From the NCBI GenBank assembly GCA_943333505.2, contig CALQTN020000018.1:1-64000 (forward strand): a DNA stretch of 64,000 nucleotides, in the 5' to 3' direction. Shown here piece by piece: positions 1-64,000 of this stretch; within the stretch, counting starts at the first letter, position 1, and every line of letters begins with the position of its first letter. Under the pieces are notes generated by a model that was not told where the DNA came from, did not search any database, and saw nothing but the letters and a program-made list of their open reading frames with translations. The DNA is from Asaia bogorensis (lineage in GTDB: Bacteria; Pseudomonadota; Alphaproteobacteria; Acetobacterales; Acetobacteraceae). Position numbers and translations under genes: made by a program.

Positions 1-50
1 CTCCATATCCGACGCCGATCCGAAGGTGCCAGAATGTCTACTTCCGTCAA
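1..50 (-). CDS. IS66-family accessory protein OrfA (TnpA), N-terminal fragment
   Basis: Sixteen codons are visible before the window edge, starting with TTG at 50. The peptide is MTEVDILAPSDRRRIW, which follows the typical IS66 OrfA opening of a short acidic/hydrophobic start and then a run of arginines with a tryptophan, as in members that begin MTRVEV...RRRRW. A GGAGG ribosome binding site lies five bases upstream. An ATG at 54 in another frame does not give this pattern. OrfA is a small accessory protein needed with OrfB and the DDE transposase for IS66 movement; those genes would lie to the left, outside the window. Confidence 0.6.
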   Translation of the reverse strand, partial: MTEVDILAPSDRRRIW

Positions 51-146
51 ACATACCTCCTTCTGGAGTCCAGAGAGGCGTTCCAGAGATCAGCAAAATC
101 GCCGAGTTTCGCATGCTTCGCTACACGGTGAAGACCAGACGCTTAC
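1..146 (-). mobile_element. Left end of an IS66-family insertion sequence, running off the window edge
   Basis: Read on the minus strand, the element starts with GTAAGCG (positions 146 to 140), the usual first bases of IS66 terminal inverted repeats. It sits inside the reading frame of a CorA/ZntB-type transporter, whose homology stops at this point. About 80 bases inside the end there is a strong ribosome binding site (GGAGG, 60-56) followed by the start of an IS66 OrfA-like protein. The other end lies outside the window, so the 8-bp target duplication expected for IS66 cannot be checked; the candidate target copy is 147-154. Confidence 0.8.
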
Positions 147-1077
147 CCTTGAACGGCAACCCCTCGACGTTCATCCCGAACAGCCCGGTCACCAACGTCG
201 GTGGCAACAGCATCGCGGTCAGCACCGACAATACGGTCAGCCGCTTATTGGTGGTCTCGGACTCCCGCATGTGCAGTTCATCCTGAAGGCTGTGCGCGCG
301 TTCTTGCAGTGCCTGCAAATCTCCGGCCAGCGTATCGAGCCGCGCTGCCACCCGCCCGCAATCCTCAGCGGCGTGTTCGGTGAACCAGGCCGGCCGCTCG
401 GTCAGCAAATGGTTCAGGGTCGCGCGCAACGGCACCGCCTGGCGGTGCAGCCGCACGATGCGGCGCCGCACGACGCCCAAATCCTCGTAATCGGCGCGGT
501 CGTCGTCGCCGAGCAGGCCTTCCTCGATCGCGTCGAGCGCCTCGCTCTGCTCGTGCAGCAACGTCGCCATTGCGGTGGTGAAGGCGTGGATGATTGCGTC
601 GAAGAGATGCAGCACGCCCGGGATACGGCGGCCGGATTGCAGGTCGCGATGCAGCTGGTTCAGGGTTTGCAGCGGGCGCCGGCGGGCCGAGATAAACAGA
701 TGCGGCCCCATCACAAACTGCCAGCGCACCATCTGACGTACGTCGACTGTATCGGCGCGCTCGAAATCGGTAACCACGCCGGCAATGCAATCACCAAAAT
801 TCTCGATACGCGGGCGATCATCGCTCGTCAGAAGCATGTCGGCGGCGCCGGTCGGTAGGTGCGGCAGGCTGGCTATTGCGGTGTGGGCACGTTTGTCGCC
901 GAGGTCGAAATGCAGCCACAACCAGCTGTCCTGCCGCTCCAAAGCTTCGGTGAGGGCACTGCCGCTCAGCATTTCGGCATCCCCAGTGTCGGCAAACCGA
1001 TAGCCCCACACCAACCCGTCCAGCGTGTCCGCTTGCGGGATTGGAGGAAAGGGGGCCGTCAGGTCGATTTCGGGCAT
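121..1077 (-). pseudogene. zntB: CorA/ZntB-family metal-ion transporter truncated by IS66
   Basis: CorA/ZntB proteins are pentameric inner-membrane channels for Mg2+ or Zn2+ with a large cytoplasmic N-terminal domain, two C-terminal membrane helices and a GMN signature at the end of the first helix. Here the cytoplasmic domain, the first helix (LSVLTAMLLPPTLVTGLFG) and the GMN motif (GLFGMNVEGLPF) are present. The native sequence stops around position 147. The last residues and the TAG stop at 121 are encoded by the inserted IS66 end. The second membrane helix is missing, so the product should not form a channel. ZntB is a better guess than CorA because of length and sequence style, but the ion cannot be told. 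The start at 1077 is the first plausible ATG. Confidence 0.8.
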
Positions 1078-1208
1078 GGCGTACTCCTCTCAGAACATCG
1101 TCGTTCTACGTCCGCTATCAATTCATGTCGTGTGAATATAAATGCGTGCGTATTTCTGTAGCCAAATCGCGTGACGGCGGGGTAGTCTAAATTGGGAGAT
1201 ATCGAACG

Positions 1209-2309
1209 ATGAATGTTTCTACACGCCCGATCGCCGCCGTTGCCACGACCAGCAAGCTCGCCATCGCTGACTGTGATCTGCATCTCGGACCGAACACGCT
1301 CGCCGATCTTTATCCCTTTATGGAAAGCCGATGGGCGCGCCATATTGAAAGCTTTGGCGTCAGCCATCGCACGGGCATGCAGTTTGGCGCTGCCAGCTAT
1401 CCCAAAGCCCAGGCCGCCGCCATGCGGCGCGATGCCTGGCCACCGTCGGGCAAATTCCCCGGCAGCGATCTCGGCTTTGTCCAGGCCCAGCATCTCGATG
1501 CCTATAACGTCCAGTTCGGGGTGATCAACCCACCGCTCGCCAGCCAGTCGCCGACGAACCAGGACCTTGCCAACGCGCTGGCAACCGCGATGAACGAATT
1601 CCAGGTCGAATGTCTGGTCAGGCCGGAACCCCGCCTGGGCGCCTCGATCACGGTGAATTCAGAGGACACGCTGGCCTCGGTCGCCGAGATCGACCGTTGC
1701 GCCGGCAACCCCGCCTTCACCCATGTCGGTCTTCTGTCCCGCATCGCCGAACCGATGGGCAGCCGGCGCTATTTCCCGATTTTCGAGGCCGCCGCCCGCG
1801 CTGGCCTGCCGGTCGCGGTGCATGCGTTCGGCTTCGGCGGCAACAAGAACACCTCCTCGGGCTGGGGCAGCTATTATATCGAGGACATGGTCGGCCATTC
1901 GCAATCGATGCAGGGCCAGTTGGTCAGCATGGTCATGGAAGGCGTGTTCGAGCGCCTACCCGGGTTGAAGCTTGTGCTGATCGAGGCCGGCTTCGGCTGG
2001 GTGCCATCGTTGTGCTGGCGGCTTGACCGGACCTGGGAAAAGCTGCGGGCGGAAACCCCGCATGTGAAGCGGCCACCGAGCGAGTATGTCCGCGAGCAGG
2101 TTTGGTTCACCACCCAGCCGATGGAAGAACCCGAGCCGCGCCAGCACGCGCTGGATGCGGCGGCCTGGATTGGTTGGGACCGCTTGCTGTTTGCGTCCGA
2201 CTATCCGCATTGGGATTTCGACGACCCGTTCACCTCTGCGCCGCAGATGACCGAGGCGCAGAAGGCGGCGTTTTATCGTGGCAATGCGCGGGCGGTATTT
2301 CGGCGGTAA
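1209..2309 (+). CDS. Amidohydrolase-2 family metal-dependent hydrolase/decarboxylase
   Basis: A 366-residue TIM-barrel protein of the amidohydrolase-related family (PF04909). Near the N-terminus it has D21-C-D23-L-H25, the usual metal-binding D-x-H start of the barrel; further on come a barrel histidine in AVHAFG (about residue 203) and the late acidic motif FASDYPHWDFDDPF that carries the last metal ligand. Family members cleave C-N or C-C bonds of aromatic or carbonyl compounds (for example ACMSD-type decarboxylases), but the substrate cannot be read from sequence. GGGAG at about 1195 serves as the ribosome binding site. It is transcribed away from the truncated transporter and converges on the dehydrogenase gene at 2318, only 8 bp away. 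Confidence 0.82.
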   Translation: MNVSTRPIAAVATTSKLAIADCDLHLGPNTLADLYPFMESRWARHIESFGVSHRTGMQFGAASYPKAQAAAMRRDAWPPSGKFPGSDLGFVQAQHLDAYNVQFGVINPPLASQSPTNQDLANALATAMNEFQVECLVRPEPRLGASITVNSEDTLASVAEIDRCAGNPAFTHVGLLSRIAEPMGSRRYFPIFEAAARAGLPVAVHAFGFGGNKNTSSGWGSYYIEDMVGHSQSMQGQLVSMVMEGVFERLPGLKLVLIEAGFGWVPSLCWRLDRTWEKLRAETPHVKRPPSEYVREQVWFTTQPMEEPEPRQHALDAAAWIGWDRLLFASDYPHWDFDDPFTSAPQMTEAQKAAFYRGNARAVFRR

Positions 2310-2317
2310 AGCCCTGA

Positions 2318-3232
2318 TCAGTCCAGGTCGCCCGTGCCGGGGTCGCGAAACCCGGCCCCGGCCATCTCTGCCAGCACCCCAGGTAAATGCGGAATGAACC
2401 GCTCGCCATGCCCGGCAGCCAAGATCGTCGCCAGCATTGCGCTGGCTGTATCGGCGATCGGGACGGGCGCCCCGCCGGCATGGGCAGCAGCGCGATAGGC
2501 TTCGAGCACTCCCGTCGCCGCCCCAAGCCGCCCGCGGCCGCGACTGTCGTCGCCTGCGAGGATCCACGGCTTGATCCATTGAAACATGGTGCTGTTCGAC
2601 CCACCGGCCTCAATCATTGCGCAAAGTGGTTCGAACGGGACGCCGAGTTTGCTCGCAGTGGCGAAGGTTTCCGCAATCACCAGCGCGTTGGCGAATGAGA
2701 CGAAATTGTTAACGATCTTGACCGTCAACGCCATCCCGAGCGGGCCAGCCTCGATGATAGTGTCGGCATAGGTCGCAATAATCGGGCGCACCAGCGCGAT
2801 ATGCGCCGGATCGCCACCGACCACGGTGGAAAGCTGGCCGGCCTCGGCCTCCTTCGGGCTGCGCCCAATCGGCGCGTCGATTAATCCAACGCCACGCGCG
2901 GCGAGGATTGCGCCGAGTTTACGGGTGAAGTCCGGGTCGCCCGTGCTTTTATCGACAATCACCATGCCTGGGCGCAGCGCGGCCAGCATGCCATGGGTGC
3001 CGAGGATGATTTCCTCGACCGCGGCAGTGCCGGGCAGGCAGAGAAACACGACGTCGCTGCGGTTGGCCAGGTCCGAGGCATCGCTTGCCTCGGCGGCACC
3101 TTGGGCCACGAGGTCATCGACTGGCACGCGGTTGCGATGGCCGAGGATGGTCAGCGGCCATCCGCCCAACATGATGTTCTTAGCCGCGCCATGGCCCATC
3201 AATCCGACCCCGACATAGCCGATCCGCACCAT
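2318..3232 (-). CDS. 3-hydroxyisobutyrate dehydrogenase family NAD(P)-dependent oxidoreductase
   Basis: The protein (304 residues) opens with MVRIGYVGVGLMGHG, the Rossmann GxGxxG and substrate-family signature of beta-hydroxyacid dehydrogenases (HIBADH, tartronate semialdehyde reductase, GLYR1). The conserved substrate-loop lysine region is seen in TVKIVNNFVSFANALVIAE. Family enzymes oxidise 3-hydroxyacids with NAD(P)+. The start at 3232 was chosen because the Rossmann fold begins at once and GGGAGA precedes it; a longer frame up to 3337 adds sequence that crosses a repeat. Its neighbours, an enoyl-CoA hydratase upstream and an amidohydrolase, fit organic-acid catabolism, but the exact substrate is unknown. 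Confidence 0.82.
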   Translation of the reverse strand: MVRIGYVGVGLMGHGAAKNIMLGGWPLTILGHRNRVPVDDLVAQGAAEASDASDLANRSDVVFLCLPGTAAVEEIILGTHGMLAALRPGMVIVDKSTGDPDFTRKLGAILAARGVGLIDAPIGRSPKEAEAGQLSTVVGGDPAHIALVRPIIATYADTIIEAGPLGMALTVKIVNNFVSFANALVIAETFATASKLGVPFEPLCAMIEAGGSNSTMFQWIKPWILAGDDSRGRGRLGAATGVLEAYRAAAHAGGAPVPIADTASAMLATILAAGHGERFIPHLPGVLAEMAGAGFRDPGTGDLD

Positions 3233-3254
3233 GATGTTCTCCCGTTGATTTAGC

Positions 3255-3285
3255 GCGTGATGACCGCTGATAGGCGCGGTCACCA
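3255..3285. repeat. Short palindromic repeat (GTGATGACC type)
   Basis: An imperfect inverted repeat: GCGTGATGACCGC on the left and GCGGTCACCAT on the right, around GATAG. The same core recurs at 35646-35689 and 57809-57842, always between genes. Here it lies just upstream of the dehydrogenase start. Confidence 0.65.
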
Positions 3286-3389
3286 TGTTTGAAGGTGTGG
3301 CAGGCGTTAATCCCAGCCTTCGGACCGCAAGTTTCACTTCATCAGTCGCATGGATCGTCGCCCGACCAAGCTAAAATCAACCAGTGGAT

Positions 3390-3434
3390 GATTTTTTTTG
3401 GTTTTTTTGTTCACAAAAAGAACATCTTACTTCC
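3390..3434. repeat. A/T-rich palindromic intergenic repeat, single arm
   Basis: A T-run, then a hairpin made of T-rich and A-rich halves around GTTCAC, ending in AAGAACATCTTACTTCC. It is one arm of the composite element seen complete at 12930-13086 and 18216-18370. It abuts and slightly overlaps the stop codon of the enoyl-CoA hydratase gene (3427). Confidence 0.8.
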
Positions 3435-4206
3435 CTGTAAACCGAGGCTTCCGCTTCTCCCGGAACGCCGCCACGCCTTCCCGATGATCGTCGCTCGCCT
3501 GCAACGAAGGCTGCACAAATGCCTCATACTCCAGATAATCCTCCATGCTCGGCGCACTCGCCACATGGAATAATTTCTTCGAAAGCCCGAGCGCAAAGGT
3601 CGGCCCCTCGGCCATTTCAGCCGCCATCGCGTTTGCGCGATCCATCAGTTCGGCATCGGGATAAACATGATTGACCAGCCCGAGCGATTTGGCCTCGGCG
3701 GCATCGATCACCCGGCCGGTGAACACCAGTTCCTTGGCGATATTGAGCGGCAGGCGGCGTGCCAGATACCAGATGCCGCCGCCGTCGGGCGCCAAACCGA
3801 TGCGACGGAAGGTCTGGCCAAACTTGGCGGTATCGGATGCCAGCATGATGTCGCAGCCCAGTGCCAGCGACATGCCAATGCCCACCGCATGGCCGCGCAC
3901 CGCCGCGATCACCGGTTTTTCCAGCGAATGCAGCAGCCGCATATAGACGTGGCTGAGGCTTTGCAGCCGCGCCCGCCCGGCGGGTAGGCCGGTATCGCGC
4001 CCGGCCATCTTGTCGACATCCGCACCGGCGCAAAAGCTGGTGCCGGCACCCGTCAGGATCACCGCGCGGATGGCGGTGTCAAAACGGATGGCCTCAAACG
4101 CCGCGATCAGGCCCTGGCGCATTTCGGCGGTCAGCGCGTTCATTTTCTCGGGGCGGTTGATGGTAACAGTGGCGACGGCGCCGTTGATGTCGGTGGTGAT
4201 GTTCAT
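3427..4206 (-). CDS. Enoyl-CoA hydratase/isomerase family protein
   Basis: A 259-residue crotonase-fold protein. The opening VATVTINRPEKMNALT, the oxyanion-hole segments GTSFCAGADVDKM and AAVRGHAVGIGMSLALGCD, and a C-terminal FREKRKPRF are typical of the family. These enzymes hydrate trans-2-enoyl-CoAs or act on related CoA thioesters. The catalytic glutamates of true hydratases are not both obvious, so isomerase or another crotonase activity is possible. It lies between two repeats and reads in the same direction as the dehydrogenase at 2318, but the 194-bp gap with repeats argues against a tight operon. Confidence 0.85.
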   Translation of the reverse strand: MNITTDINGAVATVTINRPEKMNALTAEMRQGLIAAFEAIRFDTAIRAVILTGAGTSFCAGADVDKMAGRDTGLPAGRARLQSLSHVYMRLLHSLEKPVIAAVRGHAVGIGMSLALGCDIMLASDTAKFGQTFRRIGLAPDGGGIWYLARRLPLNIAKELVFTGRVIDAAEAKSLGLVNHVYPDAELMDRANAMAAEMAEGPTFALGLSKKLFHVASAPSMEDYLEYEAFVQPSLQASDDHREGVAAFREKRKPRFTGK

Positions 4207-4247
4207 ACGAAGGCTCCAGGAAGGAAGCGTGACAAATTTCTAGCTAT

Positions 4248-4340
4248 TCCGTGCCGTTGGCGCAGTCCCACGCCAACGGCTCCAAAGTGGGACGTTTTTT
4301 GCTTCTTTTTAGTCACAAAAAGAAGACCTTCCTTCCCCTT
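4248..4340. repeat. A/T-rich composite repeat with GC-rich centre (partial)
   Basis: Contains the GC-rich centre (GCCGTTGGCG and ACGCCAACGG as inverted halves) followed by the right A/T-rich arm, GTTTTTTGCTTCTTTTT then CACAAAAAGAAGACC. The left arm is missing. It fills the gap between the hydratase start and the serine hydrolase stop. Confidence 0.78.
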
Positions 4341-4344
4341 CCCA

Positions 4345-5574
4345 TCAATCAACAATCGCCTGATAAGCCAGCACCCGCATATCCTTGCTCACCGGATACG
4401 TCGAAGACGGCATCAGTTGGGTGAAGAACACCACCGCCATATCCTCGACCGGATCGCACCAGAACACCGTGCTCGCCGCCCCACCCCAGGCATAGCTGCC
4501 GGCGCTGCCCATGATCTGCGCCTGCGCCGGATCGAGCGTGACCGAAAAGCCCAGCCCGAAGCCGATCCCATCATAAGTGGTTTCGGAAAAGCGTGAGGCG
4601 CCCATCGCCGCCATGTCGCCTTTGAGGTGATTAGACGTCATCAACTCCACCGTCTTGCGGCCGAGCAGGCGCACGCCGTCGAGGGTGCCCTTGTTCAGCA
4701 TGAACTGGCAGAAGCGCAAATAATCGCCGATCGTGCCGGTTAAGCCGCCGCCGCCGGAAATTACGGTAAGCGGGCGGGAGTACGGGCTGTTCTGGGCGTC
4801 ATCGACAATGCCAAGCGAGCCGTCTTTCGGGTTGGTGTAGTAGTTGGTGGCAAAGCGCGGCAATTTGCTGGCCGCGACCGTAAAGTCGGTATCGACCATG
4901 CCGAGCGGCGCCAGAATACGCGTGCGCATGAAATCATCGAACGGCACGCCCGATATCTCCTGCACCAGGCAGCCTAATACGTCTGTGGCGTTCGAGTAGT
5001 TCCAAGCCTTGCCGGGGTGGGCGAGCAGAGGCATTGCGGCGATCGCTCTGGTCATCTCACGCAAATTTCGGTCGCCAGGCGTATTGTATTCAATTTTGTT
5101 GGTCCGGTACAGCCCATCGACCGTGGTCGATTCCATGAATGCGTAGCTGAGGCCCGATGTATGGGTCAGCAGATCACGGTAGGTAATGCCGCGTTCGGCT
5201 GGCACGGACATGTATTTAGCCCGCGAGCCACCGACATAGACATGGCTCGACTTGAATTCCGGCAGAACCTTGGAAATCGGGTCGTCGAGCTGGAAGCGGC
5301 CTTCCTCGTACAGCATCATGATGGCGACCGAGGTCAGCGGCTTGGTCATCGAATAGATCCGCACGATCGTGTCGGCGTCCATCGCCGTGCCGCGGGCGAT
5401 GTCGGACTTGCCGACCGCCTTGAAATAGGCAACCTGGCCGCGCCGCATGATCGCGGCCGACGCACCAGGCAGCTTGCCGCTATCGACCATGCCGTGGAGC
5501 CAGGTATCGATACGGGCGAGGCGGTCTGGGGCCAGGCCCACGGTTTCCGGGGCGGCGGTGGGTAAATATCTCAT
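4345..5574 (-). CDS. Serine hydrolase of the beta-lactamase/esterase (class C-like) family
   Basis: A 409-residue protein of the beta-lactamase-related family (PF00144). The catalytic SxxK tetrad SMTK lies in IVRIYSMTKPLTSVAIMMLYEEG, and the tyrosine motif Y-x-N is YSN in WNYSNATDVLG. No signal peptide is visible, so the enzyme is probably cytoplasmic, like EstB-type esterases, rather than a secreted beta-lactamase. Family members hydrolyse short esters, lactones or D-peptides; the substrate is not evident. It is separated from iolE by about 70 bp and reads in the same direction, so it could be transcribed together with the inositol genes. Confidence 0.85.
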   Translation of the reverse strand: MRYLPTAAPETVGLAPDRLARIDTWLHGMVDSGKLPGASAAIMRRGQVAYFKAVGKSDIARGTAMDADTIVRIYSMTKPLTSVAIMMLYEEGRFQLDDPISKVLPEFKSSHVYVGGSRAKYMSVPAERGITYRDLLTHTSGLSYAFMESTTVDGLYRTNKIEYNTPGDRNLREMTRAIAAMPLLAHPGKAWNYSNATDVLGCLVQEISGVPFDDFMRTRILAPLGMVDTDFTVAASKLPRFATNYYTNPKDGSLGIVDDAQNSPYSRPLTVISGGGGLTGTIGDYLRFCQFMLNKGTLDGVRLLGRKTVELMTSNHLKGDMAAMGASRFSETTYDGIGFGLGFSVTLDPAQAQIMGSAGSYAWGGAASTVFWCDPVEDMAVVFFTQLMPSSTYPVSKDMRVLAYQAIVD

Positions 5575-5641
5575 GGAATGGTTTCCTCGGGTGATTGGGC
5601 GTGATGATCAATGCTGCCCTGTGCGGGGGATCGCGGCAAGC

Positions 5642-6514
5642 CTATCGGCGCAACGCGGCCATCACGCTCGCATGTCCGATTTTGGCATATTGCAGCGGAT
5701 TGGCCCGCGCCGGGTCCTGCTCGGCTTCGACCACCAGCCAGCCTTCATAGCCTGGCAGTTCGCGCAACACGGACGGAAGATCGATCATGCCATCGCCCGG
5801 CACGGTATAGACCCCGGCAATGACCGCATCGAGGAAGCTCCAGTCCCCGGCATTGGCCTCCGCCATCACCGCCGCGCGAACATCCTTGCAATGCACATGG
5901 CCAATGCGGGCGCGGTGGCGGCGGGCGAGGGTCGCGGGATCGGCGCCGGCCCAGGTCGCGTGGCCGGTATCGAGCAGCAACTTCACCGCGTCCCCGGTCA
6001 TTGCCATCATCCGGTCGATCTCAGCGCCGGTCTGGATCAGGGTGCCCATGTGGTGGTGCACGCACAGCATGACGCCCTCGGACGCTGTCATCTCGGCGAG
6101 TGCGGTCAGGCGGGCGGCGAACGGCGCCCAATCGGCTTCTGCCATCACCGGGCGGCGCGACAAGGCCAGTTTTTGGCTGCCATGCACGGTGCCGGTGCAT
6201 TCGGCATAGATCAGCACGCTGCAGCCCATCGCCTTGAGCAGATCGAGATGCGGGCGCAACGCCGCCATTTCTGCCGCCGCATCACGCGCGCACAGCGCTC
6301 CGGAATACCAGCCGGAAATCAGCGCCAGATCATGCGCCGCCAGAATCGGGCGTAGCAGCGCCGCGTCGCGGGGGAATTTATTGCCAAGTTCGATGCCGAC
6401 AAAGCCGGCTGCGCGGGCTTCGGCCAGACAGACCTCAAGCGGCGTATCGCCGCCGAGCGCGGGCAGATCGTCATTGGACCAGGCAATCGGGTTGGTACCG
6501 ATACGAACATTCAT
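5642..6514 (-). CDS. iolE: Myo-inosose-2 dehydratase IolE
   Basis: A 290-residue TIM-barrel enzyme of the AP-endonuclease-2/sugar phosphate isomerase fold. IolE converts scyllo-inosose to 3D-(3,5/4)-trihydroxycyclohexane-1,2-dione, the second step of inositol breakdown. The opening MNVRIGTNPIAWSNDDLP and the segment FVGIELGNKFPRD are characteristic of IolE. Metal-ligand-type motifs LLLDTGHATW and HVHCKDVR are also present. The ATG at 6514 overlaps the iolD stop by four bases (ATGA), which indicates translational coupling, so this start was preferred to a longer frame. Confidence 0.93.
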   Translation of the reverse strand: MNVRIGTNPIAWSNDDLPALGGDTPLEVCLAEARAAGFVGIELGNKFPRDAALLRPILAAHDLALISGWYSGALCARDAAAEMAALRPHLDLLKAMGCSVLIYAECTGTVHGSQKLALSRRPVMAEADWAPFAARLTALAEMTASEGVMLCVHHHMGTLIQTGAEIDRMMAMTGDAVKLLLDTGHATWAGADPATLARRHRARIGHVHCKDVRAAVMAEANAGDWSFLDAVIAGVYTVPGDGMIDLPSVLRELPGYEGWLVVEAEQDPARANPLQYAKIGHASVMAALRR

Positions 6515-8322
6515 GGCCCGCGCTCCTTCAGTTTGGTTTCGTAGTCGGCACGCGCGGCCTGCACGTCTGGGCGTGCGGAGACTTCCGGCACCGCGACATC
6601 CCACCATTGCCCGCCGGCTTCGGTGCTGGCGCGCGGGTCGCTGCGCAGCACGATCACCGTGGTGCGGTCAGCCCCGCGTGCGGTCAGCAGGGCGGCTTCG
6701 AGGTCGACAATGCCATCGACTGTGATCGCCAGCGCCCCCAGCCCATGCGCCTGGGCGGCGAAATCGAGGGCCGGCATCGCCACGTGCCGCGCATCAGCGA
6801 GAAGATTATTGAACCCAACCCCGCCAGTGCCGCGCTGCAGGCGGTCGATGCAGCCAAAGCCGCCATTGTCCAACAGAACCACAATCAGCTTCGCCCCGAG
6901 CATCACGGAGGTAAAAATCTCCGCATTCAGCATCAGCCAGCTGCCATCGCCGAGCAGCACCACCACTTCGTTATCCGGTCGGGCAAGCTTGACCCCGAGG
7001 CCGCCGGCGATTTCGTAGCCCATGGTCGAATAACCGTATTCGAGGTGGTAGCTGCCCGGTGCGCCGGCCTGCCATAATTTGTGCAATTCCCCCGGCAATC
7101 CCCCCGCGGCGGCGACCACGATGGTGTCCTCGCCTGCCCAGCGCTGCACTGCGCCGATCACCTGGGCATCATTCGGCAAGCCATTGGCCGGCGCGGTAGC
7201 GGCCGCCACCGCTGCCCGCCAGGCTGGCAGCCGTGCTGTGCAGCGCGCGGTCCAGGCGGCGGGCGCGCGATAGTCACCGCTCAGGGCCGCAAGTCCTTCG
7301 GCGGCATCGGCGACCAATGGCAGCGCGCCATGCTTACCGGCATCAAATGTCTGCACGTTCAACGCCAGAATTGGCGCGCGCAGCCCCGCCCAGGACCCGG
7401 TGGTAAAATCGGCGAGCCTTGTGCCAACCGCCAGCACCAGATCGGCTTCCGCCGCTGCGGCATTGGCGGCCTCGGTTCCGGTCACGCCGATTGCGCCCAG
7501 GTTCAGCGGATGATCGTGGCGCAGGGCCGATTTGCCGGCCTGGGTTTCGGCAACCGGAATGCCATGCGCGCTGGCGAAGACGGCAAGTGCGGCGCAGGCG
7601 CCGCTATAATGCACCCCGCCGCCGGCGATGATCAGCGGCGCCCGGGCGGCGCGCAACGCGGCAATCGCGTCGGCCTGTTCACTGCGGTCCGGCACAGGCC
7701 GGCGGATGCGCCAGACGCGCGGCGCGAAGAAGCTCTCCGGATACTCATAAGCTTCCGCCTGGGTATCCTGGCATAGCGCCAAGGTCACCGGCCCGCAGGC
7801 GGCAGGGTCGGTCAGCACCGCCATGGCGCGGGGCAGGGCGGTGAGCAATTGCTCAGGCCGGGTTATACGGTCGAAATAGCGGCTCACCGGACGGAAACAG
7901 TCATTGGCCGAGACTGTGCCATCGGCGAAATCTTCCACCTGTTGCAGCACCGGGTCTGGCAGGCGGTTGGCGAAGACATCGCCAGGCAGCAGCAACACCG
8001 GCAGTCGGTTGACATGCGCAACCGCGGCGGCCGTCACCATATTGGTCGCCCCCGGCCCGATCGAACTGGTGCACGCCATGAAGCGCTGGCGGTTGGATGC
8101 CTTGGCAAAGGCGATTGCAGCGAGCGCCATCGATTGTTCATTCTGCCCGCGATAAGTCGGCAACGCATCGCCCGCTGCCTGCAAAGCCTCCCCCATGCCC
8201 GCCACGTTGCCATGGCCAAAAATTGCCCACACCCCGGCACAGATCGGCGCACCATCGGCGTTGGTTTGCGCGGCCAGAAAGCGCACCAGCGCCTGCGCGG
8301 TGGTCAGCCGGACATTGGACAT
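6511..8322 (-). CDS. iolD: 3D-(3,5/4)-trihydroxycyclohexane-1,2-dione hydrolase IolD
   Basis: A 603-residue ThDP-dependent enzyme, close to the usual length of about 615-640. IolD opens the ring of the diketone made by IolE to give 5-deoxyglucuronate. The N-terminal pyrimidine-binding domain has AIFGHGNVAGMGEAL and the C-terminal domain has the ThDP/Mg motif starting GDGSWLMLNAEIFTSV and ending in LLDNGGFGCIDRLQ. The start at 8322 (MSNVRLTTAQALVRFLAAQ) matches the family and leaves only 45 bp to the divergent iolG start. Confidence 0.93.
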   Translation of the reverse strand: MSNVRLTTAQALVRFLAAQTNADGAPICAGVWAIFGHGNVAGMGEALQAAGDALPTYRGQNEQSMALAAIAFAKASNRQRFMACTSSIGPGATNMVTAAAVAHVNRLPVLLLPGDVFANRLPDPVLQQVEDFADGTVSANDCFRPVSRYFDRITRPEQLLTALPRAMAVLTDPAACGPVTLALCQDTQAEAYEYPESFFAPRVWRIRRPVPDRSEQADAIAALRAARAPLIIAGGGVHYSGACAALAVFASAHGIPVAETQAGKSALRHDHPLNLGAIGVTGTEAANAAAAEADLVLAVGTRLADFTTGSWAGLRAPILALNVQTFDAGKHGALPLVADAAEGLAALSGDYRAPAAWTARCTARLPAWRAAVAAATAPANGLPNDAQVIGAVQRWAGEDTIVVAAAGGLPGELHKLWQAGAPGSYHLEYGYSTMGYEIAGGLGVKLARPDNEVVVLLGDGSWLMLNAEIFTSVMLGAKLIVVLLDNGGFGCIDRLQRGTGGVGFNNLLADARHVAMPALDFAAQAHGLGALAITVDGIVDLEAALLTARGADRTTVIVLRSDPRASTEAGGQWWDVAVPEVSARPDVQAARADYETKLKERGP

Positions 8323-8367
8323 TGGAAAGCCCTTCCTTATGCTTCCGCCACCACGGAGGTATGCCCC
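8323..8367. promoter_or_regulatory. Divergent iolD/iolG control region
   Basis: Only 45 bp separate the iolD and iolG start codons, and both ribosome binding sites lie inside it (GGAGG at 8355-8359 for iolG). The promoters must therefore overlap each other or lie inside the coding starts. I saw no convincing operator palindrome and no regulator gene next to it. Confidence 0.5.
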
Positions 8368-9333
8368 ATGCTCGACATCGCCGTTATTGGCGCCGGCCGG
8401 ATTGGCCAGATCCATGCCCGCAATATCGCCGCCCATCAAGGCGCGCGCCTTGTGGGCATCGCCGACCCCGATGTCTGCGCCGCGAGCAGACTGGCGCAAA
8501 TTTGTGGATCGCAGGTCATCAGCCTCGATGCCGCATTTTCGTCCCAGGCGGTGCTGATCGCCTCACCGACCCCGACCCATGCCGACTTCATCGAAGCCGC
8601 GGCCAATGCTGGGCAGGCGATTTTTTGCGAAAAGCCGATCGATCTGTCGGTCCAGCGGGTCGAAGACTGCCTTGCCACCGTGCGCCGCACCGGGGTTGCC
8701 TTGATGGTCGGCTTCAATCGCCGCTTTGATCCGCATTTCGCCGAACTGAAGCGCCGGTTGGATGCGGGCGCCATCGGCCGGCTCGAAATGCTCACCATCA
8801 TTTCCCGTGATCCGTCGCCGCCACCGCCCGCTTATGTCGCCGTATCCGGCGGGTTGTTCCGCGACATGATGATCCATGATCTCGACATGGCGCGGTTTCT
8901 GCTTGGGGAAGAACCGGTCTCGGTTTACGCCGCCGCATCTGTCCTGGTCGATCCGGCGATCGGCACCGCAGGCGATGTCGATACCGCGATGGTGACCTTG
9001 CGCACCGCGTCGGGCCGGTTGTGCCAGATTTCCAATTCCCGCCGCGCCACCTACGGCTATGATCAGCGTATCGAGGCCCATGGCGCGGCGGGGATGCTGC
9101 GGGCCGGCAATGTGCCGGTCAGCACGGTGGAACTGGCCAATGCGTCGGGCGTCACCGGCGACCCTGTGCTGCCATTCTTCCTGGAACGCTACGCTGCCGC
9201 CTACCGGGCCGAGCTTGATTGCTTCATCACCAATGCCCGCGTCGGCCCCAACGGGGCTGACGGGCTTGCCGCCCTGCGCCTGGCCGATGCGGCGACCCGT
9301 TCGGCACAGCTTGGGCAGGTGGTGGTGCTGTGA
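8368..9333 (+). CDS. iolG: Inositol 2-dehydrogenase IolG
   Basis: A 321-residue GFO/IDH/MocA oxidoreductase. IolG oxidises myo-inositol to scyllo-inosose with NAD+, the entry step of the pathway. The Rossmann motif GAGRIGQIHA is at residues 7-16, then the family EKP motif in IFCEKPIDLS (the lysine is catalytic), GFNRRFDPHF, and the active-site histidine region MMIHDLDMARFLLGE. The ATG at 8368 is in frame and has GGAGG eight bases upstream; the nearby ATG at 8361 is out of frame. Its stop overlaps the GTG start of the following broken isomerase gene. Confidence 0.93.
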   Translation: MLDIAVIGAGRIGQIHARNIAAHQGARLVGIADPDVCAASRLAQICGSQVISLDAAFSSQAVLIASPTPTHADFIEAAANAGQAIFCEKPIDLSVQRVEDCLATVRRTGVALMVGFNRRFDPHFAELKRRLDAGAIGRLEMLTIISRDPSPPPPAYVAVSGGLFRDMMIHDLDMARFLLGEEPVSVYAAASVLVDPAIGTAGDVDTAMVTLRTASGRLCQISNSRRATYGYDQRIEAHGAAGMLRAGNVPVSTVELANASGVTGDPVLPFFLERYAAAYRAELDCFITNARVGPNGADGLAALRLADAATRSAQLGQVVVL

Positions 9334-9695
9334 AGATCGGGCTGGTCACCGACAGTCTTGGGCACCTGCCGTTCGAGGATCTGCTGGCGACGGCGGCGGG
9401 GCTTGGGCCGGCAATTCACCATGTCCACGCCAAGGACACCCGGATTATCGCGGAAAACGCCGCGGTGAATTCGATGATCGATACCACACCGATGGTTGAG
9501 CTGGCGGCGCGGTCCTGGGCCTATGTCACGCTCGGGCATGGCCATGATGCCGCATGGTGGACACAGTTCTGCGGCGCCCTGAGGGCTGCCGGCTACCATG
9601 ACGTTTTGTCGATTGAGCACGAAGACTTGGCGTTGTCGCCCGGGGCCGGTGTTGCGCAATCGGTGGCGCTGCTTAATCAGGCGCGCCTGGGCTGA
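9330..9695 (+). pseudogene. Sugar phosphate isomerase/epimerase (inositol-locus type) with the central part deleted
   Basis: The 121-residue frame joins a good N-terminus (MKIGLVTDSLGHLPFEDLL) to a good C-terminus (HHVHAKDTRIIAENAAVN through LSIEHEDLALSPG) of a xylose-isomerase-like TIM-barrel protein that is normally about 320-340 residues. Roughly 200 residues between AAGLG and GPAIHHVHAKD are absent, so most of the barrel is lost while the reading frame is kept. The GTG start overlaps the iolG stop by four bases. Family members next to iolG act in inositol or inosose isomerisation; this product should be inactive. That it is a remnant is my reading from memory of the family, not from an alignment. 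Confidence 0.72.
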
Positions 9696-9707
9696 TCAGC
9701 CCAGGCG

Positions 9708-9947
9708 CTACTCGCAAACGCAGCCATCGGTCGGCCCGCTGGCCCCGCGCACCAGATGATGGTCGATCCATTCCGCAACCAACCGCCGAGCCTCGTTCAC
9801 CGAGGCTTCGGGGTGGTGGATCCGGTAAAGCGTTGTGCAAGCCTGGAAGGCGGCCATGTCGGCATTGCCGAGGCCGCGCAGATCGCGATAGGCGGTCAGC
9901 ACTGCGCGTTCGCAGGTGCGGGCGATATGGCTGAAATCGCGTCCCAT
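9708..9947 (-). CDS. Conserved-looking small protein of unknown function
   Basis: Seventy-nine residues from ATG 9947; a TTG six bases further up (9953) has better spacing to GGAG and may be the true start. The protein is mostly helical by eye, with several His, Arg and Asp residues (RRLVAEWIDHHLV) and a CVCE tail that could bind a metal. No family recognised. It lies 32 bp downstream of, and in the same direction as, the tartrate dehydrogenase gene, so it is probably in the same transcript. Confidence 0.55.
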   Translation of the reverse strand: MGRDFSHIARTCERAVLTAYRDLRGLGNADMAAFQACTTLYRIHHPEASVNEARRLVAEWIDHHLVRGASGPTDGCVCE

Positions 9948-9979
9948 CTTCAATCCAGGCTCCGGTTGATAGCCGCCTT

Positions 9980-11050
9980 CTAGACGGTTGCGACCAGTTC
10001 TGCCAGCGCTTTGCCGACTTCGACCGTGCCCGCCTGGCCGCCCATGTCGCGGGTGCGGGGGCCGCCATCGCGCAGCAGGGTTTCGATGGCGCGCAGAATG
10101 GTCTGGCCGGCTTCGACCTCGCCGAGATGTTCCAGCATCATCCCGCCTGACCAGATCTGGCCGATCGGGTTGGCGATGAAGCGGCCGGCGATGTCGGGGG
10201 CGGAGCCATGCACCGGCTCGAACATCGAGGGGTAAATGCGTTCCGGGTTGATGTTGGCACTGGCAGCGATCCCGATGGAACCGGCGATCGCCGGGCCAAG
10301 ATCGGACAGGATGTCGCCGAACAGGTTCGATCCGACGACGACATCGAACCAGTCGGGATGCTGGACGAAATGGGCGCAGAGAATATCGATGTGGTACTGA
10401 TCGGTTTTAATCTCGGGGTAGTTGGCGCCCATCAACGCAAAACGTTCGTCCCAGTACGGCATGGTGTGGATGATGCCGTTGGATTTGGTCGCCGAGGTGA
10501 CATGCTTGCGCGGCCGGGTCTTGGCGAGTTCGAAGGCGTATTTCAGGATCCGGTCAACGCCAACCCGGCTCATGACGGTAAGCTGGGTCACGAATTCGCG
10601 GTCGGTTCCGACGAAGCTGCGGCCGCCGACATTGCTGTATTCGCCCTCGGTGTTTTCGCGCACGACATAAAAATCGATGTCTTTTTCGGTGCGGTTGGCC
10701 AAGGGCGTGACAGCACCGGGCAGCAGCTTGCAGGGGCGTAAATTCACGTACTGGTCAAAGCCGCGGCGGATCGGGATCAGCAATCCCCAAAGCGAGACAT
10801 GATCGGGAACGCCGGGCCAGCCGACTGCGCCGAGAAAGATGCTGTCGGAGGTCCGGAGCTGGTCCATGCCGTCTTCCGGCATCATCGCACCGGTCTTGGC
10901 ATAGGTTTCGCAGGACCAGTCGTAATGGTCGAGCTTCAATTCGAAGCCGAACCGCCGCGCGGCGGCATCCATCACCCGCAGGCCCTCGGGCGTGGTTTCC
11001 TTACCGATGCCGTCGCCGGGGATGACGGCGATGCGATGGGTCCTGGTCAT
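9980..11050 (-). CDS. Tartrate dehydrogenase/D-malate dehydrogenase (decarboxylating)
   Basis: A 356-residue member of the isocitrate/isopropylmalate dehydrogenase family. The opening RIAVIPGDGIGKETTPEG is the nucleotide-side motif. LGAVGWPGVPDHVSLWGLL, with the SLWGLL loop followed by IRRGFDQYVNLRPCKLLPG, is typical of TtuC/DmlA (tartrate dehydrogenase, D-malate dehydrogenase) rather than LeuB. Metal-binding aspartates lie in FGDILSDLGPAIAGS. These enzymes oxidise D-malate to pyruvate and CO2, or L- and meso-tartrate, with NAD+. The start at 11050 (MTRTHRIAVIPG) was chosen over an ATG six codons upstream. The exact substrate is uncertain. Confidence 0.88.
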   Translation of the reverse strand: MTRTHRIAVIPGDGIGKETTPEGLRVMDAAARRFGFELKLDHYDWSCETYAKTGAMMPEDGMDQLRTSDSIFLGAVGWPGVPDHVSLWGLLIPIRRGFDQYVNLRPCKLLPGAVTPLANRTEKDIDFYVVRENTEGEYSNVGGRSFVGTDREFVTQLTVMSRVGVDRILKYAFELAKTRPRKHVTSATKSNGIIHTMPYWDERFALMGANYPEIKTDQYHIDILCAHFVQHPDWFDVVVGSNLFGDILSDLGPAIAGSIGIAASANINPERIYPSMFEPVHGSAPDIAGRFIANPIGQIWSGGMMLEHLGEVEAGQTILRAIETLLRDGGPRTRDMGGQAGTVEVGKALAELVATV

Positions 11051-11106
11051 GGCGCTGTTTCTCCGCAAATCTCGTGCGGGCTTATCGCGCAGTACCGCCG
11101 GGCAGG

Positions 11107-12129
11107 CTAGCCCAGGCCGAAGCGACGGCGGATTTCGGTGGCGACGCGATCCGCCTCATCCAGGGTTGGGCGCTGCCAGGGCACGATGGATTTGTCGAAC
11201 GGGCGCGCCTGGCCTGCATCGAACAGCGATTTCGACAGGCGCTGCTGGCGCCGCGAGGCGAGTTCCGGCAACGCGACATAGACGGCGGCATTGGTCGCGC
11301 AGGCTTCCGAGATCATCGACACCGAGTCGGCGGTAATCACGATCACGTCGGCGTTGGCGAGGAAGCCGCGATAGGGATTCTCCCCCGGCTCGCCCCAGCG
11401 ATACAGCACATGCAGGCATGGCCCGAGGCCGGCAGCCAGCGCTTCGGTCGCCTCCCGCCCGGTGCGGCGCGAGGTTGTTGCCATGATTGAGCCGCCGGTG
11501 ACCGCGACCAGACGCGCGATACGCTGGCCGATCTGATGGGCGAGCGCCGGAGCCATGTTGGTTGATTTGGGCGGCCCGCCGATCAGCAAGGCTACGCGGG
11601 GATGCGGCAGATGGGCCAGCCGCTCGTCCCAGGTTTCGCGTGCGACGGCGAGGGCGGCTTGTGACATGCGATGCGGGGCGCCGAGGATGGTGAAGACGTT
11701 GGGAGCGGGGGCGGCGTGGTCATGTTCGGGCAACACCAGCAGATCAAACTCCGACCGCCGCAGCAGGCCCGCAACACCCGGCGACATGCAATGCACGATC
11801 CGGCAGCCGGTATGGGCCTTCATCCACAACGCCACCGCCGCTGACCGACGCCCGGCCGAAATCACCAGTTCGGGCGGATGCGACAAATCGGTGGCCGTGA
11901 TCCCAGGCCTGCCCAACCCCATCAGTGACCCGCCTGGGACCAGCCCGGCAAAATGGGTTTTCCAGTTCCAGATCAGCGGAATGCGACGAAACGGCTCGCC
12001 CAGCCGTTCGGCTATCCCCAGCGCCTGGGCCGAGGTGCCCGGGCGCGGATCGTCGAGCACCCAGATACGGGGATGGGCGGGATCGGCCTTGCCGGAGGTG
12101 GCGGGCGACGGCGATCGTAGTTCTGTCAT
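11107..12129 (-). CDS. ELM1/GtrOC1-family protein (mitochondrial fission ELM1-like)
   Basis: A 340-residue protein of the ELM1 family (PF06258), with IWVLDDPRPGTSAQALGIAE at the start, the GRRSAA segment in the middle and VIITADSVSMISEACAT near the end. The last stretch resembles the donor-side motif of GT-B glycosyltransferases. Plant members affect mitochondrial fission; the bacterial role is unknown and may concern envelope sugars. It is divergent from pyrE with 69 bp between the starts and reads toward the dehydrogenase gene 56 bp downstream. Confidence 0.82.
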   Translation of the reverse strand: MTELRSPSPATSGKADPAHPRIWVLDDPRPGTSAQALGIAERLGEPFRRIPLIWNWKTHFAGLVPGGSLMGLGRPGITATDLSHPPELVISAGRRSAAVALWMKAHTGCRIVHCMSPGVAGLLRRSEFDLLVLPEHDHAAPAPNVFTILGAPHRMSQAALAVARETWDERLAHLPHPRVALLIGGPPKSTNMAPALAHQIGQRIARLVAVTGGSIMATTSRRTGREATEALAAGLGPCLHVLYRWGEPGENPYRGFLANADVIVITADSVSMISEACATNAAVYVALPELASRRQQRLSKSLFDAGQARPFDKSIVPWQRPTLDEADRVATEIRRRFGLG

Positions 12130-12198
12130 GGACGCGCGCCCGCCGCGCGGCTAGGAGAAACCCGGAAACAATTGCCGTCGAAGTGAGAGAGAAATACC

Positions 12199-12924
12199 AT
12201 GACCGGAATGCATATGACCGATTGGGATCGTGACGCCGCGCTGACCACGGCCCGGATCCTGTTGGAGATCAAGGCGGTCAATTTCCGCCCTGAAGAACCT
12301 TATACTTTCACCTCGGGTTGGAAGTCACCCGTCTATATCGATTGCCGCCGCACCATCTATTTCCCACGCGCCCGGTCCAAGATTATGGATATGGCGGTCG
12401 AGAAGGTAGACCGCCATATCGGTTTTGAAACCATCGAGGCGGTGGCCGGTGGCGAAACCGCGGGCATTCCCTTCGCGGCCTGGATGGCGGACCGCATGAA
12501 TGCGCCGATGGCCTATGTGCGCAAAAAGCCCAAAGGCTTCGGCCGTGATGCCTTGATCGAGGGCGATGTGCCAGAGGGCAAGCGGACTTTGCTGGTCGAA
12601 GACCTTACGACCGATGGCGGCAGCAAGGTGCAGTTCTGCCAGGCGCTGCGGGATGCCGGGGCGATCTGCGACCACACGTTCGTGGTGTTCTTCTATGGGG
12701 TGTTTCCGGGTGGTGCGGATATCCTGAAGAAGATCGACCTCAAGCTGCACTATCTGGCGACCTGGTGGGACGTGCTGGAAGCCTGCCGTGAACGGCCCTA
12801 TTTTTCGGAAAGCGCGCTGTCGGAAGTGCGGAAATTCCTGGAAAACCCGGTTGCGTGGTCAAAGGCGCATGGTGGGGTGGGCAGCGTGGAAGAAGCTGCT
12901 GCGTGGAAGGCGGCCAAGGTTTAG
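12199..12924 (+). CDS. pyrE: Orotate phosphoribosyltransferase PyrE
   Basis: A 241-residue type I phosphoribosyltransferase. PyrE joins orotate to PRPP to give OMP in pyrimidine synthesis. The N-terminal segment FTSGWKSPVYIDCRRTIYF and the PRPP-binding motif LLVEDLTTDGGSK identify it clearly. It also has the alphaproteobacterial long form with GGETAGIPFAAW and a C-terminal extension. GAGAG precedes the ATG at 12199; a second in-frame ATG at 12214 is possible. The gene is followed directly by a composite repeat. Confidence 0.95.
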   Translation: MTGMHMTDWDRDAALTTARILLEIKAVNFRPEEPYTFTSGWKSPVYIDCRRTIYFPRARSKIMDMAVEKVDRHIGFETIEAVAGGETAGIPFAAWMADRMNAPMAYVRKKPKGFGRDALIEGDVPEGKRTLLVEDLTTDGGSKVQFCQALRDAGAICDHTFVVFFYGVFPGGADILKKIDLKLHYLATWWDVLEACRERPYFSESALSEVRKFLENPVAWSKAHGGVGSVEEAAAWKAAKV

Positions 12925-12929
12925 GATTG

Positions 12930-13086
12930 CACGGAAGCGTTTTCTTGGTTTGAAACCAAAGAAGCAAAAAAACGCGCTCAATTGTTGCCGCTGGCTCGGG
13001 TCCCTCCGGTGTCCCACGCCAACGGCAACAAAGTGATGAAAAGTTTTTTTGGTTCTTTTTGTTCACAAAAAGAACATCTTACCTAC
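12930..13086. repeat. Composite near-palindromic A/T-rich intergenic element (complete copy)
   Basis: Three parts in about 157 bp. The left arm (12932-12972) has T-rich and A-rich halves (TTTTCTTGGTTTG, then AAACCAAAGAAGC). The GC-rich centre (about 12984-13029) has GCCGCTGGC and GCCAACGGC as inverted halves with GGGTCCC. The right arm (13038-13084) has AAGTTTTTTTGG, TTCTTTTTGTTCACAAAAAG and AACATCTTACC. The arms are roughly inverted copies of each other, so the whole can fold on itself. It fills the gap between pyrE and the carotenoid oxygenase gene. Confidence 0.85.
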
Positions 13087-13106
13087 CCGCCTGGGGGAGC
13101 CAAAAA

Positions 13107-14657
13107 ATGGACCACGATCTGCGCCACGCCCTGACCGACCTGCCGATAACCCGCGCCAATGTGCGGCTGCTGGCGCCCGACGGCACGCCGCCGCCCGATG
13201 CGCCGGACTGGATCTGGGGCACAGATCACCCGTATCTCCACGGTTGGTTCGCCCCCACGGCGCGCGAATACGATGCCGATAATCTGGTGATCGAAGGCAC
13301 CCTGCCGGCCGATCTCTATGGCGCCTACGTGATGAACGGGCCATCGCAACGCTTCACCCCGGCCAATCGCTATCATTATTATGATGGCGATGCGATGCTG
13401 CGAGCGATCTATTTCCGCGATGGAAAGGCATCTTTCCGCCAGCGCTGGATCAGGAACGAGGCGTTCACCGTCGAAAACATCGCCGGCAAATCGATCTGGC
13501 CGGGCCTTGCAGGTCCCTATAACCCGATGCTGCCGGGATCGCCGATCAAGGATTCGTCCAACACCGACGTGATCTTCTACAACGGCAAGCTGTTGAGCCT
13601 GTGGTACATGGCCGGCCAGCCCTACGAGATCGACCCGGTTACCCTCGAAACCAAGGGGCGCGAGAAATTCGGCGGCCAGCTCAACCACAGCCTGTCAGCG
13701 CACAGCAAAGTTGATCCGCGCACCGGCGAATTGTTCTTCTTCACCTATGGCAATGAAGCCCCGTACATGCGCTACGGCGTGGCCAGCGCCGATGGCAAAT
13801 TGCTGCATGATGTGCCGATCGACATCCCCGGCCCGCGCTCCCCGCACGACATGGGCCTGAGCGCCAATTACTGCGTGCTGCACGATCTCCCGCTATTCCA
13901 GGATGCCGATCTTCTGGCGCGCGAAAACCGCCGGGTGATCCGCTTCCACCGTGACGTTCCGGCCCGTTTCGGGGTGATCCCACGCTACGGCAGCAGCAAG
14001 GATGTGCGTTGGTTCGAGGCCCAACCCTGCTACATCCTCCATATCGTCAACTGTTACGAGGAAGGCGACTGGCTGCACCAGATCGGCTGCCGCATCGCCA
14101 ATCCGGGCAGCAAGCTCGATCCGGTGGACGGCAAGCTGGCGGCCGCAATGTCCTACCGTCGGCGCATTCACGAGCTGTATCGCTGGTCGTTCAATCTGGT
14201 GACAGGGGACGTGCGCGAAGGGCCGATCGACGACCTCAACACCGAGTTCCCCCGGCTCAATCCGTGGCGCTTGGGACATAAATCGCGGCTTGCGTTCAAC
14301 CAGTATCTCCCGGTACCGGGCGAGGAAGGCCTGTCCGGCCGCTGCCAGACATTCGATGCGCTGGTGCGCTACGATACCGATACCGGCATGCGCCAACGCT
14401 TCGACTATGGTGAGGGCGTGTTTGGCGCGGAATCCCCGGTCGCCCCTAAGCGCGGTAGCACCCCGGATACGCCTGAAGACGCAGCTTATGTGGTGACCTT
14501 TACCACCGATACCAATAACTGGTCATCTTCCTGTCTGGTGTTTGATGCGGCTGATATTTCGCGTGGGCCGATCGCCAAGGTGCGCATTCCGCACCGTATT
14601 TCCGCAGGGTTTCATACCACTTGGGTGCCGGGGGAGCAGGTTTGGAATCAGGCGTAA
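13107..14657 (+). CDS. Carotenoid oxygenase (RPE65/carotenoid cleavage dioxygenase) family protein
   Basis: A 516-residue member of PF03055. These non-haem iron dioxygenases cleave double bonds of carotenoids, stilbenes such as lignostilbene, or related aromatics. Seven-bladed propeller segments with the likely iron histidines are visible: LSAHSKVDPRTGELFFFTYG, NYCVLHDLPLF, PCYILHIVNCYEE, and HTTWVPGEQ at the C-terminus. The early motif YVMNGPSQRFTP corresponds to the usual rNGPnP-like stretch. The ATG at 13107 has GGGGGAG eight bases upstream; the frame extends further up only through the repeat. Substrate unknown; lignostilbene- or apocarotenoid-type are both possible. Confidence 0.88.
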   Translation: MDHDLRHALTDLPITRANVRLLAPDGTPPPDAPDWIWGTDHPYLHGWFAPTAREYDADNLVIEGTLPADLYGAYVMNGPSQRFTPANRYHYYDGDAMLRAIYFRDGKASFRQRWIRNEAFTVENIAGKSIWPGLAGPYNPMLPGSPIKDSSNTDVIFYNGKLLSLWYMAGQPYEIDPVTLETKGREKFGGQLNHSLSAHSKVDPRTGELFFFTYGNEAPYMRYGVASADGKLLHDVPIDIPGPRSPHDMGLSANYCVLHDLPLFQDADLLARENRRVIRFHRDVPARFGVIPRYGSSKDVRWFEAQPCYILHIVNCYEEGDWLHQIGCRIANPGSKLDPVDGKLAAAMSYRRRIHELYRWSFNLVTGDVREGPIDDLNTEFPRLNPWRLGHKSRLAFNQYLPVPGEEGLSGRCQTFDALVRYDTDTGMRQRFDYGEGVFGAESPVAPKRGSTPDTPEDAAYVVTFTTDTNNWSSSCLVFDAADISRGPIAKVRIPHRISAGFHTTWVPGEQVWNQA

Positions 14658-14663
14658 GGGGTA

Positions 14664-14780
14664 GAAAGGTCTTCTTTGTTTGAAAACAACGAAGCAAAAA
14701 AACTTCAATGATTTATTGCCTTTGGCTCGGGTCTGCTGAAGGAACCGCGCCAACGGCAATACGTCGTAATTTTTCTTGCC
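14664..14780. repeat. A/T-rich composite repeat, right arm decayed
   Basis: The left arm (AAAGGTCTTCTTTGTTTG, then AAAACAACGAAGC) and the GC-rich centre (TTGCCTTTGGCTCGGGTC and CGCGCCAACGGCAA) are recognisable; the right arm has decayed to TAATTTTTCTTGCC. It starts seven bases after the carotenoid oxygenase stop. Confidence 0.75.
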
Positions 14781-14836
14781 AATCCCGATGAAGTCTCTAG
14801 CATCCTCTCAAAATCACGGCCCCAGGGAGGTTCACC

Positions 14837-16051
14837 ATGAAGTTCGGTGTATTCTACGAAATGCAGCTGCCGCGTCCCTGGGGCGTGGATGACGAGCGCC
14901 AGCTTTACCAGAACGCGCTCACCCAGGTCGAACTCGCCGACAAGCTGGGCTATGATTATGCGTGGCAGGTGGAACACCACTTCCTGGAAGAATATTCGCA
15001 CTCCCCACAACCTGAGGTGTTTCTGGCCGCGGCCAGTCAGCGGACCAAGAACATCCGCATCGGCCACGGCATCATCCAGCTCACCACCAACCATCCCGCC
15101 CGTGTGGCCGAAAAGATCGCCACGCTTGATCTGGTCAGCAATGGCCGGGTTGAATTCGGCATGGGCGAGGGTGGCAGCATTACCGAAATCGGCCCGTTCG
15201 ACCGCCAGATGGAAGACAAGCGGGCGATCTGGGAAGACGCGGTGCGCTGTATCATGCCGATGTTCAAGGATGGTGGCACCGAATACGAGGGCCCGTTCTT
15301 CAAGTTTCCGCTGCGCAACGTGCTGCCTAAGCCGGTGCAGAAACCGCACCCGCCGCTCTGGGTCGCGTGTTCCCAGCTTGAAACCATCGAAATGGCCGGT
15401 CGCCGCGGCATTGGCGCGCTGGGCTTCCAGTTCCTGTCGGCCGATATGGCGCATGCCTGGGTGCATGCCTATTACAACGCGTTCGTGAAACGCCAGCAGA
15501 AACTCGCCGACTACGCGTCCAATCCCAATATCGCCATGGTCAGCTACTTCATGTGCGCCGAAACCGATGAGGAAGCCCGCCGTCGCGCCGATGGGGTAAC
15601 ATTCTTCCAGTTCTCGCTCGCCTATTACAGCGGCTCGCAAAACCGTATGCGCCCGCCGCCGGGCACCGTCAGCATCTGGGACGAATACCAGAAATGGAAG
15701 AAGGCCAACCCCGAAGCCGCCGACAAGGCGCTGCGTGGCGGCCTGATCGGATCACCAGCGACGATCCGCGCCAAGCTGCACAAATTCGCGGAATCCAAGG
15801 TCGACAGCATCATTCTGCTCAACCAGGCCGGGCGCAACACCCATGAACACATCTGCGAAAGCCTGGATTTGTTCGCGCGCGAAGTGATGCCGGAATTCCA
15901 TGCGATGGAACCCGAGCATCAGGCCTGGAAGGCGAAAGTGCTCAGCCGCGAGATCGAACTCGACGAACTCGATACCGAGGCGTTCAAAGTGCGCCAGGGC
16001 CTGGGCAAGGGCGTCGCGATCGATCGGCTGGTGGCAGCGGCGGGGGACTAG
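14837..16051 (+). CDS. LLM-class (luciferase-like) flavin-dependent oxidoreductase
   Basis: A 404-residue bacterial-luciferase-like monooxygenase (PF00296). MKFGVFYEMQLPRPW is the first barrel strand, AWQVEHHFLEEYS holds the conserved histidine pair, and IGHGIIQLTTNHPARVAEKI with GRVEFGMGEGGS are the flavin-site strands. Family members use FMNH2 (or F420) with O2 to oxidise small molecules; the partner reductase and substrate are not visible here. AGGGAGG lies just ahead of the ATG. Its TAG stop codon is the first three bases of the tandem repeat that follows. A second LLM enzyme of a different subfamily is at 18369. Confidence 0.85.
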   Translation: MKFGVFYEMQLPRPWGVDDERQLYQNALTQVELADKLGYDYAWQVEHHFLEEYSHSPQPEVFLAAASQRTKNIRIGHGIIQLTTNHPARVAEKIATLDLVSNGRVEFGMGEGGSITEIGPFDRQMEDKRAIWEDAVRCIMPMFKDGGTEYEGPFFKFPLRNVLPKPVQKPHPPLWVACSQLETIEMAGRRGIGALGFQFLSADMAHAWVHAYYNAFVKRQQKLADYASNPNIAMVSYFMCAETDEEARRRADGVTFFQFSLAYYSGSQNRMRPPPGTVSIWDEYQKWKKANPEAADKALRGGLIGSPATIRAKLHKFAESKVDSIILLNQAGRNTHEHICESLDLFAREVMPEFHAMEPEHQAWKAKVLSREIELDELDTEAFKVRQGLGKGVAIDRLVAAAGD

Positions 16052-16240
16052 ATCATCATTCGTTCAATCGGCTTCGATTGGACGGATAAAGATGATCGTG
16101 AAAACAAGACACTAGATCATCATTCGTTCAATCGGCTTCGATTGGACGGATAAAGATGATCGTGAAAACAAGACACTAGATCATCATCCGTTCAATCGGC
16201 TTTGATTGGACGGATAAAGATGATCGATAAAACAAGACTC
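16049..16240. repeat. Three tandem copies of a 64-bp hairpin-forming unit
   Basis: Units start at 16049, 16113 and 16177 and differ by only a few bases. Each contains the perfect hairpin CAATCG-GCTT-CGATTG (the third copy has a mismatch) within a longer imperfect stem GATCATC...GATGATC, followed by GAAAACAAGAC. Unit borders are CTAG. A single inverted copy is at 51214-51280 and a diverged copy at 57573-57623. There are no unique spacers, so this is not CRISPR. Confidence 0.92.
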
Positions 16241-16253
16241 TAGATCGGGCGGG

Positions 16254-16790
16254 TCAGACCCGCTCGCTCAACCCGATCGCCACTTTGCAGCCGAGCTTGA
16301 TGGCCGCACGCAGGACAGTGTAGCCCGGCGTAAGTTCGGCGTCGTTGGCTAACCCGATGTCGCGGTGTTCGAGTTCCTCGGCGCGGAATTTTTCGATGGT
16401 GGCGACCAGCGCAGGCTCGGCATTGCCGAGTTCGGCGACCTGCGCCTGGTAATGCTCGTCAATCGCTTCCTCGACCGCGACCGTGCACGCCATCGCGGCG
16501 CGGGTCCCCATGGCCGCGGTCGCGGCGCCGAGTGCGAAGCCGGCGAGGTGCCAGATCGGCAGCAGCACAGTCGGGCGCACCCGACGACGGGCGATTAATT
16601 CGGCGAAGGTGTCGAGATGGACTTGTTCCTGCGCCTGCATATGGCGCAGCGTGTCGCCGTGTTCACCTTGGCCAAGGACCGCCAACTGCCCAGCATAGAT
16701 GCGTTTGGCGCCATATTCGCCGGCATGATCGACGCGGATCATCCGGGCGATTTTAGCTGCCTGGTGCGGGTCGCCGGGTAAATCGGTCAT
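16254..16790 (-). CDS. coq7: Demethoxyubiquinone hydroxylase (Coq7/CAT5 family)
   Basis: A 178-residue carboxylate-bridged di-iron protein that hydroxylates demethoxyubiquinone in ubiquinone synthesis. The ferritin-like ligands are in place: E25 in RVDHAGEYGA, E55-x-x-H58 in EQVH, E107 in VAVEEAIDEHY, and E139-x-x-H142 in EELEH. Two hydrophobic stretches (about residues 74-103) fit membrane association. The ATG at 16790 overlaps the dsbB stop by four bases, so the two are translationally coupled. Confidence 0.92.
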   Translation of the reverse strand: MTDLPGDPHQAAKIARMIRVDHAGEYGAKRIYAGQLAVLGQGEHGDTLRHMQAQEQVHLDTFAELIARRRVRPTVLLPIWHLAGFALGAATAAMGTRAAMACTVAVEEAIDEHYQAQVAELGNAEPALVATIEKFRAEELEHRDIGLANDAELTPGYTVLRAAIKLGCKVAIGLSERV

Positions 16791-17287
16791 AGGTCGCTCC
16801 GTCGGGTTGTAGTCCAGAACCATGCCAAACCGCAGGCGACCCCGAGGGAGGCCAGCAGGTTCATCATCGCCATCGAAACCGGCAGGCCGGGGACCAGATA
16901 GGTCGGTTCATCGCAGGGTTTGGACGGTTTGTCCGGCATGCGCGCCAGGCGCTCGGCGATGCTGCCACCGCCAAAACGCGGGGCCGCGCATTCCGGCAAC
17001 GGGCTTTTCCACCATCCGGCTTCAACCCCGACATGGATGCTGCCGACGCCTGCGCCTGCCAGCATCACCGGGACCAGGACTGCCATGGCGATGCGGGCTG
17101 ATACGCGCGGCAGCATTGTGCCGGCCAGCCCGATTGCGATAGCGGCATACCACGACCAGCGCTCGATCAGGCACAGCGCGCAGGGCACCAACCCGCCCCA
17201 AACTTCGGAGGCAACGGCGCCGCCAACCACAGCGGCACTGGCCAGGGCGGCGACCAGCAAGGCCAGTCTTAAACGGGGAACCATCAT
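16787..17287 (-). CDS. dsbB: Disulfide bond formation protein DsbB
   Basis: A 166-residue inner-membrane protein with four predicted helices. DsbB reoxidises DsbA and passes the electrons to ubiquinone. The first periplasmic pair C36-x-x-C39 lies in VPCALCLIERW, and the second pair is C100 and C125 in the loop between helices 3 and 4 (PECAAP and SKPCDEP). The start at 17287 begins directly with the first helix; the frame continues upstream without hydrophobic sequence. It is coupled to coq7, which makes the quinone that DsbB reduces. A FrnE-like DsbA relative is upstream at 17511. Confidence 0.92.
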   Translation of the reverse strand: MMVPRLRLALLVAALASAAVVGGAVASEVWGGLVPCALCLIERWSWYAAIAIGLAGTMLPRVSARIAMAVLVPVMLAGAGVGSIHVGVEAGWWKSPLPECAAPRFGGGSIAERLARMPDKPSKPCDEPTYLVPGLPVSMAMMNLLASLGVACGLAWFWTTTRRSDL

Positions 17288-17510
17288 GATTGGGCATATC
17301 GCCCGCCCCGGCCCGGTCGGCAAGGGTGCGCAGGTCCGATCGCCCAAAGGATTTTTGATCCTTCCCAGGCAATACTCTGTTGCTGGGCTGCATGGGCAGG
17401 CCCGGTTGGGGCGTTGGAGGTGGATCGATGGCGGACGCCTGGAACCACACTATATCCGGCCAATCGACGTGCCTGTTCGATCGGATAGAAATGACCATTA
17501 TCGCAAGCCT

Positions 17511-18194
17511 CTAACCCTCATTCACGGCCACAAGTGCCACGTCGAGCAGGCGTTCGATGACCTCGGCATCCTGCGCGCCGGCGATGGCATGGCGGCCGTC
17601 GATGACCAGACACGGGACGCCATTGATACCGAGCCGATGGGCGCGAAGATTATCGGCATGCACGATCTCGGCATCGGTGTCGCCGTTGAGCCACATATAG
17701 GCCGCGTCTGCCTCCAGCCCGCAGGCGCCGGCAATCCGGGCGAGGGTTCGTTGATCGCCAATATCCAGGCCCTCGGTGAAATGGGCGCGAAACACCGCGT
17801 TGGCGATCGCAGTGCCGCTATTCTGAAGGCTCGCCCAGCGCACCAGCCGATGGGCATCGACCGATGACGGCGTGCGCACGATACGGTCAAAACGGAAATC
17901 GATTCCCTCCGCCCGACCGATATCGCTGATCGAGGCATAGAGCCGGCGGGCGCGATCCTCACCGCCGAACTTGCGCAACACGTAGTCATCGCGCGCCATG
18001 CCGCTGCGTGGCATGTCGGGATTGAGCAGGAAAGGCCGCCAGAGCAACTCGGCCGAAATATCCGGGCGGCGCGCCAGGGTGCGGGCGAGGCGGCGCACCC
18101 CGAGATAGCACCACGGGCAGACGAGATCGTGCACGACCTCAATGACGAGGTTTGCGCGGGAGGGAGACGGGTCATGCGGGACGTGGATGTTCAC
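17511..18194 (-). CDS. FrnE-like DsbA-family oxidoreductase
   Basis: About 227 residues with a thioredoxin fold. The segment EVVHDLVCPWCYLGVRRL holds the CPWC active site of the FrnE/polyketide-isomerase branch of DsbA proteins. Also present are the helical insertion and the late cis-proline loop NGVPCLVIDGRHAIAGAQ. No signal peptide is seen, so it should act in the cytoplasm, as FrnE proteins do, for example in oxidative-stress disulfide handling or 2-hydroxychromene-2-carboxylate-type isomerisation. The start is uncertain: GTG 18194 is used because the upstream frame runs into the repeat at 18216. 223 bp separate it from dsbB; I saw nothing else in that gap. Confidence 0.8.
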   Translation of the reverse strand: MNIHVPHDPSPSRANLVIEVVHDLVCPWCYLGVRRLARTLARRPDISAELLWRPFLLNPDMPRSGMARDDYVLRKFGGEDRARRLYASISDIGRAEGIDFRFDRIVRTPSSVDAHRLVRWASLQNSGTAIANAVFRAHFTEGLDIGDQRTLARIAGACGLEADAAYMWLNGDTDAEIVHADNLRAHRLGINGVPCLVIDGRHAIAGAQDAEVIERLLDVALVAVNEG

Positions 18195-18215
18195 TGGCGG
18201 CCTAGCGGAGAAAAC

Positions 18216-18370
18216 GGGAGGGAAGGTGTTCTTTTTGTGAACAAAAAGAACCAAAAAAACGTTCTTTCAAGTGTGGCCGTTGGCTCGGGTCCCTCCATGG
18301 TCCCACGCCAACGGCAACAAAGTTGGAAGTTTTTTTGCTTCTTTGTTTTCAAACAAAGAAGACCTTGCTT
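18216..18370. repeat. Composite near-palindromic A/T-rich intergenic element (complete copy)
   Basis: Left arm GGGAGGGAAGGTG, then TTCTTTTTGTGAACAAAAAG (18229-18248) and a run of A; GC-rich centre with GGCCGTTGGCTCGGGTCCC and TCCCACGCCAACGG; right arm AAGTTTTTTTGC, then TTCTTTGTTTTC and AAACAAAGAAGACC. Same design as 12930-13086. It ends at the stop codon of the LLM gene and begins just upstream of the FrnE-like gene. Confidence 0.87.
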
Positions 18371-19529
18371 AACCTGCCTTAGCAGCCTGATATCGCTGAA
18401 TTTCAGCCTCCACCGCCTTGGCCGAAGCAATCCCATAAGTCCCATGGCTCGCGGTCGCCGTATCGTAGCTCCGCACCCGCAACCCATTGGACTGGCGCTG
18501 GAAATGCGGATGGACATAACGCGCCATCAATTCGTAGCTGCGTTTGGTCGCCTCCCAATCCGCCCAGTTATGCGCCAGTTGCAATATCGCCCCCATGCCG
18601 CCTTGCGAGCCCTGCCAGAGCCGTTCGAAATGGGCGATGCAGTCATCGGGGGTGCCGATGCAGGCGATGCCGTTTTCGGTCAGGAAGTCGAGCGGGTTTT
18701 CGATGCCCGGCGGAATGATCGGGAAGGTGGCGACGTCGGTGAAGTATTTGCAGTAATCGGCGAGACCATAGGCGACCTCGGCGCGGGCCTGTTCCCGGGT
18801 TGGCGCGATATGGCAGAAATTGACGATGCGCCATTTGCTGCGGTCCACGGCCTTGCCGGCGGTCTGCGCGCTTTCGGTATAGACGCCCCAGTTCGACGCG
18901 TGCTGGGCGAGTGCGTCGTCCGATGTGCCACCGATCGACAGCATGCCGATGCCGTGCCGACCGGCGGCGAGCGCACCGCTTGGCGACCGCGCGCAGGCCA
19001 CCGCCATTTCCATCATCGGCTGGCTATAGGGTTTCAACTGCAACTGGGCATCGCGCAGATCGAACCACGGGGTTTTCATGTTGACCACGCCGCCTTGCAT
19101 CAAGGTCATGATCGCATCGAGGCTGTCATTCATCATTTTACGTTGATCGGCGGGGTCAAGCCCGATCTTTGCCGCATCATGCACCAGCGCGCCCGGTCCA
19201 ACGCCGAACATCGCCCGCCCGCGGGTCATGTGGTCGAGCTGCATCATCCGCGATGCCAGCATGAAGGGGTTGTGGTAGGGTAAGGATACCACGCCGGTGC
19301 CGAGCCGGATGTTTTTGGTGCGCTGGGCGGCGGCGGCCAGGAACATTTCCGGGCAGGCGATAATCTCGAAGCCGCCGGAATGATGTTCGCCAACCCAGGC
19401 TTCGTGATAATTCAGCCGGTCGAGATGTTCGAGCAGCTCCATGTCGCGTTCGAGGGCGAGGGTGGGGTTTTCACCCATGGCGTGAAACGGCGCGAGGAAT
19501 ACGCCGGTGCGGAGGTAACGGTCTTCCAT
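18369..19529 (-). CDS. LLM-class flavin-dependent oxidoreductase
   Basis: A 386-residue luciferase-like enzyme with ERDMELLEHLDRLNYHEAWV at the first helix, GEHHSGGFEIIACPEMFLAA (conserved His pair), TKNIRLGTGVVSLPYHNPFM and MFGVGPGALVHDA. The C-terminal half is that of the limonene/alkane-monooxygenase-like subgroup. It probably takes FMNH2 from a separate reductase; the substrate is unknown. The ATG at 19529 has GGGAG seven bases upstream. An in-frame ATG at 19556 (MNPTIG) is the alternative. It is divergent from the SDR gene with 98 bp between. Confidence 0.84.
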   Translation of the reverse strand: MEDRYLRTGVFLAPFHAMGENPTLALERDMELLEHLDRLNYHEAWVGEHHSGGFEIIACPEMFLAAAAQRTKNIRLGTGVVSLPYHNPFMLASRMMQLDHMTRGRAMFGVGPGALVHDAAKIGLDPADQRKMMNDSLDAIMTLMQGGVVNMKTPWFDLRDAQLQLKPYSQPMMEMAVACARSPSGALAAGRHGIGMLSIGGTSDDALAQHASNWGVYTESAQTAGKAVDRSKWRIVNFCHIAPTREQARAEVAYGLADYCKYFTDVATFPIIPPGIENPLDFLTENGIACIGTPDDCIAHFERLWQGSQGGMGAILQLAHNWADWEATKRSYELMARYVHPHFQRQSNGLRVRSYDTATASHGTYGIASAKAVEAEIQRYQAAKAG

Positions 19530-19627
19530 CTTGGGGCTCCCGATTGTTGGGTTCATCTTCGTCTTTCCATGCCGGGCTGACAATCCGGCGCTGATTATGC
19601 GATGAGGTAAGCAATAAGGGAGTGCCA

Positions 19628-20389
19628 ATGATGTCCGACGCGATTTATCCCAGCCTGAAAAACCGCGTGGTGCTGGTCAGCGGCGGCGCGTCCGGCATCG
19701 GCGCCAGCATCGTCGCCCATTTTGCCCGCCAGGGCGCGAGGGTCGGGTTCCTCGATATTCAGGATGGTGGCGCGGTGATCGGCGAACTTGTTGCCGAGGG
19801 CCTGCCCGCACCAGCGTTTCAGCGTTGCGACCTCACCGATATAGCCGCCACCAGGGTGGCGATCGCAGCCATTGCCGCCGAACTTGGACCGATCGAGGTC
19901 CTGGTCAACAACGCCGCCCATGACGAGCGTCATGATTGGCGGGATGTGACACCCGAGTTCTGGGATAACCGCCAGGCGGTCAATCTGCGCCACCAGTTCT
20001 TCGCTATCCAGGCGGTCGCACCCGCTATGCAGGCGGCTGGGCGCGGATCGATCATCAATTTCGGCTCGATTTCCTGGCACCTCAAAATGGGCGGGATGCC
20101 GGCCTATACCTCTGCCAAGGCGGCGGTCGAGGGGCTGACCCGCAGCTTCGCCCGCGATCTCGGGCCGGACGGGGTCAGGGTCAACTGCATCATCCCGGGC
20201 TGGATCATCACCGAACGCCAGAAGCAGTTCTGGCTGACGCCGGAGGCGGAGCGCGCGACCTTGGAGGCACAATGCCTGAAGGCCATGCTCTATCCGCCGG
20301 ATATCGCGCGCATGGTGCTATGGCTTGCCGCCGATGACAGCCGGATGTGCACCGGACAAAACTGGGTAGTCGACGGCGGCTGGTGGTAG
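19628..20389 (+). CDS. Short-chain dehydrogenase/reductase (sugar-dehydrogenase-like)
   Basis: A 253-residue SDR with VVLVSGGASGIGASIV (TGxxxGxG cofactor site), NNAAHDER (NNAG motif), the active-site Ser in INFGSISWHLKMGG and YTSAKAAVEG (YxxxK). The insert and the ending MCTGQNWVVDGGWW are like those of galactose/arabinose 1-dehydrogenases, so a sugar is a reasonable but unproven substrate. ATG 19628 has GGGAG five bases upstream; the neighbouring ATG at 19631 is equally possible. A binding-protein gene follows 39 bp downstream. Confidence 0.85.
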   Translation: MMSDAIYPSLKNRVVLVSGGASGIGASIVAHFARQGARVGFLDIQDGGAVIGELVAEGLPAPAFQRCDLTDIAATRVAIAAIAAELGPIEVLVNNAAHDERHDWRDVTPEFWDNRQAVNLRHQFFAIQAVAPAMQAAGRGSIINFGSISWHLKMGGMPAYTSAKAAVEGLTRSFARDLGPDGVRVNCIIPGWIITERQKQFWLTPEAERATLEAQCLKAMLYPPDIARMVLWLAADDSRMCTGQNWVVDGGWW

Positions 20390-20428
20390 TGATTACAGTT
20401 CGGCGTCGTTGCTGAGGAGGTTACTGCC

Positions 20429-21409
20429 ATGCTCACCCGTTTACTCGCCGCCGCACTGGTGCTGTTCAGCGTTTCGGCACGCGCCCAGGACAAGGTCACC
20501 TTCGGGCTCGACTGGGTCGCCGAGGCCGAATATGGCGGGTATTATCAGGCAGTTGCCAACGGGTTCTATGCCAAGCGCGGCTTGTCGGTGACCATCCGCC
20601 AGGGCGGCCCGCAGGTGAACCACATGCAGCTGCTGATGGCCGGCGCGCTCGATTTCAATCTCGGTGGTGGCCGCGCCATCGAATTCGCCGCAGAAGGCCT
20701 GCCCTATATGGCGGTCGCGGCGATCTTCCAGAAGGAACCAGCGGTGCTGATCGCCCATCCTGGCGTCGGCAGCGATGATTTCCCGTCGCTCAAGGGCAGG
20801 CCGATTGCCATCGGTGCCGATACGCGCAATGGCTGGTGGCGGTTTCTGGCGGCGAAATACGGCTACAGCGACAGCCAAATTCGCCCTTACACCTTCAATC
20901 TGGCGCCGTTTCTGGCTGATAAAAATCTGATCCAGCAGGGCTATCTCGGCTCCGAACCATTCCTGATCGAAACCGAAGCCAAGTTCAAACCGCGGGTGTT
21001 GCTGCTGTCGGATGGCGGCTATCGCGGCTACGCCAATATCATCACCACATCCGCCAAGCTGATTGCAGAAAAACCCGACCTCGCCCAGCGCTTTATCGAT
21101 GCCTCGGCCGAGGGCTGGTACTCGTATCTCTACGGCGATCCGGCGCCGGCCCATAAGATCATCCGCGAGACCAATCCGGAAATGACCCAGGCGATGCTGA
21201 ATTACGGCCGCGCGATCATGGTTACCCACGGCATCGTCGATAGTGGCGATAGCGAAACCCTGGGGATTGGCGCGATGACCGATGCACGCTGGAAAGAATT
21301 TTACCAGTCGATGGCGGCAGTTGGCGTCTACAAGCCGGGCATCGACCTGTCGAAGGCCTACACCACCCGCTTCGTCAATCGTCGCGTGGGCATGGAGTTG
21401 AAGCGATAG
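20429..21409 (+). CDS. ABC transporter substrate-binding protein, NMT1/THI5-like
   Basis: A 326-residue exported protein. A Sec signal peptide (MLTRLLAAALVLFSVSARAQ, cleaved after ARA) precedes an NMT1-type domain starting KVTFGLDWVAEAEYGGYYQA, with LDFNLGGGRAIEFAAEGLP and GRPIAIGADTRNGWWRF. Such proteins bind pyrimidines, riboflavin precursors, taurine/sulfonates or nitrate analogues for an ABC importer. No permease or ATPase gene is adjacent. AGGAGG precedes the start. The next gene, a phosphoribosyltransferase-HAD fusion, begins 38 bp after the stop and may be co-transcribed, which would favour a base or nucleoside-related ligand; that is inference. Confidence 0.85.
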   Translation: MLTRLLAAALVLFSVSARAQDKVTFGLDWVAEAEYGGYYQAVANGFYAKRGLSVTIRQGGPQVNHMQLLMAGALDFNLGGGRAIEFAAEGLPYMAVAAIFQKEPAVLIAHPGVGSDDFPSLKGRPIAIGADTRNGWWRFLAAKYGYSDSQIRPYTFNLAPFLADKNLIQQGYLGSEPFLIETEAKFKPRVLLLSDGGYRGYANIITTSAKLIAEKPDLAQRFIDASAEGWYSYLYGDPAPAHKIIRETNPEMTQAMLNYGRAIMVTHGIVDSGDSETLGIGAMTDARWKEFYQSMAAVGVYKPGIDLSKAYTTRFVNRRVGMELKR

Positions 21410-21447
21410 AAACGCCGCTGCCCTGGAAAGGGCTCGCGACCGACCGC

Positions 21448-22335
21448 ATGCCGCATTTCATCGGCTATGATCAGGCCGAGCGCATGGTCGCCGCCCTTAT
21501 GGATCGTGCCGCCGCCTGGCAGCCGGATGTGGTGGTCGGGATTGTGCGGGGCGGGCTGGTGCCGGCGACGATGGCGGCAGCGATGCTGGCACGGCCTTTG
21601 GCGATGGTGGTCTGGGATCGTAAAACTGGGCAGGTCACCTGGCTCGGACCCAAACCGGCCGGACGGCTGCTGGTGGTCGATGATTGTTGCGCCACCGGGG
21701 CGACGATGCGCGGCGTGTTGGCGTCGCTCGATCAACCTGCGCTGAGCCTGACCATCGTCCACGATCCGGAAACCAGCGGCTACATCCCGGATTTGTCGCA
21801 CCCGATGCGGGAGTTCTTCCGCTTGCCCTGGGAGCGCGGCGAGGCAACGCCTGCTGCCCGGGCGCGACGGATGCTGGGGGAGCCGGCCAACATGGCGTAC
21901 GAGGCGGCGTTTGTCGGGCTCGATCTTGATGGGGTGTTTCTGCCCGATATCCCCTTGGCGGAATACGACGCCAATCTCACGGCGGCGCTTGAACGGCGGC
22001 ATGGCTTGCTGCCATTCCCGCAGTTGCCGGCCTTCGCGCCGGAACGGGCGGTGGTGATCACCGGCCGGCCCGCGAGCGATCAGGCGCTGACCGAGGCTTG
22101 GCTTGCGCGCCACGGCCATGGCGGGCTGCCGGTGCAATCGCGCCCGGCTGATATCGGCAATGATCTGGCAAGCGTGACCCGCTACAAGGCCGAAGCGGCG
22201 ACGCGCTGGGGCTGCACCCATTATGTCGAAAGCGATGCCGAGCAGTCGATCCGGATTGCGGCGCTGGCCCCGCATCTGGTGGTCAGCTGGTGGTCGGCGG
22301 CCGATGCGCGCAGTTGGATTATCGGCGCGGCCTGA
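21448..22335 (+). CDS. Phosphoribosyltransferase-HAD phosphatase fusion protein
   Basis: A 295-residue two-domain protein. Residues 1-130 form a type I phosphoribosyltransferase domain: GIVRGGLVPA (31-40) and the PRPP-binding motif VVDDCCATGATM (76-87). Residues about 154-285 look like a HAD-superfamily domain: DLDG at 159-162 (motif I), VITGRP with T205 (motif II), K248, and ESD at 261-263 (motif III). One might expect it to transfer or release phosphoribosyl groups and to dephosphorylate a product, but the substrate is unknown. The first ATG is 38 bp after the binding-protein stop; coding potential extends upstream in frame without a good start codon. It ends one base before the EamA stop on the other strand. 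Confidence 0.75.
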   Translation: MPHFIGYDQAERMVAALMDRAAAWQPDVVVGIVRGGLVPATMAAAMLARPLAMVVWDRKTGQVTWLGPKPAGRLLVVDDCCATGATMRGVLASLDQPALSLTIVHDPETSGYIPDLSHPMREFFRLPWERGEATPAARARRMLGEPANMAYEAAFVGLDLDGVFLPDIPLAEYDANLTAALERRHGLLPFPQLPAFAPERAVVITGRPASDQALTEAWLARHGHGGLPVQSRPADIGNDLASVTRYKAEAATRWGCTHYVESDAEQSIRIAALAPHLVVSWWSAADARSWIIGAA

Positions 22336-23172
22336 TCAGCCCAGGCGCAGCAACGGCACTGCGATTGCGGCCAAGGCAACGGCGACCAGCCGCGGCACGG
22401 TGAAGCGTTCGCGCAACCATATCGCCGCGATCAGGATGGCGAACACCGCGCTGGTGTCACGCAAGGCCGAAGCCGGCGCAATCGCGGTCTGGGTCCACAC
22501 CCACAGGATCAGCAGATAGGAGGCCATCGACGCCACCGCCGCCGGCAAGCCGATCCGCCAGTTACCGCGCATGATGGCGAGCGGCGACGCGGTTTTGCGC
22601 AACCGCCACGACATGCCGGCGGCATTGCAGATCGACACGGTAAAACCATAAGCCATCGCCGAACCCGATGCGCGCACCCCTTGGGCATCGCACAGCACAT
22701 AAACCGCCGTCGACAGCCCGGCGATGCCGGTCCAGATCATTGCGGCGAGGGGAAAGCTGGCATCGCGCCCGGCCGAGACCCCAAGCAGGCCGAGCGAGGC
22801 AACAATCAGAAAAATCCCGGCGAGCGCGCCGATGCCCAACTGATCACCGGCAAGGGATGCCGCCAGTGGCACCACCAACAACACCGACATTGCCCGCACG
22901 ACGGGATAGACCACCCCAAATCCACCAAGTGCATAGGCCCGCAGCAAAGCGGTGACGGTTATCGTGTTGGTCAAGGTCGTGGCCAGGATCCAGGGCCAGG
23001 ACGCCATCGCCGGCAGGCCGCTCCAGAACAGCGCGGGCAGCACCATCGCCGCGCCGAGCAGCATTTGCGCGGTCATGGTTTCCGCCGGCCGCGCGGCGGA
23101 CTTCACTGCGGCATTCCAGCCGGCGTGGAGCAAGGCGCTCAGCAGGGCGGCGGCAACCAGGGAAAGCGCCAT
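22336..23172 (-). CDS. EamA/DMT-family transporter
   Basis: About 278 residues with ten hydrophobic segments arranged as two five-helix repeats, as in drug/metabolite transporters (EamA, RhaT-like). The first helix is LVAAALLSALLHAGWNAAVK; the late segments include SALRDTSAVFAILIAAIWLR and RLVAVALAAIAVPLLRLG. Likely an exporter of a small metabolite. Its ATG at 23172 overlaps the last base of the GNAT stop (TGATG), so it is the third gene of the XRE-GNAT-EamA operon. Confidence 0.83.
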   Translation of the reverse strand: MALSLVAAALLSALLHAGWNAAVKSAARPAETMTAQMLLGAAMVLPALFWSGLPAMASWPWILATTLTNTITVTALLRAYALGGFGVVYPVVRAMSVLLVVPLAASLAGDQLGIGALAGIFLIVASLGLLGVSAGRDASFPLAAMIWTGIAGLSTAVYVLCDAQGVRASGSAMAYGFTVSICNAAGMSWRLRKTASPLAIMRGNWRIGLPAAVASMASYLLILWVWTQTAIAPASALRDTSAVFAILIAAIWLRERFTVPRLVAVALAAIAVPLLRLG

Positions 23173-23684
23173 CAGACCAGCCGGCGGTAATAGATTGCCG
23201 TCTCGCATAAACCGCCATGCGGCAGCAGGGCGTAATCCGGAATAACCCCGGCCAGGGTCCAGCCGGCGCGTTCATATAAGCGCGCCGCGTCACTACTCGC
23301 GGTATCGAGCACCAGCAGGGTCTTGCCGGTATCACGCGCCGCTGCCTCGGCCGCTGTCATTAGCGCCGCGCCGATCCCAGCTTTGCGAGCGCGACGATGG
23401 ACCAACATCTTGGAAATGTCGCCGCGATGCGGCTGGTTTTCGGGCTGGTCGAGCACGATCTGCACGGTGCCGACAATCCCGCCCGCATCCTCGGCGACCA
23501 GCACGATCCGGCCCCCGGCTGCGGCGGCGTCGGCCACATCCCGCCAGAAACCCAGCGCGCGGTCTTGCGACAGCGGATGCATGAAGCTCACCGAGGCGCC
23601 GCCCGCGACACAATCGATCAGGAGGTTGGCGAGTTGGGTCAATTCGGTTGGTGTCGGCGCGGTGATCTGGCGAATTTGGATCAT
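23172..23684 (-). CDS. GNAT-family N-acetyltransferase
   Basis: A 170-residue GCN5-related acetyltransferase. The acetyl-CoA-binding motif A is in KMLVHRRARKAGIGAALMTA (R-x-x-G-x-G pattern), then LLVLDTASSDAARLYERAGW, a typical motif B ending. The substrate is not evident. It is sandwiched between the XRE-cupin regulator (4-bp gap) and the EamA transporter (1-bp overlap), which suggests acetylation and export of the same compound, possibly as a detoxification unit. Confidence 0.86.
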   Translation of the reverse strand: MIQIRQITAPTPTELTQLANLLIDCVAGGASVSFMHPLSQDRALGFWRDVADAAAAGGRIVLVAEDAGGIVGTVQIVLDQPENQPHRGDISKMLVHRRARKAGIGAALMTAAEAAARDTGKTLLVLDTASSDAARLYERAGWTLAGVIPDYALLPHGGLCETAIYYRRLV

Positions 23685-23688
23685 GTCG

Positions 23689-24273
23689 CTACCTCCTGAT
23701 ATCGGTCTGGCTGACGATCACCACCGCATAGCGTGCCGGCAGGGGTGTCGGGTTGTGGAACCCGGTGGGCCGATCCAGCACAAAGGCCAGGCAATCCCCG
23801 GTGCCGAGCTGGTGCGATGCGTCCCCCACTGTCACGGTCAACGCGCCCGCGAAGACCCAGACCTGCTGATACACCAACGCATCGCGCGGGCCGGTTTCGT
23901 AGGTGACATGCGCGCCTGGTGGCATTTCGACCTCGACGATCTGGATCGGGGTCGATGCGCCGGCCGGGGAGACGTTGCGGCGCAGATAGCCGGACGCCGG
24001 ATCGCGCCACGGTGGATGATCGGCAAAGCGTGCCACGGGGGTGGCCTTATGGTTGGGCCGATCGAACAAGGCCGCCAGGGTGACGTTCAGCCCGGCGGCG
24101 AGACGTTCGAGCAGAACCGCTGTCGGGCTGGTTTCGCCGCGTTCCACCGCCGAGATCATCGAACGGCTCACGCCGCTGCGTTCGGCGAGCCCGTCCAAGG
24201 TCAGGCCCAACTCGCCGCGCAAGGCCCGAACCCTTGTGGCGATATGAGCATTGAGGTCAGGTTCATCCGTCAT
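23689..24273 (-). CDS. XRE-family regulator with C-terminal cupin
   Basis: A 194-residue regulator. The N-terminal helix-turn-helix (about residues 14-68) reads LRGELGLTLDGLAERSGVSR and SMISAVERGETSPT; the C-terminal cupin (about 105-190) has PGAHVTYETGPRDALVYQ. This architecture is that of regulators sensing small polyamines, amino acids or similar ligands (PuuR-like). It is the first gene of an operon with the GNAT and EamA genes. Its start codon lies inside a 31-bp near-perfect palindrome (24267-24297), so autoregulation is very likely. No ribosome binding site is seen ahead of the ATG; a leaderless transcript is possible. Confidence 0.88.
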   Translation of the reverse strand: MTDEPDLNAHIATRVRALRGELGLTLDGLAERSGVSRSMISAVERGETSPTAVLLERLAAGLNVTLAALFDRPNHKATPVARFADHPPWRDPASGYLRRNVSPAGASTPIQIVEVEMPPGAHVTYETGPRDALVYQQVWVFAGALTVTVGDASHQLGTGDCLAFVLDRPTGFHNPTPLPARYAVVIVSQTDIRR

Positions 24274-24297
24274 AGTGGAAATATTCCAGTATGACGG
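24267..24297. promoter_or_regulatory. Palindromic operator over the start of the XRE-cupin gene
   Basis: The left arm CCGTCATAGTGGAA and right arm TTCCAGTATGACGG are inverted copies with one mismatch in 14 bp, separated by ATA. The regulator's ATG (24273-24271 on the minus strand) lies in the left arm. The site also lies about 80 bp upstream of the divergent 2-hydroxyacid dehydrogenase gene. Confidence 0.78.
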
Positions 24298-24377
24298 AAA
24301 TTACGTCAAGGCCCGGCGACCGCTTGCGCTCCAATCCACCCAAGCTAAAGTCTTTCCAGAATCTGGAGGAACCCCCC

Positions 24378-25349
24378 ATGTCGAAAAAAATCCTGTACGC
24401 CCCGAGCGGCGACGCAGACCGTGGTATCGCGCCGGGCCTGGTGCCAGCCGGTTACGAACTGATCGAGTGCGCGCTCGGGTCGGCGGAGATGAACGCCCAT
24501 CTTGCCGATGCCGAATTCCTGGTCGGTTTCGGGGCGCCCGAGATGAACGACGCGTTTTTCAAGATGGCGCCGAAGCTGAAGCTCATACAATTGCTGAGCG
24601 CTGGCTACGACAAATGCGATGTCGAGGCCGCGCGCCGCGCTGCGGTGCCGATCGCTAATAATGGCGGCGCCAATGCCGTCGCGGTTGCCGAACATGCGTT
24701 GATGCTGATGCTGGCGATCAGTCGGCGGTTGGTTTGGCAGCATAAATCGGTATCGTCGGGCGTGTGGCGCGGCAATGACTGGCAGGACAAGCATGTTTAT
24801 GAATTGCAGGGCAAAATGCTCGGCATTATCGGGCTTGGCACCATCGGCAAGAAGGTCGCGCGCCTCGCCCAGGCATTCGGCATGCGGGTGCAATATTACG
24901 ATACCATCCGCCTCAACGAAGATGGCGAGGACGCGATCGGCGCACGTTTCAGATTGATGGACGAAGTGCTGGCGACGTCGGACCTGGTATCGTTGCATGT
25001 CCCGTTGCTGGCTGACACCAAGCACATGATCGGCGCCCGTGAACTCGGCTTGATGAAACCTTCAGCCTTTCTGATCAACACTTGCCGTGGCCCGGTGGTA
25101 GATGAACGCGCGTTGATCAAGGCATTGCAGGATAACGTCATCGCCGGGGCGGGCCTCGATGTGCTCGACCAGGAACCGCCGCCGTCGGACAATCCGCTAT
25201 TCACCTTGGAAAATTGCATCCTGACCGCCCATCTCGCCGGCCCGACCTATGAAAATCGTGCCAAACGCTTCCGTAACGCGTTTGATAATGTCGAGCGCGT
25301 GTCACGTGGCCAGACGGCCTATTGGATCATCCCGGAACTGCGCGGATGA
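24378..25349 (+). CDS. D-isomer-specific 2-hydroxyacid dehydrogenase
   Basis: A 323-residue enzyme of the formate/glycerate dehydrogenase family, interconverting 2-hydroxy and 2-oxo acids with NAD(P)H. The Rossmann motif is in MLGIIGLGTIGKKVARLAQA, followed by the active-site arginine region FLINTCRGPVVDERALI, a DQEPP segment with the catalytic acid, and the histidine in LTAHLAGPTYENR. GGAGG precedes the ATG at 24378. Its stop overlaps the start of the ThDP alpha subunit (ATGA). A 2-oxo acid made here could be decarboxylated by the next two gene products. Confidence 0.88.
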   Translation: MSKKILYAPSGDADRGIAPGLVPAGYELIECALGSAEMNAHLADAEFLVGFGAPEMNDAFFKMAPKLKLIQLLSAGYDKCDVEAARRAAVPIANNGGANAVAVAEHALMLMLAISRRLVWQHKSVSSGVWRGNDWQDKHVYELQGKMLGIIGLGTIGKKVARLAQAFGMRVQYYDTIRLNEDGEDAIGARFRLMDEVLATSDLVSLHVPLLADTKHMIGARELGLMKPSAFLINTCRGPVVDERALIKALQDNVIAGAGLDVLDQEPPPSDNPLFTLENCILTAHLAGPTYENRAKRFRNAFDNVERVSRGQTAYWIIPELRG

Positions 25350-25855
25350 CCCTGTGGTGGGAAATCGTTCGCGATACCTTGAAGCAGTCCGAGGTCAAGC
25401 TGGTGACCTATGTGCCCGACAACGTGCTGAACCCGTTGTTGAAGGCGATCCATGCTGACGACTACTTCAATGCCTTCGTCTGCACCCGCGAGGAAGAAGC
25501 CGTCGGCATTGTCGCCGGTGCCTGGATGGGCGGGATGCGCGGGGTGGTGATGATGCAGACTTCGGGGTTCGCCACTTTGCCGAACGTGCTGGCCTCGCTT
25601 GCGGTGCCGTATCAGATCCCGGTGCTGATGGTGGTCTCCGAACGCGGCACTTTGGGCGAGTTCAACATCGGCCAGGCGATGGTCGCCCGCACCATGCGCC
25701 CGGCGTTGGATGCAATGGGCATTGAACACCATACCCTGACCCGGCTGGATGAGGTCGGATTTATCGTTGAGCGCACCATCCGCCAGGCGGTGACCACCCA
25801 GCAACCGGCGTGTCTGATCCTGTCGCCATTGCTGACCGGGGGGAAGGCGCCATGA
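25346..25855 (+). CDS. ThDP-dependent decarboxylase, pyrimidine-binding (alpha) subunit, sulfopyruvate/phosphonopyruvate type
   Basis: About 169 residues corresponding to the N-terminal half of ThDP decarboxylases. VTYVPDNVLNPLL and VCTREEEAVGIVAGAWMGG (with the ThDP-activating glutamate) match ComD-like sulfopyruvate decarboxylase alpha subunits and the N-terminal domain of phosphonopyruvate decarboxylase. The start ATG overlaps the dehydrogenase stop, and its own stop overlaps the beta subunit start, so the three proteins are tightly coupled. The natural substrate could be sulfopyruvate, phosphonopyruvate or another 3-substituted pyruvate. Confidence 0.8.
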   Translation: MTLWWEIVRDTLKQSEVKLVTYVPDNVLNPLLKAIHADDYFNAFVCTREEEAVGIVAGAWMGGMRGVVMMQTSGFATLPNVLASLAVPYQIPVLMVVSERGTLGEFNIGQAMVARTMRPALDAMGIEHHTLTRLDEVGFIVERTIRQAVTTQQPACLILSPLLTGGKAP

Positions 25856-26457
25856 GAAACGAGACACTCACCCGCGATCAGGCCAAGGTGATGGGCCGGT
25901 TCGATATCACCAAGGCGCTGGTTGCCAGGTTGCACAAGGACGAAGCCGTGATTGGCGGCATTGGCCACACCAACTGGGACTTGTGGGCTTCTGGCCGCCG
26001 GCCGCAGAATTTCTACATGCTCGGCAGCATGGGTCTTGCGGTGCCGATTGCCATGGGGGTGGCGATCGCCCAGCCCGGCCGGAAAGTTTTTGCGCTCGAA
26101 GGCGATGGCTCGGTGCTGATGCAGCTTGGCGCGCTGGCGACGGTTGCCAATCGTGCGGTCGGCAATCTGTGCATCGTGATTATGGATAATGGCACCTACC
26201 AGATCACCGGCGGGCAGATGACCGCGACCGGGCAGGGGGCGGATATCGTGGCGATCGCGCGCGGCGCCGGCATCGCGCAGGCCGAATGGGCGCGCGACGC
26301 GGCGCATTTCGGCGCATTGATGGATCAGGCGTTGGTGACCGACGCGCCGATGCTGGTGGGGGTGCGCACCGATGATCAGAAACCGTTCGGGCAGACCGAG
26401 CGTGATCCGCCGCAGTTGCGGGATCGGTTTATGCGCGGGCTTGGGGTGAAGAAATAA
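25852..26457 (+). CDS. ThDP-dependent decarboxylase, pyrophosphate-binding (beta) subunit
   Basis: A 201-residue C-terminal half of a ThDP decarboxylase. The diphosphate/Mg motif runs from ALEGDGSVLMQLGALATVA to CIVIMDNGTYQITGG (GDG ... about 25 residues ... DN). FYMLGSMGLAVPIAMGVAIA is the preceding conserved strand and helix. It pairs with the alpha subunit through a four-base ATGA overlap. Sulfopyruvate decarboxylase of methanogens is split in the same way (ComD/ComE); in many bacteria the halves are fused. The gene ends one base before a composite repeat. Confidence 0.82.
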   Translation: MRNETLTRDQAKVMGRFDITKALVARLHKDEAVIGGIGHTNWDLWASGRRPQNFYMLGSMGLAVPIAMGVAIAQPGRKVFALEGDGSVLMQLGALATVANRAVGNLCIVIMDNGTYQITGGQMTATGQGADIVAIARGAGIAQAEWARDAAHFGALMDQALVTDAPMLVGVRTDDQKPFGQTERDPPQLRDRFMRGLGVKK

Positions 26458-26600
26458 GGGGAGGGAAGGTCTTCTTTTTGTGAACAAAAAGAAGCAAAAA
26501 AACTTTCCTGCTTTGGTTCTGTGTTCGCATCGGCCACGGCGCACTATTATCAAAAAGTTTTTTTGGTTTTTTTTGTTCACAAAAAGAACTGCTTGGCTTC
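26458..26600. repeat. A/T-rich composite repeat with both arms and an altered centre
   Basis: Left arm GGGAGGGAAGGTC, then TTCTTTTTGTGAACAAAAAG (26471-26490) and AAGCAAAAAAAC; right arm AAAAGTTTTTTTGG, then GTTCACAAAAAGAAC. The centre differs from the usual one (CTTTGGTTCTGTG, then CGGCCACGGCG), so it has decayed or been replaced. It follows the beta subunit stop and precedes the hydratase start. Confidence 0.82.
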
Positions 26601-26613
26601 CCTGGAGATGCTG

Positions 26614-27399
26614 ATGAGCCTCATTCTTGTGTCTATCGAAAACCAAATCGCCCGAGTAACCATCAACCGCCCCGAAAAGCTCAACGCGATGAACTCGCCG
26701 TTGATCAGCGAATTTGTCGCCGTATTTGCAACTCTTGCCACGGACCCCGATCTCCGCGCGGTGGTGCTAACCGGCGCCGGCCCAAAAAGCTTCGTGGGCG
26801 GCGCGGATATTGCCGAAATGGGCGCAATCGAAACCCCGGCCCAGGCGCGCGCCTTCATCACCAGCGTGCATCGCTGCTGCGACGCGGTGCGAACCCTGCC
26901 AGTGCCGGTGATCGCCCGCATCCAGGGGTTTTGTTTCGGTGCCGGGCTCGAACTCGCGGCCGCCTGCGATTTGCGGGTGGCGGCTGACAGCGCCAGCTTC
27001 GGGATGCAGGAGGTCAAGCTCGGCATTCCCAGCGTGATCGAGGCGGCATTACTGCCCGGCCTGGTCGGGTGGGGCCGGACGCGGGAGATGTTGCTGCTGG
27101 GTGAAACCTTCTCGGCGGCCGACGCGGCGCGGTGGAATTTGGTGGAGCGGGTCGTGGCGGATGCCGATCTTGATGCCGCGGTCGCGGATTGGCTGGGCAA
27201 ATTGCTCACCAGCACGCCGCTCGCAGTGCGGAGCCAGAAGGCGCTGATGCGGCGTTGGGAGAAGCTGCCATTGGCCGAGGCGATCCAGGCTGGCATCGAC
27301 AGTTTCGCCCAAGCCTTCGACAGCGACGAGCCGAAACGGGCGCTCGGCCACTTCCTCGCCGAGGCCGACGTGCGCCGGGCACAGAAACATGGCGTTTGA
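26614..27399 (+). CDS. Enoyl-CoA hydratase
   Basis: A 261-residue crotonase-fold protein with ARVTINRPEKLNAMN, the first oxyanion segment KSFVGGADIAEM, and the second with catalytic-type residues PVIARIQGFCFGAGLELAAA and CDLRVAADSASFGMQEVKLG. The E in GLELAA and the following E in QEVKLGIPS fit a true hydratase better than the other two crotonases in this window. ATG 26614 is preferred because GGAG lies about six bases upstream; an ATG at 26608 is the alternative. It overlaps the MaoC gene by 11 bp, so beta-oxidation-like work is likely. Confidence 0.87.
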   Translation: MSLILVSIENQIARVTINRPEKLNAMNSPLISEFVAVFATLATDPDLRAVVLTGAGPKSFVGGADIAEMGAIETPAQARAFITSVHRCCDAVRTLPVPVIARIQGFCFGAGLELAAACDLRVAADSASFGMQEVKLGIPSVIEAALLPGLVGWGRTREMLLLGETFSAADAARWNLVERVVADADLDAAVADWLGKLLTSTPLAVRSQKALMRRWEKLPLAEAIQAGIDSFAQAFDSDEPKRALGHFLAEADVRRAQKHGV

Positions 27400-27862
27400 T
27401 CCGACCCAGCATCGGCTGGCCGCCCAGCGCTGGTTCGAGGATTTCAGCCTTGGTGAACGTTTCCTGCTGCCAAGCCGGACGATGACCGAGGCGCTGTTTC
27501 TCGCCTTTCAGGCGGCGAGTGGGGATAATCACCCTATCCACTACGATGTTGCGTTCTGCCGGGCGCGCGGCATGCCGCATATGCTGGCGCATGGCTATCA
27601 GGTGCTGATCCAGACTGCAGCCGGGGCCGGGATGTTCCCGTTCATGGTCGAAGACAGTCTGATGGGGTTTTTGGATCAATCGAGCCGGTTTCTGGTGCCA
27701 GTCTATGTTGGCGATACGCTGTATGGCGCGCTGGAAGTCGCCGAAATCGCCCCTAATCGCTCCACCGGGGTCATCGGGCTGGCGAGCACGGTGCATAACC
27801 AGAAAGGCGAATTGGTGATGGACGGCAAGCAGCGCTATCTGGTTCGCAAGCGCCCGGCATGA
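27389..27862 (+). CDS. MaoC-family (R)-specific enoyl-CoA hydratase-like dehydratase
   Basis: A 157-residue hot-dog-fold protein. The hydratase-2 motif is FQAASGDNHPIHYDVAFCRA, with the catalytic D and H, followed by AHGYQVLIQTAAGAG. MaoC proteins hydrate enoyl-CoAs to (R)-3-hydroxyacyl-CoA or dehydrate beta-hydroxyacyl-CoAs such as mesaconyl-CoA. (R)-hydroxyacyl-CoA could feed the PHA synthase encoded at 59253, but that link is inference. It overlaps the enoyl-CoA hydratase gene and its stop overlaps the ATG of a 41-codon stub. Confidence 0.86.
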   Translation: MAFDPTQHRLAAQRWFEDFSLGERFLLPSRTMTEALFLAFQAASGDNHPIHYDVAFCRARGMPHMLAHGYQVLIQTAAGAGMFPFMVEDSLMGFLDQSSRFLVPVYVGDTLYGALEVAEIAPNRSTGVIGLASTVHNQKGELVMDGKQRYLVRKRPA

Positions 27863-27984
27863 CGGCGACCGCCTCTGACACGACGGGGATGAATTTCTAC
27901 CGTGCCGACCGGTCGCTGGCGGATGTGTTGCTGGCCAAACGGGCGGTGCCGATGGCGGAGGCGGTTGGATTGCTGGCAGCGTAG
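27859..27984 (+). pseudogene. 41-codon stub resembling the start of an acyl-CoA dehydrogenase
   Basis: The frame starts with an ATGA overlap on the MaoC stop, as a real downstream gene would. Residues 10-24 (GMNFYRADRSLADVL) look like the N-terminus of long acyl-CoA dehydrogenases of this group; the rest (LLAKRAVPMAEAVGLLAA) could be the C-terminal end of the same gene after an internal deletion. An acyl-CoA dehydrogenase would suit the neighbouring hydratases. The identity is from memory and short sequence; it could also be an unrelated small peptide. Confidence 0.4.
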
Positions 27985-27999
27985 GAGGGGGGCAAGGCA

Positions 28000-28668
28000 A
28001 TGATCGATCTTAAAAGTCTTTCCACGGCGGAACGCGCTCGCCATCTCGCCAACCCGGATGGCGAAATTGGCGTTGCAATCGCCAATTCGCTCAATGTCGG
28101 CAACAAGCCGCTCTATGACATCGTCCTGCCACGGCTGGATATGGCGTCGGGGTGCGAAGTGCTGGAAGTCGGGTTCGGCAATGGCCGCTTTGTCCCCGAT
28201 CTTATCCGGCTGGCGGATCGGGTTTCGTATCGTGGCATCGATATTTCGGCCACGATGGTGACCGAAGCCACACAGGCCAATGCGGCCTTGGTTACCTCGG
28301 GCGTGGCGCAATTTCAGCTCGGATCAGCCGGGCGTATGCCGTTTGGCGATGCATGTTTCGATCGGGTTTTCGCCATCGGCGTGCTGCATTTCTGGCAGGA
28401 CCCGGCCGTTGAGTTAGCCGAAATTCGGCGGGTGCTGCGGCCTGGCGGGATGAGCGCGGTGCTGGTCATCGACCCGCGCTCGGCGGGCGATATCGCGCAT
28501 GCCCGTCCGGAATTTGGCTTTCATCTGAAAGATGGCGCGACTTTGGCGGCGCTGCATCGGGCGGCGGGGTTTGGCGATGTCAGCGTCGAGACGATTGAGA
28601 GCGCCCGCACCCGACCGGATGGCTCTGGCTTTGTTTTGTATACCTGTGTGGTCACCGCGCGGCCTTAG
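28000..28668 (+). CDS. Class I SAM-dependent methyltransferase
   Basis: A 222-residue methyltransferase of the Methyltransf_11 type. Motif I is VLEVGFGNGRF, followed by YRGIDISATMV (acidic end of strand 2), the motif GRMPFGDACFDRVFAIGVLH and EIRRVLRPGG. The substrate is not evident. A GGAGGGGGG stretch lies upstream of the ATG, 15 bp after the stub. It ends 4 bp before the xthA stop on the other strand. Confidence 0.87.
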   Translation: MIDLKSLSTAERARHLANPDGEIGVAIANSLNVGNKPLYDIVLPRLDMASGCEVLEVGFGNGRFVPDLIRLADRVSYRGIDISATMVTEATQANAALVTSGVAQFQLGSAGRMPFGDACFDRVFAIGVLHFWQDPAVELAEIRRVLRPGGMSAVLVIDPRSAGDIAHARPEFGFHLKDGATLAALHRAAGFGDVSVETIESARTRPDGSGFVLYTCVVTARP

Positions 28669-28672
28669 GCGG

Positions 28673-29440
28673 TCAGGCGATTTCCAGCAGCACCGGCACA
28701 TGATCCGATGGCTGAACCCGGTCGCGCTCAGCGCTATCGGGCGCGCAGGCCAGCAGCCGTTCGGCGACGCGCGGCGACAGCAAGGCGTGATCGATCCGCA
28801 GCCCGGCATTCCTTTGCCGTGCGCCGGCCTGATAGTCCCAGAATGTGTAAACCGGGCCGCTTGGGGTGATGGCCCGTATCGCATCGGTCAGCCCGAGCCA
28901 CAGCAGGGACCGATAGCGCGCCCGGGTTTCCGGCCGCACCAACGCATCGGTCGGCGATAGCGCGCCCTTGGCATAATCGACATCTTCGGGTGCCACGTTG
29001 AAATCGCCGGTCACCACCAGGTCGCGATCCTGGTCCAGCAATTCGGCGCAGCGGGCGTGCAGCGCATCCATCCAGGCGAGTTTGTAGTCGTATCCAGCAT
29101 CCCCGCCCGAATTGCCGTTGGGGAGATATATCCCGATCACCGTGAGGTCGCCGACCGCGACTTCGATGTAGCGCGCCTGTGCGTCATCGTCCGGCAGGCC
29201 GGGCAGCTTCCTGTGCACGACCTCGAACGGCACCCGCCCGAGTGCTGCCACGCCATTATAGGCTTTCTGGCCGACAATCGCCGCGTGATAGCCGAGCGCG
29301 GCGAAATCGGCGGGGAAGACGGCTTCCTCGCATTTCAGTTCTTGCAACAGCAGCAAATCCGGCTGCACCCGTGTCAGATAATCGGCGACATGGGGCGCGC
29401 GCTGGCGGATGGAATTAACGTTCCAGGTGGCAATCCGCAC
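28673..29440 (-). CDS. xthA: Exodeoxyribonuclease III
   Basis: A 255-residue EEP-family AP endonuclease/3' exonuclease that acts in base-excision repair. Motifs in order: RIATWNVNSIRQR, the Mg-binding LLLQELKCEE, the segment VTGDFNVAPEDVDY with catalytic D and N, and the final SDHVPVLLEI with the catalytic D-H. The GTG at 29440 is chosen because it leaves seven bases to the erpA stop and starts the fold at once. The erpA-xthA order with divergent dgt is common in alphaproteobacteria. Confidence 0.93.
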   Translation of the reverse strand: MRIATWNVNSIRQRAPHVADYLTRVQPDLLLLQELKCEEAVFPADFAALGYHAAIVGQKAYNGVAALGRVPFEVVHRKLPGLPDDDAQARYIEVAVGDLTVIGIYLPNGNSGGDAGYDYKLAWMDALHARCAELLDQDRDLVVTGDFNVAPEDVDYAKGALSPTDALVRPETRARYRSLLWLGLTDAIRAITPSGPVYTFWDYQAGARQRNAGLRIDHALLSPRVAERLLACAPDSAERDRVQPSDHVPVLLEIA

Positions 29441-29447
29441 GGTCGGC

Positions 29448-29792
29448 TCAGTCGACCGAAAAGCTGGTGCCGCAGCCGCAGGCAGATACCGCATTCGGGT
29501 TTTTCACCGCGAAATGGCTGCCCATCAGGCTGTCGGTGTAGTCGAGCTCCGATCCTGCCAACAGATCGAGGCTCACCGGATCGATCAGCACGGTGGCCGC
29601 GTCATGCGCGATTACCACGTCGTCCTCGGCAACTTCGCGGTCGAGTTCGAATTTGTATTGGAAGCCGCTGCAGCCGCCGGCGAGCACGGCGACGCGGAGC
29701 GATTGGGCACCGCCGTCAGCCGCCACGATTTCCGCGATGCGGGTGGCGGCGCGGTCGGTGAGGCGGAATTGGGGGACTGTGTCGTTGGGCAT
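29448..29792 (-). CDS. erpA: Iron-sulfur cluster insertion protein ErpA/IscA-type
   Basis: A 114-residue A-type carrier. The three conserved cysteines are C41 (AGGCSGFQYKF) and C105, C107 (SACGCGTSF), which bind a 2Fe-2S or 4Fe-4S cluster for transfer to apo-proteins. The start MPNDTVPQFRLTDRAATRI at 29792 gives the standard length; upstream sequence runs into a repeat. It is followed closely by xthA. Confidence 0.92.
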   Translation of the reverse strand: MPNDTVPQFRLTDRAATRIAEIVAADGGAQSLRVAVLAGGCSGFQYKFELDREVAEDDVVIAHDAATVLIDPVSLDLLAGSELDYTDSLMGSHFAVKNPNAVSACGCGTSFSVD

Positions 29793-29826
29793 ACCGGGAA
29801 TATAGGCACAGACTGTAAACAGGACA

Positions 29827-29872
29827 AGGAGGGTCTTCTTTTTGTTCACAAAAAGAAGAGCTTCCTTCCCTA
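29827..29872. repeat. A/T-rich palindromic repeat arm between divergent erpA and dgt
   Basis: GGAGGGTC, TTCTTTTTGTTCACAAAAAG and AAGAGCTTCCTTCCC form a single-arm hairpin. Unlike the other copies it lies between two gene starts, so it is not only a 3'-end element. Confidence 0.8.
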
Positions 29873-29900
29873 ATCGCCTTGATGCGTGTATCCGCGCCTT

Positions 29901-31052
29901 ATGCAGCATGCGCCCTACGCCGTCCGCCGTGAGACCTCGCGCGGCCGGCTTCACCCGGAACCGGAAAGCCCGACCCGCAGCCCGTGGCAGCGCGACCGCG
30001 ACCGCATCATCCATTCCTCAGCCTTTCGCAAGCTGCAATACAAGACCCAGGTCTTCGTCAACCACGAGGGCGATTTCTACCGCACCCGCCTGACCCATAG
30101 TATCGAGGTCGCCCAGATCGCGCGGTCGATTGCCCGCGAACTGGCCCTGGATGAGGATCTGACCGAGGCATTGGCGCTCGCCCACGACCTTGGCCATCCG
30201 CCGTTCGGCCATGCCGGGGAAGAAGGCCTGGCGGTGGCGATGAAACCCTATGGCGGGTTTGACCATAACGCGCAGAGCCTCAAAGTGGTGACTTTGCTCG
30301 AAGCGCGCTACGCCAGCTTTGACGGGCTGAACCTGACCTGGGAAACGCTGGAGGGGCTGGCCAAGCATAACGGGCCTCTGCATCGCCCGGCGCCGTATTT
30401 CGCCGATTATGACAGCCTGCACCGGCTCGATCTCGGGACCCATGCCTCAGCCGAGGCGCAGGTGGCGGCCCTTGCCGACGACATCGCCTATCACAGCCAT
30501 GATCTCGATGACGGGCTACGGGCCGGATTGTTCGGGTTTGACGATATCGCGCATCTGCCGGTGGTCGGGCCCGCGCTCGCCATGGCCCGGCGCGCGAGCC
30601 TCGATGTGCCGACATCGCGGCTGCGCCATGAAATGAACCGCCGGGTGATCAATGCGCTGATCAACGATGTGGTGGGCGAAAGCCGGGCGCGGCTTGCCGC
30701 ACAGGGGCCAAAAACCGCCGAGGATATCCGCCAGGCCGGGCGCACCATGGTGGCCTTTGGCGAGGAGATCGGTGAGGCCAACCGGGTGATCAAGGAATTC
30801 CTTTACGCGCGGATGTATCGCCACTGGCGCCAGGCGCGGATGCATCACAAGGCGCGCCGCATCACCGGGGACCTGTTCACGATCCTCAATTCGGCCCCCA
30901 ATCTCCTGCCCGATGATTGGGGCCGCCGCGCGAGCGCCGGCACCGATGACCGACGAACCGCCGCGGTGGTGTGCGACTACATCGCCGGCATGACTGACCG
31001 CTTCGCCATGGATGAACATTTACGGCTGACGGATATTTCCGTCTCCGGCTGA
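29901..31052 (+). CDS. dgt: Deoxyguanosinetriphosphate triphosphohydrolase-like protein
   Basis: A 383-residue HD-domain dNTPase that splits dNTPs to nucleosides and triphosphate, shaping the dNTP pool. The metal site is H66 in RTRLTHSIEVAQ, H95-D96 in LALAHDLGHPPFGHAGE, and a later aspartate in LADDIAYHSHDLDDGL. The length matches the alphaproteobacterial short form. ATG 29901 is used; a GTG at 29886 is in frame. It is divergent from erpA and followed 13 bp later by argS. Confidence 0.92.
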   Translation: MQHAPYAVRRETSRGRLHPEPESPTRSPWQRDRDRIIHSSAFRKLQYKTQVFVNHEGDFYRTRLTHSIEVAQIARSIARELALDEDLTEALALAHDLGHPPFGHAGEEGLAVAMKPYGGFDHNAQSLKVVTLLEARYASFDGLNLTWETLEGLAKHNGPLHRPAPYFADYDSLHRLDLGTHASAEAQVAALADDIAYHSHDLDDGLRAGLFGFDDIAHLPVVGPALAMARRASLDVPTSRLRHEMNRRVINALINDVVGESRARLAAQGPKTAEDIRQAGRTMVAFGEEIGEANRVIKEFLYARMYRHWRQARMHHKARRITGDLFTILNSAPNLLPDDWGRRASAGTDDRRTAAVVCDYIAGMTDRFAMDEHLRLTDISVSG

Positions 31053-31065
31053 CAGGTACCCTGAC

Positions 31066-32835
31066 ATGACCCAGAATATATTCGCCGATTTGCGGGCCGT
31101 CGTGCTCGCCGCTTTGTATGACATTATCCCCGATCTGCCGCCGGAAATTGCAGCACGGGTCGAAGTGACGCCCACCCGCGACCCTGAGCACGGCGACATG
31201 GCGACCAACGCGGCACTGCTCGCCGCCAAGCCCGCACGGCGCAAGCCGCAGGACATCGCCGCCGCCCTGGCCGAACGCCTGATCGGCGATCCACGCATTG
31301 CGGCGGCCACCCCGGCCGGTCCGGGTTTCGTCAATCTGAAGCTGTCGGATGCGACCTGGCGTGCCGAACTTCCGGCGATCCTGACCGCCGGGCTGGCCTA
31401 TGGCGATAGCTTTGTGGGGCAGGGCGTGCGGGTGAATGTCGAGTATGTCTCGGCCAACCCCACCGGGCCGATGCATATCGGGCATTGTCGCGGTGCTGTG
31501 GTCGGCGACGCGCTGGCCAATCTGCTCGCCCGCGCGGGTTTTGTGGTCAGCAAGGAGTTCCTGATTAACGACGCCGGCAACCAGATTATCGCTTTGGCGT
31601 GGGCGGCGTATTTTCGCTATTTGCAGGCGATTGGCAGCCCGATCACCGAAGACGAATTCGCCGCCCATGTCCCGGGTGGGCTGCAATATCGCGGCGAATA
31701 CCTGATCCCGGTCGGCGCCGCGCTGGCCGCCACCCATGGCAATTTGCTGTCGGATGCTGGCGGCATCGCCGATCCGGTACTATGGTTCGATACCGTCCGC
31801 GAAATGGCGCTGGCGATGAATTTCGCCTCGATCCGCGAAGACCTCGATTTGCTGGGGGTCAGCTTCGATCGGTTCAGTTCCGAACGCGCGTTGATGGAAA
31901 CCGGCGCCACCGAAACCGTGATCGACCGGCTGCGCGCGATTGGGCTGATCTACGAAGGCGTGCTCGAACCGCCCAAGGGCAAGACCCCGGATGATTGGGA
32001 GCCGCGCGAACAGACCCTGTTCCGATCCACCCAATTCGGCGATGACGTCGATCGGCCGTTGCGCAAATCCGATGGTTCCAACACCTATTTTGCCAATGAC
32101 ATCTCGTACCACGCCGACAAGATGGCGCGTGGCGCCGAGGTGATGATCGATGTCTGGGGCGCCGATCATGGCGGCCATGTGCTGCGCATGCAGTCGGCGG
32201 TCAAGGCGCTGGGCGGCCGGCTCGACATCGTATTGTGCCAGATCGTGCATGTCCTGAAAGACGGCGAGCCGGTGCGGATGTCCAAGCGCGCCGGTACCTT
32301 CATCACTTTGCGTGATTTGCTTGAGGAAGTGGGCCGCGACGCCGTGCGTTTCACCATGCTGACGCGCAAATCCGATGCCCAGATGGAGTTCGATATCGCC
32401 CAGGCCGTGGCGCAGACCAGGGAAAACCCGGTTTTCTACGTGCAATACGCCCATGCAAGGTGCCGCAGTGTGCTGCGGGCCTCGGTGGAAAGCTGCGGAG
32501 AGCTGTCCGAGGCCGATCTGGCCGGCGTTGATCTGTCCAGCCTGTCGCATGACGCCGAATTGACCGTGATCCGCCGCCTCGCCGGCTGGCCGAGGGTGCT
32601 GGAGGCGGCGGCTTTGGCACGTGAGCCACACCGGATTGCGTTTTTTCTCTATGATTTAGCCGGCGACTTTCATATGCTGTGGAACCGGGGACGGGACGAT
32701 GCTGCACTGCGGTTCCTGCAGGCGGAGCAGAAGGCCGAAACCCTGGCGCGCCTGGCGCTGGTCGCCGCCGTATCGGTGGTGATCCGCTCGGGCCTGGCAA
32801 TCATGGGCGTCGATCCGGTCGAGGAAATGCGCTAG
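31066..32835 (+). CDS. argS: Arginyl-tRNA synthetase
   Basis: A 589-residue class I aminoacyl-tRNA synthetase that charges tRNA-Arg. The HIGH motif is at residues 137-140 (ANPTGPMHIGHCRGAVVGDA); the KMSKS counterpart is VRMSKRAGTFITLRD, about residue 405. The N-terminal Add-1 domain and C-terminal anticodon-binding DALR domain (ending VDPVEEMR) are complete. It follows dgt by 13 bp and precedes the SPOR gene by 42 bp, as in many alphaproteobacteria. Confidence 0.96.
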   Translation: MTQNIFADLRAVVLAALYDIIPDLPPEIAARVEVTPTRDPEHGDMATNAALLAAKPARRKPQDIAAALAERLIGDPRIAAATPAGPGFVNLKLSDATWRAELPAILTAGLAYGDSFVGQGVRVNVEYVSANPTGPMHIGHCRGAVVGDALANLLARAGFVVSKEFLINDAGNQIIALAWAAYFRYLQAIGSPITEDEFAAHVPGGLQYRGEYLIPVGAALAATHGNLLSDAGGIADPVLWFDTVREMALAMNFASIREDLDLLGVSFDRFSSERALMETGATETVIDRLRAIGLIYEGVLEPPKGKTPDDWEPREQTLFRSTQFGDDVDRPLRKSDGSNTYFANDISYHADKMARGAEVMIDVWGADHGGHVLRMQSAVKALGGRLDIVLCQIVHVLKDGEPVRMSKRAGTFITLRDLLEEVGRDAVRFTMLTRKSDAQMEFDIAQAVAQTRENPVFYVQYAHARCRSVLRASVESCGELSEADLAGVDLSSLSHDAELTVIRRLAGWPRVLEAAALAREPHRIAFFLYDLAGDFHMLWNRGRDDAALRFLQAEQKAETLARLALVAAVSVVIRSGLAIMGVDPVEEMR

Positions 32836-32877
32836 GCGCAGCCCTTACCGTCTCGGCGCAAGCGGAGGCGGCGATCG

Positions 32878-33693
32878 ATGCGTGACGAGCTTAATATTTC
32901 CCAAGCCCCCTATGGGGCCGGTACGATCAACGCATCGTTCCGCACCCCACGGCGCAGCGATACCAGCACCGCCAACACCCGCAAGATGGCGTATTTTGCC
33001 GGTGGCGTGGCGGTGTTGCTGGCGGTGATCATGGGGGCTTCGAGCCTGACCGGAGCGCGGCGCAATGCTGGGGTGCCGGTGGTCGACCCCGATCCGCGCC
33101 CGCTCCGCGCCAAACCCGACAAGGTGGGTGGATTGGCGATCGAGGGTGGTGACGAAACAATTCTAACCGGCGGCAAGGACGGGGGGAGCACGCTGGCACC
33201 CACCCCGGAAGCGCCGGCACCGCAGGTGCTTAAGGCCCAGGCACTGGCCGCCGCCCAGGCCCAGGCGGCGGTGGACGCCGCGGCGCAGGCGGCCGCCGCG
33301 CCGAAGCCTGTGGCACGGGTCGCCGAGCCACCGCCTGCGCCAGTAGCAGCACCTGCGCCGGTTGCCAGGACGGCACCAGTGGCGCCCCCGGCGCCGTTGG
33401 CAACCAAGGCGGCGCCATCAGTGCTTGCTAAGTCTGCGCCAGCGCCATCGGGTCCGGTGGTCCAGATCGCCGCCCTGGTCACCGAAGCCGGTGCACATGC
33501 TGAATGGGAACGGTTGGCAAAGAAAATGCCGGAGGTGTTTGCCGGGCATAAGCCACTGGTGACCAAACTTGAGCGCGACGGCAAGGTGTTCTGGCGTCTG
33601 CGCACCAGCGGGTTCACCGACGCATCCCAGGCAGCGATGTTCTGCGTCAAGGCCAAGGCCGGCGGGATTGGCTGTATTGTAGAGAAGGGCTGA
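32878..33693 (+). CDS. SPOR-domain membrane protein
   Basis: A 271-residue bitopic protein: a cytoplasmic N-tail, one membrane helix at about residues 39-57 (YFAGGVAVLLAVIMGASSL), a long Ala/Pro-rich linker (about 90-195) and a C-terminal SPOR domain (about 197-270: VVQIAALVTEAGAHAEWERL to AAMFCVKAKAGGIGCIVEKG). SPOR domains bind denuded septal peptidoglycan, so a role in division or cell-wall remodelling is likely. It lies directly after argS, the usual place in this class, but the expected nagZ-scpAB genes do not follow. Confidence 0.9.
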   Translation: MRDELNISQAPYGAGTINASFRTPRRSDTSTANTRKMAYFAGGVAVLLAVIMGASSLTGARRNAGVPVVDPDPRPLRAKPDKVGGLAIEGGDETILTGGKDGGSTLAPTPEAPAPQVLKAQALAAAQAQAAVDAAAQAAAAPKPVARVAEPPPAPVAAPAPVARTAPVAPPAPLATKAAPSVLAKSAPAPSGPVVQIAALVTEAGAHAEWERLAKKMPEVFAGHKPLVTKLERDGKVFWRLRTSGFTDASQAAMFCVKAKAGGIGCIVEKG

Positions 33694-33770
33694 GCAGGGC
33701 CGGAGGCTTTCGTGGCCTAAGCGCGGGTACTCCTCCCTGACGACGCACCCACGAGGCGGAACAAGGCAAC

Positions 33771-33822
33771 AGCTCGGAAGTTTTTTTGTTTCTTTGTTTT
33801 CGAACAAAGAAGACCTTACTGA
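33771..33822. repeat. A/T-rich palindromic repeat between convergent genes
   Basis: GGAAGTTTTTTTG, then TTCTTTGTTTTCGAACAAAG and AAGACCTTAC. It is a right-arm type copy, with a trace of the centre (GGCAACAG) on its left. It abuts the stop of the SDR gene. Confidence 0.8.
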
Positions 33823-33824
33823 CC

Positions 33825-34622
33825 TTACGTTACGCTAAGTCCGCCATCCACAAACAGATTGGCCCCATTAATATACTGCCCAGCATCGGAACAGAACAGC
33901 AAAGCCGCCCCGACCAGATCATCCGCCCGACCCAGCCGCCCAACCGGGATGCGGGCTTCCATGGCGGCGCGGTGTTCGGGGTCCGACATCCGGGCATCAT
34001 TGCGGGCAGTCCAGATCGCGCCGGGGGCGAGGTTATTGGCGGTGACGCCGGAGCCGGAGACCTGGCGGGCGAGATTGGCGATCCAATTGAGTTGGGCGGC
34101 CTTGGTGCCGGCATAGACCAGCATGTCGCGGGCCGGGCGCATTTGCTGGATGCTGCCGATACCGACGATCCTGCCCCAGCCTCGGGTTTTCATCGGGGGA
34201 ACAAGGGCCTGGAGCAGCTCGAGGGGGGCACGCATGTTGATCGCCATCTGGCGGTCAAAATGTTCGGTGGTGATGTCGGTGTATTCTTCCACTAGCTCGA
34301 TCGAAGCGTTGAGGATGAGGATATCAACCGGGCCGAGCTCGGCGGAGACCCGGGCGGCGAGGGCGGTGCCGGCGCCGGCGGGGGTGAGGTCGGCGACGAA
34401 GACCTTGGCGGTGCCGCCGGCGGCGGTGATTTCAGCGAGCACGACGGCTGCGTCGTCATGTTCCTGGGCATCGGCGCCGGCGTGGTGGATGGCGACGGCG
34501 GCACCCTGGCCGGCGAGGGCGACGGCGATCGCACGCCCGATGCCGCGGCGGGCGCCGGTGACGAGCGCAATGCGGCCGGTGAGATTGAACATCGCCATGG
34601 CGGGATTGGTGTTGACTGGCAT
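33825..34622 (-). CDS. Short-chain dehydrogenase/reductase
   Basis: A 265-residue SDR. Cofactor site IALVTGARRGIGRAIAVALA (an Arg-Arg after the first Gly suggests NADP), NASIELVEEY in place of the usual NNAG, Ser in IVGIGSIQQMRP, active-site YAGTKAAQLNW, and the ending QYINGANLFVDGGLSVT. The substrate is unknown. ATG 34622 has GGAGG eight bases upstream. It is divergent from the crotonase at 34802, and the 179-bp gap contains a 7-bp inverted repeat (34677-34702). Confidence 0.86.
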   Translation of the reverse strand: MPVNTNPAMAMFNLTGRIALVTGARRGIGRAIAVALAGQGAAVAIHHAGADAQEHDDAAVVLAEITAAGGTAKVFVADLTPAGAGTALAARVSAELGPVDILILNASIELVEEYTDITTEHFDRQMAINMRAPLELLQALVPPMKTRGWGRIVGIGSIQQMRPARDMLVYAGTKAAQLNWIANLARQVSGSGVTANNLAPGAIWTARNDARMSDPEHRAAMEARIPVGRLGRADDLVGAALLFCSDAGQYINGANLFVDGGLSVT

Positions 34623-34676
34623 GGTTGGGATCCTCCGAATGGCGCGGGTCGGAAGATGAACGCGATCAGTGGCCAA

Positions 34677-34702
34677 GGCAAACCCGGCGGGCAGAGTTTG
34701 CC
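34677..34702. promoter_or_regulatory. Possible operator in the SDR/crotonase divergent region
   Basis: GGCAAAC at 34677-34683 and its inverted copy GTTTGCC at 34696-34702, 12 bp apart, in the middle of the gap between two divergent starts. Short arms, so chance is possible. Confidence 0.3.
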
Positions 34703-34801
34703 CCGCCATGGGCGGAATATACTCAGCCCAGGGCTCCGACCCCTTCCGTTCGTCGCGCGAGCGGCCTAGCTTTGGCTCAAACAACTGCCGGGGAGGCACG
34801 C

Positions 34802-35578
34802 ATGGCTTATGAATTTTGCACGGTTCAGGACGAGGGACGGGTACGCATCGTTACCCTCAATCGCCCGGAGGTGATGAACGCACTCCATGGGGACGCCCAT
34901 CACGAACTGAACGAGGTTTGGGACGAGTTTGCCGCGCGCGATGATTTGTGGGTCGGGATTATTACTGGCGCGGGCGATCGGGCGTTCTCGGCGGGCAATG
35001 ATCTGAAGGTGCAGGCATCGGGCAAGCGCCGGGCATGGACCGGCAGCGGGTTTGCCGGTTTGACCCATCGTTTCGATCTCGACAAACCGCTGATTGCCGC
35101 CGTCAATGGCTGGGCGATGGGGGGCGGGTTCGAAATCGCGCTGGCTTGCGATATTATTGTGGCGTCGGAAAACGCGCTATTTGCCCTGCCGGAGCCAAGG
35201 GTTGGGCTGATTGCGGGCGCCGGCGGGGTGCATCGGCTGCCGCGCCAAATTCCGCAGAAACTCGCCATGGGCATGATCCTGACCGGGCGCCGGGTGCCGG
35301 CGGCGGAAGGGTTGACGCTCGGGTTTGTGAACGAGGTGGTGCCGGTGGGCCAGGCGCTGGAAGGTGCGAAACGCTGGGCGGCGCAGATCCTTGAATGCTC
35401 ACCATTGGCGGTGCGGGCATCCAAGCAGGCGGCGATGCGCGGCTTGGGCGAGGCGAGCGTGGCGGCGGCGTTGGGCAATGTTTATCCGGCGCAGGTCGCC
35501 AACAATACAAGCGCGGATTATGTCGAGGGGCCAAAAGCCTTTGCCGAGAAGCGTAAGCCGAATTGGCAGAATAAATAG
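34802..35578 (+). CDS. Enoyl-CoA hydratase/crotonase-family protein (carnitinyl-CoA dehydratase-like)
   Basis: A 258-residue crotonase with VRIVTLNRPEVMNALHGDAH, the oxyanion loop RAFSAGNDLKVQ, and IAAVNGWAMGGGFEIALACD. It keeps a Glu in LPEPRVGLIAGAGGVHRLPR, and the RLPR loop is typical of CaiD-like and hydratase members. The ending FAEKRKPNWQNK is usual. Substrate unknown. GGGGAGG lies ahead of the ATG at 34802. It is divergent from the SDR gene. Confidence 0.86.
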   Translation: MAYEFCTVQDEGRVRIVTLNRPEVMNALHGDAHHELNEVWDEFAARDDLWVGIITGAGDRAFSAGNDLKVQASGKRRAWTGSGFAGLTHRFDLDKPLIAAVNGWAMGGGFEIALACDIIVASENALFALPEPRVGLIAGAGGVHRLPRQIPQKLAMGMILTGRRVPAAEGLTLGFVNEVVPVGQALEGAKRWAAQILECSPLAVRASKQAAMRGLGEASVAAALGNVYPAQVANNTSADYVEGPKAFAEKRKPNWQNK

Positions 35579-35582
35579 CGGA

Positions 35583-35689
35583 TTAGAGCGTGATGACCGT
35601 AGGTGGAATCACACGAAGGTCTGAATCACGCGACTAAACAAAGAACTAGAGCGTGATGGTCGCGCCTATCAGCGGCCATCACGCTCTAG
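35583..35689. repeat. Two joined CTAG-bordered repeat modules
   Basis: Module 1 (about 35583-35649) begins TAGAGCGTGATGACCGTAGG and continues AATCACACGAAGGTCTGAAT; its inverted counterpart is at 52913-52967. Module 2 (35646-35689) is a palindrome with 14-bp arms CTAGAGCGTGATGG and CCATCACGCTCTAG around a 16-bp loop. The modules share the CTAG at 35646. Located between the convergent crotonase and GNAT genes. Confidence 0.82.
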
Positions 35690-35775
35690 CTTTGATCGCC
35701 ATGAACGTGCGATGTATTTCGGCGTTCATGGCGGTTGTTTTTTGAGTTTGGTCGCAGGCTGGCGGCTGATTTCTT

Positions 35776-36258
35776 TTAGACGTGCTTGAGATATTCGTAT
35801 TCAAGGCTGTTCGAAAGATCGTGCAATTCCCGAATGCCAGGCTGACGAATGAAGCCGAGTTTCTCATAGAACCGATGGGCGCGCTCGAAGCGAGTATCGG
35901 TCCATAATCGCACTGATCGGCCATTCCCAGCGTGGACATGGGCCAACATCGTTTCGTAGAGCGCAAGGGCCAAACCGGTTCCGCGCTGGCTGGCATAGGC
36001 GTAGAGCTTGCAGAGTTCCCACTCGGCGCTACCCAAAGGGCGGGTGCCGATCATGCCGACAACCCGGCGATCGACCTCGCAGACCCAAATCGCGCCGCCA
36101 TCATTGGCGAAATAGGTCGCGAGGGCGTGGAGTTCGGGTACTTCGCCATCGATATCGACGACGCAGCCAGGATATTCCAGCCAGCATTCGGTCAACAGCG
36201 CGATCAAGCCCGGGCCGTCGCTATCCCGTCCTGCGCGCAGGACGGGGGCAGCGGTCAT
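35776..36258 (-). CDS. GNAT-family N-acetyltransferase
   Basis: A 160-residue acetyltransferase with the CoA-binding motif in KLYAYASQRGTGLALALYET (Q-R-G-T-G) and RFERAHRFYEKLGF as motif B. Substrate unknown. Its ATG overlaps the stop of the first aspartate aminotransferase gene by four bases, so three genes form one transcript: aminotransferase 2, aminotransferase 1, GNAT. Acetylation of an amino acid or related amine is a reasonable but untested idea. Confidence 0.85.
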   Translation of the reverse strand: MTAAPVLRAGRDSDGPGLIALLTECWLEYPGCVVDIDGEVPELHALATYFANDGGAIWVCEVDRRVVGMIGTRPLGSAEWELCKLYAYASQRGTGLALALYETMLAHVHAGNGRSVRLWTDTRFERAHRFYEKLGFIRQPGIRELHDLSNSLEYEYLKHV

Positions 36259-37456
36259 TTTAGCGCTCCGACCCAGGCGCCCATGCGGCGCATCGCTTCA
36301 TCAAGGCTTTCGTCATCGGTGGCGTAGGAAATCCGCAGGTAAGGCGACATCCCGAAGGCGACGCCGGCGACCAATGCGACATGGGCTTCCTCGAGACAGG
36401 CGAGGGCGAAATCCTCGTCATTGGCGAGTTTCTTGCCGGCAGGTGTGGTGCGGCCGATACAGCCGGCAATGTTCGGGTAGACGTAGAATGCGCCTTCTGG
36501 CCGGTGGCAGGTAATGCCGGGCATAGCATTGAGGGCATCTACCACCCGGTCGCGGCGAGCTTTGTAGATCGCCTTGCGTTCCGCCACACCTTCCTGGGGA
36601 CCATCGAGGGCGGCGATCGCTGCGGCCTGACCGACGGTCGATACGCCAGCGGTTGCCTGGCCCTGCATGTTGACCATCGCTTTGATCAGGTCTCTCGGCC
36701 CGACTGCGAATCCGATGCGCCAGCCGGTCATCGCATATGTTTTCGACACGCCTGAAATGATCACGGTGCGGTCGCGCAGTTTCGGTTCGATTGCGGATAG
36801 AGTGGTGTATTTGAAATCTGCATACATCAGATGTTCGTACATGTCGTCGGACATGATCCAGACATGGGGATGGCGCAGCATGACATCGGCGATCGCACGC
36901 AGATCTTCCGGGGTGCAAACCGCCCCGGTCGGGTTGTTGGGGAAGTTCAGCATCAGCCATTTGGTCTTTGGCGTGATTGCAGCTTCAAGATCCTCGGGCC
37001 GCAGGCGGAAGCCGTTATTTTCCGGGCAGTTCACCACCACCGCTTCGCCGCCGACGAGGCGCGCCATAAGCGGATAGGCACCCCAATATGGGGCTGGCAC
37101 GATAACCTCATCGCCTTCATCAATCGTTGCCATGAAGGCATTGAAGATCGACTGCTTACCGCCATTGCTGACGGAGATTTCGTCGAGCGCGAAATCGATG
37201 TCGTGTTCGCGCTTGAATTTGCGCTGGATGGCAGCTTTCAGCGCGGGAATGCCGTCTTGCGCCGGGTATTTGGTGTCGCCCTTAAGGGCAGCCTGATGGG
37301 CCGCTTCGATCGCGTGCGGCTCAGTGTCGAAATTTGGCTCCCCGATCGTGAGCGCGATCACGTTGATGCCCTGGGCGCGGAGTTCCCGTGCCTTGATGGT
37401 CATTGCGACAGTGGCCGCGACCGGGACCCGGGCGAGGCGCTTGGCGAGGGCTGGCA

Positions 37457-37457
<1 letters not shown>
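36255..37457 (-). CDS. Aspartate aminotransferase family protein (class I), copy 1 of a tandem pair
   Basis: A 400-residue fold-type I PLP enzyme of the I-gamma aspartate aminotransferase group. The PLP lysine is K239 in [26 protein letters not shown] and SDDMYEHLMY are the other cofactor sites. GTG 37457 was chosen as start: it overlaps the upstream stop by one base (TAGTG) and gives the same length and same K239 as the neighbour. The longer ATG frame from 37496 would overlap the upstream gene by 40 bp. It is a diverged paralogue of the gene at 37457-38659; the substrate may differ. Confidence 0.87.
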
Positions 37458-38954
<1,497 letters not shown>

Positions 38955-39905
38955 CTATGTCGCCTCCGTATCATGAAAACGCCGGTAGTCGATCGCGGCC
39001 CGACCGTCGGGCGTCACCCCAAAAATATCGACATAACGATACCCAAAGCGGATTTCCGCCGGAAGGAACGACCTGCGGGCGTGCACGGTCGCGCCAAGGG
39101 TTTCGTCCATCCCAGTCACCGTCACCACCAGTTCGGCGCCCTGGGCCACCAAATCGGGATGGGTTGCGCCATGAAGCGGGCTGGTCTCGGTCATTCGGTG
39201 CATTGCCAGGAATGACAGCGCAAAGACCGGCGTGTGCTGGCGTTCGAGCGTCAAATCATAGAAGCGTCGCATCGCGTGGCCTTCGCGATTGACCTCGTTC
39301 CTTACCAGCGACATCTGCACTTCGGCGTGGACGATCTGGTTCTGGCATTCATTTCCCATCCGAATCATCAAGGTCGGCACGCCATCATGCTCGGTCACCA
39401 CAGCGACCTTGCTGAACAGCACCCGCGCGGTCGGACGGGACACCCGGGCGAACATGATGCCCGTCGTCAACGCGACCAGCATGATCCCAACCAGGGTTTC
39501 GACCGTCATTAGAATATTCGCCCAAGTTGTCGCCGGCGACATCACCCCGTAGCCGATGGTCCCAAAGGTCTGCACGCTGAAGAAGAACGCATCGGCGAAC
39601 GAGCCCGGCACGGCGGCATTGATGCTGCCGGGCTGGGCAAGATACAGCAAAGCGAATACGGCATTGGCAAATAGATATATCAGCGATGCCGTCGCAAGGA
39701 AGCGCGGCCAGGATAAGGTCAGCGCGCGGTGGTACAGATCGCCATGCCAAGGCTCCCGCAGCCCGACACGCAGGATCGAACTGGAACGTCCAGCGGTTGG
39801 CAACCGGGTGGTGCGCGCCCGGGCGGACAGCATCTGCTGGGTCGTATTAATCGCAACATTGCGGTGGTTGGGCTTTTTCATGGGTTCCAGACTATAAGTG
39901 TCCAT
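38955..39905 (-). CDS. Inward-rectifier potassium channel (KirBac type)
   Basis: A 316-residue channel subunit. Two membrane helices (about 67-90 and 128-152) flank the pore loop with the K+ selectivity filter TIGYG at residues 116-120 (FFFSVQTFGTIGYGVMSP). The C-terminal half (about 155-315) is the IRK-type cytoplasmic beta-sandwich, from RPTARVLFSKVAVVTEHDG to VTVTGMDETLGATVHARRSF. The protein should form a tetramer in the inner membrane. An alternative ATG at 39881 would shorten the N-tail. Only 21 bp separate its start from tenA on the other strand. Confidence 0.93.
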   Translation of the reverse strand: MDTYSLEPMKKPNHRNVAINTTQQMLSARARTTRLPTAGRSSSILRVGLREPWHGDLYHRALTLSWPRFLATASLIYLFANAVFALLYLAQPGSINAAVPGSFADAFFFSVQTFGTIGYGVMSPATTWANILMTVETLVGIMLVALTTGIMFARVSRPTARVLFSKVAVVTEHDGVPTLMIRMGNECQNQIVHAEVQMSLVRNEVNREGHAMRRFYDLTLERQHTPVFALSFLAMHRMTETSPLHGATHPDLVAQGAELVVTVTGMDETLGATVHARRSFLPAEIRFGYRYVDIFGVTPDGRAAIDYRRFHDTEAT

Positions 39906-39926
39906 CGATTATCGTAAAGGTCACAG

Positions 39927-40616
39927 ATGTCGGACGCTCTACCGCTTGATCAAGGTTTATTCGGCCGTCTGCGTCGCGATTGCGGAGCAGCATGGGATGG
40001 CTATGTTTCTCACGACTTCGTGCGCCATCTGGCGGCCGGCACTTTGCCGCGTCCAGCCTTCGAACACTTCCTGCGCCAGGATTATCTCTTCCTGATCCAT
40101 TTTGCCCGGGCCTACGCGCTCGCTGGTGCCAAGGCCGGCAGCCTTGCCGAGCTTCGGTCGGCCGCCCAATCGGTGACCAACATCGTTGACATCGAAATGC
40201 CGCTGCACGTCGCCTATTGCCGCGACTGGGGCATTTCCGAGGCCGAAATGGAAGCCGAACCCGAGGCGATGGAGACAGTCGCCTACACCAGGTTCGTCCT
40301 CGATCGGGGCCATGCCGGCGACAAACTCGACCTCGATGTCGCGCTCGCGCCCTGCGTTGTCGGCTATGCCGAAGCGGTCGCGCGCATCCTGGCCGACCCC
40401 GCCACCAAACGGGACGGCAATCCCTATGCCGCGTGGATGGATGCCTATTCCGGCGCCGAATATCGCGGCTGGGTCAAGGGATGTATTGAAAAGCTGGACA
40501 GTCTAGGCGCCGCCAAAGGCGCCGAAGCCCGCTACCCGGAACTTCTTGCCACCTTTCGTGCGGCAACCATGCTCGAAACAGCCTTCTGGGACATGAGCCT
40601 GCGCGCCGGGCGCTGA
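39927..40616 (+). CDS. tenA: TenA-family aminopyrimidine hydrolase (thiaminase II)
   Basis: A 229-residue all-helical protein. TenA salvages thiamin pyrimidine by removing the amino group of aminomethyl-pyrimidine breakdown products. Conserved sites: D52 in LRQDYLFLIHFARAYA, the catalytic-type cysteine C143 in LAPCVVGYAEA, and the late glutamate in MLETAFWDMSL. No TPP riboswitch fits in the 21-bp upstream gap, and no other thiamin gene is adjacent, so this may be the TenA_C-type or a standalone salvage enzyme. It converges on the DUF35 gene 46 bp downstream. Confidence 0.88.
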   Translation: MSDALPLDQGLFGRLRRDCGAAWDGYVSHDFVRHLAAGTLPRPAFEHFLRQDYLFLIHFARAYALAGAKAGSLAELRSAAQSVTNIVDIEMPLHVAYCRDWGISEAEMEAEPEAMETVAYTRFVLDRGHAGDKLDLDVALAPCVVGYAEAVARILADPATKRDGNPYAAWMDAYSGAEYRGWVKGCIEKLDSLGAAKGAEARYPELLATFRAATMLETAFWDMSLRAGR

Positions 40617-40662
40617 TACCGTGGATGGAATGCCGCCCGGCATTCCATCCTGAGGCCCGGCG

Positions 40663-41094
40663 CTACGCCTTCAGCTTCCATTGCACCAGCGTATACCCCT
40701 CATGCGGCTCAAACACCGCACTGACCGCTGCCCCGATTGCGACCTTCTGCAGTGGGTCACCAAGCAAATTCCCCACCATCCGGACATTGCCGTACGCCGG
40801 TAATTCAACCAGAACGATAATGTAAGGGCCATGCCCGACCAGCGCGCCATGCACCGGGTGATGTGGGCGTTCGTAGCTGTAAATCACACCCTCGCCGGTG
40901 ATTTCCTCCCACGCCATATCAAACGAATGGCAACGATGGCAGCACCATTCCGGCCCCCATTGCCAGGCGCCACACCCTTGGCATTTCTGAATGCGCAGCT
41001 TGTTCTGCCGCGTGCCTTCCCAATACGGCTCGGCCAGCCCATCAGGGCCGGATGACGGCGCCGGCAGGCCGGCAGGCAGATAGGTCGTGCTCAT
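40663..41094 (-). CDS. DUF35 OB-fold/zinc-ribbon protein, thiolase partner
   Basis: A 143-residue protein with an N-terminal rubredoxin-like zinc ribbon (KCQGCGAWQWGPEWCCHRC, four cysteines) and a C-terminal OB fold (GEGVIYSYERPHHPVHGALV to EGYTLVQWKLK). DUF35 proteins such as ChsH2 or the archaeal acetoacetyl-CoA thiolase partner sit on a thiolase or hydratase and channel the acyl-CoA. Here the ATG overlaps the thiolase stop by four bases, which supports a complex of the two. Confidence 0.87.
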   Translation of the reverse strand: MSTTYLPAGLPAPSSGPDGLAEPYWEGTRQNKLRIQKCQGCGAWQWGPEWCCHRCHSFDMAWEEITGEGVIYSYERPHHPVHGALVGHGPYIIVLVELPAYGNVRMVGNLLGDPLQKVAIGAAVSAVFEPHEGYTLVQWKLKA

Positions 41095-42275
41095 AACGTC
41101 GCCTCCGATCCGAGAATAAGCGAGCTCACCGGGGTCACCATCGGCCCCCCGATAACAATGGCGGCATCGTTGCGCTTCACCTGATTGACCGCTGTGCCAC
41201 GGATCTGGCGCACCGACTCGATCACCAGTTCCAATCCGTGCATGTAACATTCCGCCAGATTGCCGCCGCTGGTATTGAGCGGCATTTTGCCACCTTCGAC
41301 ATAGAGATTTTCCGGCACCAGCATTTCGTTCGCCTGATCGGCCGCCACCAGCCCGTGCTCCACCAGGCTCATCAACACCCCGCCAGTGAAGTTCTCATAG
41401 CATTGCACGATGCCAATATCGGCCGGCCCGAGCTGGGCCATGTCATACATGCGTTGCGCAATTGTTCCGAAATTCGAGCTTGGGTAGTTCGGCATGTTAT
41501 GCACCGGTGCCGCACTGCGATGGTCGCTGCCCTGGCCACACGCCAACAAATACGATGGCTTGTGGCGCAAATCCCGGGCGCGCTCGGCCGAGACCACAAT
41601 CACCGCCGCCGCCCCGTCATTCTCTTGGCAGCAATCATACAGGTGGAAGAACGGCTCGATGATCCAGCGCGACGCATCGTAGGTCGCCTCATCCAACGGG
41701 CGCCCGCGCATCACCGCGTTTGGGTTGTTCTGGGCATGGTGGTAGCACGCCAGGGAAATCGCCCGCAGCGCGTTCTGACCAATGCCGTGGTCATGCATGA
41801 AGCGGGTCACCTTCATGGCGAAACGCTGCGCCGGCGACATCAGCCCATAGGGCGCGAGAAACGCGTCATCGCCGCCTACGCTCGCAACCGGCGCACCGCG
41901 CCCATAGCGGGCATATTGCCCCTGCGCCAAAGACCGGAACGCCACCACGCAATCCGCCATGCCCGTGGCAACCGCCGCCGCTGCATTGCCGACCGCACCG
42001 CACACCCCGCCGCCGCCGCCGCCCCAGAACATGTTGGAGAATTTCAGCTCCTTGATCCCGAGCGCCGATGCCAGCCGTCCGGCATCCGACCGGTCGCCAC
42101 CATAGGAGGCAAATCCGTCAACCTCATGCGGCGAAATTCCGGCATCCTCGCAGGCTTTCACCACGGCTTGCAGCGCGAGTTTGAACTCGCTGTCGGGCGA
42201 TTTGCCATGCCGGTAGTAGATCGTCTCGCCGATGCCGGCGATGGCGGTTTTGCCGCGTAAGGTTCTTTCGGCCAT
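41091..42275 (-). CDS. Thiolase-superfamily protein (SCP-x/lipid-transfer type)
   Basis: A 394-residue thiolase-fold protein of the SCP-2/Ltp group. The nucleophile region is FWGGGGGGVCGAVGNAAAAV, followed by VAFRSLAQGQYARYG, and the later CYENFTGGVLMSL and SGGNLAECYMHGLELV with the catalytic histidine. SCP-x-type thiolases or Ltp2-like aldolases shorten branched or steroid side chains, working with DUF35 partners. The gene is coupled to such a partner. Upstream 114 bp hold no recognised feature. Confidence 0.85.
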   Translation of the reverse strand: MAERTLRGKTAIAGIGETIYYRHGKSPDSEFKLALQAVVKACEDAGISPHEVDGFASYGGDRSDAGRLASALGIKELKFSNMFWGGGGGGVCGAVGNAAAAVATGMADCVVAFRSLAQGQYARYGRGAPVASVGGDDAFLAPYGLMSPAQRFAMKVTRFMHDHGIGQNALRAISLACYHHAQNNPNAVMRGRPLDEATYDASRWIIEPFFHLYDCCQENDGAAAVIVVSAERARDLRHKPSYLLACGQGSDHRSAAPVHNMPNYPSSNFGTIAQRMYDMAQLGPADIGIVQCYENFTGGVLMSLVEHGLVAADQANEMLVPENLYVEGGKMPLNTSGGNLAECYMHGLELVIESVRQIRGTAVNQVKRNDAAIVIGGPMVTPVSSLILGSEATL

Positions 42276-42389
42276 TTTATGGTCCCTGTTGGTTTCCCTG
42301 GGGGGGATGCTAGCAAAGCCAGCCGGGAAGGGAAGGGGCGGTTTGTGGCCGAGGCAATTTCGGTGCGGTATTTAAATTGTGATACAAGC

Positions 42390-43286
42390 CTATTCGTCGC
42401 AGCGGGCGAGAAACCCCGCCACCAGATCGAGAAACCCCGCAGTCTCCTCGATATGCGGCAAATGGCTCGATTGCTCGAAAATCGTCCACCGCACATCGGC
42501 GATATGCGCGGCAAAGGGCTGCACGACGGCTTCGGTCGCCTCGTCATGGCGGCCAGAGATCAGCAGGGTGGGCACCGCGATCACGTGCAGCCGATCGATG
42601 ATGCTCCAGTTGCGTATAGTGCCGATGCAGTGGAATTCACTCGGGCCGTTCATGGTATGGTAAACGGTGGGATCGGCGGTCATTGCGGTAAAACTCGCGG
42701 TGAGTTCCTCGGGCCATGGCACACGGCAGAGATGGCGGTCATAGAAGACCTGGACGGCGTCGTTATATGCAGTGGTCTCGGTGGTGCCGGCGGCCTCATG
42801 GGCCAGCAGTGTCGCCTGCACCGCGGGCGGCAGCAAGGCGCGCAATTTATTGGCCTCGGCGACCCATAATGCCATCGAGGCAGGGCTGTCGGCGATCACC
42901 AGCGACCGCAAACCGGCTGGGCGGGTCACGCCATGTTCGGCGCCCAACATCCCGCCCCAGCTTTGGCCGAGCAGATGGTAGCTGTCCTGAATACCAAGAT
43001 GGCGCAACAGGTTGTCCAGTTCGTCGACGAAAAGTGGAACCTGCCAGAAATCCACGTCTTTCTCTGGCAGATGGGTCGAATTGCCGCACCCGACCTGGTC
43101 GTAATGGATCACCGCGCGCCCGGTTTCGGCCAGGGCCGCCAGCCTCAGCAAATAATTATGCGGCACCCCGGGGCCGCCATGCAGCACCACCAATGGCGGC
43201 TTGCCGGTGGTAAGATCGCCAGTCACCCGATACCAGGTCCGCCAGTCCCGAAATTTCGCGTAGCCTTCGCTGATGGGCTGGGTCAT
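42390..43286 (-). CDS. Proline iminopeptidase-family alpha/beta hydrolase
   Basis: A 298-residue alpha/beta hydrolase. The oxyanion motif HGGPG is in LVVLHGGPGVPHNYL, the nucleophile elbow is LLGQSWGGMLG (GxSxGG), with the acid in LLISGRHDEA and the histidine in EQSSHLPHIEE. The family includes proline iminopeptidases and L-amino-acid amidases, which release N-terminal residues or hydrolyse amides. Position after the thiolase gives no clear pathway link. Confidence 0.86.
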   Translation of the reverse strand: MTQPISEGYAKFRDWRTWYRVTGDLTTGKPPLVVLHGGPGVPHNYLLRLAALAETGRAVIHYDQVGCGNSTHLPEKDVDFWQVPLFVDELDNLLRHLGIQDSYHLLGQSWGGMLGAEHGVTRPAGLRSLVIADSPASMALWVAEANKLRALLPPAVQATLLAHEAAGTTETTAYNDAVQVFYDRHLCRVPWPEELTASFTAMTADPTVYHTMNGPSEFHCIGTIRNWSIIDRLHVIAVPTLLISGRHDEATEAVVQPFAAHIADVRWTIFEQSSHLPHIEETAGFLDLVAGFLARCDE

Positions 43287-43435
43287 CTTGGTGTCCTTGC
43301 TGGCTAAGATGTCTGATATGCAAGTCGGGGACGAACCGAAGAGAAATCAAGACCTGGTTGCTGGGTTCGGTTATTGCTTGCGGCCATGCCGCGATTGACC
43401 GATCACATACTGTGAGAATAGAGGGTATACCCTGA

Positions 43436-44317
43436 ATGCGCTGGATTTTGCTTGCTGTCGGCCTTGTCGTTGCCGCCTATCGGGCCGAGGCCGCCGTGGT
43501 CGTGACCTATTTTGGGCAATCACAATGGGATGCCTCGGATGCCACGCTGGGCATCGCCGGCTACGTGATTGAGGATTTCAACAGCACCAGCCTTGCCGCC
43601 GGCTTGCAGATCGCGCGCAGCGGCGCGGCCAGCGGCAACTTTATGGCGACTGGGACCTTGCCGGCGAGTTCAGTTTTCGATCCCAGCACCGACCCAACCC
43701 TCTATCTCGGCCAACCATTGCAGGCGTTTCTGCGGGGGCGTTGGGGCGGTGCCGGCGGCGTGCTGCTCAATCATCCCGGGCCTTCTTTTGTCGGCGACGC
43801 GGTCGATTGGTACACGGTGCCGAATTATTGGGCCGATGTGAGCTTCACGCTGCCGAGTAATACGATTTCGATCGGCTTCAGCCTCCAGCAGATGGAGGCG
43901 GCGGACAGTCTTTATGTCAATGGCGTTTTGTTCAACAGCAACCTTCTTGCCAGTCTGGGTTCGGACACTGAAACCCAGGCCGGGCTGACATTTTCCAGCC
44001 GCAATGGCTATCTGCGGCTGGATGCTACCGGGGGCGATACTATCGCCTCGTTCGGGCTTTCCAACGCCGGTACCGGCGATGGTTTTGCCATCGATCATCT
44101 GGCGTTCAGCAGCGTCGCAGTGGCCGAGCCAGGGACACTCGCGGTATTGGCGACCGGCCTAGTCGGGTTGCGACCTCGGTCCCGCCTGCGCAGGGTGTCG
44201 CGCCGAAGGCAACCAAGCATCAAAAGTTTTTTTGGTTCTTTTTGTTTACCAACAGAACGGCTTGTCTTATTGACTGCGCTCGACGTGGGGTTTGCTAAAA
44301 AAACAAGCACTTCCTAA
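43436..44317 (+). CDS. Secreted protein with a PEP-CTERM-like sorting signal, C-terminus changed by a repeat
   Basis: A 293-residue reading frame. A signal peptide (RWILLAVGLVVAAYRAEA) is followed by a beta-rich domain with a late FAIDHLAF segment, then AEPGTLAVLATGLVGL, which matches the PEP-CTERM signal (motif, helix) used by exosortase to anchor exported proteins. A normal signal ends in a short Arg cluster. Here the frame reads on from about 44175 through an intergenic repeat for some 45 codons (RPRSRLRRVSRRRQ, then SFFGSF). The tail is therefore probably not original. No exosortase gene is in the window. Function unknown; such proteins are often extracellular-matrix components. Confidence 0.72.
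   Translation: MRWILLAVGLVVAAYRAEAAVVVTYFGQSQWDASDATLGIAGYVIEDFNSTSLAAGLQIARSGAASGNFMATGTLPASSVFDPSTDPTLYLGQPLQAFLRGRWGGAGGVLLNHPGPSFVGDAVDWYTVPNYWADVSFTLPSNTISIGFSLQQMEAADSLYVNGVLFNSNLLASLGSDTETQAGLTFSSRNGYLRLDATGGDTIASFGLSNAGTGDGFAIDHLAFSSVAVAEPGTLAVLATGLVGLRPRSRLRRVSRRRQPSIKSFFGSFCLPTERLVLLTALDVGFAKKTSTS
44175..44265. repeat. Decayed A/T-rich composite repeat at the end of the PEP-CTERM gene
   Basis: Centre remnant (CCTCGGTCCCGCC, then GGGTGTCGCGCCGAAGGCAA) followed by an arm (AAAAGTTTTTTTGG, TTCTTTTTGTTTACC, AACAGAACGG). It overlaps the 3' part of the reading frame at 43436. Confidence 0.7.
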
Positions 44318-44320
44318 GAT

Positions 44321-45628
44321 TTACGCTTGGTGTGAGAAACCCCCCGCCACTGGAACTCCCGCCGGCCCGATCCGTCGCGCCGCGACCAGGCGCTGCGCAT
44401 CGTCGGTTCGTTGCGCGGCGAGATAGGCTTTCAGCAGGGTAAATTCGAGCAGATCAAGCTGCGCCCGGCTGCCACCAACCCGTTCCCCGTCATCGATCAG
44501 CGGTGCCAGCAACTCGATCGTGGCGGTGAAATCCTGCTGATGGAAGGCCGCGAAGCCACTCGCAAGGCGCGGCACCAGATCACCGGAATTGTAACGCCCG
44601 TCGCTGGCAAGATCGTCGATTTCGCGGGTCCAGGCTGCCCGCCCGGCATCGTCGTGCATTGCCGCCTGGGCCAGCGCCACATGCAGGTCGGAAAACGCAA
44701 TCGCCGGATGCGGCACGGCCTTGCTGGCGAAGTCATGGATGATGCGCCAGGCTTGGTCGTTACGCGGATGCCCGGCGAGTTCCCAGCGCCACAGGAACGA
44801 CACCGCATCGGTGATTTTTGCCCGCGCGGCCCCGCTATGCACGGCGAGCGAGAATCCTTCATTGTACAACCGCATCGCCTCGTTCGGCGCGCCCGCTTCA
44901 AGTTCGGCGAGCGCCAGATGCCAGGTCAGATGGCTGTAGAGCAGTCCGTCGCGCGGATATTGCGTCAGCCAGCCGGCGAGATAGCGCCGTGCGGCAACCG
45001 GATCACCGGTTTCGTAGGCGACATGCCCCTTGGTATGCGCGCCCCAGCCGTTATTGGGGCGTTGCTGCAATGATCGCTCGATCCTGGCCTCGGCGGCGGC
45101 ATGCAGACCGTTTTCAGACTGCGCCATGGCGTGATGCGCGGCAAACCACCAGTCATCGCCATAATGCCGGGCGAGACCATCCAGCAACGCGAGCAAATGG
45201 CGCTTCTGGTGCCGGTGGCCGGAACTGCCGATCAGGCCATTGGTGAAGGCAGTGGGTGTCAGCACCATCGCGTCGCGCGGCCAGTCGGCGAGATGGGCTT
45301 GCAAGGCGGCGAGGGATGCATCGCCATTGCCGGCCGCCAGGGTTTCGAAGAAGGCGATGTGGCTCGCCTCGCGTGCCGGCAAATCCCCAGCCAGTGCGGC
45401 AGCGGCGGCGCGTGCCACCCGGGCGCTGGCGGCGTCGCTCTGCAACAGCAGGATCTGTGCGCGGCCGATATGGGCGAGGGCAAAATCGGGATCAGCCGCA
45501 ATGGCACGGTCGAATTCCGCCAATGCGCCGGGATACATCGTCAGCAGCCGGTCGCAGCCTTCGACATAGGCATCCCGCGCGGTGACGCACCCGGTCGAAA
45601 CGGCAAGCCCGTAGCGGTCCTGCAACAT
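44321..45628 (-). CDS. Tetratricopeptide-repeat protein
   Basis: A 435-residue, almost wholly helical protein without signal peptide. TPR-like helix pairs are visible, for instance LAEFDRAIAADPDFALAHIG and ARIERSLQQRPNNGWGAHTK. It fits the family of cytoplasmic TPR proteins annotated as TTC38-like (with WWFAAHHAMAQSE and HLTWHLALAELEAG). Function unknown; TTC38-type proteins have no known enzymatic role. It is followed upstream, 3 bp away, by the HutD-like gene in the same direction, so the two are co-transcribed. Confidence 0.8.
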   Translation of the reverse strand: MLQDRYGLAVSTGCVTARDAYVEGCDRLLTMYPGALAEFDRAIAADPDFALAHIGRAQILLLQSDAASARVARAAAAALAGDLPAREASHIAFFETLAAGNGDASLAALQAHLADWPRDAMVLTPTAFTNGLIGSSGHRHQKRHLLALLDGLARHYGDDWWFAAHHAMAQSENGLHAAAEARIERSLQQRPNNGWGAHTKGHVAYETGDPVAARRYLAGWLTQYPRDGLLYSHLTWHLALAELEAGAPNEAMRLYNEGFSLAVHSGAARAKITDAVSFLWRWELAGHPRNDQAWRIIHDFASKAVPHPAIAFSDLHVALAQAAMHDDAGRAAWTREIDDLASDGRYNSGDLVPRLASGFAAFHQQDFTATIELLAPLIDDGERVGGSRAQLDLLEFTLLKAYLAAQRTDDAQRLVAARRIGPAGVPVAGGFSHQA

Positions 45629-45631
45629 CGC

Positions 45632-46132
45632 TCAGATAACCGGTAGGAACAGGATATAGGCTGCCGGCAGCCCGGTCGTTTCGCAGTCTCCGTCCAGCCG
45701 CAATGCGTCGCGCGTGGTCAAATCGACCAGGAACGCCATGCCATCCGGCGGTGGGGCGGCCAGATGGGTCGCGGCCGTCAGTACCTCAACGCGATGCCGC
45801 CATTTCGCCCGGTCGCACATCGCGTTCAACACCACGCACGGCCCGAGGATGCGGCACTCGGTCGGCCAGCCGCCATCGAACGGGGTGGGGATTTGTGGGG
45901 TGTGCACCACCAGAGTTGGATGCGGCGGGGCAAATTCCAGGCTGAAGCCCGGTCCGTCGAGCAAGGTGATAATCCGGTTCTGACCGGTGAAATCGGAGAA
46001 CGGCGCATCGGCGTCCAGAAAGGCGAACCCCACCATCCAATCCCGCCCAGTCGCGATATCGACCTTGCGTCCGGCCCCGTTCGCCCAACGCGACGGCAGG
46101 CGGGTCGCAAAGCTCAGTTTTTCATGCGCCAT
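45632..46132 (-). CDS. HutD/Ves-family cupin-like protein
   Basis: A 166-residue protein with the HutD opening RWANGAGRKVDIATG, then FLDADAPFSDFTGQNRIITL and LDGPGFSLEF, and a middle GGWPTECRILGPCVVLNAM. HutD/Ves proteins are double cupins near histidine-utilisation genes in some species, thought to bind a small metabolite (formylglutamate-like). No hut genes lie here, so the ligand is uncertain. It precedes the TPR gene by 3 bp. Confidence 0.78.
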   Translation of the reverse strand: MAHEKLSFATRLPSRWANGAGRKVDIATGRDWMVGFAFLDADAPFSDFTGQNRIITLLDGPGFSLEFAPPHPTLVVHTPQIPTPFDGGWPTECRILGPCVVLNAMCDRAKWRHRVEVLTAATHLAAPPPDGMAFLVDLTTRDALRLDGDCETTGLPAAYILFLPVI

Positions 46133-46183
46133 GTCTGTGTCCGTTTCCGCCGTTGAAATTGAGGATGAGCTAAAAACAACACT

Positions 46184-46585
46184 CTAAGAAGATGCGCAGG
46201 ACAATGTCGTCACCATCCCCACACTGTCCTGTTTGAAGCGCTTCTTATAGGCCTCACGCAGCGCCTGCATCCGCTCCCAGGTGTCCGGCGACGGCGTGAT
46301 GATGATCTCGACGAGGCTGTTTTTCTCGCCCATCACCCGTTTGGTCGCAGGATGCTGCCATTGGGCGGTGGCATCAATCACCGTGAGCCGCCCCGGAAAC
46401 CGTGCGCTGACCTCGCGTGCGAGGTAGTCGGCCCATTCGGCTGCGTCGATCTGGCGGCCATCGCGATGGGCGCGCCCGAATGTGAGCTGCACCGTCACCT
46501 GCGCCTCACCCGGAACACCCTCGCACGGCGCGGCCTGGACCGCGATCGGCAGCACCAGGAAGGCGGCGAGCAGCAGATTGCGCAT
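46184..46585 (-). CDS. Exported DUF3574-family protein
   Basis: A 133-residue protein with a Sec signal peptide (MRNLLLAAFLVLPIAVQAAP, cleavage after VQA) and a compact domain containing VTVQLTFGRAHRDGRQ, TAQWQHPATKRVMGEKNSLV and YKKRFKQDSVGMV, as in DUF3574. Periplasmic; function unknown. It stands alone, 98% of its length on its own transcript, divergent from the CDGSH gene. Confidence 0.75.
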   Translation of the reverse strand: MRNLLLAAFLVLPIAVQAAPCEGVPGEAQVTVQLTFGRAHRDGRQIDAAEWADYLAREVSARFPGRLTVIDATAQWQHPATKRVMGEKNSLVEIIITPSPDTWERMQALREAYKKRFKQDSVGMVTTLSCASS

Positions 46586-46668
46586 AGGCGGGTTCCCTCT
46601 GGCGGAATGCGGATATAGGGTGTCACCTTACCGGTCCCGACCGGCCCCGCCAAACCAAGGAACATCTC

Positions 46669-46911
46669 ATGTCAGAAGCCGCTCATGTTGCCGGCAAAGC
46701 GCCGATCAAAGTCGCCGTCGAAGCTGGCAAGGATTACTACTGGTGCTCATGCGGCAAGTCCGCCAAGCAGCCGTTCTGCGACGGCACCCATAAGGGCAGC
46801 AGCTTTGTGCCGCTGAAATACACCGCCGCCACCACCGGTGACGCCTGGTTCTGCGCCTGCAAAGCCACCGGCAAGTCCCCGCTCTGCGACGGCAGCCACA
46901 AAGCCCTGTAA
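46669..46911 (+). CDS. CDGSH-type iron-sulfur protein with two cluster motifs
   Basis: An 80-residue protein with two CDGSH motifs, each a 3Cys:1His set for a 2Fe-2S cluster: C26, C28, C37, H41 (CSCGKSAKQPFCDGTH) and C62, C64, C73, H77 (CACKATGKSPLCDGSH). Members transfer electrons or clusters; the bacterial role is not settled. The next gene, a DapA-like enzyme, starts ten bases after the stop. Confidence 0.93.
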   Translation: MSEAAHVAGKAPIKVAVEAGKDYYWCSCGKSAKQPFCDGTHKGSSFVPLKYTAATTGDAWFCACKATGKSPLCDGSHKAL

Positions 46912-46921
46912 GGAACGACGA

Positions 46922-47848
46922 ATGCCCCGGCTCGATGAACAGGCTGCCGGCGTCTATATTATTTCGGTGACACCGTTCACCGATGCCGGGGCGCTTGACC
47001 TCGCCGGCACTGGCCGGCTGGTGGATTTCTATCTGGAGCGCGGCGCCACTGGCCTCACGATCCTTGGGATCATGGGCGAGGCGCCGAAATTATCTGCCGC
47101 CGAGTCGCTCGCTTTCACCCACGAGGTGCTGCGTTGCACCGCGGGCCGGGTGCCGGTCGTGGTCGGCGTATCAAGCCCCGGTTTCGCCGCGATGGGCGAG
47201 TTGTCGCGCGCTGTCATGGATGCGGGTGCCGCCGGGGTGATGGTCGCACCGCAGACCGCCGCGCGCACCGATGATGCGATTTACGGCTATTTCCGCATGG
47301 TGGTCGAAACCCTGGGCGATATTCCGTGGGTATTGCAGGATTATCCGATGGCATCAGGCGTGCAGATTTCGGTGCCGGTGATCCGCCGGGTGATAGAAAC
47401 CATGCCGAGCTGTGTGATGCTGAAGCATGAAGATTGGCCGGGTCTGGCGAAGCTGTCGGCGCTGCGCGCAATGACAGATTTGCGCCGCGTGTCGGTCCTG
47501 GTCGGCACGGGCGGATTATTCCTCCCCGAAGAACTGCGACGCGGTGCGGATGGCGCAATGACCGGGTTTTCCTATCCCGAAATGATGTCGGGGATCATCG
47601 CCGCCCATAAAGCTGGCGACGAACAGCGCGCCGCCGATATTTTCGACGCCTATCTGCCCCTGGTGCGCTACGAGCAACAGGCCAGCGCCGGTCTGGCGGT
47701 GCGCAAGCACATTCTGCACCAACGCGGCGCAATCGGATCGTCCGCGCAACGCCGCCCGGTTGTGGGGCTTTTGCCGGCGGATGTCGCTGATATTGAATTC
47801 TTGGTCGCCCGTCAGGCACGCCGCCTGAAAGCGCTCGGTCTTACTTAG
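46922..47848 (+). CDS. Dihydrodipicolinate synthase-family protein
   Basis: A 308-residue TIM-barrel aldolase/lyase of the DapA/NanA family. The Schiff-base lysine is K168 in CVMLKHEDWPG and the active-site tyrosine is Y141 in LQDYPMASG. The G-[TI]-x-GE motif is ILGIMGEAPKL (positions 48-56), altered from the GTTGE of true DapA, so it is probably a catabolic aldolase or dehydratase acting on a 2-oxo acid. It runs toward the class III aminotransferase and amidase genes; a repeat separates them. Confidence 0.85.
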   Translation: MPRLDEQAAGVYIISVTPFTDAGALDLAGTGRLVDFYLERGATGLTILGIMGEAPKLSAAESLAFTHEVLRCTAGRVPVVVGVSSPGFAAMGELSRAVMDAGAAGVMVAPQTAARTDDAIYGYFRMVVETLGDIPWVLQDYPMASGVQISVPVIRRVIETMPSCVMLKHEDWPGLAKLSALRAMTDLRRVSVLVGTGGLFLPEELRRGADGAMTGFSYPEMMSGIIAAHKAGDEQRAADIFDAYLPLVRYEQQASAGLAVRKHILHQRGAIGSSAQRRPVVGLLPADVADIEFLVARQARRLKALGLT

Positions 47849-47849
47849 T

Positions 47850-47900
47850 ATCGAAAAGTTTTTTGCTTCTTTTTTTCAAAAAAGAAGACCTACCTTCCTT
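47850..47900. repeat. A/T-rich palindromic repeat arm
   Basis: CGAAAAGTTTTTTGC, TTCTTTTTTTCAAAAAAGAA and GACCTACCTTCC. Single right-arm copy, directly after the DapA-like stop and before the aminotransferase ribosome binding region. Confidence 0.78.
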
Positions 47901-47919
47901 TCTTTGTTTGGAGCATCCC

Positions 47920-49311
47920 ATGTCGAGCGCCAGTCTAGAAGACCCCAGGGTAAATTCCACAATTGTCGCCGCATACCGCGCCAAAACCCCAGGCTCTGCG
48001 GAGCTCGCTGCCCAGGCCCGCGCCTTGTTGCCCAGCGGCATCGCCCATGATGCCCGCAATCTGGACCCCTACGGCGCCTACATCGCCAGGGCGTTGGGTC
48101 CACACAAATGGGATGTCGATGGCAATAAATACATCGATTACTTCGGTGGCCATGGCGCGCTGATCCTCGGCCACAGCCATCCGACGGTGACAGAAGCCGC
48201 CGCCGCCGCCATGGCCGAAGGCACCCAGTTCGGCGCCAGCCATCCGCGCGAAATCGGCTGGGCGCGCGCCATTCAGCGCCTGGTGCCATCTGCCGAGCGG
48301 GTGCGCTTTACGTCATCGGGCACCGAGGCAACCTTGATGGCTGTGCGCCTCGCCCGCGCTTTCACCGGACGCCAAGCGATCCTGCGCTTCAAGGGCCATT
48401 TCCACGGCTGGCACGACCAGATGGCAAGCGGCTACACCAACCACTATGACGGCACCGCAACCCCTGGCGTGCTGTCCGACGTCGCCCGCCAATCAGTGTT
48501 GGTTGACCCGGGCGATCTCGCCGGCGTGGAAGCCGCCCTTTCCAGCAACCCCGATATCGCCGCGGTGATCATCGAGCCGACCGGCTCGTCCTTCGGGCAG
48601 GTCCCGGTTTCGCCCGAATTTCTCCACGGGCTGCGCCGACTGACCAGCCTGCACGGTGCGTTGCTGATTTTTGACGAGGTCGTCACCGGCTTCCGGGTCT
48701 CCCCCGGTGGCGCCCAGGTTGCCTTTGGCATTCACCCTGATTTGTCGAGCTTCGCCAAGATCGTCGCTGGCGGATTGCCGGGGGCGGCCGTGGCTGGACG
48801 CAAGGACATCCTCGATTACCTCGATTTCCAGGTCAGTGCGGCAGCAGGGCGCGAGAAAATCGGTCATCCCGGCACCTTCAACGCCAATCCGGTGTCGGCA
48901 GCGGCGGGCATTGCCTGCCTGACCATCCTGGCCGAAACCGACGCGGTGGCGGCGGCGGCGGCAACAGCGGCCGATCTGCGCGCCGGGTTGAACGACGCGC
49001 TCACCCAGGCCCGCGTCGCGTGGTCGGTCTATGGCACATCATCGGGCTTTCATCTGTTCATGAACCCGACGGGACGCGCCATCACCCCGCATGGCTTCGA
49101 TCCTGGCACAGCCAAATTTGACGAGTTGAAAAGCCAGGATCCGCGCCTCAACAACCGTATGCGCCTGGCGATGCTGACCAACGGCGTGGACCTTAATCCG
49201 CGCCTCGGCGGCTTTACCTCTGCGACCCATACTGCGGCCGATGTTGCCGAAACCGTGGCGGCCTTCACCGAGGCGCTTGCGATGTTGAAGACGGAAGGTG
49301 AACTGCCATGA
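47920..49311 (+). CDS. Class III aminotransferase (glutamate-1-semialdehyde aminomutase-like)
   Basis: A 463-residue PLP enzyme of the HemL/omega-transaminase type. The PLP lysine is K280 (SFAKIVAGGLPGAAVAG), and FDEVVTGFRVSPGGAQ holds the PLP aspartate and the gatekeeper arginine; TSSGTEATLMAVRLARAFT binds the phosphate. True HemL is shorter (about 430) and would not be in this catabolic setting, so an omega-amino-acid or amine transaminase is more likely. The start at 47920 follows TTTGGAG. The stop overlaps the amidase start by four bases. Confidence 0.86.
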   Translation: MSSASLEDPRVNSTIVAAYRAKTPGSAELAAQARALLPSGIAHDARNLDPYGAYIARALGPHKWDVDGNKYIDYFGGHGALILGHSHPTVTEAAAAAMAEGTQFGASHPREIGWARAIQRLVPSAERVRFTSSGTEATLMAVRLARAFTGRQAILRFKGHFHGWHDQMASGYTNHYDGTATPGVLSDVARQSVLVDPGDLAGVEAALSSNPDIAAVIIEPTGSSFGQVPVSPEFLHGLRRLTSLHGALLIFDEVVTGFRVSPGGAQVAFGIHPDLSSFAKIVAGGLPGAAVAGRKDILDYLDFQVSAAAGREKIGHPGTFNANPVSAAAGIACLTILAETDAVAAAAATAADLRAGLNDALTQARVAWSVYGTSSGFHLFMNPTGRAITPHGFDPGTAKFDELKSQDPRLNNRMRLAMLTNGVDLNPRLGGFTSATHTAADVAETVAAFTEALAMLKTEGELP

Positions 49312-50726
49312 ACGACGCCGATCTCGGCTTTCTGCCGGCGACAGACCTGATCCCGATGATCCGCGCTAAGCAGATCTCCCCGGTCGAAGTCACCAGCGCG
49401 GTGCTGCGCCGGATCGAAACGCTCGAGCCGCAGCTGAACGCTTTCGCGACCCTTGCCGCCGATCAGGCAATGGACGCGGCGCGTGCTGCGGAAAAAGCGC
49501 TGATGGCGGGCGACAAGCTCGGGCGTCTGCACGGCGTGCCGGTCACCATCAAGGATCTTGCCGCCGTCGCCGGGATCAAAATGGACTCCGGCAGCCACAT
49601 TACCGCCGGCACCATGCCGGCCGCCGACACCCCGTTTGTGGCCCGGTTGCGGGCCGAGGGCGCGGTGATCCTCGGCAAGACCACCACGTCTGAATTTGGC
49701 TGGACCGGGGTCTCGCGCAGTCCGCTGACCGGGATCACCCACAACCCCTGGAAGCACGGCTACAACGCCGGGGCTTCGTCGGCCGGCGCCGGCGTCGCCT
49801 CCGCTGCCGGCTATGGCCCGTTGCATCAGGGCAGTGACGGTGCCGGATCAATCCGTATGCCGTCGCATTTCTGTGGCGTATTTGGCCTTAAGCCGAGCTA
49901 TGGCCGGGTGCCGTCCTATCCGGTTGCCGGCACCGGTGATTACACCAGCCATAATGGCCCGATGACCCGCACAGTCGCCGATAGCGCGCTGATGTTGCAG
50001 GTCATGTCGGGGCCGGCGGCGCTCGATCACACCTCTCTGGAAGCTTGGCCGGCGGATTATCTCGCACGGCTGCACGACGGTGTTGCCAAGCGCCGCATCG
50101 CGTTCAGCGCCGATCTCGGGCATGCCCGCGTCGATCCGGAAGTGGCAGCTCTGGTGCGCCGCGCTGCCGAGGATTTCGCCCGTGCTACCGGCAACGAGCT
50201 GCACGACGTTACCCCAGGCTGGGGCAAGCTTGGGCCGGACATCGGCCGAGGCATGTGGTCGGCGCATTTGACCCGGCTCGCCAAATTCATTCCCCAGTTC
50301 GAAGCGCGCATGGACCCTGGTCTGGTCGCGTGCATCCGTAGCGGCGAAACCGTTTCGATGGCCGACTACCAGGAACTGCGCCTGCGCAAGATGGAGTATG
50401 TCGCTGCCATTCATGCCTGGTTCCAGGATTGGGACTTTCTCATTACCCCATCCGTCTCGGTCGCCGCTTTCCCGGCAGAGCAACTTATGCCGTCGGATTG
50501 GCCAAAACATGACTGGGACTGGATGAGCTGGGCCGAATTCTCCTATCCGTTCAACATGTCGTGGAATCCCGCTGCCAGCGTGCCTTGCGGCTTCACCGCC
50601 GCCGGCCTGCCGGTCGGTATGCAAATCGTCGGGCGTCGCTTTGACGATCTCGGTGTGCTGCAAGCCTCGGCGGCGTTTGAGGCCGCGCGACCCTGGGCCG
50701 ACAAGCGTCCGCCCTTGGATGTTTGA
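49308..50726 (+). CDS. Amidase-signature-family amidase
   Basis: A 472-residue amidase. The Ser-cisSer-Lys triad can be placed at K82 (VTIKDLAAVAG), S157 in NAGASSAGAG, and S181 in GSDGAGSIRMP, with the usual 24-residue spacing. The Gly-rich signature is slightly unusual (GASSAGAG). It hydrolyses an amide bond, giving an acid and ammonia or amine. Coupled by ATGA to the aminotransferase, it may act on the same nitrogen compound, but a GatA role is unlikely because no gatB or gatC is near. Confidence 0.88.
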   Translation: MNDADLGFLPATDLIPMIRAKQISPVEVTSAVLRRIETLEPQLNAFATLAADQAMDAARAAEKALMAGDKLGRLHGVPVTIKDLAAVAGIKMDSGSHITAGTMPAADTPFVARLRAEGAVILGKTTTSEFGWTGVSRSPLTGITHNPWKHGYNAGASSAGAGVASAAGYGPLHQGSDGAGSIRMPSHFCGVFGLKPSYGRVPSYPVAGTGDYTSHNGPMTRTVADSALMLQVMSGPAALDHTSLEAWPADYLARLHDGVAKRRIAFSADLGHARVDPEVAALVRRAAEDFARATGNELHDVTPGWGKLGPDIGRGMWSAHLTRLAKFIPQFEARMDPGLVACIRSGETVSMADYQELRLRKMEYVAAIHAWFQDWDFLITPSVSVAAFPAEQLMPSDWPKHDWDWMSWAEFSYPFNMSWNPAASVPCGFTAAGLPVGMQIVGRRFDDLGVLQASAAFEAARPWADKRPPLDV

Positions 50727-51165
50727 AGTCCGCCCGATCGGCCGGCTGCGCACGCCTTGGAAAACCACCAGCGAATGCCCGCGCAACGGGCGCCGCGCCG
50801 ATCCACCACCGGAATGCCTGGTCGAACTCGACCCGGAATTCGTCGACGGCCTCGACAGCATTGAAGGGTTTTCACACCTGATCCTGCTGTACTGGCTCGA
50901 TCGCGCTGGCCCGCCCGAGATGATTTTCACCCCGCCGCGCGGCACTGTGCCGCGTGGCGTCTTCGCGACCCGGACGCCCCGGCGGCCCAACCCGATCGGG
51001 CTGTCGGTGGTGAAGTTCGACGGCCTGGCGGCGCCCGGAATATTACGGGTGCGCTATCTCGACTGCGTCGATGGCACGCCATTGATCGACATCAAGCCCT
51101 ATCTGCCGACGACGGACGCAGAGCCCGCCGCCAGCATGAGTTTCCAGGGCAAACCAAGCCTGTAA
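50719..51165 (+). CDS. TsaA/TrmO-family tRNA methyltransferase (N6-threonylcarbamoyladenosine-specific)
   Basis: A 148-residue protein of the TsaA/YaeB/TrmO family with VRPIGRLRTPW, SHLILLYWLDRAG, RGTVPRGVFATRTPRRPNP (conserved RRPNP) and VDGTPLIDIKPYLP. TrmO methylates N6-threonylcarbamoyladenosine at position 37 of tRNA-Thr. The start overlaps the amidase end by eight bases. Some members of the family occur in metabolic operons with unclear roles, so its tie to the amidase may be only positional. Confidence 0.85.
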   Translation: MFEVRPIGRLRTPWKTTSECPRNGRRADPPPECLVELDPEFVDGLDSIEGFSHLILLYWLDRAGPPEMIFTPPRGTVPRGVFATRTPRRPNPIGLSVVKFDGLAAPGILRVRYLDCVDGTPLIDIKPYLPTTDAEPAASMSFQGKPSL

Positions 51166-51173
51166 AGCCTGAT

Positions 51174-51280
51174 CTAGAGTGTAATCTGTTGAAGTTGAAT
51201 CAGCAGACACGCTCTAGAGTTTTGTTTTCACGATCATCTTTATCCGTCCAATCGAAGCCGATTGAACGAATGATGATCTA
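51174..51280. repeat. Two joined CTAG-bordered repeat modules (one inverted copy of the 64-bp unit)
   Basis: Module 1 (51174-51217): CTAGAGTGTAATCTGTTGAA and AATCAGCAGACACGCTCTAG. Module 2 (51214-51280): the 64-bp unit of 16049-16240 in the opposite direction, with CGATCATCTTTATCCG, TCCAATCGAAGCCGATTG and ATGATGATCTA. The shared CTAG is at 51214. The end of module 2 is also the stop codon of the class V aminotransferase. Confidence 0.85.
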
Positions 51281-52477
51281 AAGGCTGGCGAGATACTCCA
51301 TCGCCGCGCCGACCCCACCGGCGCTATGCGGCACGCCGGCAATGCGCAGCGCCATTTCGACCGCGCCCAGGGTGCCCAGCACCATCGGCTCGTTCAGGTC
51401 GCCGAGATGGCCGATGCGGAACACTTTGCCGTTCAGCTTGCCCAGGCCGCCGCCGAGCGAGACGTTGAAGCGCTGGCTGCAAATCTTGCGGATTGCTTCG
51501 GCATCGTGCCCCTCTGGCAGCAGCACTGCGGTGACCGAGTTCGATTCGCGCGTCTTGTTCTGGCAAAACAGTTCCGGCCCGTTATTGCCCGACCAGTGCC
51601 GCACGCAGCGCCGCACCGCTTCGGCGAGGCGGGCATGGCGGGCGAAAACCTCATCGAGGCCTTCTTCGTCAATCAGCCGAATGGACTCGCGCAGGCCAAA
51701 GAACTGGTTGGTTGGCACGGTGCCGATGAAGCTGCGCTGCTTGCGGGCCGACATCGCCTTCCAGCTGAAATAATGCTTGGGCAGGGTCGAGGTCGCCGAT
51801 GCGGCCATCGCCTTGTCGGACACCCCGGTGAACGCCATGCCGGTCGGCAGCATCAGCCCTTTCTGGCTGCCACCCACCACCACGTCGATCTTCCATTCAT
51901 CCATCCGCAGATCGATGCAGCCGAGTGACGATATCGTGTCGACCAGCAGCAGGGCAGGGTGGCCGGCGCCATCCATCGCCGCGCGAATTTGATCAACCGG
52001 CAGGAACATGCCGGTCGAGGTTTCATTCTGAACCACGCAGAGTGCCTTGATGACATGGCCAGTATCGGCGGCGAGGGTTGCGCCGAGGGCCGCAATATCG
52101 ATCCCCTCGCGCCAGTCACAGGCCAGTTTTTCCACCTTCAGCCCGACATCGCGCATCATGCCCGACCAGCTCTCCGAAAACACCCCGGTTTCCGGCACCA
52201 ACACCGTGTCGCCCGCTGACAGCACGTTCACCACGGCGGCTTCCCATGCAGCATGGCCCGATCCGGTGTACATGAACATGTGCTGATTGGTTTTCATGAT
52301 GCGCAGAATGCCGTCCCAGCATTCGTCGTAGAGCTTCATGAATTCCGGCGCATGGAAATCGACCGCATGGTGGCCGATCGCGTGCAGAATGGTCTCGGGG
52401 ATGTTGGTCGGTCCGGGATTGGCGAAAAACAGGCGGCCACGTGGCTTTTTCGGTGCGGCTTGGGCGGTGTCGGACAT
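51278..52477 (-). CDS. Class V aminotransferase (alanine/serine-glyoxylate aminotransferase family)
   Basis: A 399-residue PLP enzyme with FFANPGPTNIPETILHAIGH at the start, YTGSGHAAWEAAVVNVLSAG, ALLLVDTISSLGCIDLRMDE (PLP aspartate D180) and the lysine K206 in VVVGGSQKGLMLPTGMAF. It fits serine-glyoxylate or alanine-glyoxylate aminotransferases, moving amino groups from serine/alanine to glyoxylate. The stop TAG is given by the repeat module. ATG 52477 was used; frames further upstream have no family sequence. Confidence 0.87.
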   Translation of the reverse strand: MSDTAQAAPKKPRGRLFFANPGPTNIPETILHAIGHHAVDFHAPEFMKLYDECWDGILRIMKTNQHMFMYTGSGHAAWEAAVVNVLSAGDTVLVPETGVFSESWSGMMRDVGLKVEKLACDWREGIDIAALGATLAADTGHVIKALCVVQNETSTGMFLPVDQIRAAMDGAGHPALLLVDTISSLGCIDLRMDEWKIDVVVGGSQKGLMLPTGMAFTGVSDKAMAASATSTLPKHYFSWKAMSARKQRSFIGTVPTNQFFGLRESIRLIDEEGLDEVFARHARLAEAVRRCVRHWSGNNGPELFCQNKTRESNSVTAVLLPEGHDAEAIRKICSQRFNVSLGGGLGKLNGKVFRIGHLGDLNEPMVLGTLGAVEMALRIAGVPHSAGGVGAAMEYLASL

Positions 52478-52978
52478 GGATGCTTTCCCTTGAACGTATT
52501 CCCTGCACGATACCGCCAACACCGGAGGGCGGCAAACCGGCCAATCGACAGCAAGCTGCATGGCTGGGCGCCATCGCCGAAACGCGTGTGCGTCGATGGG
52601 CTGTGAACCCCCCCGATAAGAGCTAACCTCGGATTTCCCCGATGTTTCCCGATGGCGGCCGAGAGCAGGAGATTCGCGTCGAAACGGCAAGCAGATCGCC
52701 TGTCACTTGGCGACCAGCGCGATCACCGGACCTCCGGGGTTGGAAGCCGCCAGAAACCGGGGATATCGTTCGCCCAAGATGACCGAATGTAACGGGCATA
52801 TGAGATATGTCAGTTAAACACTCCTTAAGGTATCATAATGTAATTAATAGTACGTTAATGGATCGTGGTCTCTGAAAGGCGCTGGTCCCCAGGCTCTAAC
52901 TCTTTGTTTGATCGCGCGATTCAGACCTTCGTGCGATTCTACCTACGGTCATCACGCTCTAATATAAGGTTCAGAACC
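52478..52978. other. 501-bp intergenic region with an AT-rich stretch and a repeat
   Basis: It contains the promoters of the two divergent neighbours. 52796-52862 is unusually AT-rich for this genome and includes ATAATGTAATTAATAG. 52913-52967 is an inverted copy of the CTAG-type repeat module at 35583 (ATTCAGACCTTCGTG, then TACGGTCATCACGCTCTAAT). No reliable gene was found in the rest. Confidence 0.55.
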
Positions 52979-54874
52979 ATGTGCCTGATCTGCACACCGT
53001 TATTCAAAGCTTATTTCTCTGCCCGCGAGGGGGCTGATCGGGTTGATGCGGGCAGGCGGCGGTTTGTCGCCTCCGGCGTTGGGTTGGTGGCGGCGGCAGT
53101 CAGCGCCCCGGCGCTGTCTGCCCCGGCGCGCCCGCCCATCACCTCCACGCGCGCCGATCTTATCTTTGTGAATGGCGACATCGTCACCGTGGACGAGAAG
53201 ACCCCGACCGCGGAGGCCGTGGCGGTGCGCGACGGGATCATCGTGGGCGTGGGCACCCGCGCCGACATGGAAGCCCAGTTCAAGGGGCCGATGACAAGCC
53301 TGTTCGATCTGGCCGGACGGACCCTCATTCCCGGCTTCATCGACGCGCATTCCCATATCGCGCAATACGAAATGATCTGGGGGACAGCCAATCTCAGCCC
53401 GCCGCCGATGGGGCCAATCCGCTCGGTTGACGATATCGTGCAGGCGCTGCGGGCCTATATCGCCAAAGAGAAGATTCCCCCCGGTGAGGCGGTGTTTGCC
53501 GGGGGCTATGATGACTCGATGCTCGCGGAGCAGCGCCACCCGACACGTGTGGATCTGGACCGGGCATCCGCGCATCATCCGATCGTCATCATACATGCAT
53601 CCGGCCATCTGGTGTCGGCGAATAGCCAGGCGCTGGCGGCGGTTAAAATGACCCGCGACACGCCAGACCCGGCCGGCGGGTTGATCCGGCGGGAGGCGAA
53701 CGGCGCACCCAATGGTGTGGTGGAGGAACTGGCGGCGCTGCCGTTCCTGATGTTGCTCAAGCCGCACACGCTGGAGCAGCGGCTGAAGAATTTACGCGAG
53801 ATCCAGGCCTATTACGTGAGCCTGGGGATCACGACGGCGCAAGACGGGATTTCGATGATGCCGGACGTGGCTCTGCTGCGGGAGGCGGCGAACCGGGACG
53901 AACTGATGATCGATGTGGTCTCCTATCCACGATGGGATCTTTTCAACGATGTCCTTGCCGGAACGAAGGCGCTGAACGTGGCGATCATCCCGCCGGGAAC
54001 GGCTGGGGCGAACGGCCCCACGGTCTATGCCGCTGGCCGCAATGCCGAGATCTCGGCCGATACGGACGTGCTGGTGGGGGTCTATCGCAAGCGGCTGAAG
54101 ATCGGCGGGATCAAGATCACCGCCGATGGCTCGCCGCAGGGTAAGACGGCGTTCCTCACCAAGCCTTATGTCAAGCCACCAGCTGGGACGGGGGCGGATT
54201 ATAAGGGCTATCCCACGGTGACGCAGGCCGAGATGGACAGCTGGTTCGATGTGGCGTGGCAACGCGGACTGCAACTGCTGGTACACTGCAACGGCGACGG
54301 CGCGGCCGATATGATGATTGCCGCCACGCGCAAGGCCTTGGCCGCGCATGGCCCGCGGGACCTGCGCCCGGTGATGATCCATGCGCAGATGATCCGGCCG
54401 GATCAAGTGGATGCGATGGCGGAACTGGGCATCGTGCCAAGCTTCTTCACCGGCCATACATTCTACTGGGGCGACTGGCATATTGCGGAGACGGTGGGCA
54501 AAGAACGCGCATTTGGCATGAGCCCCGCAGCCTCGGCGCTGAAAAAGGGGATTGCCTTCACCAATCACACCGATGCCGGGGTGACGCCGCCGGATCACCT
54601 CATGGCGATGTGGACCGCTGTCAATCGACTCTCGCGCTCTGGCGTGGTGGTTGGGCCGGACGAGCGGATCAGTGCGATGGCGGCGTTGAAGTCGGTGACG
54701 ATCAACGCGGCGCGGCAATATTTCGAGGAGGAGTCGAAGGGCACGATCTCGGTTGGCAAGCGGGCCGACCTGGTGGTGCTTGATCGCAATCCGCTCAAGG
54801 TCGCGCCGACGGCGATCCGCGATATCAAAGTGGCGCACACGCTCAAGGACGGCCGGGTGATCTACTCGGCCTAG
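52979..54874 (+). CDS. Exported YtcJ-type amidohydrolase (amidohydrolase 3)
   Basis: A 631-residue metal-dependent amidohydrolase of PF07969. Metal site and barrel motifs: PGFIDAHSHI, IHASGHLVSANSQAL, LLVHCNGDGAADMMI, IHAQMI, and TNHTDAGVTPPDHL with the final aspartate. ITVGKRADLVVLD-type ending (ISVGKRADLVVLDRNP). The N-terminus is unusual: MCLICTPLF comes first, then GRRRFVASGVGLVAAAV, a twin-arginine-like signal about 28 residues in. Export by Tat is likely. The start at 52979 has AAGG upstream; the longer frame is made of repeat sequence. Substrate unknown (N-acyl amino acids, exoenzyme-type amides). Confidence 0.85.
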   Translation: MCLICTPLFKAYFSAREGADRVDAGRRRFVASGVGLVAAAVSAPALSAPARPPITSTRADLIFVNGDIVTVDEKTPTAEAVAVRDGIIVGVGTRADMEAQFKGPMTSLFDLAGRTLIPGFIDAHSHIAQYEMIWGTANLSPPPMGPIRSVDDIVQALRAYIAKEKIPPGEAVFAGGYDDSMLAEQRHPTRVDLDRASAHHPIVIIHASGHLVSANSQALAAVKMTRDTPDPAGGLIRREANGAPNGVVEELAALPFLMLLKPHTLEQRLKNLREIQAYYVSLGITTAQDGISMMPDVALLREAANRDELMIDVVSYPRWDLFNDVLAGTKALNVAIIPPGTAGANGPTVYAAGRNAEISADTDVLVGVYRKRLKIGGIKITADGSPQGKTAFLTKPYVKPPAGTGADYKGYPTVTQAEMDSWFDVAWQRGLQLLVHCNGDGAADMMIAATRKALAAHGPRDLRPVMIHAQMIRPDQVDAMAELGIVPSFFTGHTFYWGDWHIAETVGKERAFGMSPAASALKKGIAFTNHTDAGVTPPDHLMAMWTAVNRLSRSGVVVGPDERISAMAALKSVTINAARQYFEEESKGTISVGKRADLVVLDRNPLKVAPTAIRDIKVAHTLKDGRVIYSA

Positions 54875-54907
54875 TCTTACTGCGTCATAAAATAGGATGA
54901 CACGGTA

Positions 54908-55016
54908 AGACTAGAACGCGATCACCGAAGGCGTGAAGCATGCGATCAGACAAACACTTCTGGCGCATGCTGTCCGCTGGGCCTTCCAGCGGACAGCTAC
55001 GCAGAGGCCGCTCTGC
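54908..55016. repeat. Repeat fragment followed by two strong hairpins
   Basis: CTAGAACGCGATCACC and AAGCATGCGATCAGAC are decayed CTAG-type repeat pieces. Then comes a perfect 12-bp stem (GCTGTCCGCTGG, 54969-54980; CCAGCGGACAGC, 54986-54997; loop GCCTT) and a 6-bp stem (GCAGAG/CTCTGC, 55001-55016). Neither is followed by a T-run, so they are not ordinary intrinsic terminators. Confidence 0.7.
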
Positions 55017-55132
55017 CTCAGTTCTTTGCGTTGCCCCCCGCACCCGGATCGAGCCGCATCACCGAATCTGATTCGCTGCGTAGCTCGATACAAGCTAAGA
55101 GCACGCAACTGCACTATTGTATGAGGGCGCAA

Positions 55133-56272
55133 ATGGCTTCCGAACATCACACGACCGGACTGCAACTGCATTCGCTGGTGAAATCCACCGGCACGCTCGA
55201 ACTTTCGCTGGCCGAAATCGCAACGGCGGCGCCTGGCGCGGACGATGTGGTGATCCGCATTGAAGCATCGCCGATCAACCCGTCCGATCTCGGGCTGCTG
55301 CTGGGCGCTGCCGACATGAGCACCGCAATTGTGACCGGAACCGCCGCCCGCCCAGTGCTGACCGCGGCAATCCCGCCGGCCCTGATGCGGGCGATGGCTG
55401 GCCGGGCTGACGAAAGCATGCCGGTTGGCAATGAAGGTGCGGGCATCGTGGTCGCTGCCGGCGCCAACGCCCAGGCATTGCTCGGCAAGATGGTCGCGGT
55501 GTTCGGCGGCGCGATGTATGCGCAATATCGGGTGATGCCGGCCGCCCAATGCCTGGTGCTGCCGGAAGGCACCACCGCGGCCGAAGGCGCGTCCTGCTTC
55601 GTCAACCCGCTGACCGCGCTCGGCATGGTCGGCACCATGCGGCGTGAAGGTCATACCGCGCTGGTGCACACTGCGGCCGCCTCGAACCTTGGCCAGATGC
55701 TCAACAAGATCTGCCTCGAAGACGGCGTCGCCCTGGTGAACATCGTCCGCAGTGCCGAACAGGAAGCCCTGCTGCGCGGCATTGGCGCAGTCCATGTCTG
55801 CAATTCCAGCCTGCCGAGCTTCATGGATGACCTGATCAAGGCGCTGATCGCCACCGGCGCCACCTTGGCCTTCGACGCAACCGGCGGCGGTAAACTCGCC
55901 GGGCAGATCCTGACCGGCATGGAAGCGGCAGCCAATGCGACCGCCAAAACCTATAGCCGCTACGGTTCGACCACCCATAAGCAGGTCTATATCTATGGCG
56001 GCCTCAATACTGCGCCGACCGAGTTCACCCGTGGCTTCGGGATGGCCTGGGGCATTGGCGGCTGGCTGCTGATGCCATACCTCGCCAAGGTCGGGCAGGC
56101 CGAGGTCGCCAAGATGTATGCCCGCGTGGTCGCCGGGCTGAAGACGACCTTCGCCAGCCATTACACAGGCGAATTGTCCCTGGCCGAAACACTGCAACTG
56201 GACAAGATTGCCATCTATAACCGGCGCGCGACCGGGGAGAAGTTCCTGATCTGCCCGAACAAGGGCGTCTGA
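55133..56272 (+). CDS. Zinc-type alcohol dehydrogenase/quinone oxidoreductase-like protein
   Basis: A 379-residue medium-chain dehydrogenase-like protein. N-terminal GroES-like domain with VIRIEASPINPSDLGLLLGA and VGNEGAGIVVAAGANAQALL; nucleotide-binding part with ALVHTAAASNLGQMLNKICL and DATGGGKLAGQIL. No catalytic zinc ligands (GHE-type) are seen, so it probably reduces quinones or alpha,beta-unsaturated carbonyls with NADPH. ATG 55133 has GAGGG a few bases upstream; ATG 55121 is an alternative. Confidence 0.85.
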   Translation: MASEHHTTGLQLHSLVKSTGTLELSLAEIATAAPGADDVVIRIEASPINPSDLGLLLGAADMSTAIVTGTAARPVLTAAIPPALMRAMAGRADESMPVGNEGAGIVVAAGANAQALLGKMVAVFGGAMYAQYRVMPAAQCLVLPEGTTAAEGASCFVNPLTALGMVGTMRREGHTALVHTAAASNLGQMLNKICLEDGVALVNIVRSAEQEALLRGIGAVHVCNSSLPSFMDDLIKALIATGATLAFDATGGGKLAGQILTGMEAAANATAKTYSRYGSTTHKQVYIYGGLNTAPTEFTRGFGMAWGIGGWLLMPYLAKVGQAEVAKMYARVVAGLKTTFASHYTGELSLAETLQLDKIAIYNRRATGEKFLICPNKGV

Positions 56273-56288
56273 TCTTCTCGACATGGCG

Positions 56289-56324
56289 CCTCATCTGACT
56301 AGGTATAATCCTAGTCAGATGAGG
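56289..56324. promoter_or_regulatory. 36-bp perfect palindrome containing the antitoxin promoter -10 box
   Basis: Arms CCTCATCTGACTAGG (56289-56303) and CCTAGTCAGATGAGG (56310-56324) are exact inverted copies of 15 bp around TATAAT (56304-56309), a consensus -10 hexamer. The right arm also carries the GAGG ribosome binding site for the ATG at 56334. A -35-like TCGACA is at about 56278 (20-bp spacing). This is the layout expected for an autoregulated toxin-antitoxin operon. Confidence 0.88.
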
Positions 56325-56333
56325 TTCGGTCTC

Positions 56334-56591
56334 ATGAACGCCTGGTCGGTCCAAGACGCCAAAGCCCGCTTCAGCGAGTTTCTCGACACCTGCATCGCCG
56401 AAGGCCCGCAGATTGTCACCAAGCGTGGTGCGGCTGCGGCCGTACTGGTACCGCTCGCGGAGTGGGAGCGGCTGCAGCGTGTGGCGCGGCCGAGCCTGAA
56501 GGAATTGCTGCTCGCGCCAAGTCCGCGCAGCGATCTTGATCTGCCAGCACGCGGCGGCTTGCGGCGTCGCGCGCCGGAGCCATTGGGCTAG
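56334..56591 (+). CDS. Phd/YefM-family antitoxin
   Basis: An 85-residue antitoxin. The N-terminal DNA-binding/dimer domain reads NAWSVQDAKARFSEFLDTCI and GPQIVTKRGAAAAVLVPLAEWE, the standard PhdYeFM pattern; the C-terminal tail (SDLDLPARGGLRRRAPEPLG) should wrap the toxin. The ATG at 56334 is preferred; ATG 56319 lies in the operator. It should repress its own promoter through the 36-bp palindrome. The toxin gene follows after six bases but is frameshifted. Confidence 0.9.
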   Translation: MNAWSVQDAKARFSEFLDTCIAEGPQIVTKRGAAAAVLVPLAEWERLQRVARPSLKELLLAPSPRSDLDLPARGGLRRRAPEPLG

Positions 56592-56597
56592 CGCCGC

Positions 56598-57009
56598 GTG
56601 TACCTCCTCGATACCAACGTCATTTCCGCGTTACGCAAAACCCGTCCGCATGGCGCGGTGCTTGCCTGGATCGGTGGCGTTGCGGATGCCGATTTGTATA
56701 TCTCGGCCGTGACCGTCGGCGAAATCGAGGCGGGGATCGAGATGACCCGCACCCAGGACAAGGTCAAAGCGGCAGGCATTGAAGCATGGCTCGACCAAGT
56801 CGCCGCGACCTACAATATCCTGCCGATGGATGCGCGCCGTTCGCGTCTGGGCGCGGTTGATGTATCGGCAATCCGACCAACTCCTGGAAGACGCAATGAT
56901 CGCGGCCACGGCGACGGTGCATAACCTCGTGGTGGTAACCCGCAATATCCGCGATTTCGACCTGCTTGGCGCGAAATGCCTGGATCCGTTTATCCCGCCG
57001 ACCAACTGA
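56598..57009 (+). pseudogene. vapC: VapC-type PIN-domain toxin with a frameshift
   Basis: The GTG at 56598 opens a PIN-domain frame with LLDTNVISALRKTRP (D5) and VGEIEAGIEM (E42) that runs to a stop near 56924 with nonsense after PMDARR. The missing half is in another frame from about 56830: RVWARLMYRQSDQLLEDAMI and AATATVHNLVVVTRNIRDFD, holding the last two metal-binding acidic sites. Joining the frames near 56830-56845 (a one-base loss) gives a normal VapC of about 137 residues. As it stands the ribonuclease site is incomplete. The antitoxin is intact. Confidence 0.85.
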
Positions 57010-57574
57010 TCGGGCGCAAATCTTTCGGCAAATAGAGCGGATGCACCGGGACACCGTGCTTGGACAAGCGGAGCACAGAAAGCTTCGTGCCGGCTGCACG
57101 AAGCGCGGTGCACACGGCCTCGGCATGCATCTGCAACCCTTTCGGCAATTGCCCATGGGCGATCACCGTGACATCGGCCTCGCTCGCCATTCCGATGATC
57201 GCCGCGATATTACCCGGCCCAACCGGATCATCCACGCCAAGCAACACTGTCTTGTCGGTGGCGCGATAGGCACAGACATTGCCGACATAAAGCCGCCCGT
57301 AACCCCAGTCCCGCACGAAACCCATGCAGCGCGCCACCGTCGGATCGTTGACCTGCTCATCGGCGGTGCTGGGGTTCATCATCACAAACAGTGCCGATGG
57401 CAGCCCAGCATCCCAAGTCCGTGACAACGTAAACCGATAGCGCCGGCAATCCGAAAACCGTGCCACTGACACCACATCGGCCGCCACGTTAAGCCTTACT
57501 TTGCCGCCGGGATCATGATCTTGCATGCGCAGGTGATGGCCGATTGCCATCCGCCGCGCAAGCATGGGGTTCAC
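56990..57574 (-). CDS. DUF1643 family protein
   Basis: A 194-residue protein of DUF1643, with YRFTLSRTWDAGLPSALFVM, MNPSTADEQVNDPTVARC, FVRDWGYGRLYVGNVCAYRA and a late VLRLSKHGVPVHPLYLPKD. Function unknown; members occur scattered on chromosomes and phages. Its 3' end overlaps the end of the vapC remnant by 20 bp on the opposite strand. The start is uncertain: ATG 57550 or 57526 would shorten the N-tail, which carries little conserved sequence. Confidence 0.78.
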   Translation of the reverse strand: MNPMLARRMAIGHHLRMQDHDPGGKVRLNVAADVVSVARFSDCRRYRFTLSRTWDAGLPSALFVMMNPSTADEQVNDPTVARCMGFVRDWGYGRLYVGNVCAYRATDKTVLLGVDDPVGPGNIAAIIGMASEADVTVIAHGQLPKGLQMHAEAVCTALRAAGTKLSVLRLSKHGVPVHPLYLPKDLRPISWSAG

Positions 57575-57623
57575 TCATTCAATCGGCTTCGAATGGACGG
57601 ATAAAGCTGATAGTGAAAGCAAG
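57573..57623. repeat. Diverged copy of the 64-bp hairpin unit
   Basis: CTCATTCAATCGGCTTCGAA, TGGACGGATAAAGCTGATAG and TGAAAGCAAG. It is degenerate compared with 16049-16240, and the AP-rich coding stub at 57579 ends inside it. Confidence 0.78.
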
Positions 57624-57794
57624 CCCCCAAAGCCGCCGGCCGCGCGGGCCTTCGGCTTCAAGGGCGCGCGCCTGCGCGCGAAATTCACCGTCCGGCACGC
57701 GGCTGATCCAGATCGCCGGATCAACCGCGGCACGATTCGCGGCCAGTGCCGTTTGGGCGGATAGCAACGGGCCTGGGTATTTTTTGCCATTCAT
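57579..57794 (-). pseudogene. N-terminal remnant of an allophanate hydrolase/amidase-like gene
   Basis: The 71-codon frame carries AAVDPAIWISRVPDGEFRAQ, ARALEAEGPRGRRLWGLAF, which matches the N-terminal part of allophanate hydrolases and related amidases (…DPAIWI…, EGP…LWGLPFAVKDN). After LWGLAF the reading frame enters the hairpin repeat and ends TISFIRPFEAD. The expected amidase core is absent, so the repeat marks the break. Identification is by memory of the family; the fragment is short. Confidence 0.55.
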
Positions 57795-57808
57795 ACTCAG
57801 GCGTTAGC

Positions 57809-57842
57809 GCGTGATGACCGCGCCTATCAGCGGTCATCACGC
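57809..57842. repeat. Palindromic repeat (GTGATGACC type)
   Basis: GCGTGATGACCG and CGGTCATCACGC are exact inverted halves around CGCCTATCAG. Related to 35646-35689 and 3255-3285. It lies 22 bp after the binding-protein stop and may also work as a terminator-like hairpin. Confidence 0.78.
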
Positions 57843-57864
57843 TCGTGGCAAGCATTATGCCATG

Positions 57865-59082
57865 TCAGGCCTTGATGAGTGACCCGAACAATACCCAGCT
57901 CGCCCCATCCCAACGCTGCAACTGCAACTGCGTCATCGGATTGTGCTGGGTCGGGCTGGTGTTGATCTTGATCCCGGGCAGCCAGACCGGCACTTCGAGG
58001 TCATGGATCGCATTGGCCTGGCGCATCATGTTTTCCCGCGACAGATCATTGCCGCATTGCTTGAGCACCTGGTGCATCATCGCCGCCCAGCCGAATCCGG
58101 TGAGGTAGGCGGCATCGCCGGCTTCCGAGCCCGGCAGGTATTTCGCCATGAAGGCGCGGTAGATATTCATCCCTGCATCGGCCTTCCAGGTCGGGTCGTT
58201 GGGGTCCTTGAAATAGGCGGCGCTGAGCAGGCCGACCGCCTTTTCTACGCCGGCCGGCTTCAACACCGCCGAAACCGAGATTGCGACATTGGCGAGGAAA
58301 TGCATCGGGTGCCAGTCGAGGTCATGGATCTTGCGGATGATCTGGGCGGCGAATTTTGGCGTCACCGCACTCAGCAGGACATCGGCGCCAGAGCCTTTCA
58401 TCGTCACCGCCTGACTGTCGATGGTCGGGTCGGTCACTTCGTACGACACTGACGACACCACCATCTTGTCGAAGCGGGCGCCAAGCCCGTCTTTCAGCCC
58501 GGTGATGTAATCCTTGCCGAGATCGTCATTCTGCCAAAGGATCGCGATCTTGGCATTGGGTTTATGCTCGAGGATATATTTGGCATAAATTGCCCCCTCG
58601 ACCCGGTAGCTCGGCGGGCCGGCCATGCATAGCGGCAATTCGACATGGTTGCCCCAACGGCTGGCGCCGCTGGAAATGAACAGGTTCGGCACGCCTTTGG
58701 CATGGAGATATTTGACGATTGCCGCGTTCGGCGCGGTGCCGAGTGATGCGAAAATCGCCGAAACCTCGTCCTGCTCGACCAACCTGCGGGTCATTTCGAC
58801 GGTTTTGGCTGGCGCGTAGCCATCATCGAGCGAGATCAGGTTGATCTTGCGACCGTTCACTCCACCTGCATCATTGACCATCTGGAAATAGGCGAGTTCG
58901 GCACGGCCGACCGCGCCGTAGGCCGAGGCTGGGCCGCTATAGGGCTGGGTCTGGCCGAGCTTGATCTCGGTATCGGTGATGCCCTTCGGCTGGGCGCGCA
59001 GCACTGCGGGCATGGCAAGTGTGGCGGCGGTCGCGCCGAGCAAGGTACGGCGGTTGATCGGCAAATGTCTTGAATTGGTCAT
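57865..59082 (-). CDS. Branched-chain amino acid/amide-type ABC substrate-binding protein (LivK-like)
   Basis: A 405-residue periplasmic protein with a twin-arginine-type signal (INRRTLLGATAATLAMPAVL, cleaved after RAQ) and a type I binding fold: ITDTEIKLGQTQPYSGPASA, VNGRKINLISLDDGYAP and IAILWQNDDLGKDYITGLKD. It probably serves an ABC importer for an amino acid, amide or aromatic acid; no permease genes are next to it. 170 bp separate it from phaC. Confidence 0.86.
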   Translation of the reverse strand: MTNSRHLPINRRTLLGATAATLAMPAVLRAQPKGITDTEIKLGQTQPYSGPASAYGAVGRAELAYFQMVNDAGGVNGRKINLISLDDGYAPAKTVEMTRRLVEQDEVSAIFASLGTAPNAAIVKYLHAKGVPNLFISSGASRWGNHVELPLCMAGPPSYRVEGAIYAKYILEHKPNAKIAILWQNDDLGKDYITGLKDGLGARFDKMVVSSVSYEVTDPTIDSQAVTMKGSGADVLLSAVTPKFAAQIIRKIHDLDWHPMHFLANVAISVSAVLKPAGVEKAVGLLSAAYFKDPNDPTWKADAGMNIYRAFMAKYLPGSEAGDAAYLTGFGWAAMMHQVLKQCGNDLSRENMMRQANAIHDLEVPVWLPGIKINTSPTQHNPMTQLQLQRWDGASWVLFGSLIKA

Positions 59083-59252
59083 TGAACGCTCCCGTCTGTC
59101 TATGGATCGCAGCGCTGTCTGCGCCTTGATGGCCAGTGTTCACTAATTCACTGCCGTAAGCCAGGGCCGAACGCGCTGCAGCAGCCATCAGGTCGCCGCA
59201 ATTGGCATTTGGCCAGGACTAAGGCGCGTGGGTTGGTCGGATTTTGCGGCGG

Positions 59253-61094
59253 TTAGCTCGCGATCACCTTCACATAGCTTCCCGGCGCGTCCTCGATCAC
59301 CGCAAGCTTGCCATCGCCCGGCACCCGCGCCTTGACCTGCTTCTTGTCATACTCGCGGATCCAGCGATTCCAGTCCGGCCACCACGATCCGGCCATTTCG
59401 GTCGCCCCGGTGAACCACGCCTCGGGGTCTTCAGGCAATTCGGTATTGATCCAATGCCCGTATTTGCCGCCGTCGGGGGAGTTCACCACCCCGGCGATAT
59501 GGCCGGATGCGGCCAGCACGAAGCGGTTTTCCCCGCCGAGCAACTGCGTCCCGCGATAGGTTGCCCGCCACGGCGCAATATGATCCTCACGGGTGGAGAG
59601 GAAATAAGCGGGGACTTTGACCGTCGACAGGTCGATCGGCGTACCAAGCAGGGTAATGCCGTTCTTGTCCTTCAGCTTGTTGGCCTGGTACATGTTGCGC
59701 AGATAGAAAGAATGCATCTGCGCCGGCATCCGGGTCGCGTCGCTGTTCCAGTAGAGCAGATCGAACGGGAAGGGGTCGTTGCCCAGCAGGTAATTATTGA
59801 CGACAAAACCCCAGATGAGATCATTGGCGCGCAGCATGTTGAAGGTGGTTGCCATTTCCGACCCCTCAAGGAAGCCGCGCTTGTTCATCTTGTTTTCCAG
59901 GGCGGCGAGCTGTTCCTCATCGATGAAGACATTCAACTCGCCCGAGTCGCGGAAATCCATCAGGGTGACGAAGAACGTCGCGGTCTTGATGCGGTGATCG
60001 CCATGCGCCTGCATGTAGGCGAGGGTTGAGGACAGCAAGGTTCCGCCCAGGCAATACCCTATCGCGTTGACCTCGCGTTCGCCGGTCGCGGCCTCGATCG
60101 CGTCGAGCGCGGCCAGGATGCCTTCGCGGAGATAATCCTCGAACAACTTGTCCGACAGGCGTTCGTCGGGATTGACCCAGCTGACGATGAACACGGTATG
60201 GCCCTGGTCGGTCGCCCATTTCACGAAGCTGTTCTTGGGGCGCAGATCGAGGATGTAGTATTTGTTGATCCAGGGAGGCACGATCAGCAGCGGCCGCTTC
60301 AAGACCTTGTCGGTGGTCGGCGTGTACTGGATCAGCTGCATCAGGTCGTTCTGAAACACGACCTTGCCCGGCGTCACCGCGATATTCTCGCCGATCTTGA
60401 ACGCGTCGGTGTCGGTCATCTTGATGCGCAGATCGCCCTTGCCGCGTTCAAGGTCCGACAGCAGGTTGTTGAGGCCCTTGATCAGGTTCTCGCCGCCGGT
60501 TTCGGCGGTTTTGCGCAACACTTCCGGGTTGGAGAACAGGAAGTTCGATGGCGACATCGCATCGATAAACTGGCGCGAATAAAAATCGACCTTTTGCGCG
60601 GTCGCCGGTTCCATGCCGTCAGTGGTTTTGACCACATCGGTGATGTAGCGCGCTGACAGCAGGTAGGATTGGCGGATGAAATCGAAGACCTCGACATCCT
60701 TCCACGCCGCATCCTTGAAGCGTTTGTCGCGCGGGTCGCCCGCGATCACTGGGCCGCCGGCTTCCATGCCCATCATCCGCCGTGTGGTGGATTGCCACAG
60801 CGACATGTAATCCTGCCAGAAGCCTAGCTGGGCCTGGATCATCTTGCCCGGATTGGCCATCAGCTGGGTGGTCATTTCCAGGAATGCGCTGCCAATGTTC
60901 ATCGGGTCCGGTTTGGCCGGGGCGTCCGCCGCCTGCCGCTTCAGCCAGTCAGTGACCAAACGCTGCGACCGTTCGGCGATACTGGCCATGGATTGGCTCA
61001 TTTCCGCAGGATCGGGCATTTTTATCGCACTGAGATCGATCATGCCGGCGGCGAGACCCGTTTTGGAGTCAGTCGGCTTTTTGGCATCGGCCAT
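59253..61094 (-). CDS. phaC: Class I poly(3-hydroxyalkanoate) synthase PhaC
   Basis: A 613-residue enzyme that polymerises (R)-3-hydroxyacyl-CoA into PHA granules. The lipase-like box is AIGYCLGGTLL with nucleophile C348; the acid and base are D504 (FLSTREDHIAPWRA) and H532 (AASGHIAGVVNSP). RPLLIVPPWINKYYILDL and NPDERLSDK are also typical. Class I length and no phaE partner. No phaA, phaB or phasin gene is adjacent; MaoC at 27389 could supply (R)-hydroxyacyl-CoA. Confidence 0.94.
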   Translation of the reverse strand: MADAKKPTDSKTGLAAGMIDLSAIKMPDPAEMSQSMASIAERSQRLVTDWLKRQAADAPAKPDPMNIGSAFLEMTTQLMANPGKMIQAQLGFWQDYMSLWQSTTRRMMGMEAGGPVIAGDPRDKRFKDAAWKDVEVFDFIRQSYLLSARYITDVVKTTDGMEPATAQKVDFYSRQFIDAMSPSNFLFSNPEVLRKTAETGGENLIKGLNNLLSDLERGKGDLRIKMTDTDAFKIGENIAVTPGKVVFQNDLMQLIQYTPTTDKVLKRPLLIVPPWINKYYILDLRPKNSFVKWATDQGHTVFIVSWVNPDERLSDKLFEDYLREGILAALDAIEAATGEREVNAIGYCLGGTLLSSTLAYMQAHGDHRIKTATFFVTLMDFRDSGELNVFIDEEQLAALENKMNKRGFLEGSEMATTFNMLRANDLIWGFVVNNYLLGNDPFPFDLLYWNSDATRMPAQMHSFYLRNMYQANKLKDKNGITLLGTPIDLSTVKVPAYFLSTREDHIAPWRATYRGTQLLGGENRFVLAASGHIAGVVNSPDGGKYGHWINTELPEDPEAWFTGATEMAGSWWPDWNRWIREYDKKQVKARVPGDGKLAVIEDAPGSYVKVIAS

Positions 61095-61180
61095 CTGCTT
61101 GTCCTTTCCGTGGGCGGGCGCTCGCTGCTACACCGGATGGCAAGGGGGCCACGACAGCGCCAGCAGGAGGTATATCAGTT

Positions 61181-62104
61181 ATGAGAGTGCGAAGCGCGGT
61201 ATCTGTTACACGCCTGTTCCTCGTTGGGCCGGCATCTAGCGCGATGGCGGATCGGGTTCAAGGGTCGCCGGTGGGCGCAATGCTGCTCGCCTGCGTGTTG
61301 CTGGCCGGTTGCGGCGGGGCAAGCGATGGCGGGCCGGTTGGGTGGTGGCATCAGCTTGAGGGCGGGCGCATTGCCGCCGATCGGCCAGCGCCGCCCAATG
61401 CGAATGCGCCGTTTCCCAATCTGGCCAATATTCCCCAACGTCCGGCGGTGACCCCGGCTGCCACCCGCAGCCAGATTGCCGCCGGTCTGGTCGCCGATCA
61501 TGCCAATGCCACCTATGCGAACAGTCAGACCCGGCCGCCCAAAGCGCGGCTGCTGCCGTTGGGGCCAGCCCAGGATAGCCAGACGGCGACCATGGGGGCG
61601 GCATCTGCACCGCCGCGCGCCGCCCCGCGCGCGGCCGTTGCCTCGGTTGGCCTGCCATTGCCAGCGGCCGCCGATGCCGCCGCAATGCCGGCGATGTCGG
61701 CGACCCCACCGGCCCAGGCCAGTTTGCCGGGGCAGGGCGGCATCACCGTGCCCGCGCCACCGCCCCTGGCGCCGCCCGCCGCCCCTGCGCCGGCCGTTGC
61801 GTTGGCGGCAGCCGGCCCAGCGGTGGCCGTTGCATTCGCACCCGGTTCTGCGGTCCTGCCGCCAAACGCGCTGGCATCCTTGCGCGCGCTGGCGGCGCGG
61901 CGCGCTGGCCGGACAATCCAGGTCGCAGGCTTTGGCGATGCCCAAGCCGCCGATATCGCGACCCAGGTCGCCGCGCTGGACCTCTCGCTCGCCCGCAGCC
62001 GATCGATCGCGGTCGCGCTTGCGCAAAACGGCGTGCCGATCAGCGCGATCGACCAGGACTCCAAAGCTATCGGCAGCGGCGGCATTGCCCGCATTGTCGA
62101 ATAA
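61181..62104 (+). CDS. OmpA-like lipoprotein with a Pro/Ala-rich linker
   Basis: A 307-residue protein. AGGAGG lies nine bases ahead of ATG 61181; ATG 61244 or 61280 would give a shorter, more usual lipoprotein signal. The lipobox is VLLAGC, followed by a Pro/Ala-rich linker and a C-terminal OmpA-like peptidoglycan-binding domain (about 215-305: VAFAPGSAVLPPNALASLRA, IQVAGFGDAQAADI, SRSIAVALAQNGVPISAI). Probably an outer-membrane lipoprotein that contacts the cell wall. It is divergent from phaC. Confidence 0.72.
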   Translation: MRVRSAVSVTRLFLVGPASSAMADRVQGSPVGAMLLACVLLAGCGGASDGGPVGWWHQLEGGRIAADRPAPPNANAPFPNLANIPQRPAVTPAATRSQIAAGLVADHANATYANSQTRPPKARLLPLGPAQDSQTATMGAASAPPRAAPRAAVASVGLPLPAAADAAAMPAMSATPPAQASLPGQGGITVPAPPPLAPPAAPAPAVALAAAGPAVAVAFAPGSAVLPPNALASLRALAARRAGRTIQVAGFGDAQAADIATQVAALDLSLARSRSIAVALAQNGVPISAIDQDSKAIGSGGIARIVE

Positions 62105-62160
62105 AGCCTGCCGCCGTATCACCGCCCCCCCTTGTTCTTTGCCGGATTCCCCCCCCTCCC

Positions 62161-63378
62161 ATGCAAAACGAAGAATTCCACCGTATCCGCCGTCTGCCAC
62201 CCTATGTTTTCGCCGAGGTTAACGCCGCCAAGGCCAATGCCCGCGGCGTGGGCGAGGACATCATCGATCTTGGCATGGGCAATCCCGACAGCCCGACGCC
62301 GCCGCATATCGTCGCCAAGCTGATTGAGGCAGTGCAGGACCCGCGCACCCACCGCTATTCGACATCGAAAGGCATTCCCGGCCTGCGCCGTGCGCTCGCC
62401 GGCTATTATGGCCGGCGTTTCGGGGTCGATCTCGACCCGGAAACCGAAGTGATCGCCACTTTGGGATCGAAGGAGGGGCTGGCCAATCTCGCCGCCGCCA
62501 TCACCTCGCCCGGCGATACCATTCTGGTGCCCAACCCATCCTACCCGATCCACCAGTTCGGCTTCATCATCGCAGGGGCATCGGTGCGCTCCATTCCCGC
62601 GACGCCCGATGCCGACATGCTGCGCGCGATTGACGTCGCAATCCGCCATTGTGTGCCCAAGCCGACCGCGCTGATTGTGAACTTCCCGTCCAACCCGACC
62701 GCCTATCTCGCCGACCTCGATTTCTACCGCGAGGTGGTGGCGCTATGCCGCAAGAACGACATCTGGATTTTGTCCGACCTTGCCTATGCCGAAATTTATT
62801 TCGAAGGCGAGCCGCCGCCGTCAATCCTGCAAGTGCCCGGCGCCAAGGACATCGCGGTTGAGTTCACCAGCCTGTCTAAGACCTACAACATGCCGGGCTG
62901 GCGGATGGGGTTTGCGGCGGGCAACCGCAAACTGATCAATGCGTTGACGCGGATGAAATCCTACCTCGATTACGGCGCTTTCACCCCCATCCAGGTGGCG
63001 GCGACGGCGGCGCTGAATGGCCCGCAGGACTGTGTGGATGAGATGCGGGCTTTGTATCGCGATCGGCGCGACGTGCTGATCAAGGGCTTGCACGCGGCAG
63101 GCTGGGATGTGCCGTCGCCACGCGGATCGATGTTCGCCTGGGCGCCAATCCCGGAACGCTTTGCGCATCTGGGCAGTGTGGAGTTTTCCAAGCTGCTGCT
63201 CGCCAGGGCGCAAGTTGCCGTCGCCCCCGGCATCGGCTTTGGCGAACACGGCGATGGCCATGTGCGCATCGCTCTGGTCGAAAACACGCAGCGGCTGCGG
63301 CAGGCTCTGCGCAGTATTCGCGGTTTTTTGCAGGCTGACAACGCGGCGCCAACCCTGCAGGATGTCGCGGCAGGCTAA
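62161..63378 (+). CDS. alaC: AlaC-type class I aminotransferase
   Basis: A 405-residue PLP enzyme; MQNEEFHRIRRLPPYVFAEV, DIIDLGMGNPDSPTPPHIV, NFPSNPTAYLADLDFY, LSDLAYAEIYFEG and PLP lysine K240 in SLSKTYNMPGWRMGF match AlaC and the LL-diaminopimelate aminotransferase relatives. AlaC makes alanine from pyruvate and glutamate. The Lrp regulator that follows is a sensible controller of an alanine/amino-acid gene. Confidence 0.9.
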   Translation: MQNEEFHRIRRLPPYVFAEVNAAKANARGVGEDIIDLGMGNPDSPTPPHIVAKLIEAVQDPRTHRYSTSKGIPGLRRALAGYYGRRFGVDLDPETEVIATLGSKEGLANLAAAITSPGDTILVPNPSYPIHQFGFIIAGASVRSIPATPDADMLRAIDVAIRHCVPKPTALIVNFPSNPTAYLADLDFYREVVALCRKNDIWILSDLAYAEIYFEGEPPPSILQVPGAKDIAVEFTSLSKTYNMPGWRMGFAAGNRKLINALTRMKSYLDYGAFTPIQVAATAALNGPQDCVDEMRALYRDRRDVLIKGLHAAGWDVPSPRGSMFAWAPIPERFAHLGSVEFSKLLLARAQVAVAPGIGFGEHGDGHVRIALVENTQRLRQALRSIRGFLQADNAAPTLQDVAAG

Positions 63379-63477
63379 CCGGTAACGCGGGAGATTTCCC
63401 TATCAGCCCTTGCGAACCCGGCGTAGTGGAATAATATTTCGTCCCAAGCCACAACTGCGACCGGAAGTCTCGTCCCC

Positions 63478-63957
63478 ATGAAAACACCCTCCGTCGACGT
63501 CCAAGCGCTCGACGCGATCGACCGGCGCATTCTTGCCGAATTGCAGGAAGACGGCCGGATGACCAATGTCGAGTTGGCCCGCCGCGCCGGCATATCCGCG
63601 CCGCCCTGCCTGCGCCGGGTGCGGCGCCTGGAGGAAGCCGGCATCATCCGCGGCTATCACGCCGATTCCGACCCGCAGAAGCTGGGCTGGGAAATCACTT
63701 TCTTCGCCGTCGTCGGGCTGGAAAGCCAGAAGGAAACCGTGCTCACCGGGTTCGAAACCATGGTCGCCGATTGGCCGGAAGTGCGCGAATGCCACATGAT
63801 CCGCGGTGGCAGCGATTTTCTGCTGAAGCTGGTGGCGCGCGACACTGCCCATGAAAATCAGCTCACCACCCGGCTGACCGGGGCGGCCAACGTTGCCCGG
63901 GTGCAAACCTTGCAGACCATCCGCACCAGCCGCAGCCTTGCCGGCGTGCCGCTCTGA
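63478..63957 (+). CDS. Lrp/AsnC-family transcriptional regulator
   Basis: A 159-residue regulator with an N-terminal helix-turn-helix (about residues 12-60: DRRILAELQEDGRMTNVELA, RRAGISAPPCLRRVRRLEE) and a C-terminal RAM ligand-binding domain (ITFFAVVGLESQKETVLTGF to SDFLLKLVARD). It responds to an amino acid and probably controls alaC and itself. The upstream 99 bp include GGAATAATATTTC, which resembles an Lrp-type site, but no clear palindrome. Confidence 0.9.
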   Translation: MKTPSVDVQALDAIDRRILAELQEDGRMTNVELARRAGISAPPCLRRVRRLEEAGIIRGYHADSDPQKLGWEITFFAVVGLESQKETVLTGFETMVADWPEVRECHMIRGGSDFLLKLVARDTAHENQLTTRLTGAANVARVQTLQTIRTSRSLAGVPL

Positions 63958-64000
63958 ACTTTGAACGCCGGGTCTGGCTGACGCTCGCCGTGCTGACATT
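63954..64000 (+). other. Possible start of a further gene (partial)
   Basis: After the Lrp stop a frame reads NFERRVWLTLAVLT to the window edge, which could be the start of a membrane protein. The only start candidate overlaps the Lrp stop and is CTG, so this is weak; the frame may start elsewhere. Confidence 0.25.

Follow-up and report, generated by a model that had tools for sequence, protein, structure and literature searches.

Results

Composite palindromic repeats in the window

The region analysed (the window) is a stretch of 64,000 nucleotides on contig 18 of a 4.52 Mb genome in 151 contigs (G000). Two complete copies of a composite repeat lie between tandem genes, at 12930-13086 (+ strand; between + genes 12199-12924 and 13107-14657) and at 18216-18370 (− strand; between − genes 18369-19529 and 17511-18194). 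Among the neighbouring genes in the window, one for an enoyl-CoA hydratase lies behind one for a TPP enzyme, and one for a luciferase-like monooxygenase behind one for an RPE65-like dioxygenase. As an earlier note on this DNA had described, both copies follow one plan. Each begins with an AT-rich palindrome of 24 bp and the run C-A7-C; a GC-rich hairpin with a spacer on either side comes next, then G-T7-G and another palindrome of 24 bp. The two palindromes (arms) are of two types, alpha with G..C ends and TTTTTG on the loop side, and beta with C..G ends; the A7 or T7 run marks the inner side of each arm.

In the first composite, the left arm hairpin is a degenerate beta type (12940-12964, − strand). 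It is followed by the A7 run (12966-12972, +), which the model pairs with the T7 run at 13044-13050 (+), by the unstranded GC-rich central hairpin (12984-13029; centre class A, with GGGTCCC on its loop side), and by a right arm hairpin of alpha type (13052-13075, +). The second composite has an alpha arm hairpin at 18228-18251 (−), an unstranded GC-rich central hairpin at 18275-18318 and a beta arm hairpin at 18338-18361 (+). The inverted GGGTCCC centre, presented in the note as part of the plan, is present in copies of the repeat but is one centre type among several and does not define the family: the GC-rich hairpin between the arms is exchangeable, and the class B centre found at 26458-26600 is also common among congeners.

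Arm sequence was present at all eight further sites that had been listed as partial copies, and two of these were reclassified. The element at 26458-26600 (+; between tandem genes 25852-26457 and ~26605-27399) proved to be complete, with a centre of another kind; that at 29832-29858 (unstranded) is a single palindrome lacking an A or T run, which we read as a probable collapsed composite; its site is empty in the congener G002. Three others are single T-arms, all on the + strand: one at 3386-3430 adjoining the stop codon of the − gene 3427-4206, one at 33781-33815 between convergent genes, and one at 47853-47895, ~10 bp past the stop of gene 46922-47848. The remainder, also on the + strand, are a half element made of centre and right arm (4248-4335), a degraded composite with a good left and a decayed right arm (14664-14796), and the right half of a composite, consisting of half a centre and a decayed alpha arm (44175-44261).

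The note had estimated about ten copies in 64 kb. The arm pattern (≤3 mismatches) gave 11 matches in the window, as compared with none in 100 shuffles. Across the whole of G000 the same pattern gave 178 matches and its reversed control none. A covariance model, as the note had proposed, gave 145 matches genome-wide counting both strands, which were collapsed by hand to ~77 distinct composite places. No Rfam family matched in the window at the gathering score, a tRNA search gave no match, and the arm sequences were not found in open-licence full-text literature. These results confirm that the repeat family is real.

Other repeats were observed as well. A dispersed repeat of ~105 bp with inverted ends TTAGAGCGTGATG / CATCACGCTCTAG lies at 35583-35690 and has >35 copies of 89-94% identity; among the matches listed, all copies are in G000 and none in congeners. 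Three near-identical tandem units with inner palindromes (CTAGATCATCATTCGTTCAATCGG...) occupy 16048-16246, and occur elsewhere in G000 and at one place in G001. Many other contig ends carry positions 1-146 of the window at 99-100% identity; these bases probably belong to the end of an element whose many copies interrupted the assembly. At the start of contig C94 (L300 1-700), a ~314-bp unit containing a T-arm is tandemly duplicated.

Covariation supports three local hairpins in the composite

When 21 composites were compared under a three-hairpin structure, 90.3% of cells were paired. Cells changed on both sides numbered 40, against 19.7 in shuffles (0/500), and sliding the pairing partners destroyed this covariation signal. 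The cells are not independent events, because much of the signal is the contrast between alpha and beta arms. Compensated arm variants in other genomes, such as GCTCC..GGAGC in G002, also support hairpins. Taken together, the data support three local hairpins.

One long stem between the arms is disfavoured, its pair counts falling below those of its own shuffles. This is because composites of this genus nearly always combine an alpha with a beta arm (23 heterotypic against 2 homotypic, p about 1e-5); the same inter-arm counts would arise without selection if the arms formed two separate lineages. Heterotypy may reflect selection that keeps the arms from pairing with each other, or may only record an ancestral element whose ends were unlike. 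In other genera both arms are sometimes of one type, so heterotypy is not general. A four-way junction formed by pairing of the outer flanks was rejected, as 5.22 of 8 positions paired against 5.45 in shuffles, with no excess. Relative to the genes, alpha and beta arms are oriented about 21 to 6, a bias assessed by reading and not a rule.

Composites lie behind stop codons, mostly in tandem gene pairs

Gene context was assessed, with gene calls from a simple codon-usage script, in ~1.26 Mb of stretches, 0.98 Mb of which had been chosen irrespective of the elements. These contained 34 composites, 28 of them in tandem, three in convergent and two in divergent gaps, with one in an unknown context. 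Divergent gaps make up ~28% of intergenic bases, and a count of 2 in 33 composites is low (~0.002, by hand arithmetic). In tandem pairs the upstream stop lay at a median of ~6 bp from the composite and the next start at ~31 bp. The composites thus lie between genes and close to a stop, as the note had said of its copies; the half element at 44175-44261 overlaps the end of a weakly supported ORF. Loci from other genera, picked by the arm pattern and perhaps including a few from the window's own genus, showed a similar tendency, with 30 tandem, 17 convergent and 4 divergent.

This placement raises the question of whether the element is a lineage-specific bidirectional intrinsic terminator or attenuator, in which RNA polymerase would be stopped by the GC-rich hairpin and the T7 run behind it (A7 on the opposite strand) while the flanking AT hairpins protect 3' ends. 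The strong placement behind stops, the avoidance of divergent gaps and the symmetry of A7, GC-rich hairpin and T7 speak for this, and known bidirectional terminators share an A run, a GC-rich hairpin and a T run behind stop codons; in some other genera the stem abuts T7 (e.g. L131), and other palindromic repeats stand at the same 3' ends in congeners. In this genus, however, a poorly paired stretch separates the GC stem from T7, and a consensus scan for terminators misses the composites at 12930, 18216 and 26458. Known bidirectional terminators also differ in that they have no such stem-T7 spacer, outer AT hairpins, repeated sequence or species-level turnover. Folding energy favours the sense strand in only 11 of 28 cases (p=0.065 the other way), and selection on sense RNA was rejected for want of any sense preference. 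In most copies, placed as they are between tandem genes, the next start is ~30 bp away, which would leave little room for a promoter. We regard the terminator explanation as possible, and hold it tentatively at best.

Turnover at orthologous sites in congeners

About a dozen sites were compared with four congeners (G001-G004) at ~74-93% flank identity, contig ends hiding several of them. The site at 18216 carries a full composite in four species, being occupied also in G001, G003 and G004. At 26458, G004 has the same arms with a different centre, and at 12930 it has a composite with a different centre. The half element at 4248-4335 corresponds to a full composite with another centre in G004 and to an empty site in G003, and the degraded composite at 14664-14796 to a single palindrome in G004. 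At C23:29729 the element is full in G000, present as the right arm only in G001, represented by the left arm and another centre in G004, and empty, with a ~30-bp gap, in G002. C23:38320 holds a single palindrome in G000 and a full element in G004, and is empty in G002 and G003. At C2:82278 the composite of G002 differs in its left arm and centre, and G001 and G003 have an unrelated palindromic repeat. Arm sequence is nearly invariant at orthologous sites while centres diverge.

Pairs of occupied and empty sites, which the note had suggested looking for, are therefore found among congeners. Copies at fixed orthologous places with no size variation, which would have favoured plain terminators, are not the pattern seen among these congeners. 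Several sites are common to three or four species at 82-92% flank identity, so that movement there is not recent, and loss from an ancestral state could account for part of the presence/absence pattern.

In some single palindromes the A or T run is missing and each side is bordered by an end flank. Three such palindromes in G000, that at C23:38320 among them, have G..G mismatched ends, as would be expected if an alpha half had been joined to a beta half. Slippage or recombination between the arms would explain such collapse, because palindromic arms are also direct repeats of each other.

Some sites that hold a composite in G000 carry different palindromic repeats, CCCGGCCCTCTCCC... and GGGTGGAATGCG..., in G001 or G003 (L286, L289, L290); the same 3' ends thus hold several hairpin families.

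Search for a mobilising enzyme

The note had called for a search for a REP-associated tyrosine transposase (RAYT). No match to PF01797 (Y1_Tnp) was obtained in G000, the assembly of which is 96% complete, and no RAYT partner was thus found in this genome. Single weak Y1_Tnp matches in G001 and G002 have no arms beside them. Reading of ~1.5 Mb of G000 revealed no arm-flanked transposase. One segment on C61 (L299 2053-3852) has an A-arm and a T-arm around ~1.7-1.8 kb containing HTH-like and methyltransferase-like ORFs, named by reading their translations. It was rejected as an arm-flanked autonomous element, there being no recognisable transposase, and could be either a composite interrupted by acquired DNA or a pair of single arms. 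No clean target duplication was seen when empty sites were compared by eye, the congener flanks being too divergent to define one.

These results bear on whether the repeats are REPs, BIMEs or REPINs in the strict sense, or a classical MITE, moved by a RAYT or IS transposase that is encoded elsewhere or has been lost. Copy number, intergenic position, inverted palindromes of two types and mosaic structure are all as expected of such elements. BIMEs and REPs of enterobacteria and pseudomonads, including REPINs, are likewise high-copy intergenic palindromes, often in inverted pairs of two types with whole and half mosaics, and are frequent in 3' regions and between operon genes. Tagged REPs carry a GTAG or CGTC tetranucleotide at one palindrome end (PMC3733652). 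The arm consensus has no conserved GTAG or CGTC tag. The arms here are, moreover, AT-rich, and they enclose an exchangeable GC-rich centre with A7/T7 in a genome devoid of Y1_Tnp matches. MITEs with long terminal inverted repeats resemble the present elements in being ~150 bp long, dispersed and non-coding, with inverted termini and presence/absence between species. They differ in that here the termini are themselves palindromes, of two types that in this genus pair poorly with each other. We do not class the family as MITE, because the stretches read and the sites compared yielded neither a parent element nor a target duplication. Strict membership of either class is, on this evidence, improbable.

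Distribution across taxa

Arms were present in 20 of 120 genomes of the family, representing 16 of 102 genera, with up to 426 arms per genome; the rest had none at that threshold. The named carriers among the matches listed are Acetobacteraceae or Rhodospirillales, mostly MAGs, and include Acidiphilium, Acidocella and Rhodovastum, which places the window's own genome probably in the Acetobacteraceae. In a sample of 289 genomes from the class, 285 of which belong to other families, the only match was in the window's own genome. This patchiness, the empty, collapsed and centre-swapped sites among close relatives, and the compensatory changes that distinguish alpha from beta arms and leave no single conserved sequence make it very improbable that the element is a selected, immobile binding site for a nucleoid protein, gyrase, RNase or other factor acting on structured DNA or RNA, for which the near-invariance of arms beside diverging centres would speak.

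Osteras in 1995 (cited in PMC2873474) reportedly described RIME, Rhizobium-specific intergenic mosaic elements. By description alone, these are alike in being alphaproteobacterial intergenic mosaic palindromes; the present arm motif, in contrast, is absent from the 285 genomes of other alphaproteobacterial families.

The arm motif also occurs in gut MAGs labelled Rikenella, Rikenellaceae, Oscillospiraceae, Defluviitaleaceae and Ruminococcus, at 18 to 80 per genome (≤3 mismatches; reversed control 0). These five were chosen because they already had an exact arm match, and their labels (Bacteroidota and Firmicutes) are taken as given. Their arms (L064, L078, L084, L129, L138, L139, L324-L335) lie between genes, in several cases directly after a GC-rich hairpin, and have lineage-specific outer flanks. 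The arm might be one cross-phylum mobile hairpin, GTTTTTTTG[GC]TTC...GAA[GC], spread by an enzyme into Acetobacteraceae and gut Bacteroidota and Firmicutes and building lineage-specific composites behind genes; we consider this doubtful.

Discussion

The earlier note had proposed a MITE- or BIME-like mosaic family rather than chance terminators. Its BIME-like part is upheld: whole, half, centre-swapped, collapsed and empty orthologous sites occur in four congeners, and the repeat is patchily distributed within the bacterial family. High-copy intergenic palindromes in inverted pairs are a feature shared with REPs and BIMEs, and presence/absence at orthologous sites one shared with MITEs. Membership of the MITE or REP classes as such did not stand, given the lack of Y1_Tnp matches in G000 and of an arm-flanked transposase in the stretches read. 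The population is BIME/REPIN-like and fails two features of tagged REPs that were tested, the tag and the RAYT.

The mosaic turnover supports a BIME-like element over fixed terminators, to judge from the compared sequences. We therefore lean, with modest confidence, towards a non-autonomous, BIME-like palindromic mosaic repeat. Such an element may be spread or copied by an enzyme in the form of DNA that folds into hairpins. Loss of the centre through slippage or recombination between arms would then leave one palindrome, sometimes with G..G mismatched ends. Copies may persist behind stop codons where insertion is tolerated or targeted, and as a secondary effect they may, in either direction, weaken or shape the 3' ends of transcripts, short of acting as complete terminators. 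As a counterpoint to mobility, composites that fill gaps could reflect selection for a 3'-end function.

If a BIME-like mosaic repeat is the right reading, this genus would harbour a REP-like repeat population that lacks both a RAYT and the usual tag, a finding relevant to the ways in which such repeats spread. The formation of mosaics can be read from the centre swaps and from the collapsed palindromes whose ends are chimeric. The presence of the arm in gut genomes from other phyla raises the question of transfer or convergence. Since the composites stand ~6 bp behind stops within tandem gene pairs, their effects on operon expression can be tested.

Follow-up and report, generated by a model that had tools for sequence, protein, structure and literature searches.

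Genes and features at the locus

Within the 64,000-nucleotide stretch of Asaia bogorensis DNA analysed here (the window), a conspicuous inverted repeat lies between an alcohol dehydrogenase/quinone oxidoreductase-like gene, which stands outside the toxin-antitoxin (TA) system, and a gene for an antitoxin of the Phd/YefM family (Table 1). The antitoxin call, which agrees with the preliminary description of this DNA, is based on matches to PF02604 (57.6 bits; cutoff 29.8) and TIGR01552 (48.8 bits; cutoff 20.8), and its PDB relative 2odk_A is recovered with an E value of 2.4e-32. A PIN/VapC toxin gene begins 6 nt past the antitoxin stop codon, and an intact PIN toxin directly downstream of the antitoxin was not found in this assembly, where the gene is split over two frames. 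The first part scores 31.5 bits against PF01850 (cutoff 23.6) and the second part 20.7 bits, which is below the cutoff. Four genus-level loci (L003, L004, L032 and L086) carry the toxin intact as a single frame of 137 amino acids; the frameshift may reflect decay or a sequencing or assembly error. L032 and L086 have an identical operator window and an identical toxin match, and may represent one organism. A scan of the genome's contigs with the antitoxin returned one locus, and four of the five searched genomes of the genus, that of the window included, contain the antitoxin gene. By descent, the locus belongs to the Phd/YefM-PIN toxin-antitoxin family.

Table 1. Positions of the genes and sequence elements at the locus, in window coordinates
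Feature	Position	Strand	Details
Alcohol dehydrogenase/quinone oxidoreductase-like gene	55031..56272	+	Co-directional; ends 16 bp before left arm
TCGACA, degenerate -35-like hexamer	56278..56283	+	20 bp before TATAAT
Left arm of inverted repeat	56289-56303	+	CCTCATCTGACTAGG; conserved core TGACTAGG at 56296-56303, aligned with relatives
CTAG tetramer of left box	56299-56302		
TAGGTA over left box	56300..56305	+	Probable -10 position of the family (putative); TAGTTA in many relatives
TATAAT, spacer	56304-56309	+	Equals -10 consensus
Right arm of inverted repeat	56310-56324	+	CCTAGTCAGATGAGG; conserved core CCTAGTCA at 56310-56317
CTAG tetramer of right box	56311-56314		
GAGG, Shine-Dalgarno-like	56321-56324	+	In GATGAGG, outer part of right arm; 9 nt before ATG 56334
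Phd/YefM-family antitoxin gene	56334..56591	+	85 aa; PF02604, TIGR01552
PIN/VapC toxin gene, broken	56598..57009	+	Reading frame changes near residue 83 of the 137-aa relative

The two arms are complementary at 15 of 15 positions, with 6 nt between them. The preliminary description had presented the whole as a perfect palindrome of 36 bp with TATAAT at its centre and a ribosome binding site in the right arm. The TATAAT is exact, the GAGG is present in the right arm and the arms are indeed perfect, but the symmetry does not run through the six central bases: the reverse complement of TATAAT is ATTATA, such that only the middle TA pairs and 32 of the 36 positions are symmetric. No other inverted repeat in the window has arms of at least 15 bp and a loop of at most 20 nt, and 300 length-matched first-order Markov sequences yielded one repeat of this kind; a smaller set of 10 such sequences also contained one. 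Searching for the same palindrome near other genes found no second copy of the strict repeat pattern at 0 mismatches in the 4.5-Mb, 151-contig assembly, the next best matches to the operator core having 3 mismatches each. Two further inverted repeats were recorded in the window. One (57809-57842; 13-bp perfect arms, 8-nt loop) lies just downstream of a minus-strand open reading frame (57865-59082) and is possibly its terminator, and the other (35646-35689) has 14-bp perfect arms and a 16-nt loop.

A two-box core shared among homologous loci

The regions upstream of homologous antitoxin genes were compared in 80 loci, comprising a first set of 63 (among them the window's own, L002) and 17 further loci, with 22 more distant loci (L010-L031) kept apart. 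Each site was scored as the best match, out of 16, to TGACTAGT-N6-ACTAGTCA in the 150 nt preceding the antitoxin gene. A score of at least 12/16 was reached in 58 of the 80 loci (46/63 plus 12/17), compared with 1 of 1080 control segments taken from the same 63 loci. The consensus was first read off part of the family, and the 17 later loci thus give the cleaner count. In 15 of the 80 homologues, no site of at least 11/16 is present in the 150 nt upstream. When spacers from 2 to 10 were allowed, 59 loci reached at least 12/16 at some spacing, and in 57 of these no other spacer did better than 6. From the end of the site to the start codon the median distance is 16 nt, and 58 of 63 distinct sites fall in the range 8-27 nt. 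Like most sites of the family, that in the window adjoins the translation start.

These counts, with the preferred spacer of 6 and the fixed position before the start codon, show that the conserved element is smaller than the 36-bp extent and consists of two ACTAGT-like boxes whose centres lie 12 bp from each other. The boxes in the window read ACTAGG and CCTAGT; they depart from ACTAGT at the inner base, and each falls one base short of a hexamer palindrome. The suggestion that the whole 36 bp acts as operator is not borne out by this comparison, in which no other lineage shares the outer arms. The proposal of toxin-antitoxin autoregulation through the site, by contrast, is one that the conservation argues for strongly.

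The more distant Phd-PIN subfamily (L010-L031), which comes from the same bacterial family, has another palindrome, TGACTACnGTAGTCA, in the 60 nt that precede the antitoxin start. It is matched at 12/14 or better in 9 of these 22 loci, and exactly in L012 and L031. Many antitoxins of this subfamily carry QLRDAKA near the start, and the half-site of TGACTACnGTAGTCA has TGACTA in common with the operator studied here.

Position of the promoter

TATAAT occurs five times in the window when both strands are counted, and so its presence alone says little. It forms the operator centre in only 1 of 63 distinct sites, namely that in the window; TATCTG (12) and TATATG (6) are the centres seen most often. 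No sigma-70-type pair of -35 and -10 elements passed a promoter scan of the window, and no -35 hexamer stands 16-18 bp from TATAAT. In place of the degenerate TCGACA, L003 and L004 have TTGACA, whereas L032 and L086 have TTTACA; in L003 this conserved hexamer lies 21 bp from the centre of the site. Its distance to the position of TAGGTA is 16 bp in the window and 17 bp in L003.

Across the family, 18 of the 63 sites have TTG, with which a -35 hexamer begins, at offset -19 (the background has a mean of 1.25 and a maximum of 4), and with a spacer of 17 bp the -10 element would fall on TAGTTA, over the left box. This -35 signal thus points to a -10 element over the left box, although with reduced certainty because TAGTTA is a poor match to TATAAT. 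A second arrangement, TAnnnT beginning one base ahead of the site, is likewise seen in 18 of the 63 sites. The assignment of TATAAT as the -10 box of this strain is accordingly one that we regard as doubtful. Since both -10 candidates lie under the operator, repression by occlusion would hold for either.

Symmetry of the outer arms

Counted outward from the dyad, symmetry is perfect to 18 bases in the window, 14 in L032 and L086, 12 in L003 and 5 in L004; these four relatives have the boxes and lack the perfect outer arms. A wider analysis of outer symmetry dropped the sites below 11/16 (15 of 80) and then near-duplicates, which took the first set from 52 to 48 sites and the combined set from 65 to 56. 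At positions 13-16 of the 48 nonredundant sites, 74 of 192 cells are symmetric against 53.7 expected (sd 5.7), and none of 2000 permutations was as high when right sides were shuffled among sites, a procedure that does not keep relatedness. Sliding the axis by -4 gave 67 symmetric cells in this set, and the remaining slides gave 38-55. The range d13-16 was picked after the first set had been viewed and was then applied again to new loci, where 13 new sites gave 24 of 52 symmetric cells against 14.4 (sd 3.0), with 5 of 2000 permutations as high. In the combined 56 flank-nonredundant sites there are 89 Watson-Crick matches in 224 cells against 60.3 (sd 6.3; 0 of 3000 as high), and G-T pairs show no rise (32 against 35.0 expected).

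Long arms are rare among these sites. The longest symmetric run in d12-26 is 1-2 bases in 39 of the 56 sites, and contiguous symmetric bases in this range number 7 in the window, 10 in L041 and 14 in L093. Long palindromes surround the same core in L041 and L093, and the arm sequences are lineage-specific and unrelated between lineages. The striking perfection of the site and its central TATAAT are thus local to this strain, whether by accident or by recent mutation.

Because the long perfect arms are unrelated in sequence and confined to isolated lineages, they suggest template-switch mutation more than a conserved need. A protein assembly that is itself symmetric could produce an outer-symmetry excess of this sort in milder form. 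Quasipalindromes in Escherichia coli are described as growing more perfect via template switching (PMC7202029). The site of this strain has become more perfect than those of its relatives, with symmetric substitutions beside the spacer and with outer arms that match. In the most economical account, a template switch would have replaced one arm of a pre-existing imperfect palindrome by a copy of the other. The single lineage here cannot separate template switching from selection for symmetry. The broader proposition, that operators of this family repeatedly gain long, perfect, lineage-specific arms, with the conserved imperfect palindrome acting as a template-switch hotspot, is one that we put forward as a rather unlikely conjecture.

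Relation to known operators

Like the operon described here, VapBC and FitAB have a PIN-domain toxin, and FitAB is said to have been crystallised on a 36-bp repeat. In layout the site resembles the operators of YefM-YoeB and Axe-Txe, which are paired TGTACA hexamer palindromes 12 bp apart centre to centre that overlap the promoter (PMC7730913, PMC3920265). They share with the present site a Phd/YefM-family antitoxin, two hexamer boxes 12 bp apart and a position just before the antitoxin gene. They differ in that the core here is ACTAGT-like (ACTAGG/CCTAGT), the toxin is a PIN protein rather than YoeB or Txe, and the outer arms form one large dyad.

Other TA systems also have features in common with this one. 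VapBC complexes bind operator inverted repeats (PMC3920265, PMC4803016), whereas several of these VapBC and FitAB examples have antitoxins of a type other than Phd/YefM (PMC4803016). In phd-doc of phage P1, which has an antitoxin of the same superfamily, autorepression employs the toxin as co-repressor (PMC4803016); its toxin, however, belongs to the Doc family, and the likeness concerns proteins and regulation rather than operator sequence. In region I of kis-kid (parD), too, the -10 region of the TA promoter lies under a perfect palindrome (PMC4803016), a likeness drawn by description and not by sequence, and its antitoxin is of another family.

Our literature search, which covered journals outside subscription and in which primers and aptamers also match, noticed no published operator with an ACTAGT-like core, and this is no proof of absence.

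Alternative explanations

In the version given by the preliminary description, the central TATAAT is the true -10 box and the entire 36 bp is a selected operator. The exact TATAAT combined with GAGG in the right arm speaks for it, as does the TA-rich operator centre in much of the family. We nevertheless find this version doubtful, if deserving of some weight, given that the TATAAT centre is unique to the window, that the nearest -35 candidate is too far away (20 bp here, 21 bp from the centre in L003) and that relatives in the genus do without the outer arms. A quite different possibility is that the repeat acts as RNA, with read-through transcripts from the upstream gene burying the ribosome-binding site in a hairpin and antitoxin being made only from an own-promoter transcript that starts past the left arm. 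The predicted fold of 56270-56345 is strong (-34.5 kcal/mol, z -5.45); the GAGG-bearing right arm is fully paired in the fold of 56260-56380, the long hairpin is gone in transcripts from 56310 or 56316, and the upstream gene runs in the same direction and ends close to the arm. However, any strong DNA palindrome folds as RNA, most relatives lack the long arms, and the outer-arm excess is confined to Watson-Crick pairs, all of which makes this an improbable explanation. A scan of 55000-58000 yielded no known RNA family at gathering score.

A strong hairpin right after the dehydrogenase stop codon also raises the idea of an intrinsic terminator for that gene, but no T run follows the hairpin, the terminator scan did not report it, and the core accompanies the antitoxin where a different gene lies upstream, as in plasmid loci. 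This candidate was rejected for want of a T run and of a terminator-scan report, and we consider it very improbable. Even less weight, indeed practically none, goes to a mobile or interspersed repeat (a REP-like element or a MITE end), for which only the palindromic shape can be cited, whereas the position is fixed relative to the antitoxin start; a dispersed repeat or a regulon was rejected on the strength of the single copy in this assembly.

Proposed mechanism and implications

We assign a probability of roughly 0.85 to the reading that the palindrome is the autoregulatory operator of an operon for a Phd/YefM antitoxin and a PIN (VapC-type) toxin, with two ACTAGT-like boxes and repression by occlusion. 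Autoregulation by the antitoxin or by an antitoxin-toxin complex is, on comparative grounds, a well supported prediction. From the site, its conservation, its spacing and its position, we infer how protein binding, stoichiometry and repression would proceed. Each ACTAGT-like box would receive one antitoxin dimer, and the toxin, when present, would bridge the two dimers. The bound complex would lie over the -10/start region of the operon's promoter and extend as far as the ribosome-binding site, thus blocking RNA polymerase, and degradation of the antitoxin would derepress the operon. A single dimer over the whole site, as had been proposed, seems unlikely, in that two boxes 12 bp apart would fit two antitoxin dimers as in YefM-YoeB. 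Because the toxin partner is broken in the assembly, toxin-dependent cooperativity may be lost in this strain.

This TA operator is ordinary in kind: a known type of switch, with the spacing of YefM and another core. The eye-catching perfection of the site is not what was conserved; it is the two-box motif that can be put to further use. TGACTAGT-N6-ACTAGTCA offers a testable operator motif for the Phd/YefM-PIN family, which was found here in several classes of Pseudomonadota. If the hotspot conjecture were true, a mutation process would keep re-symmetrising the antitoxin's operator and could shift the strength of repression one step at a time. Should the template-switch reading prove right, TA operators would lend themselves to the observation of this kind of mutation.
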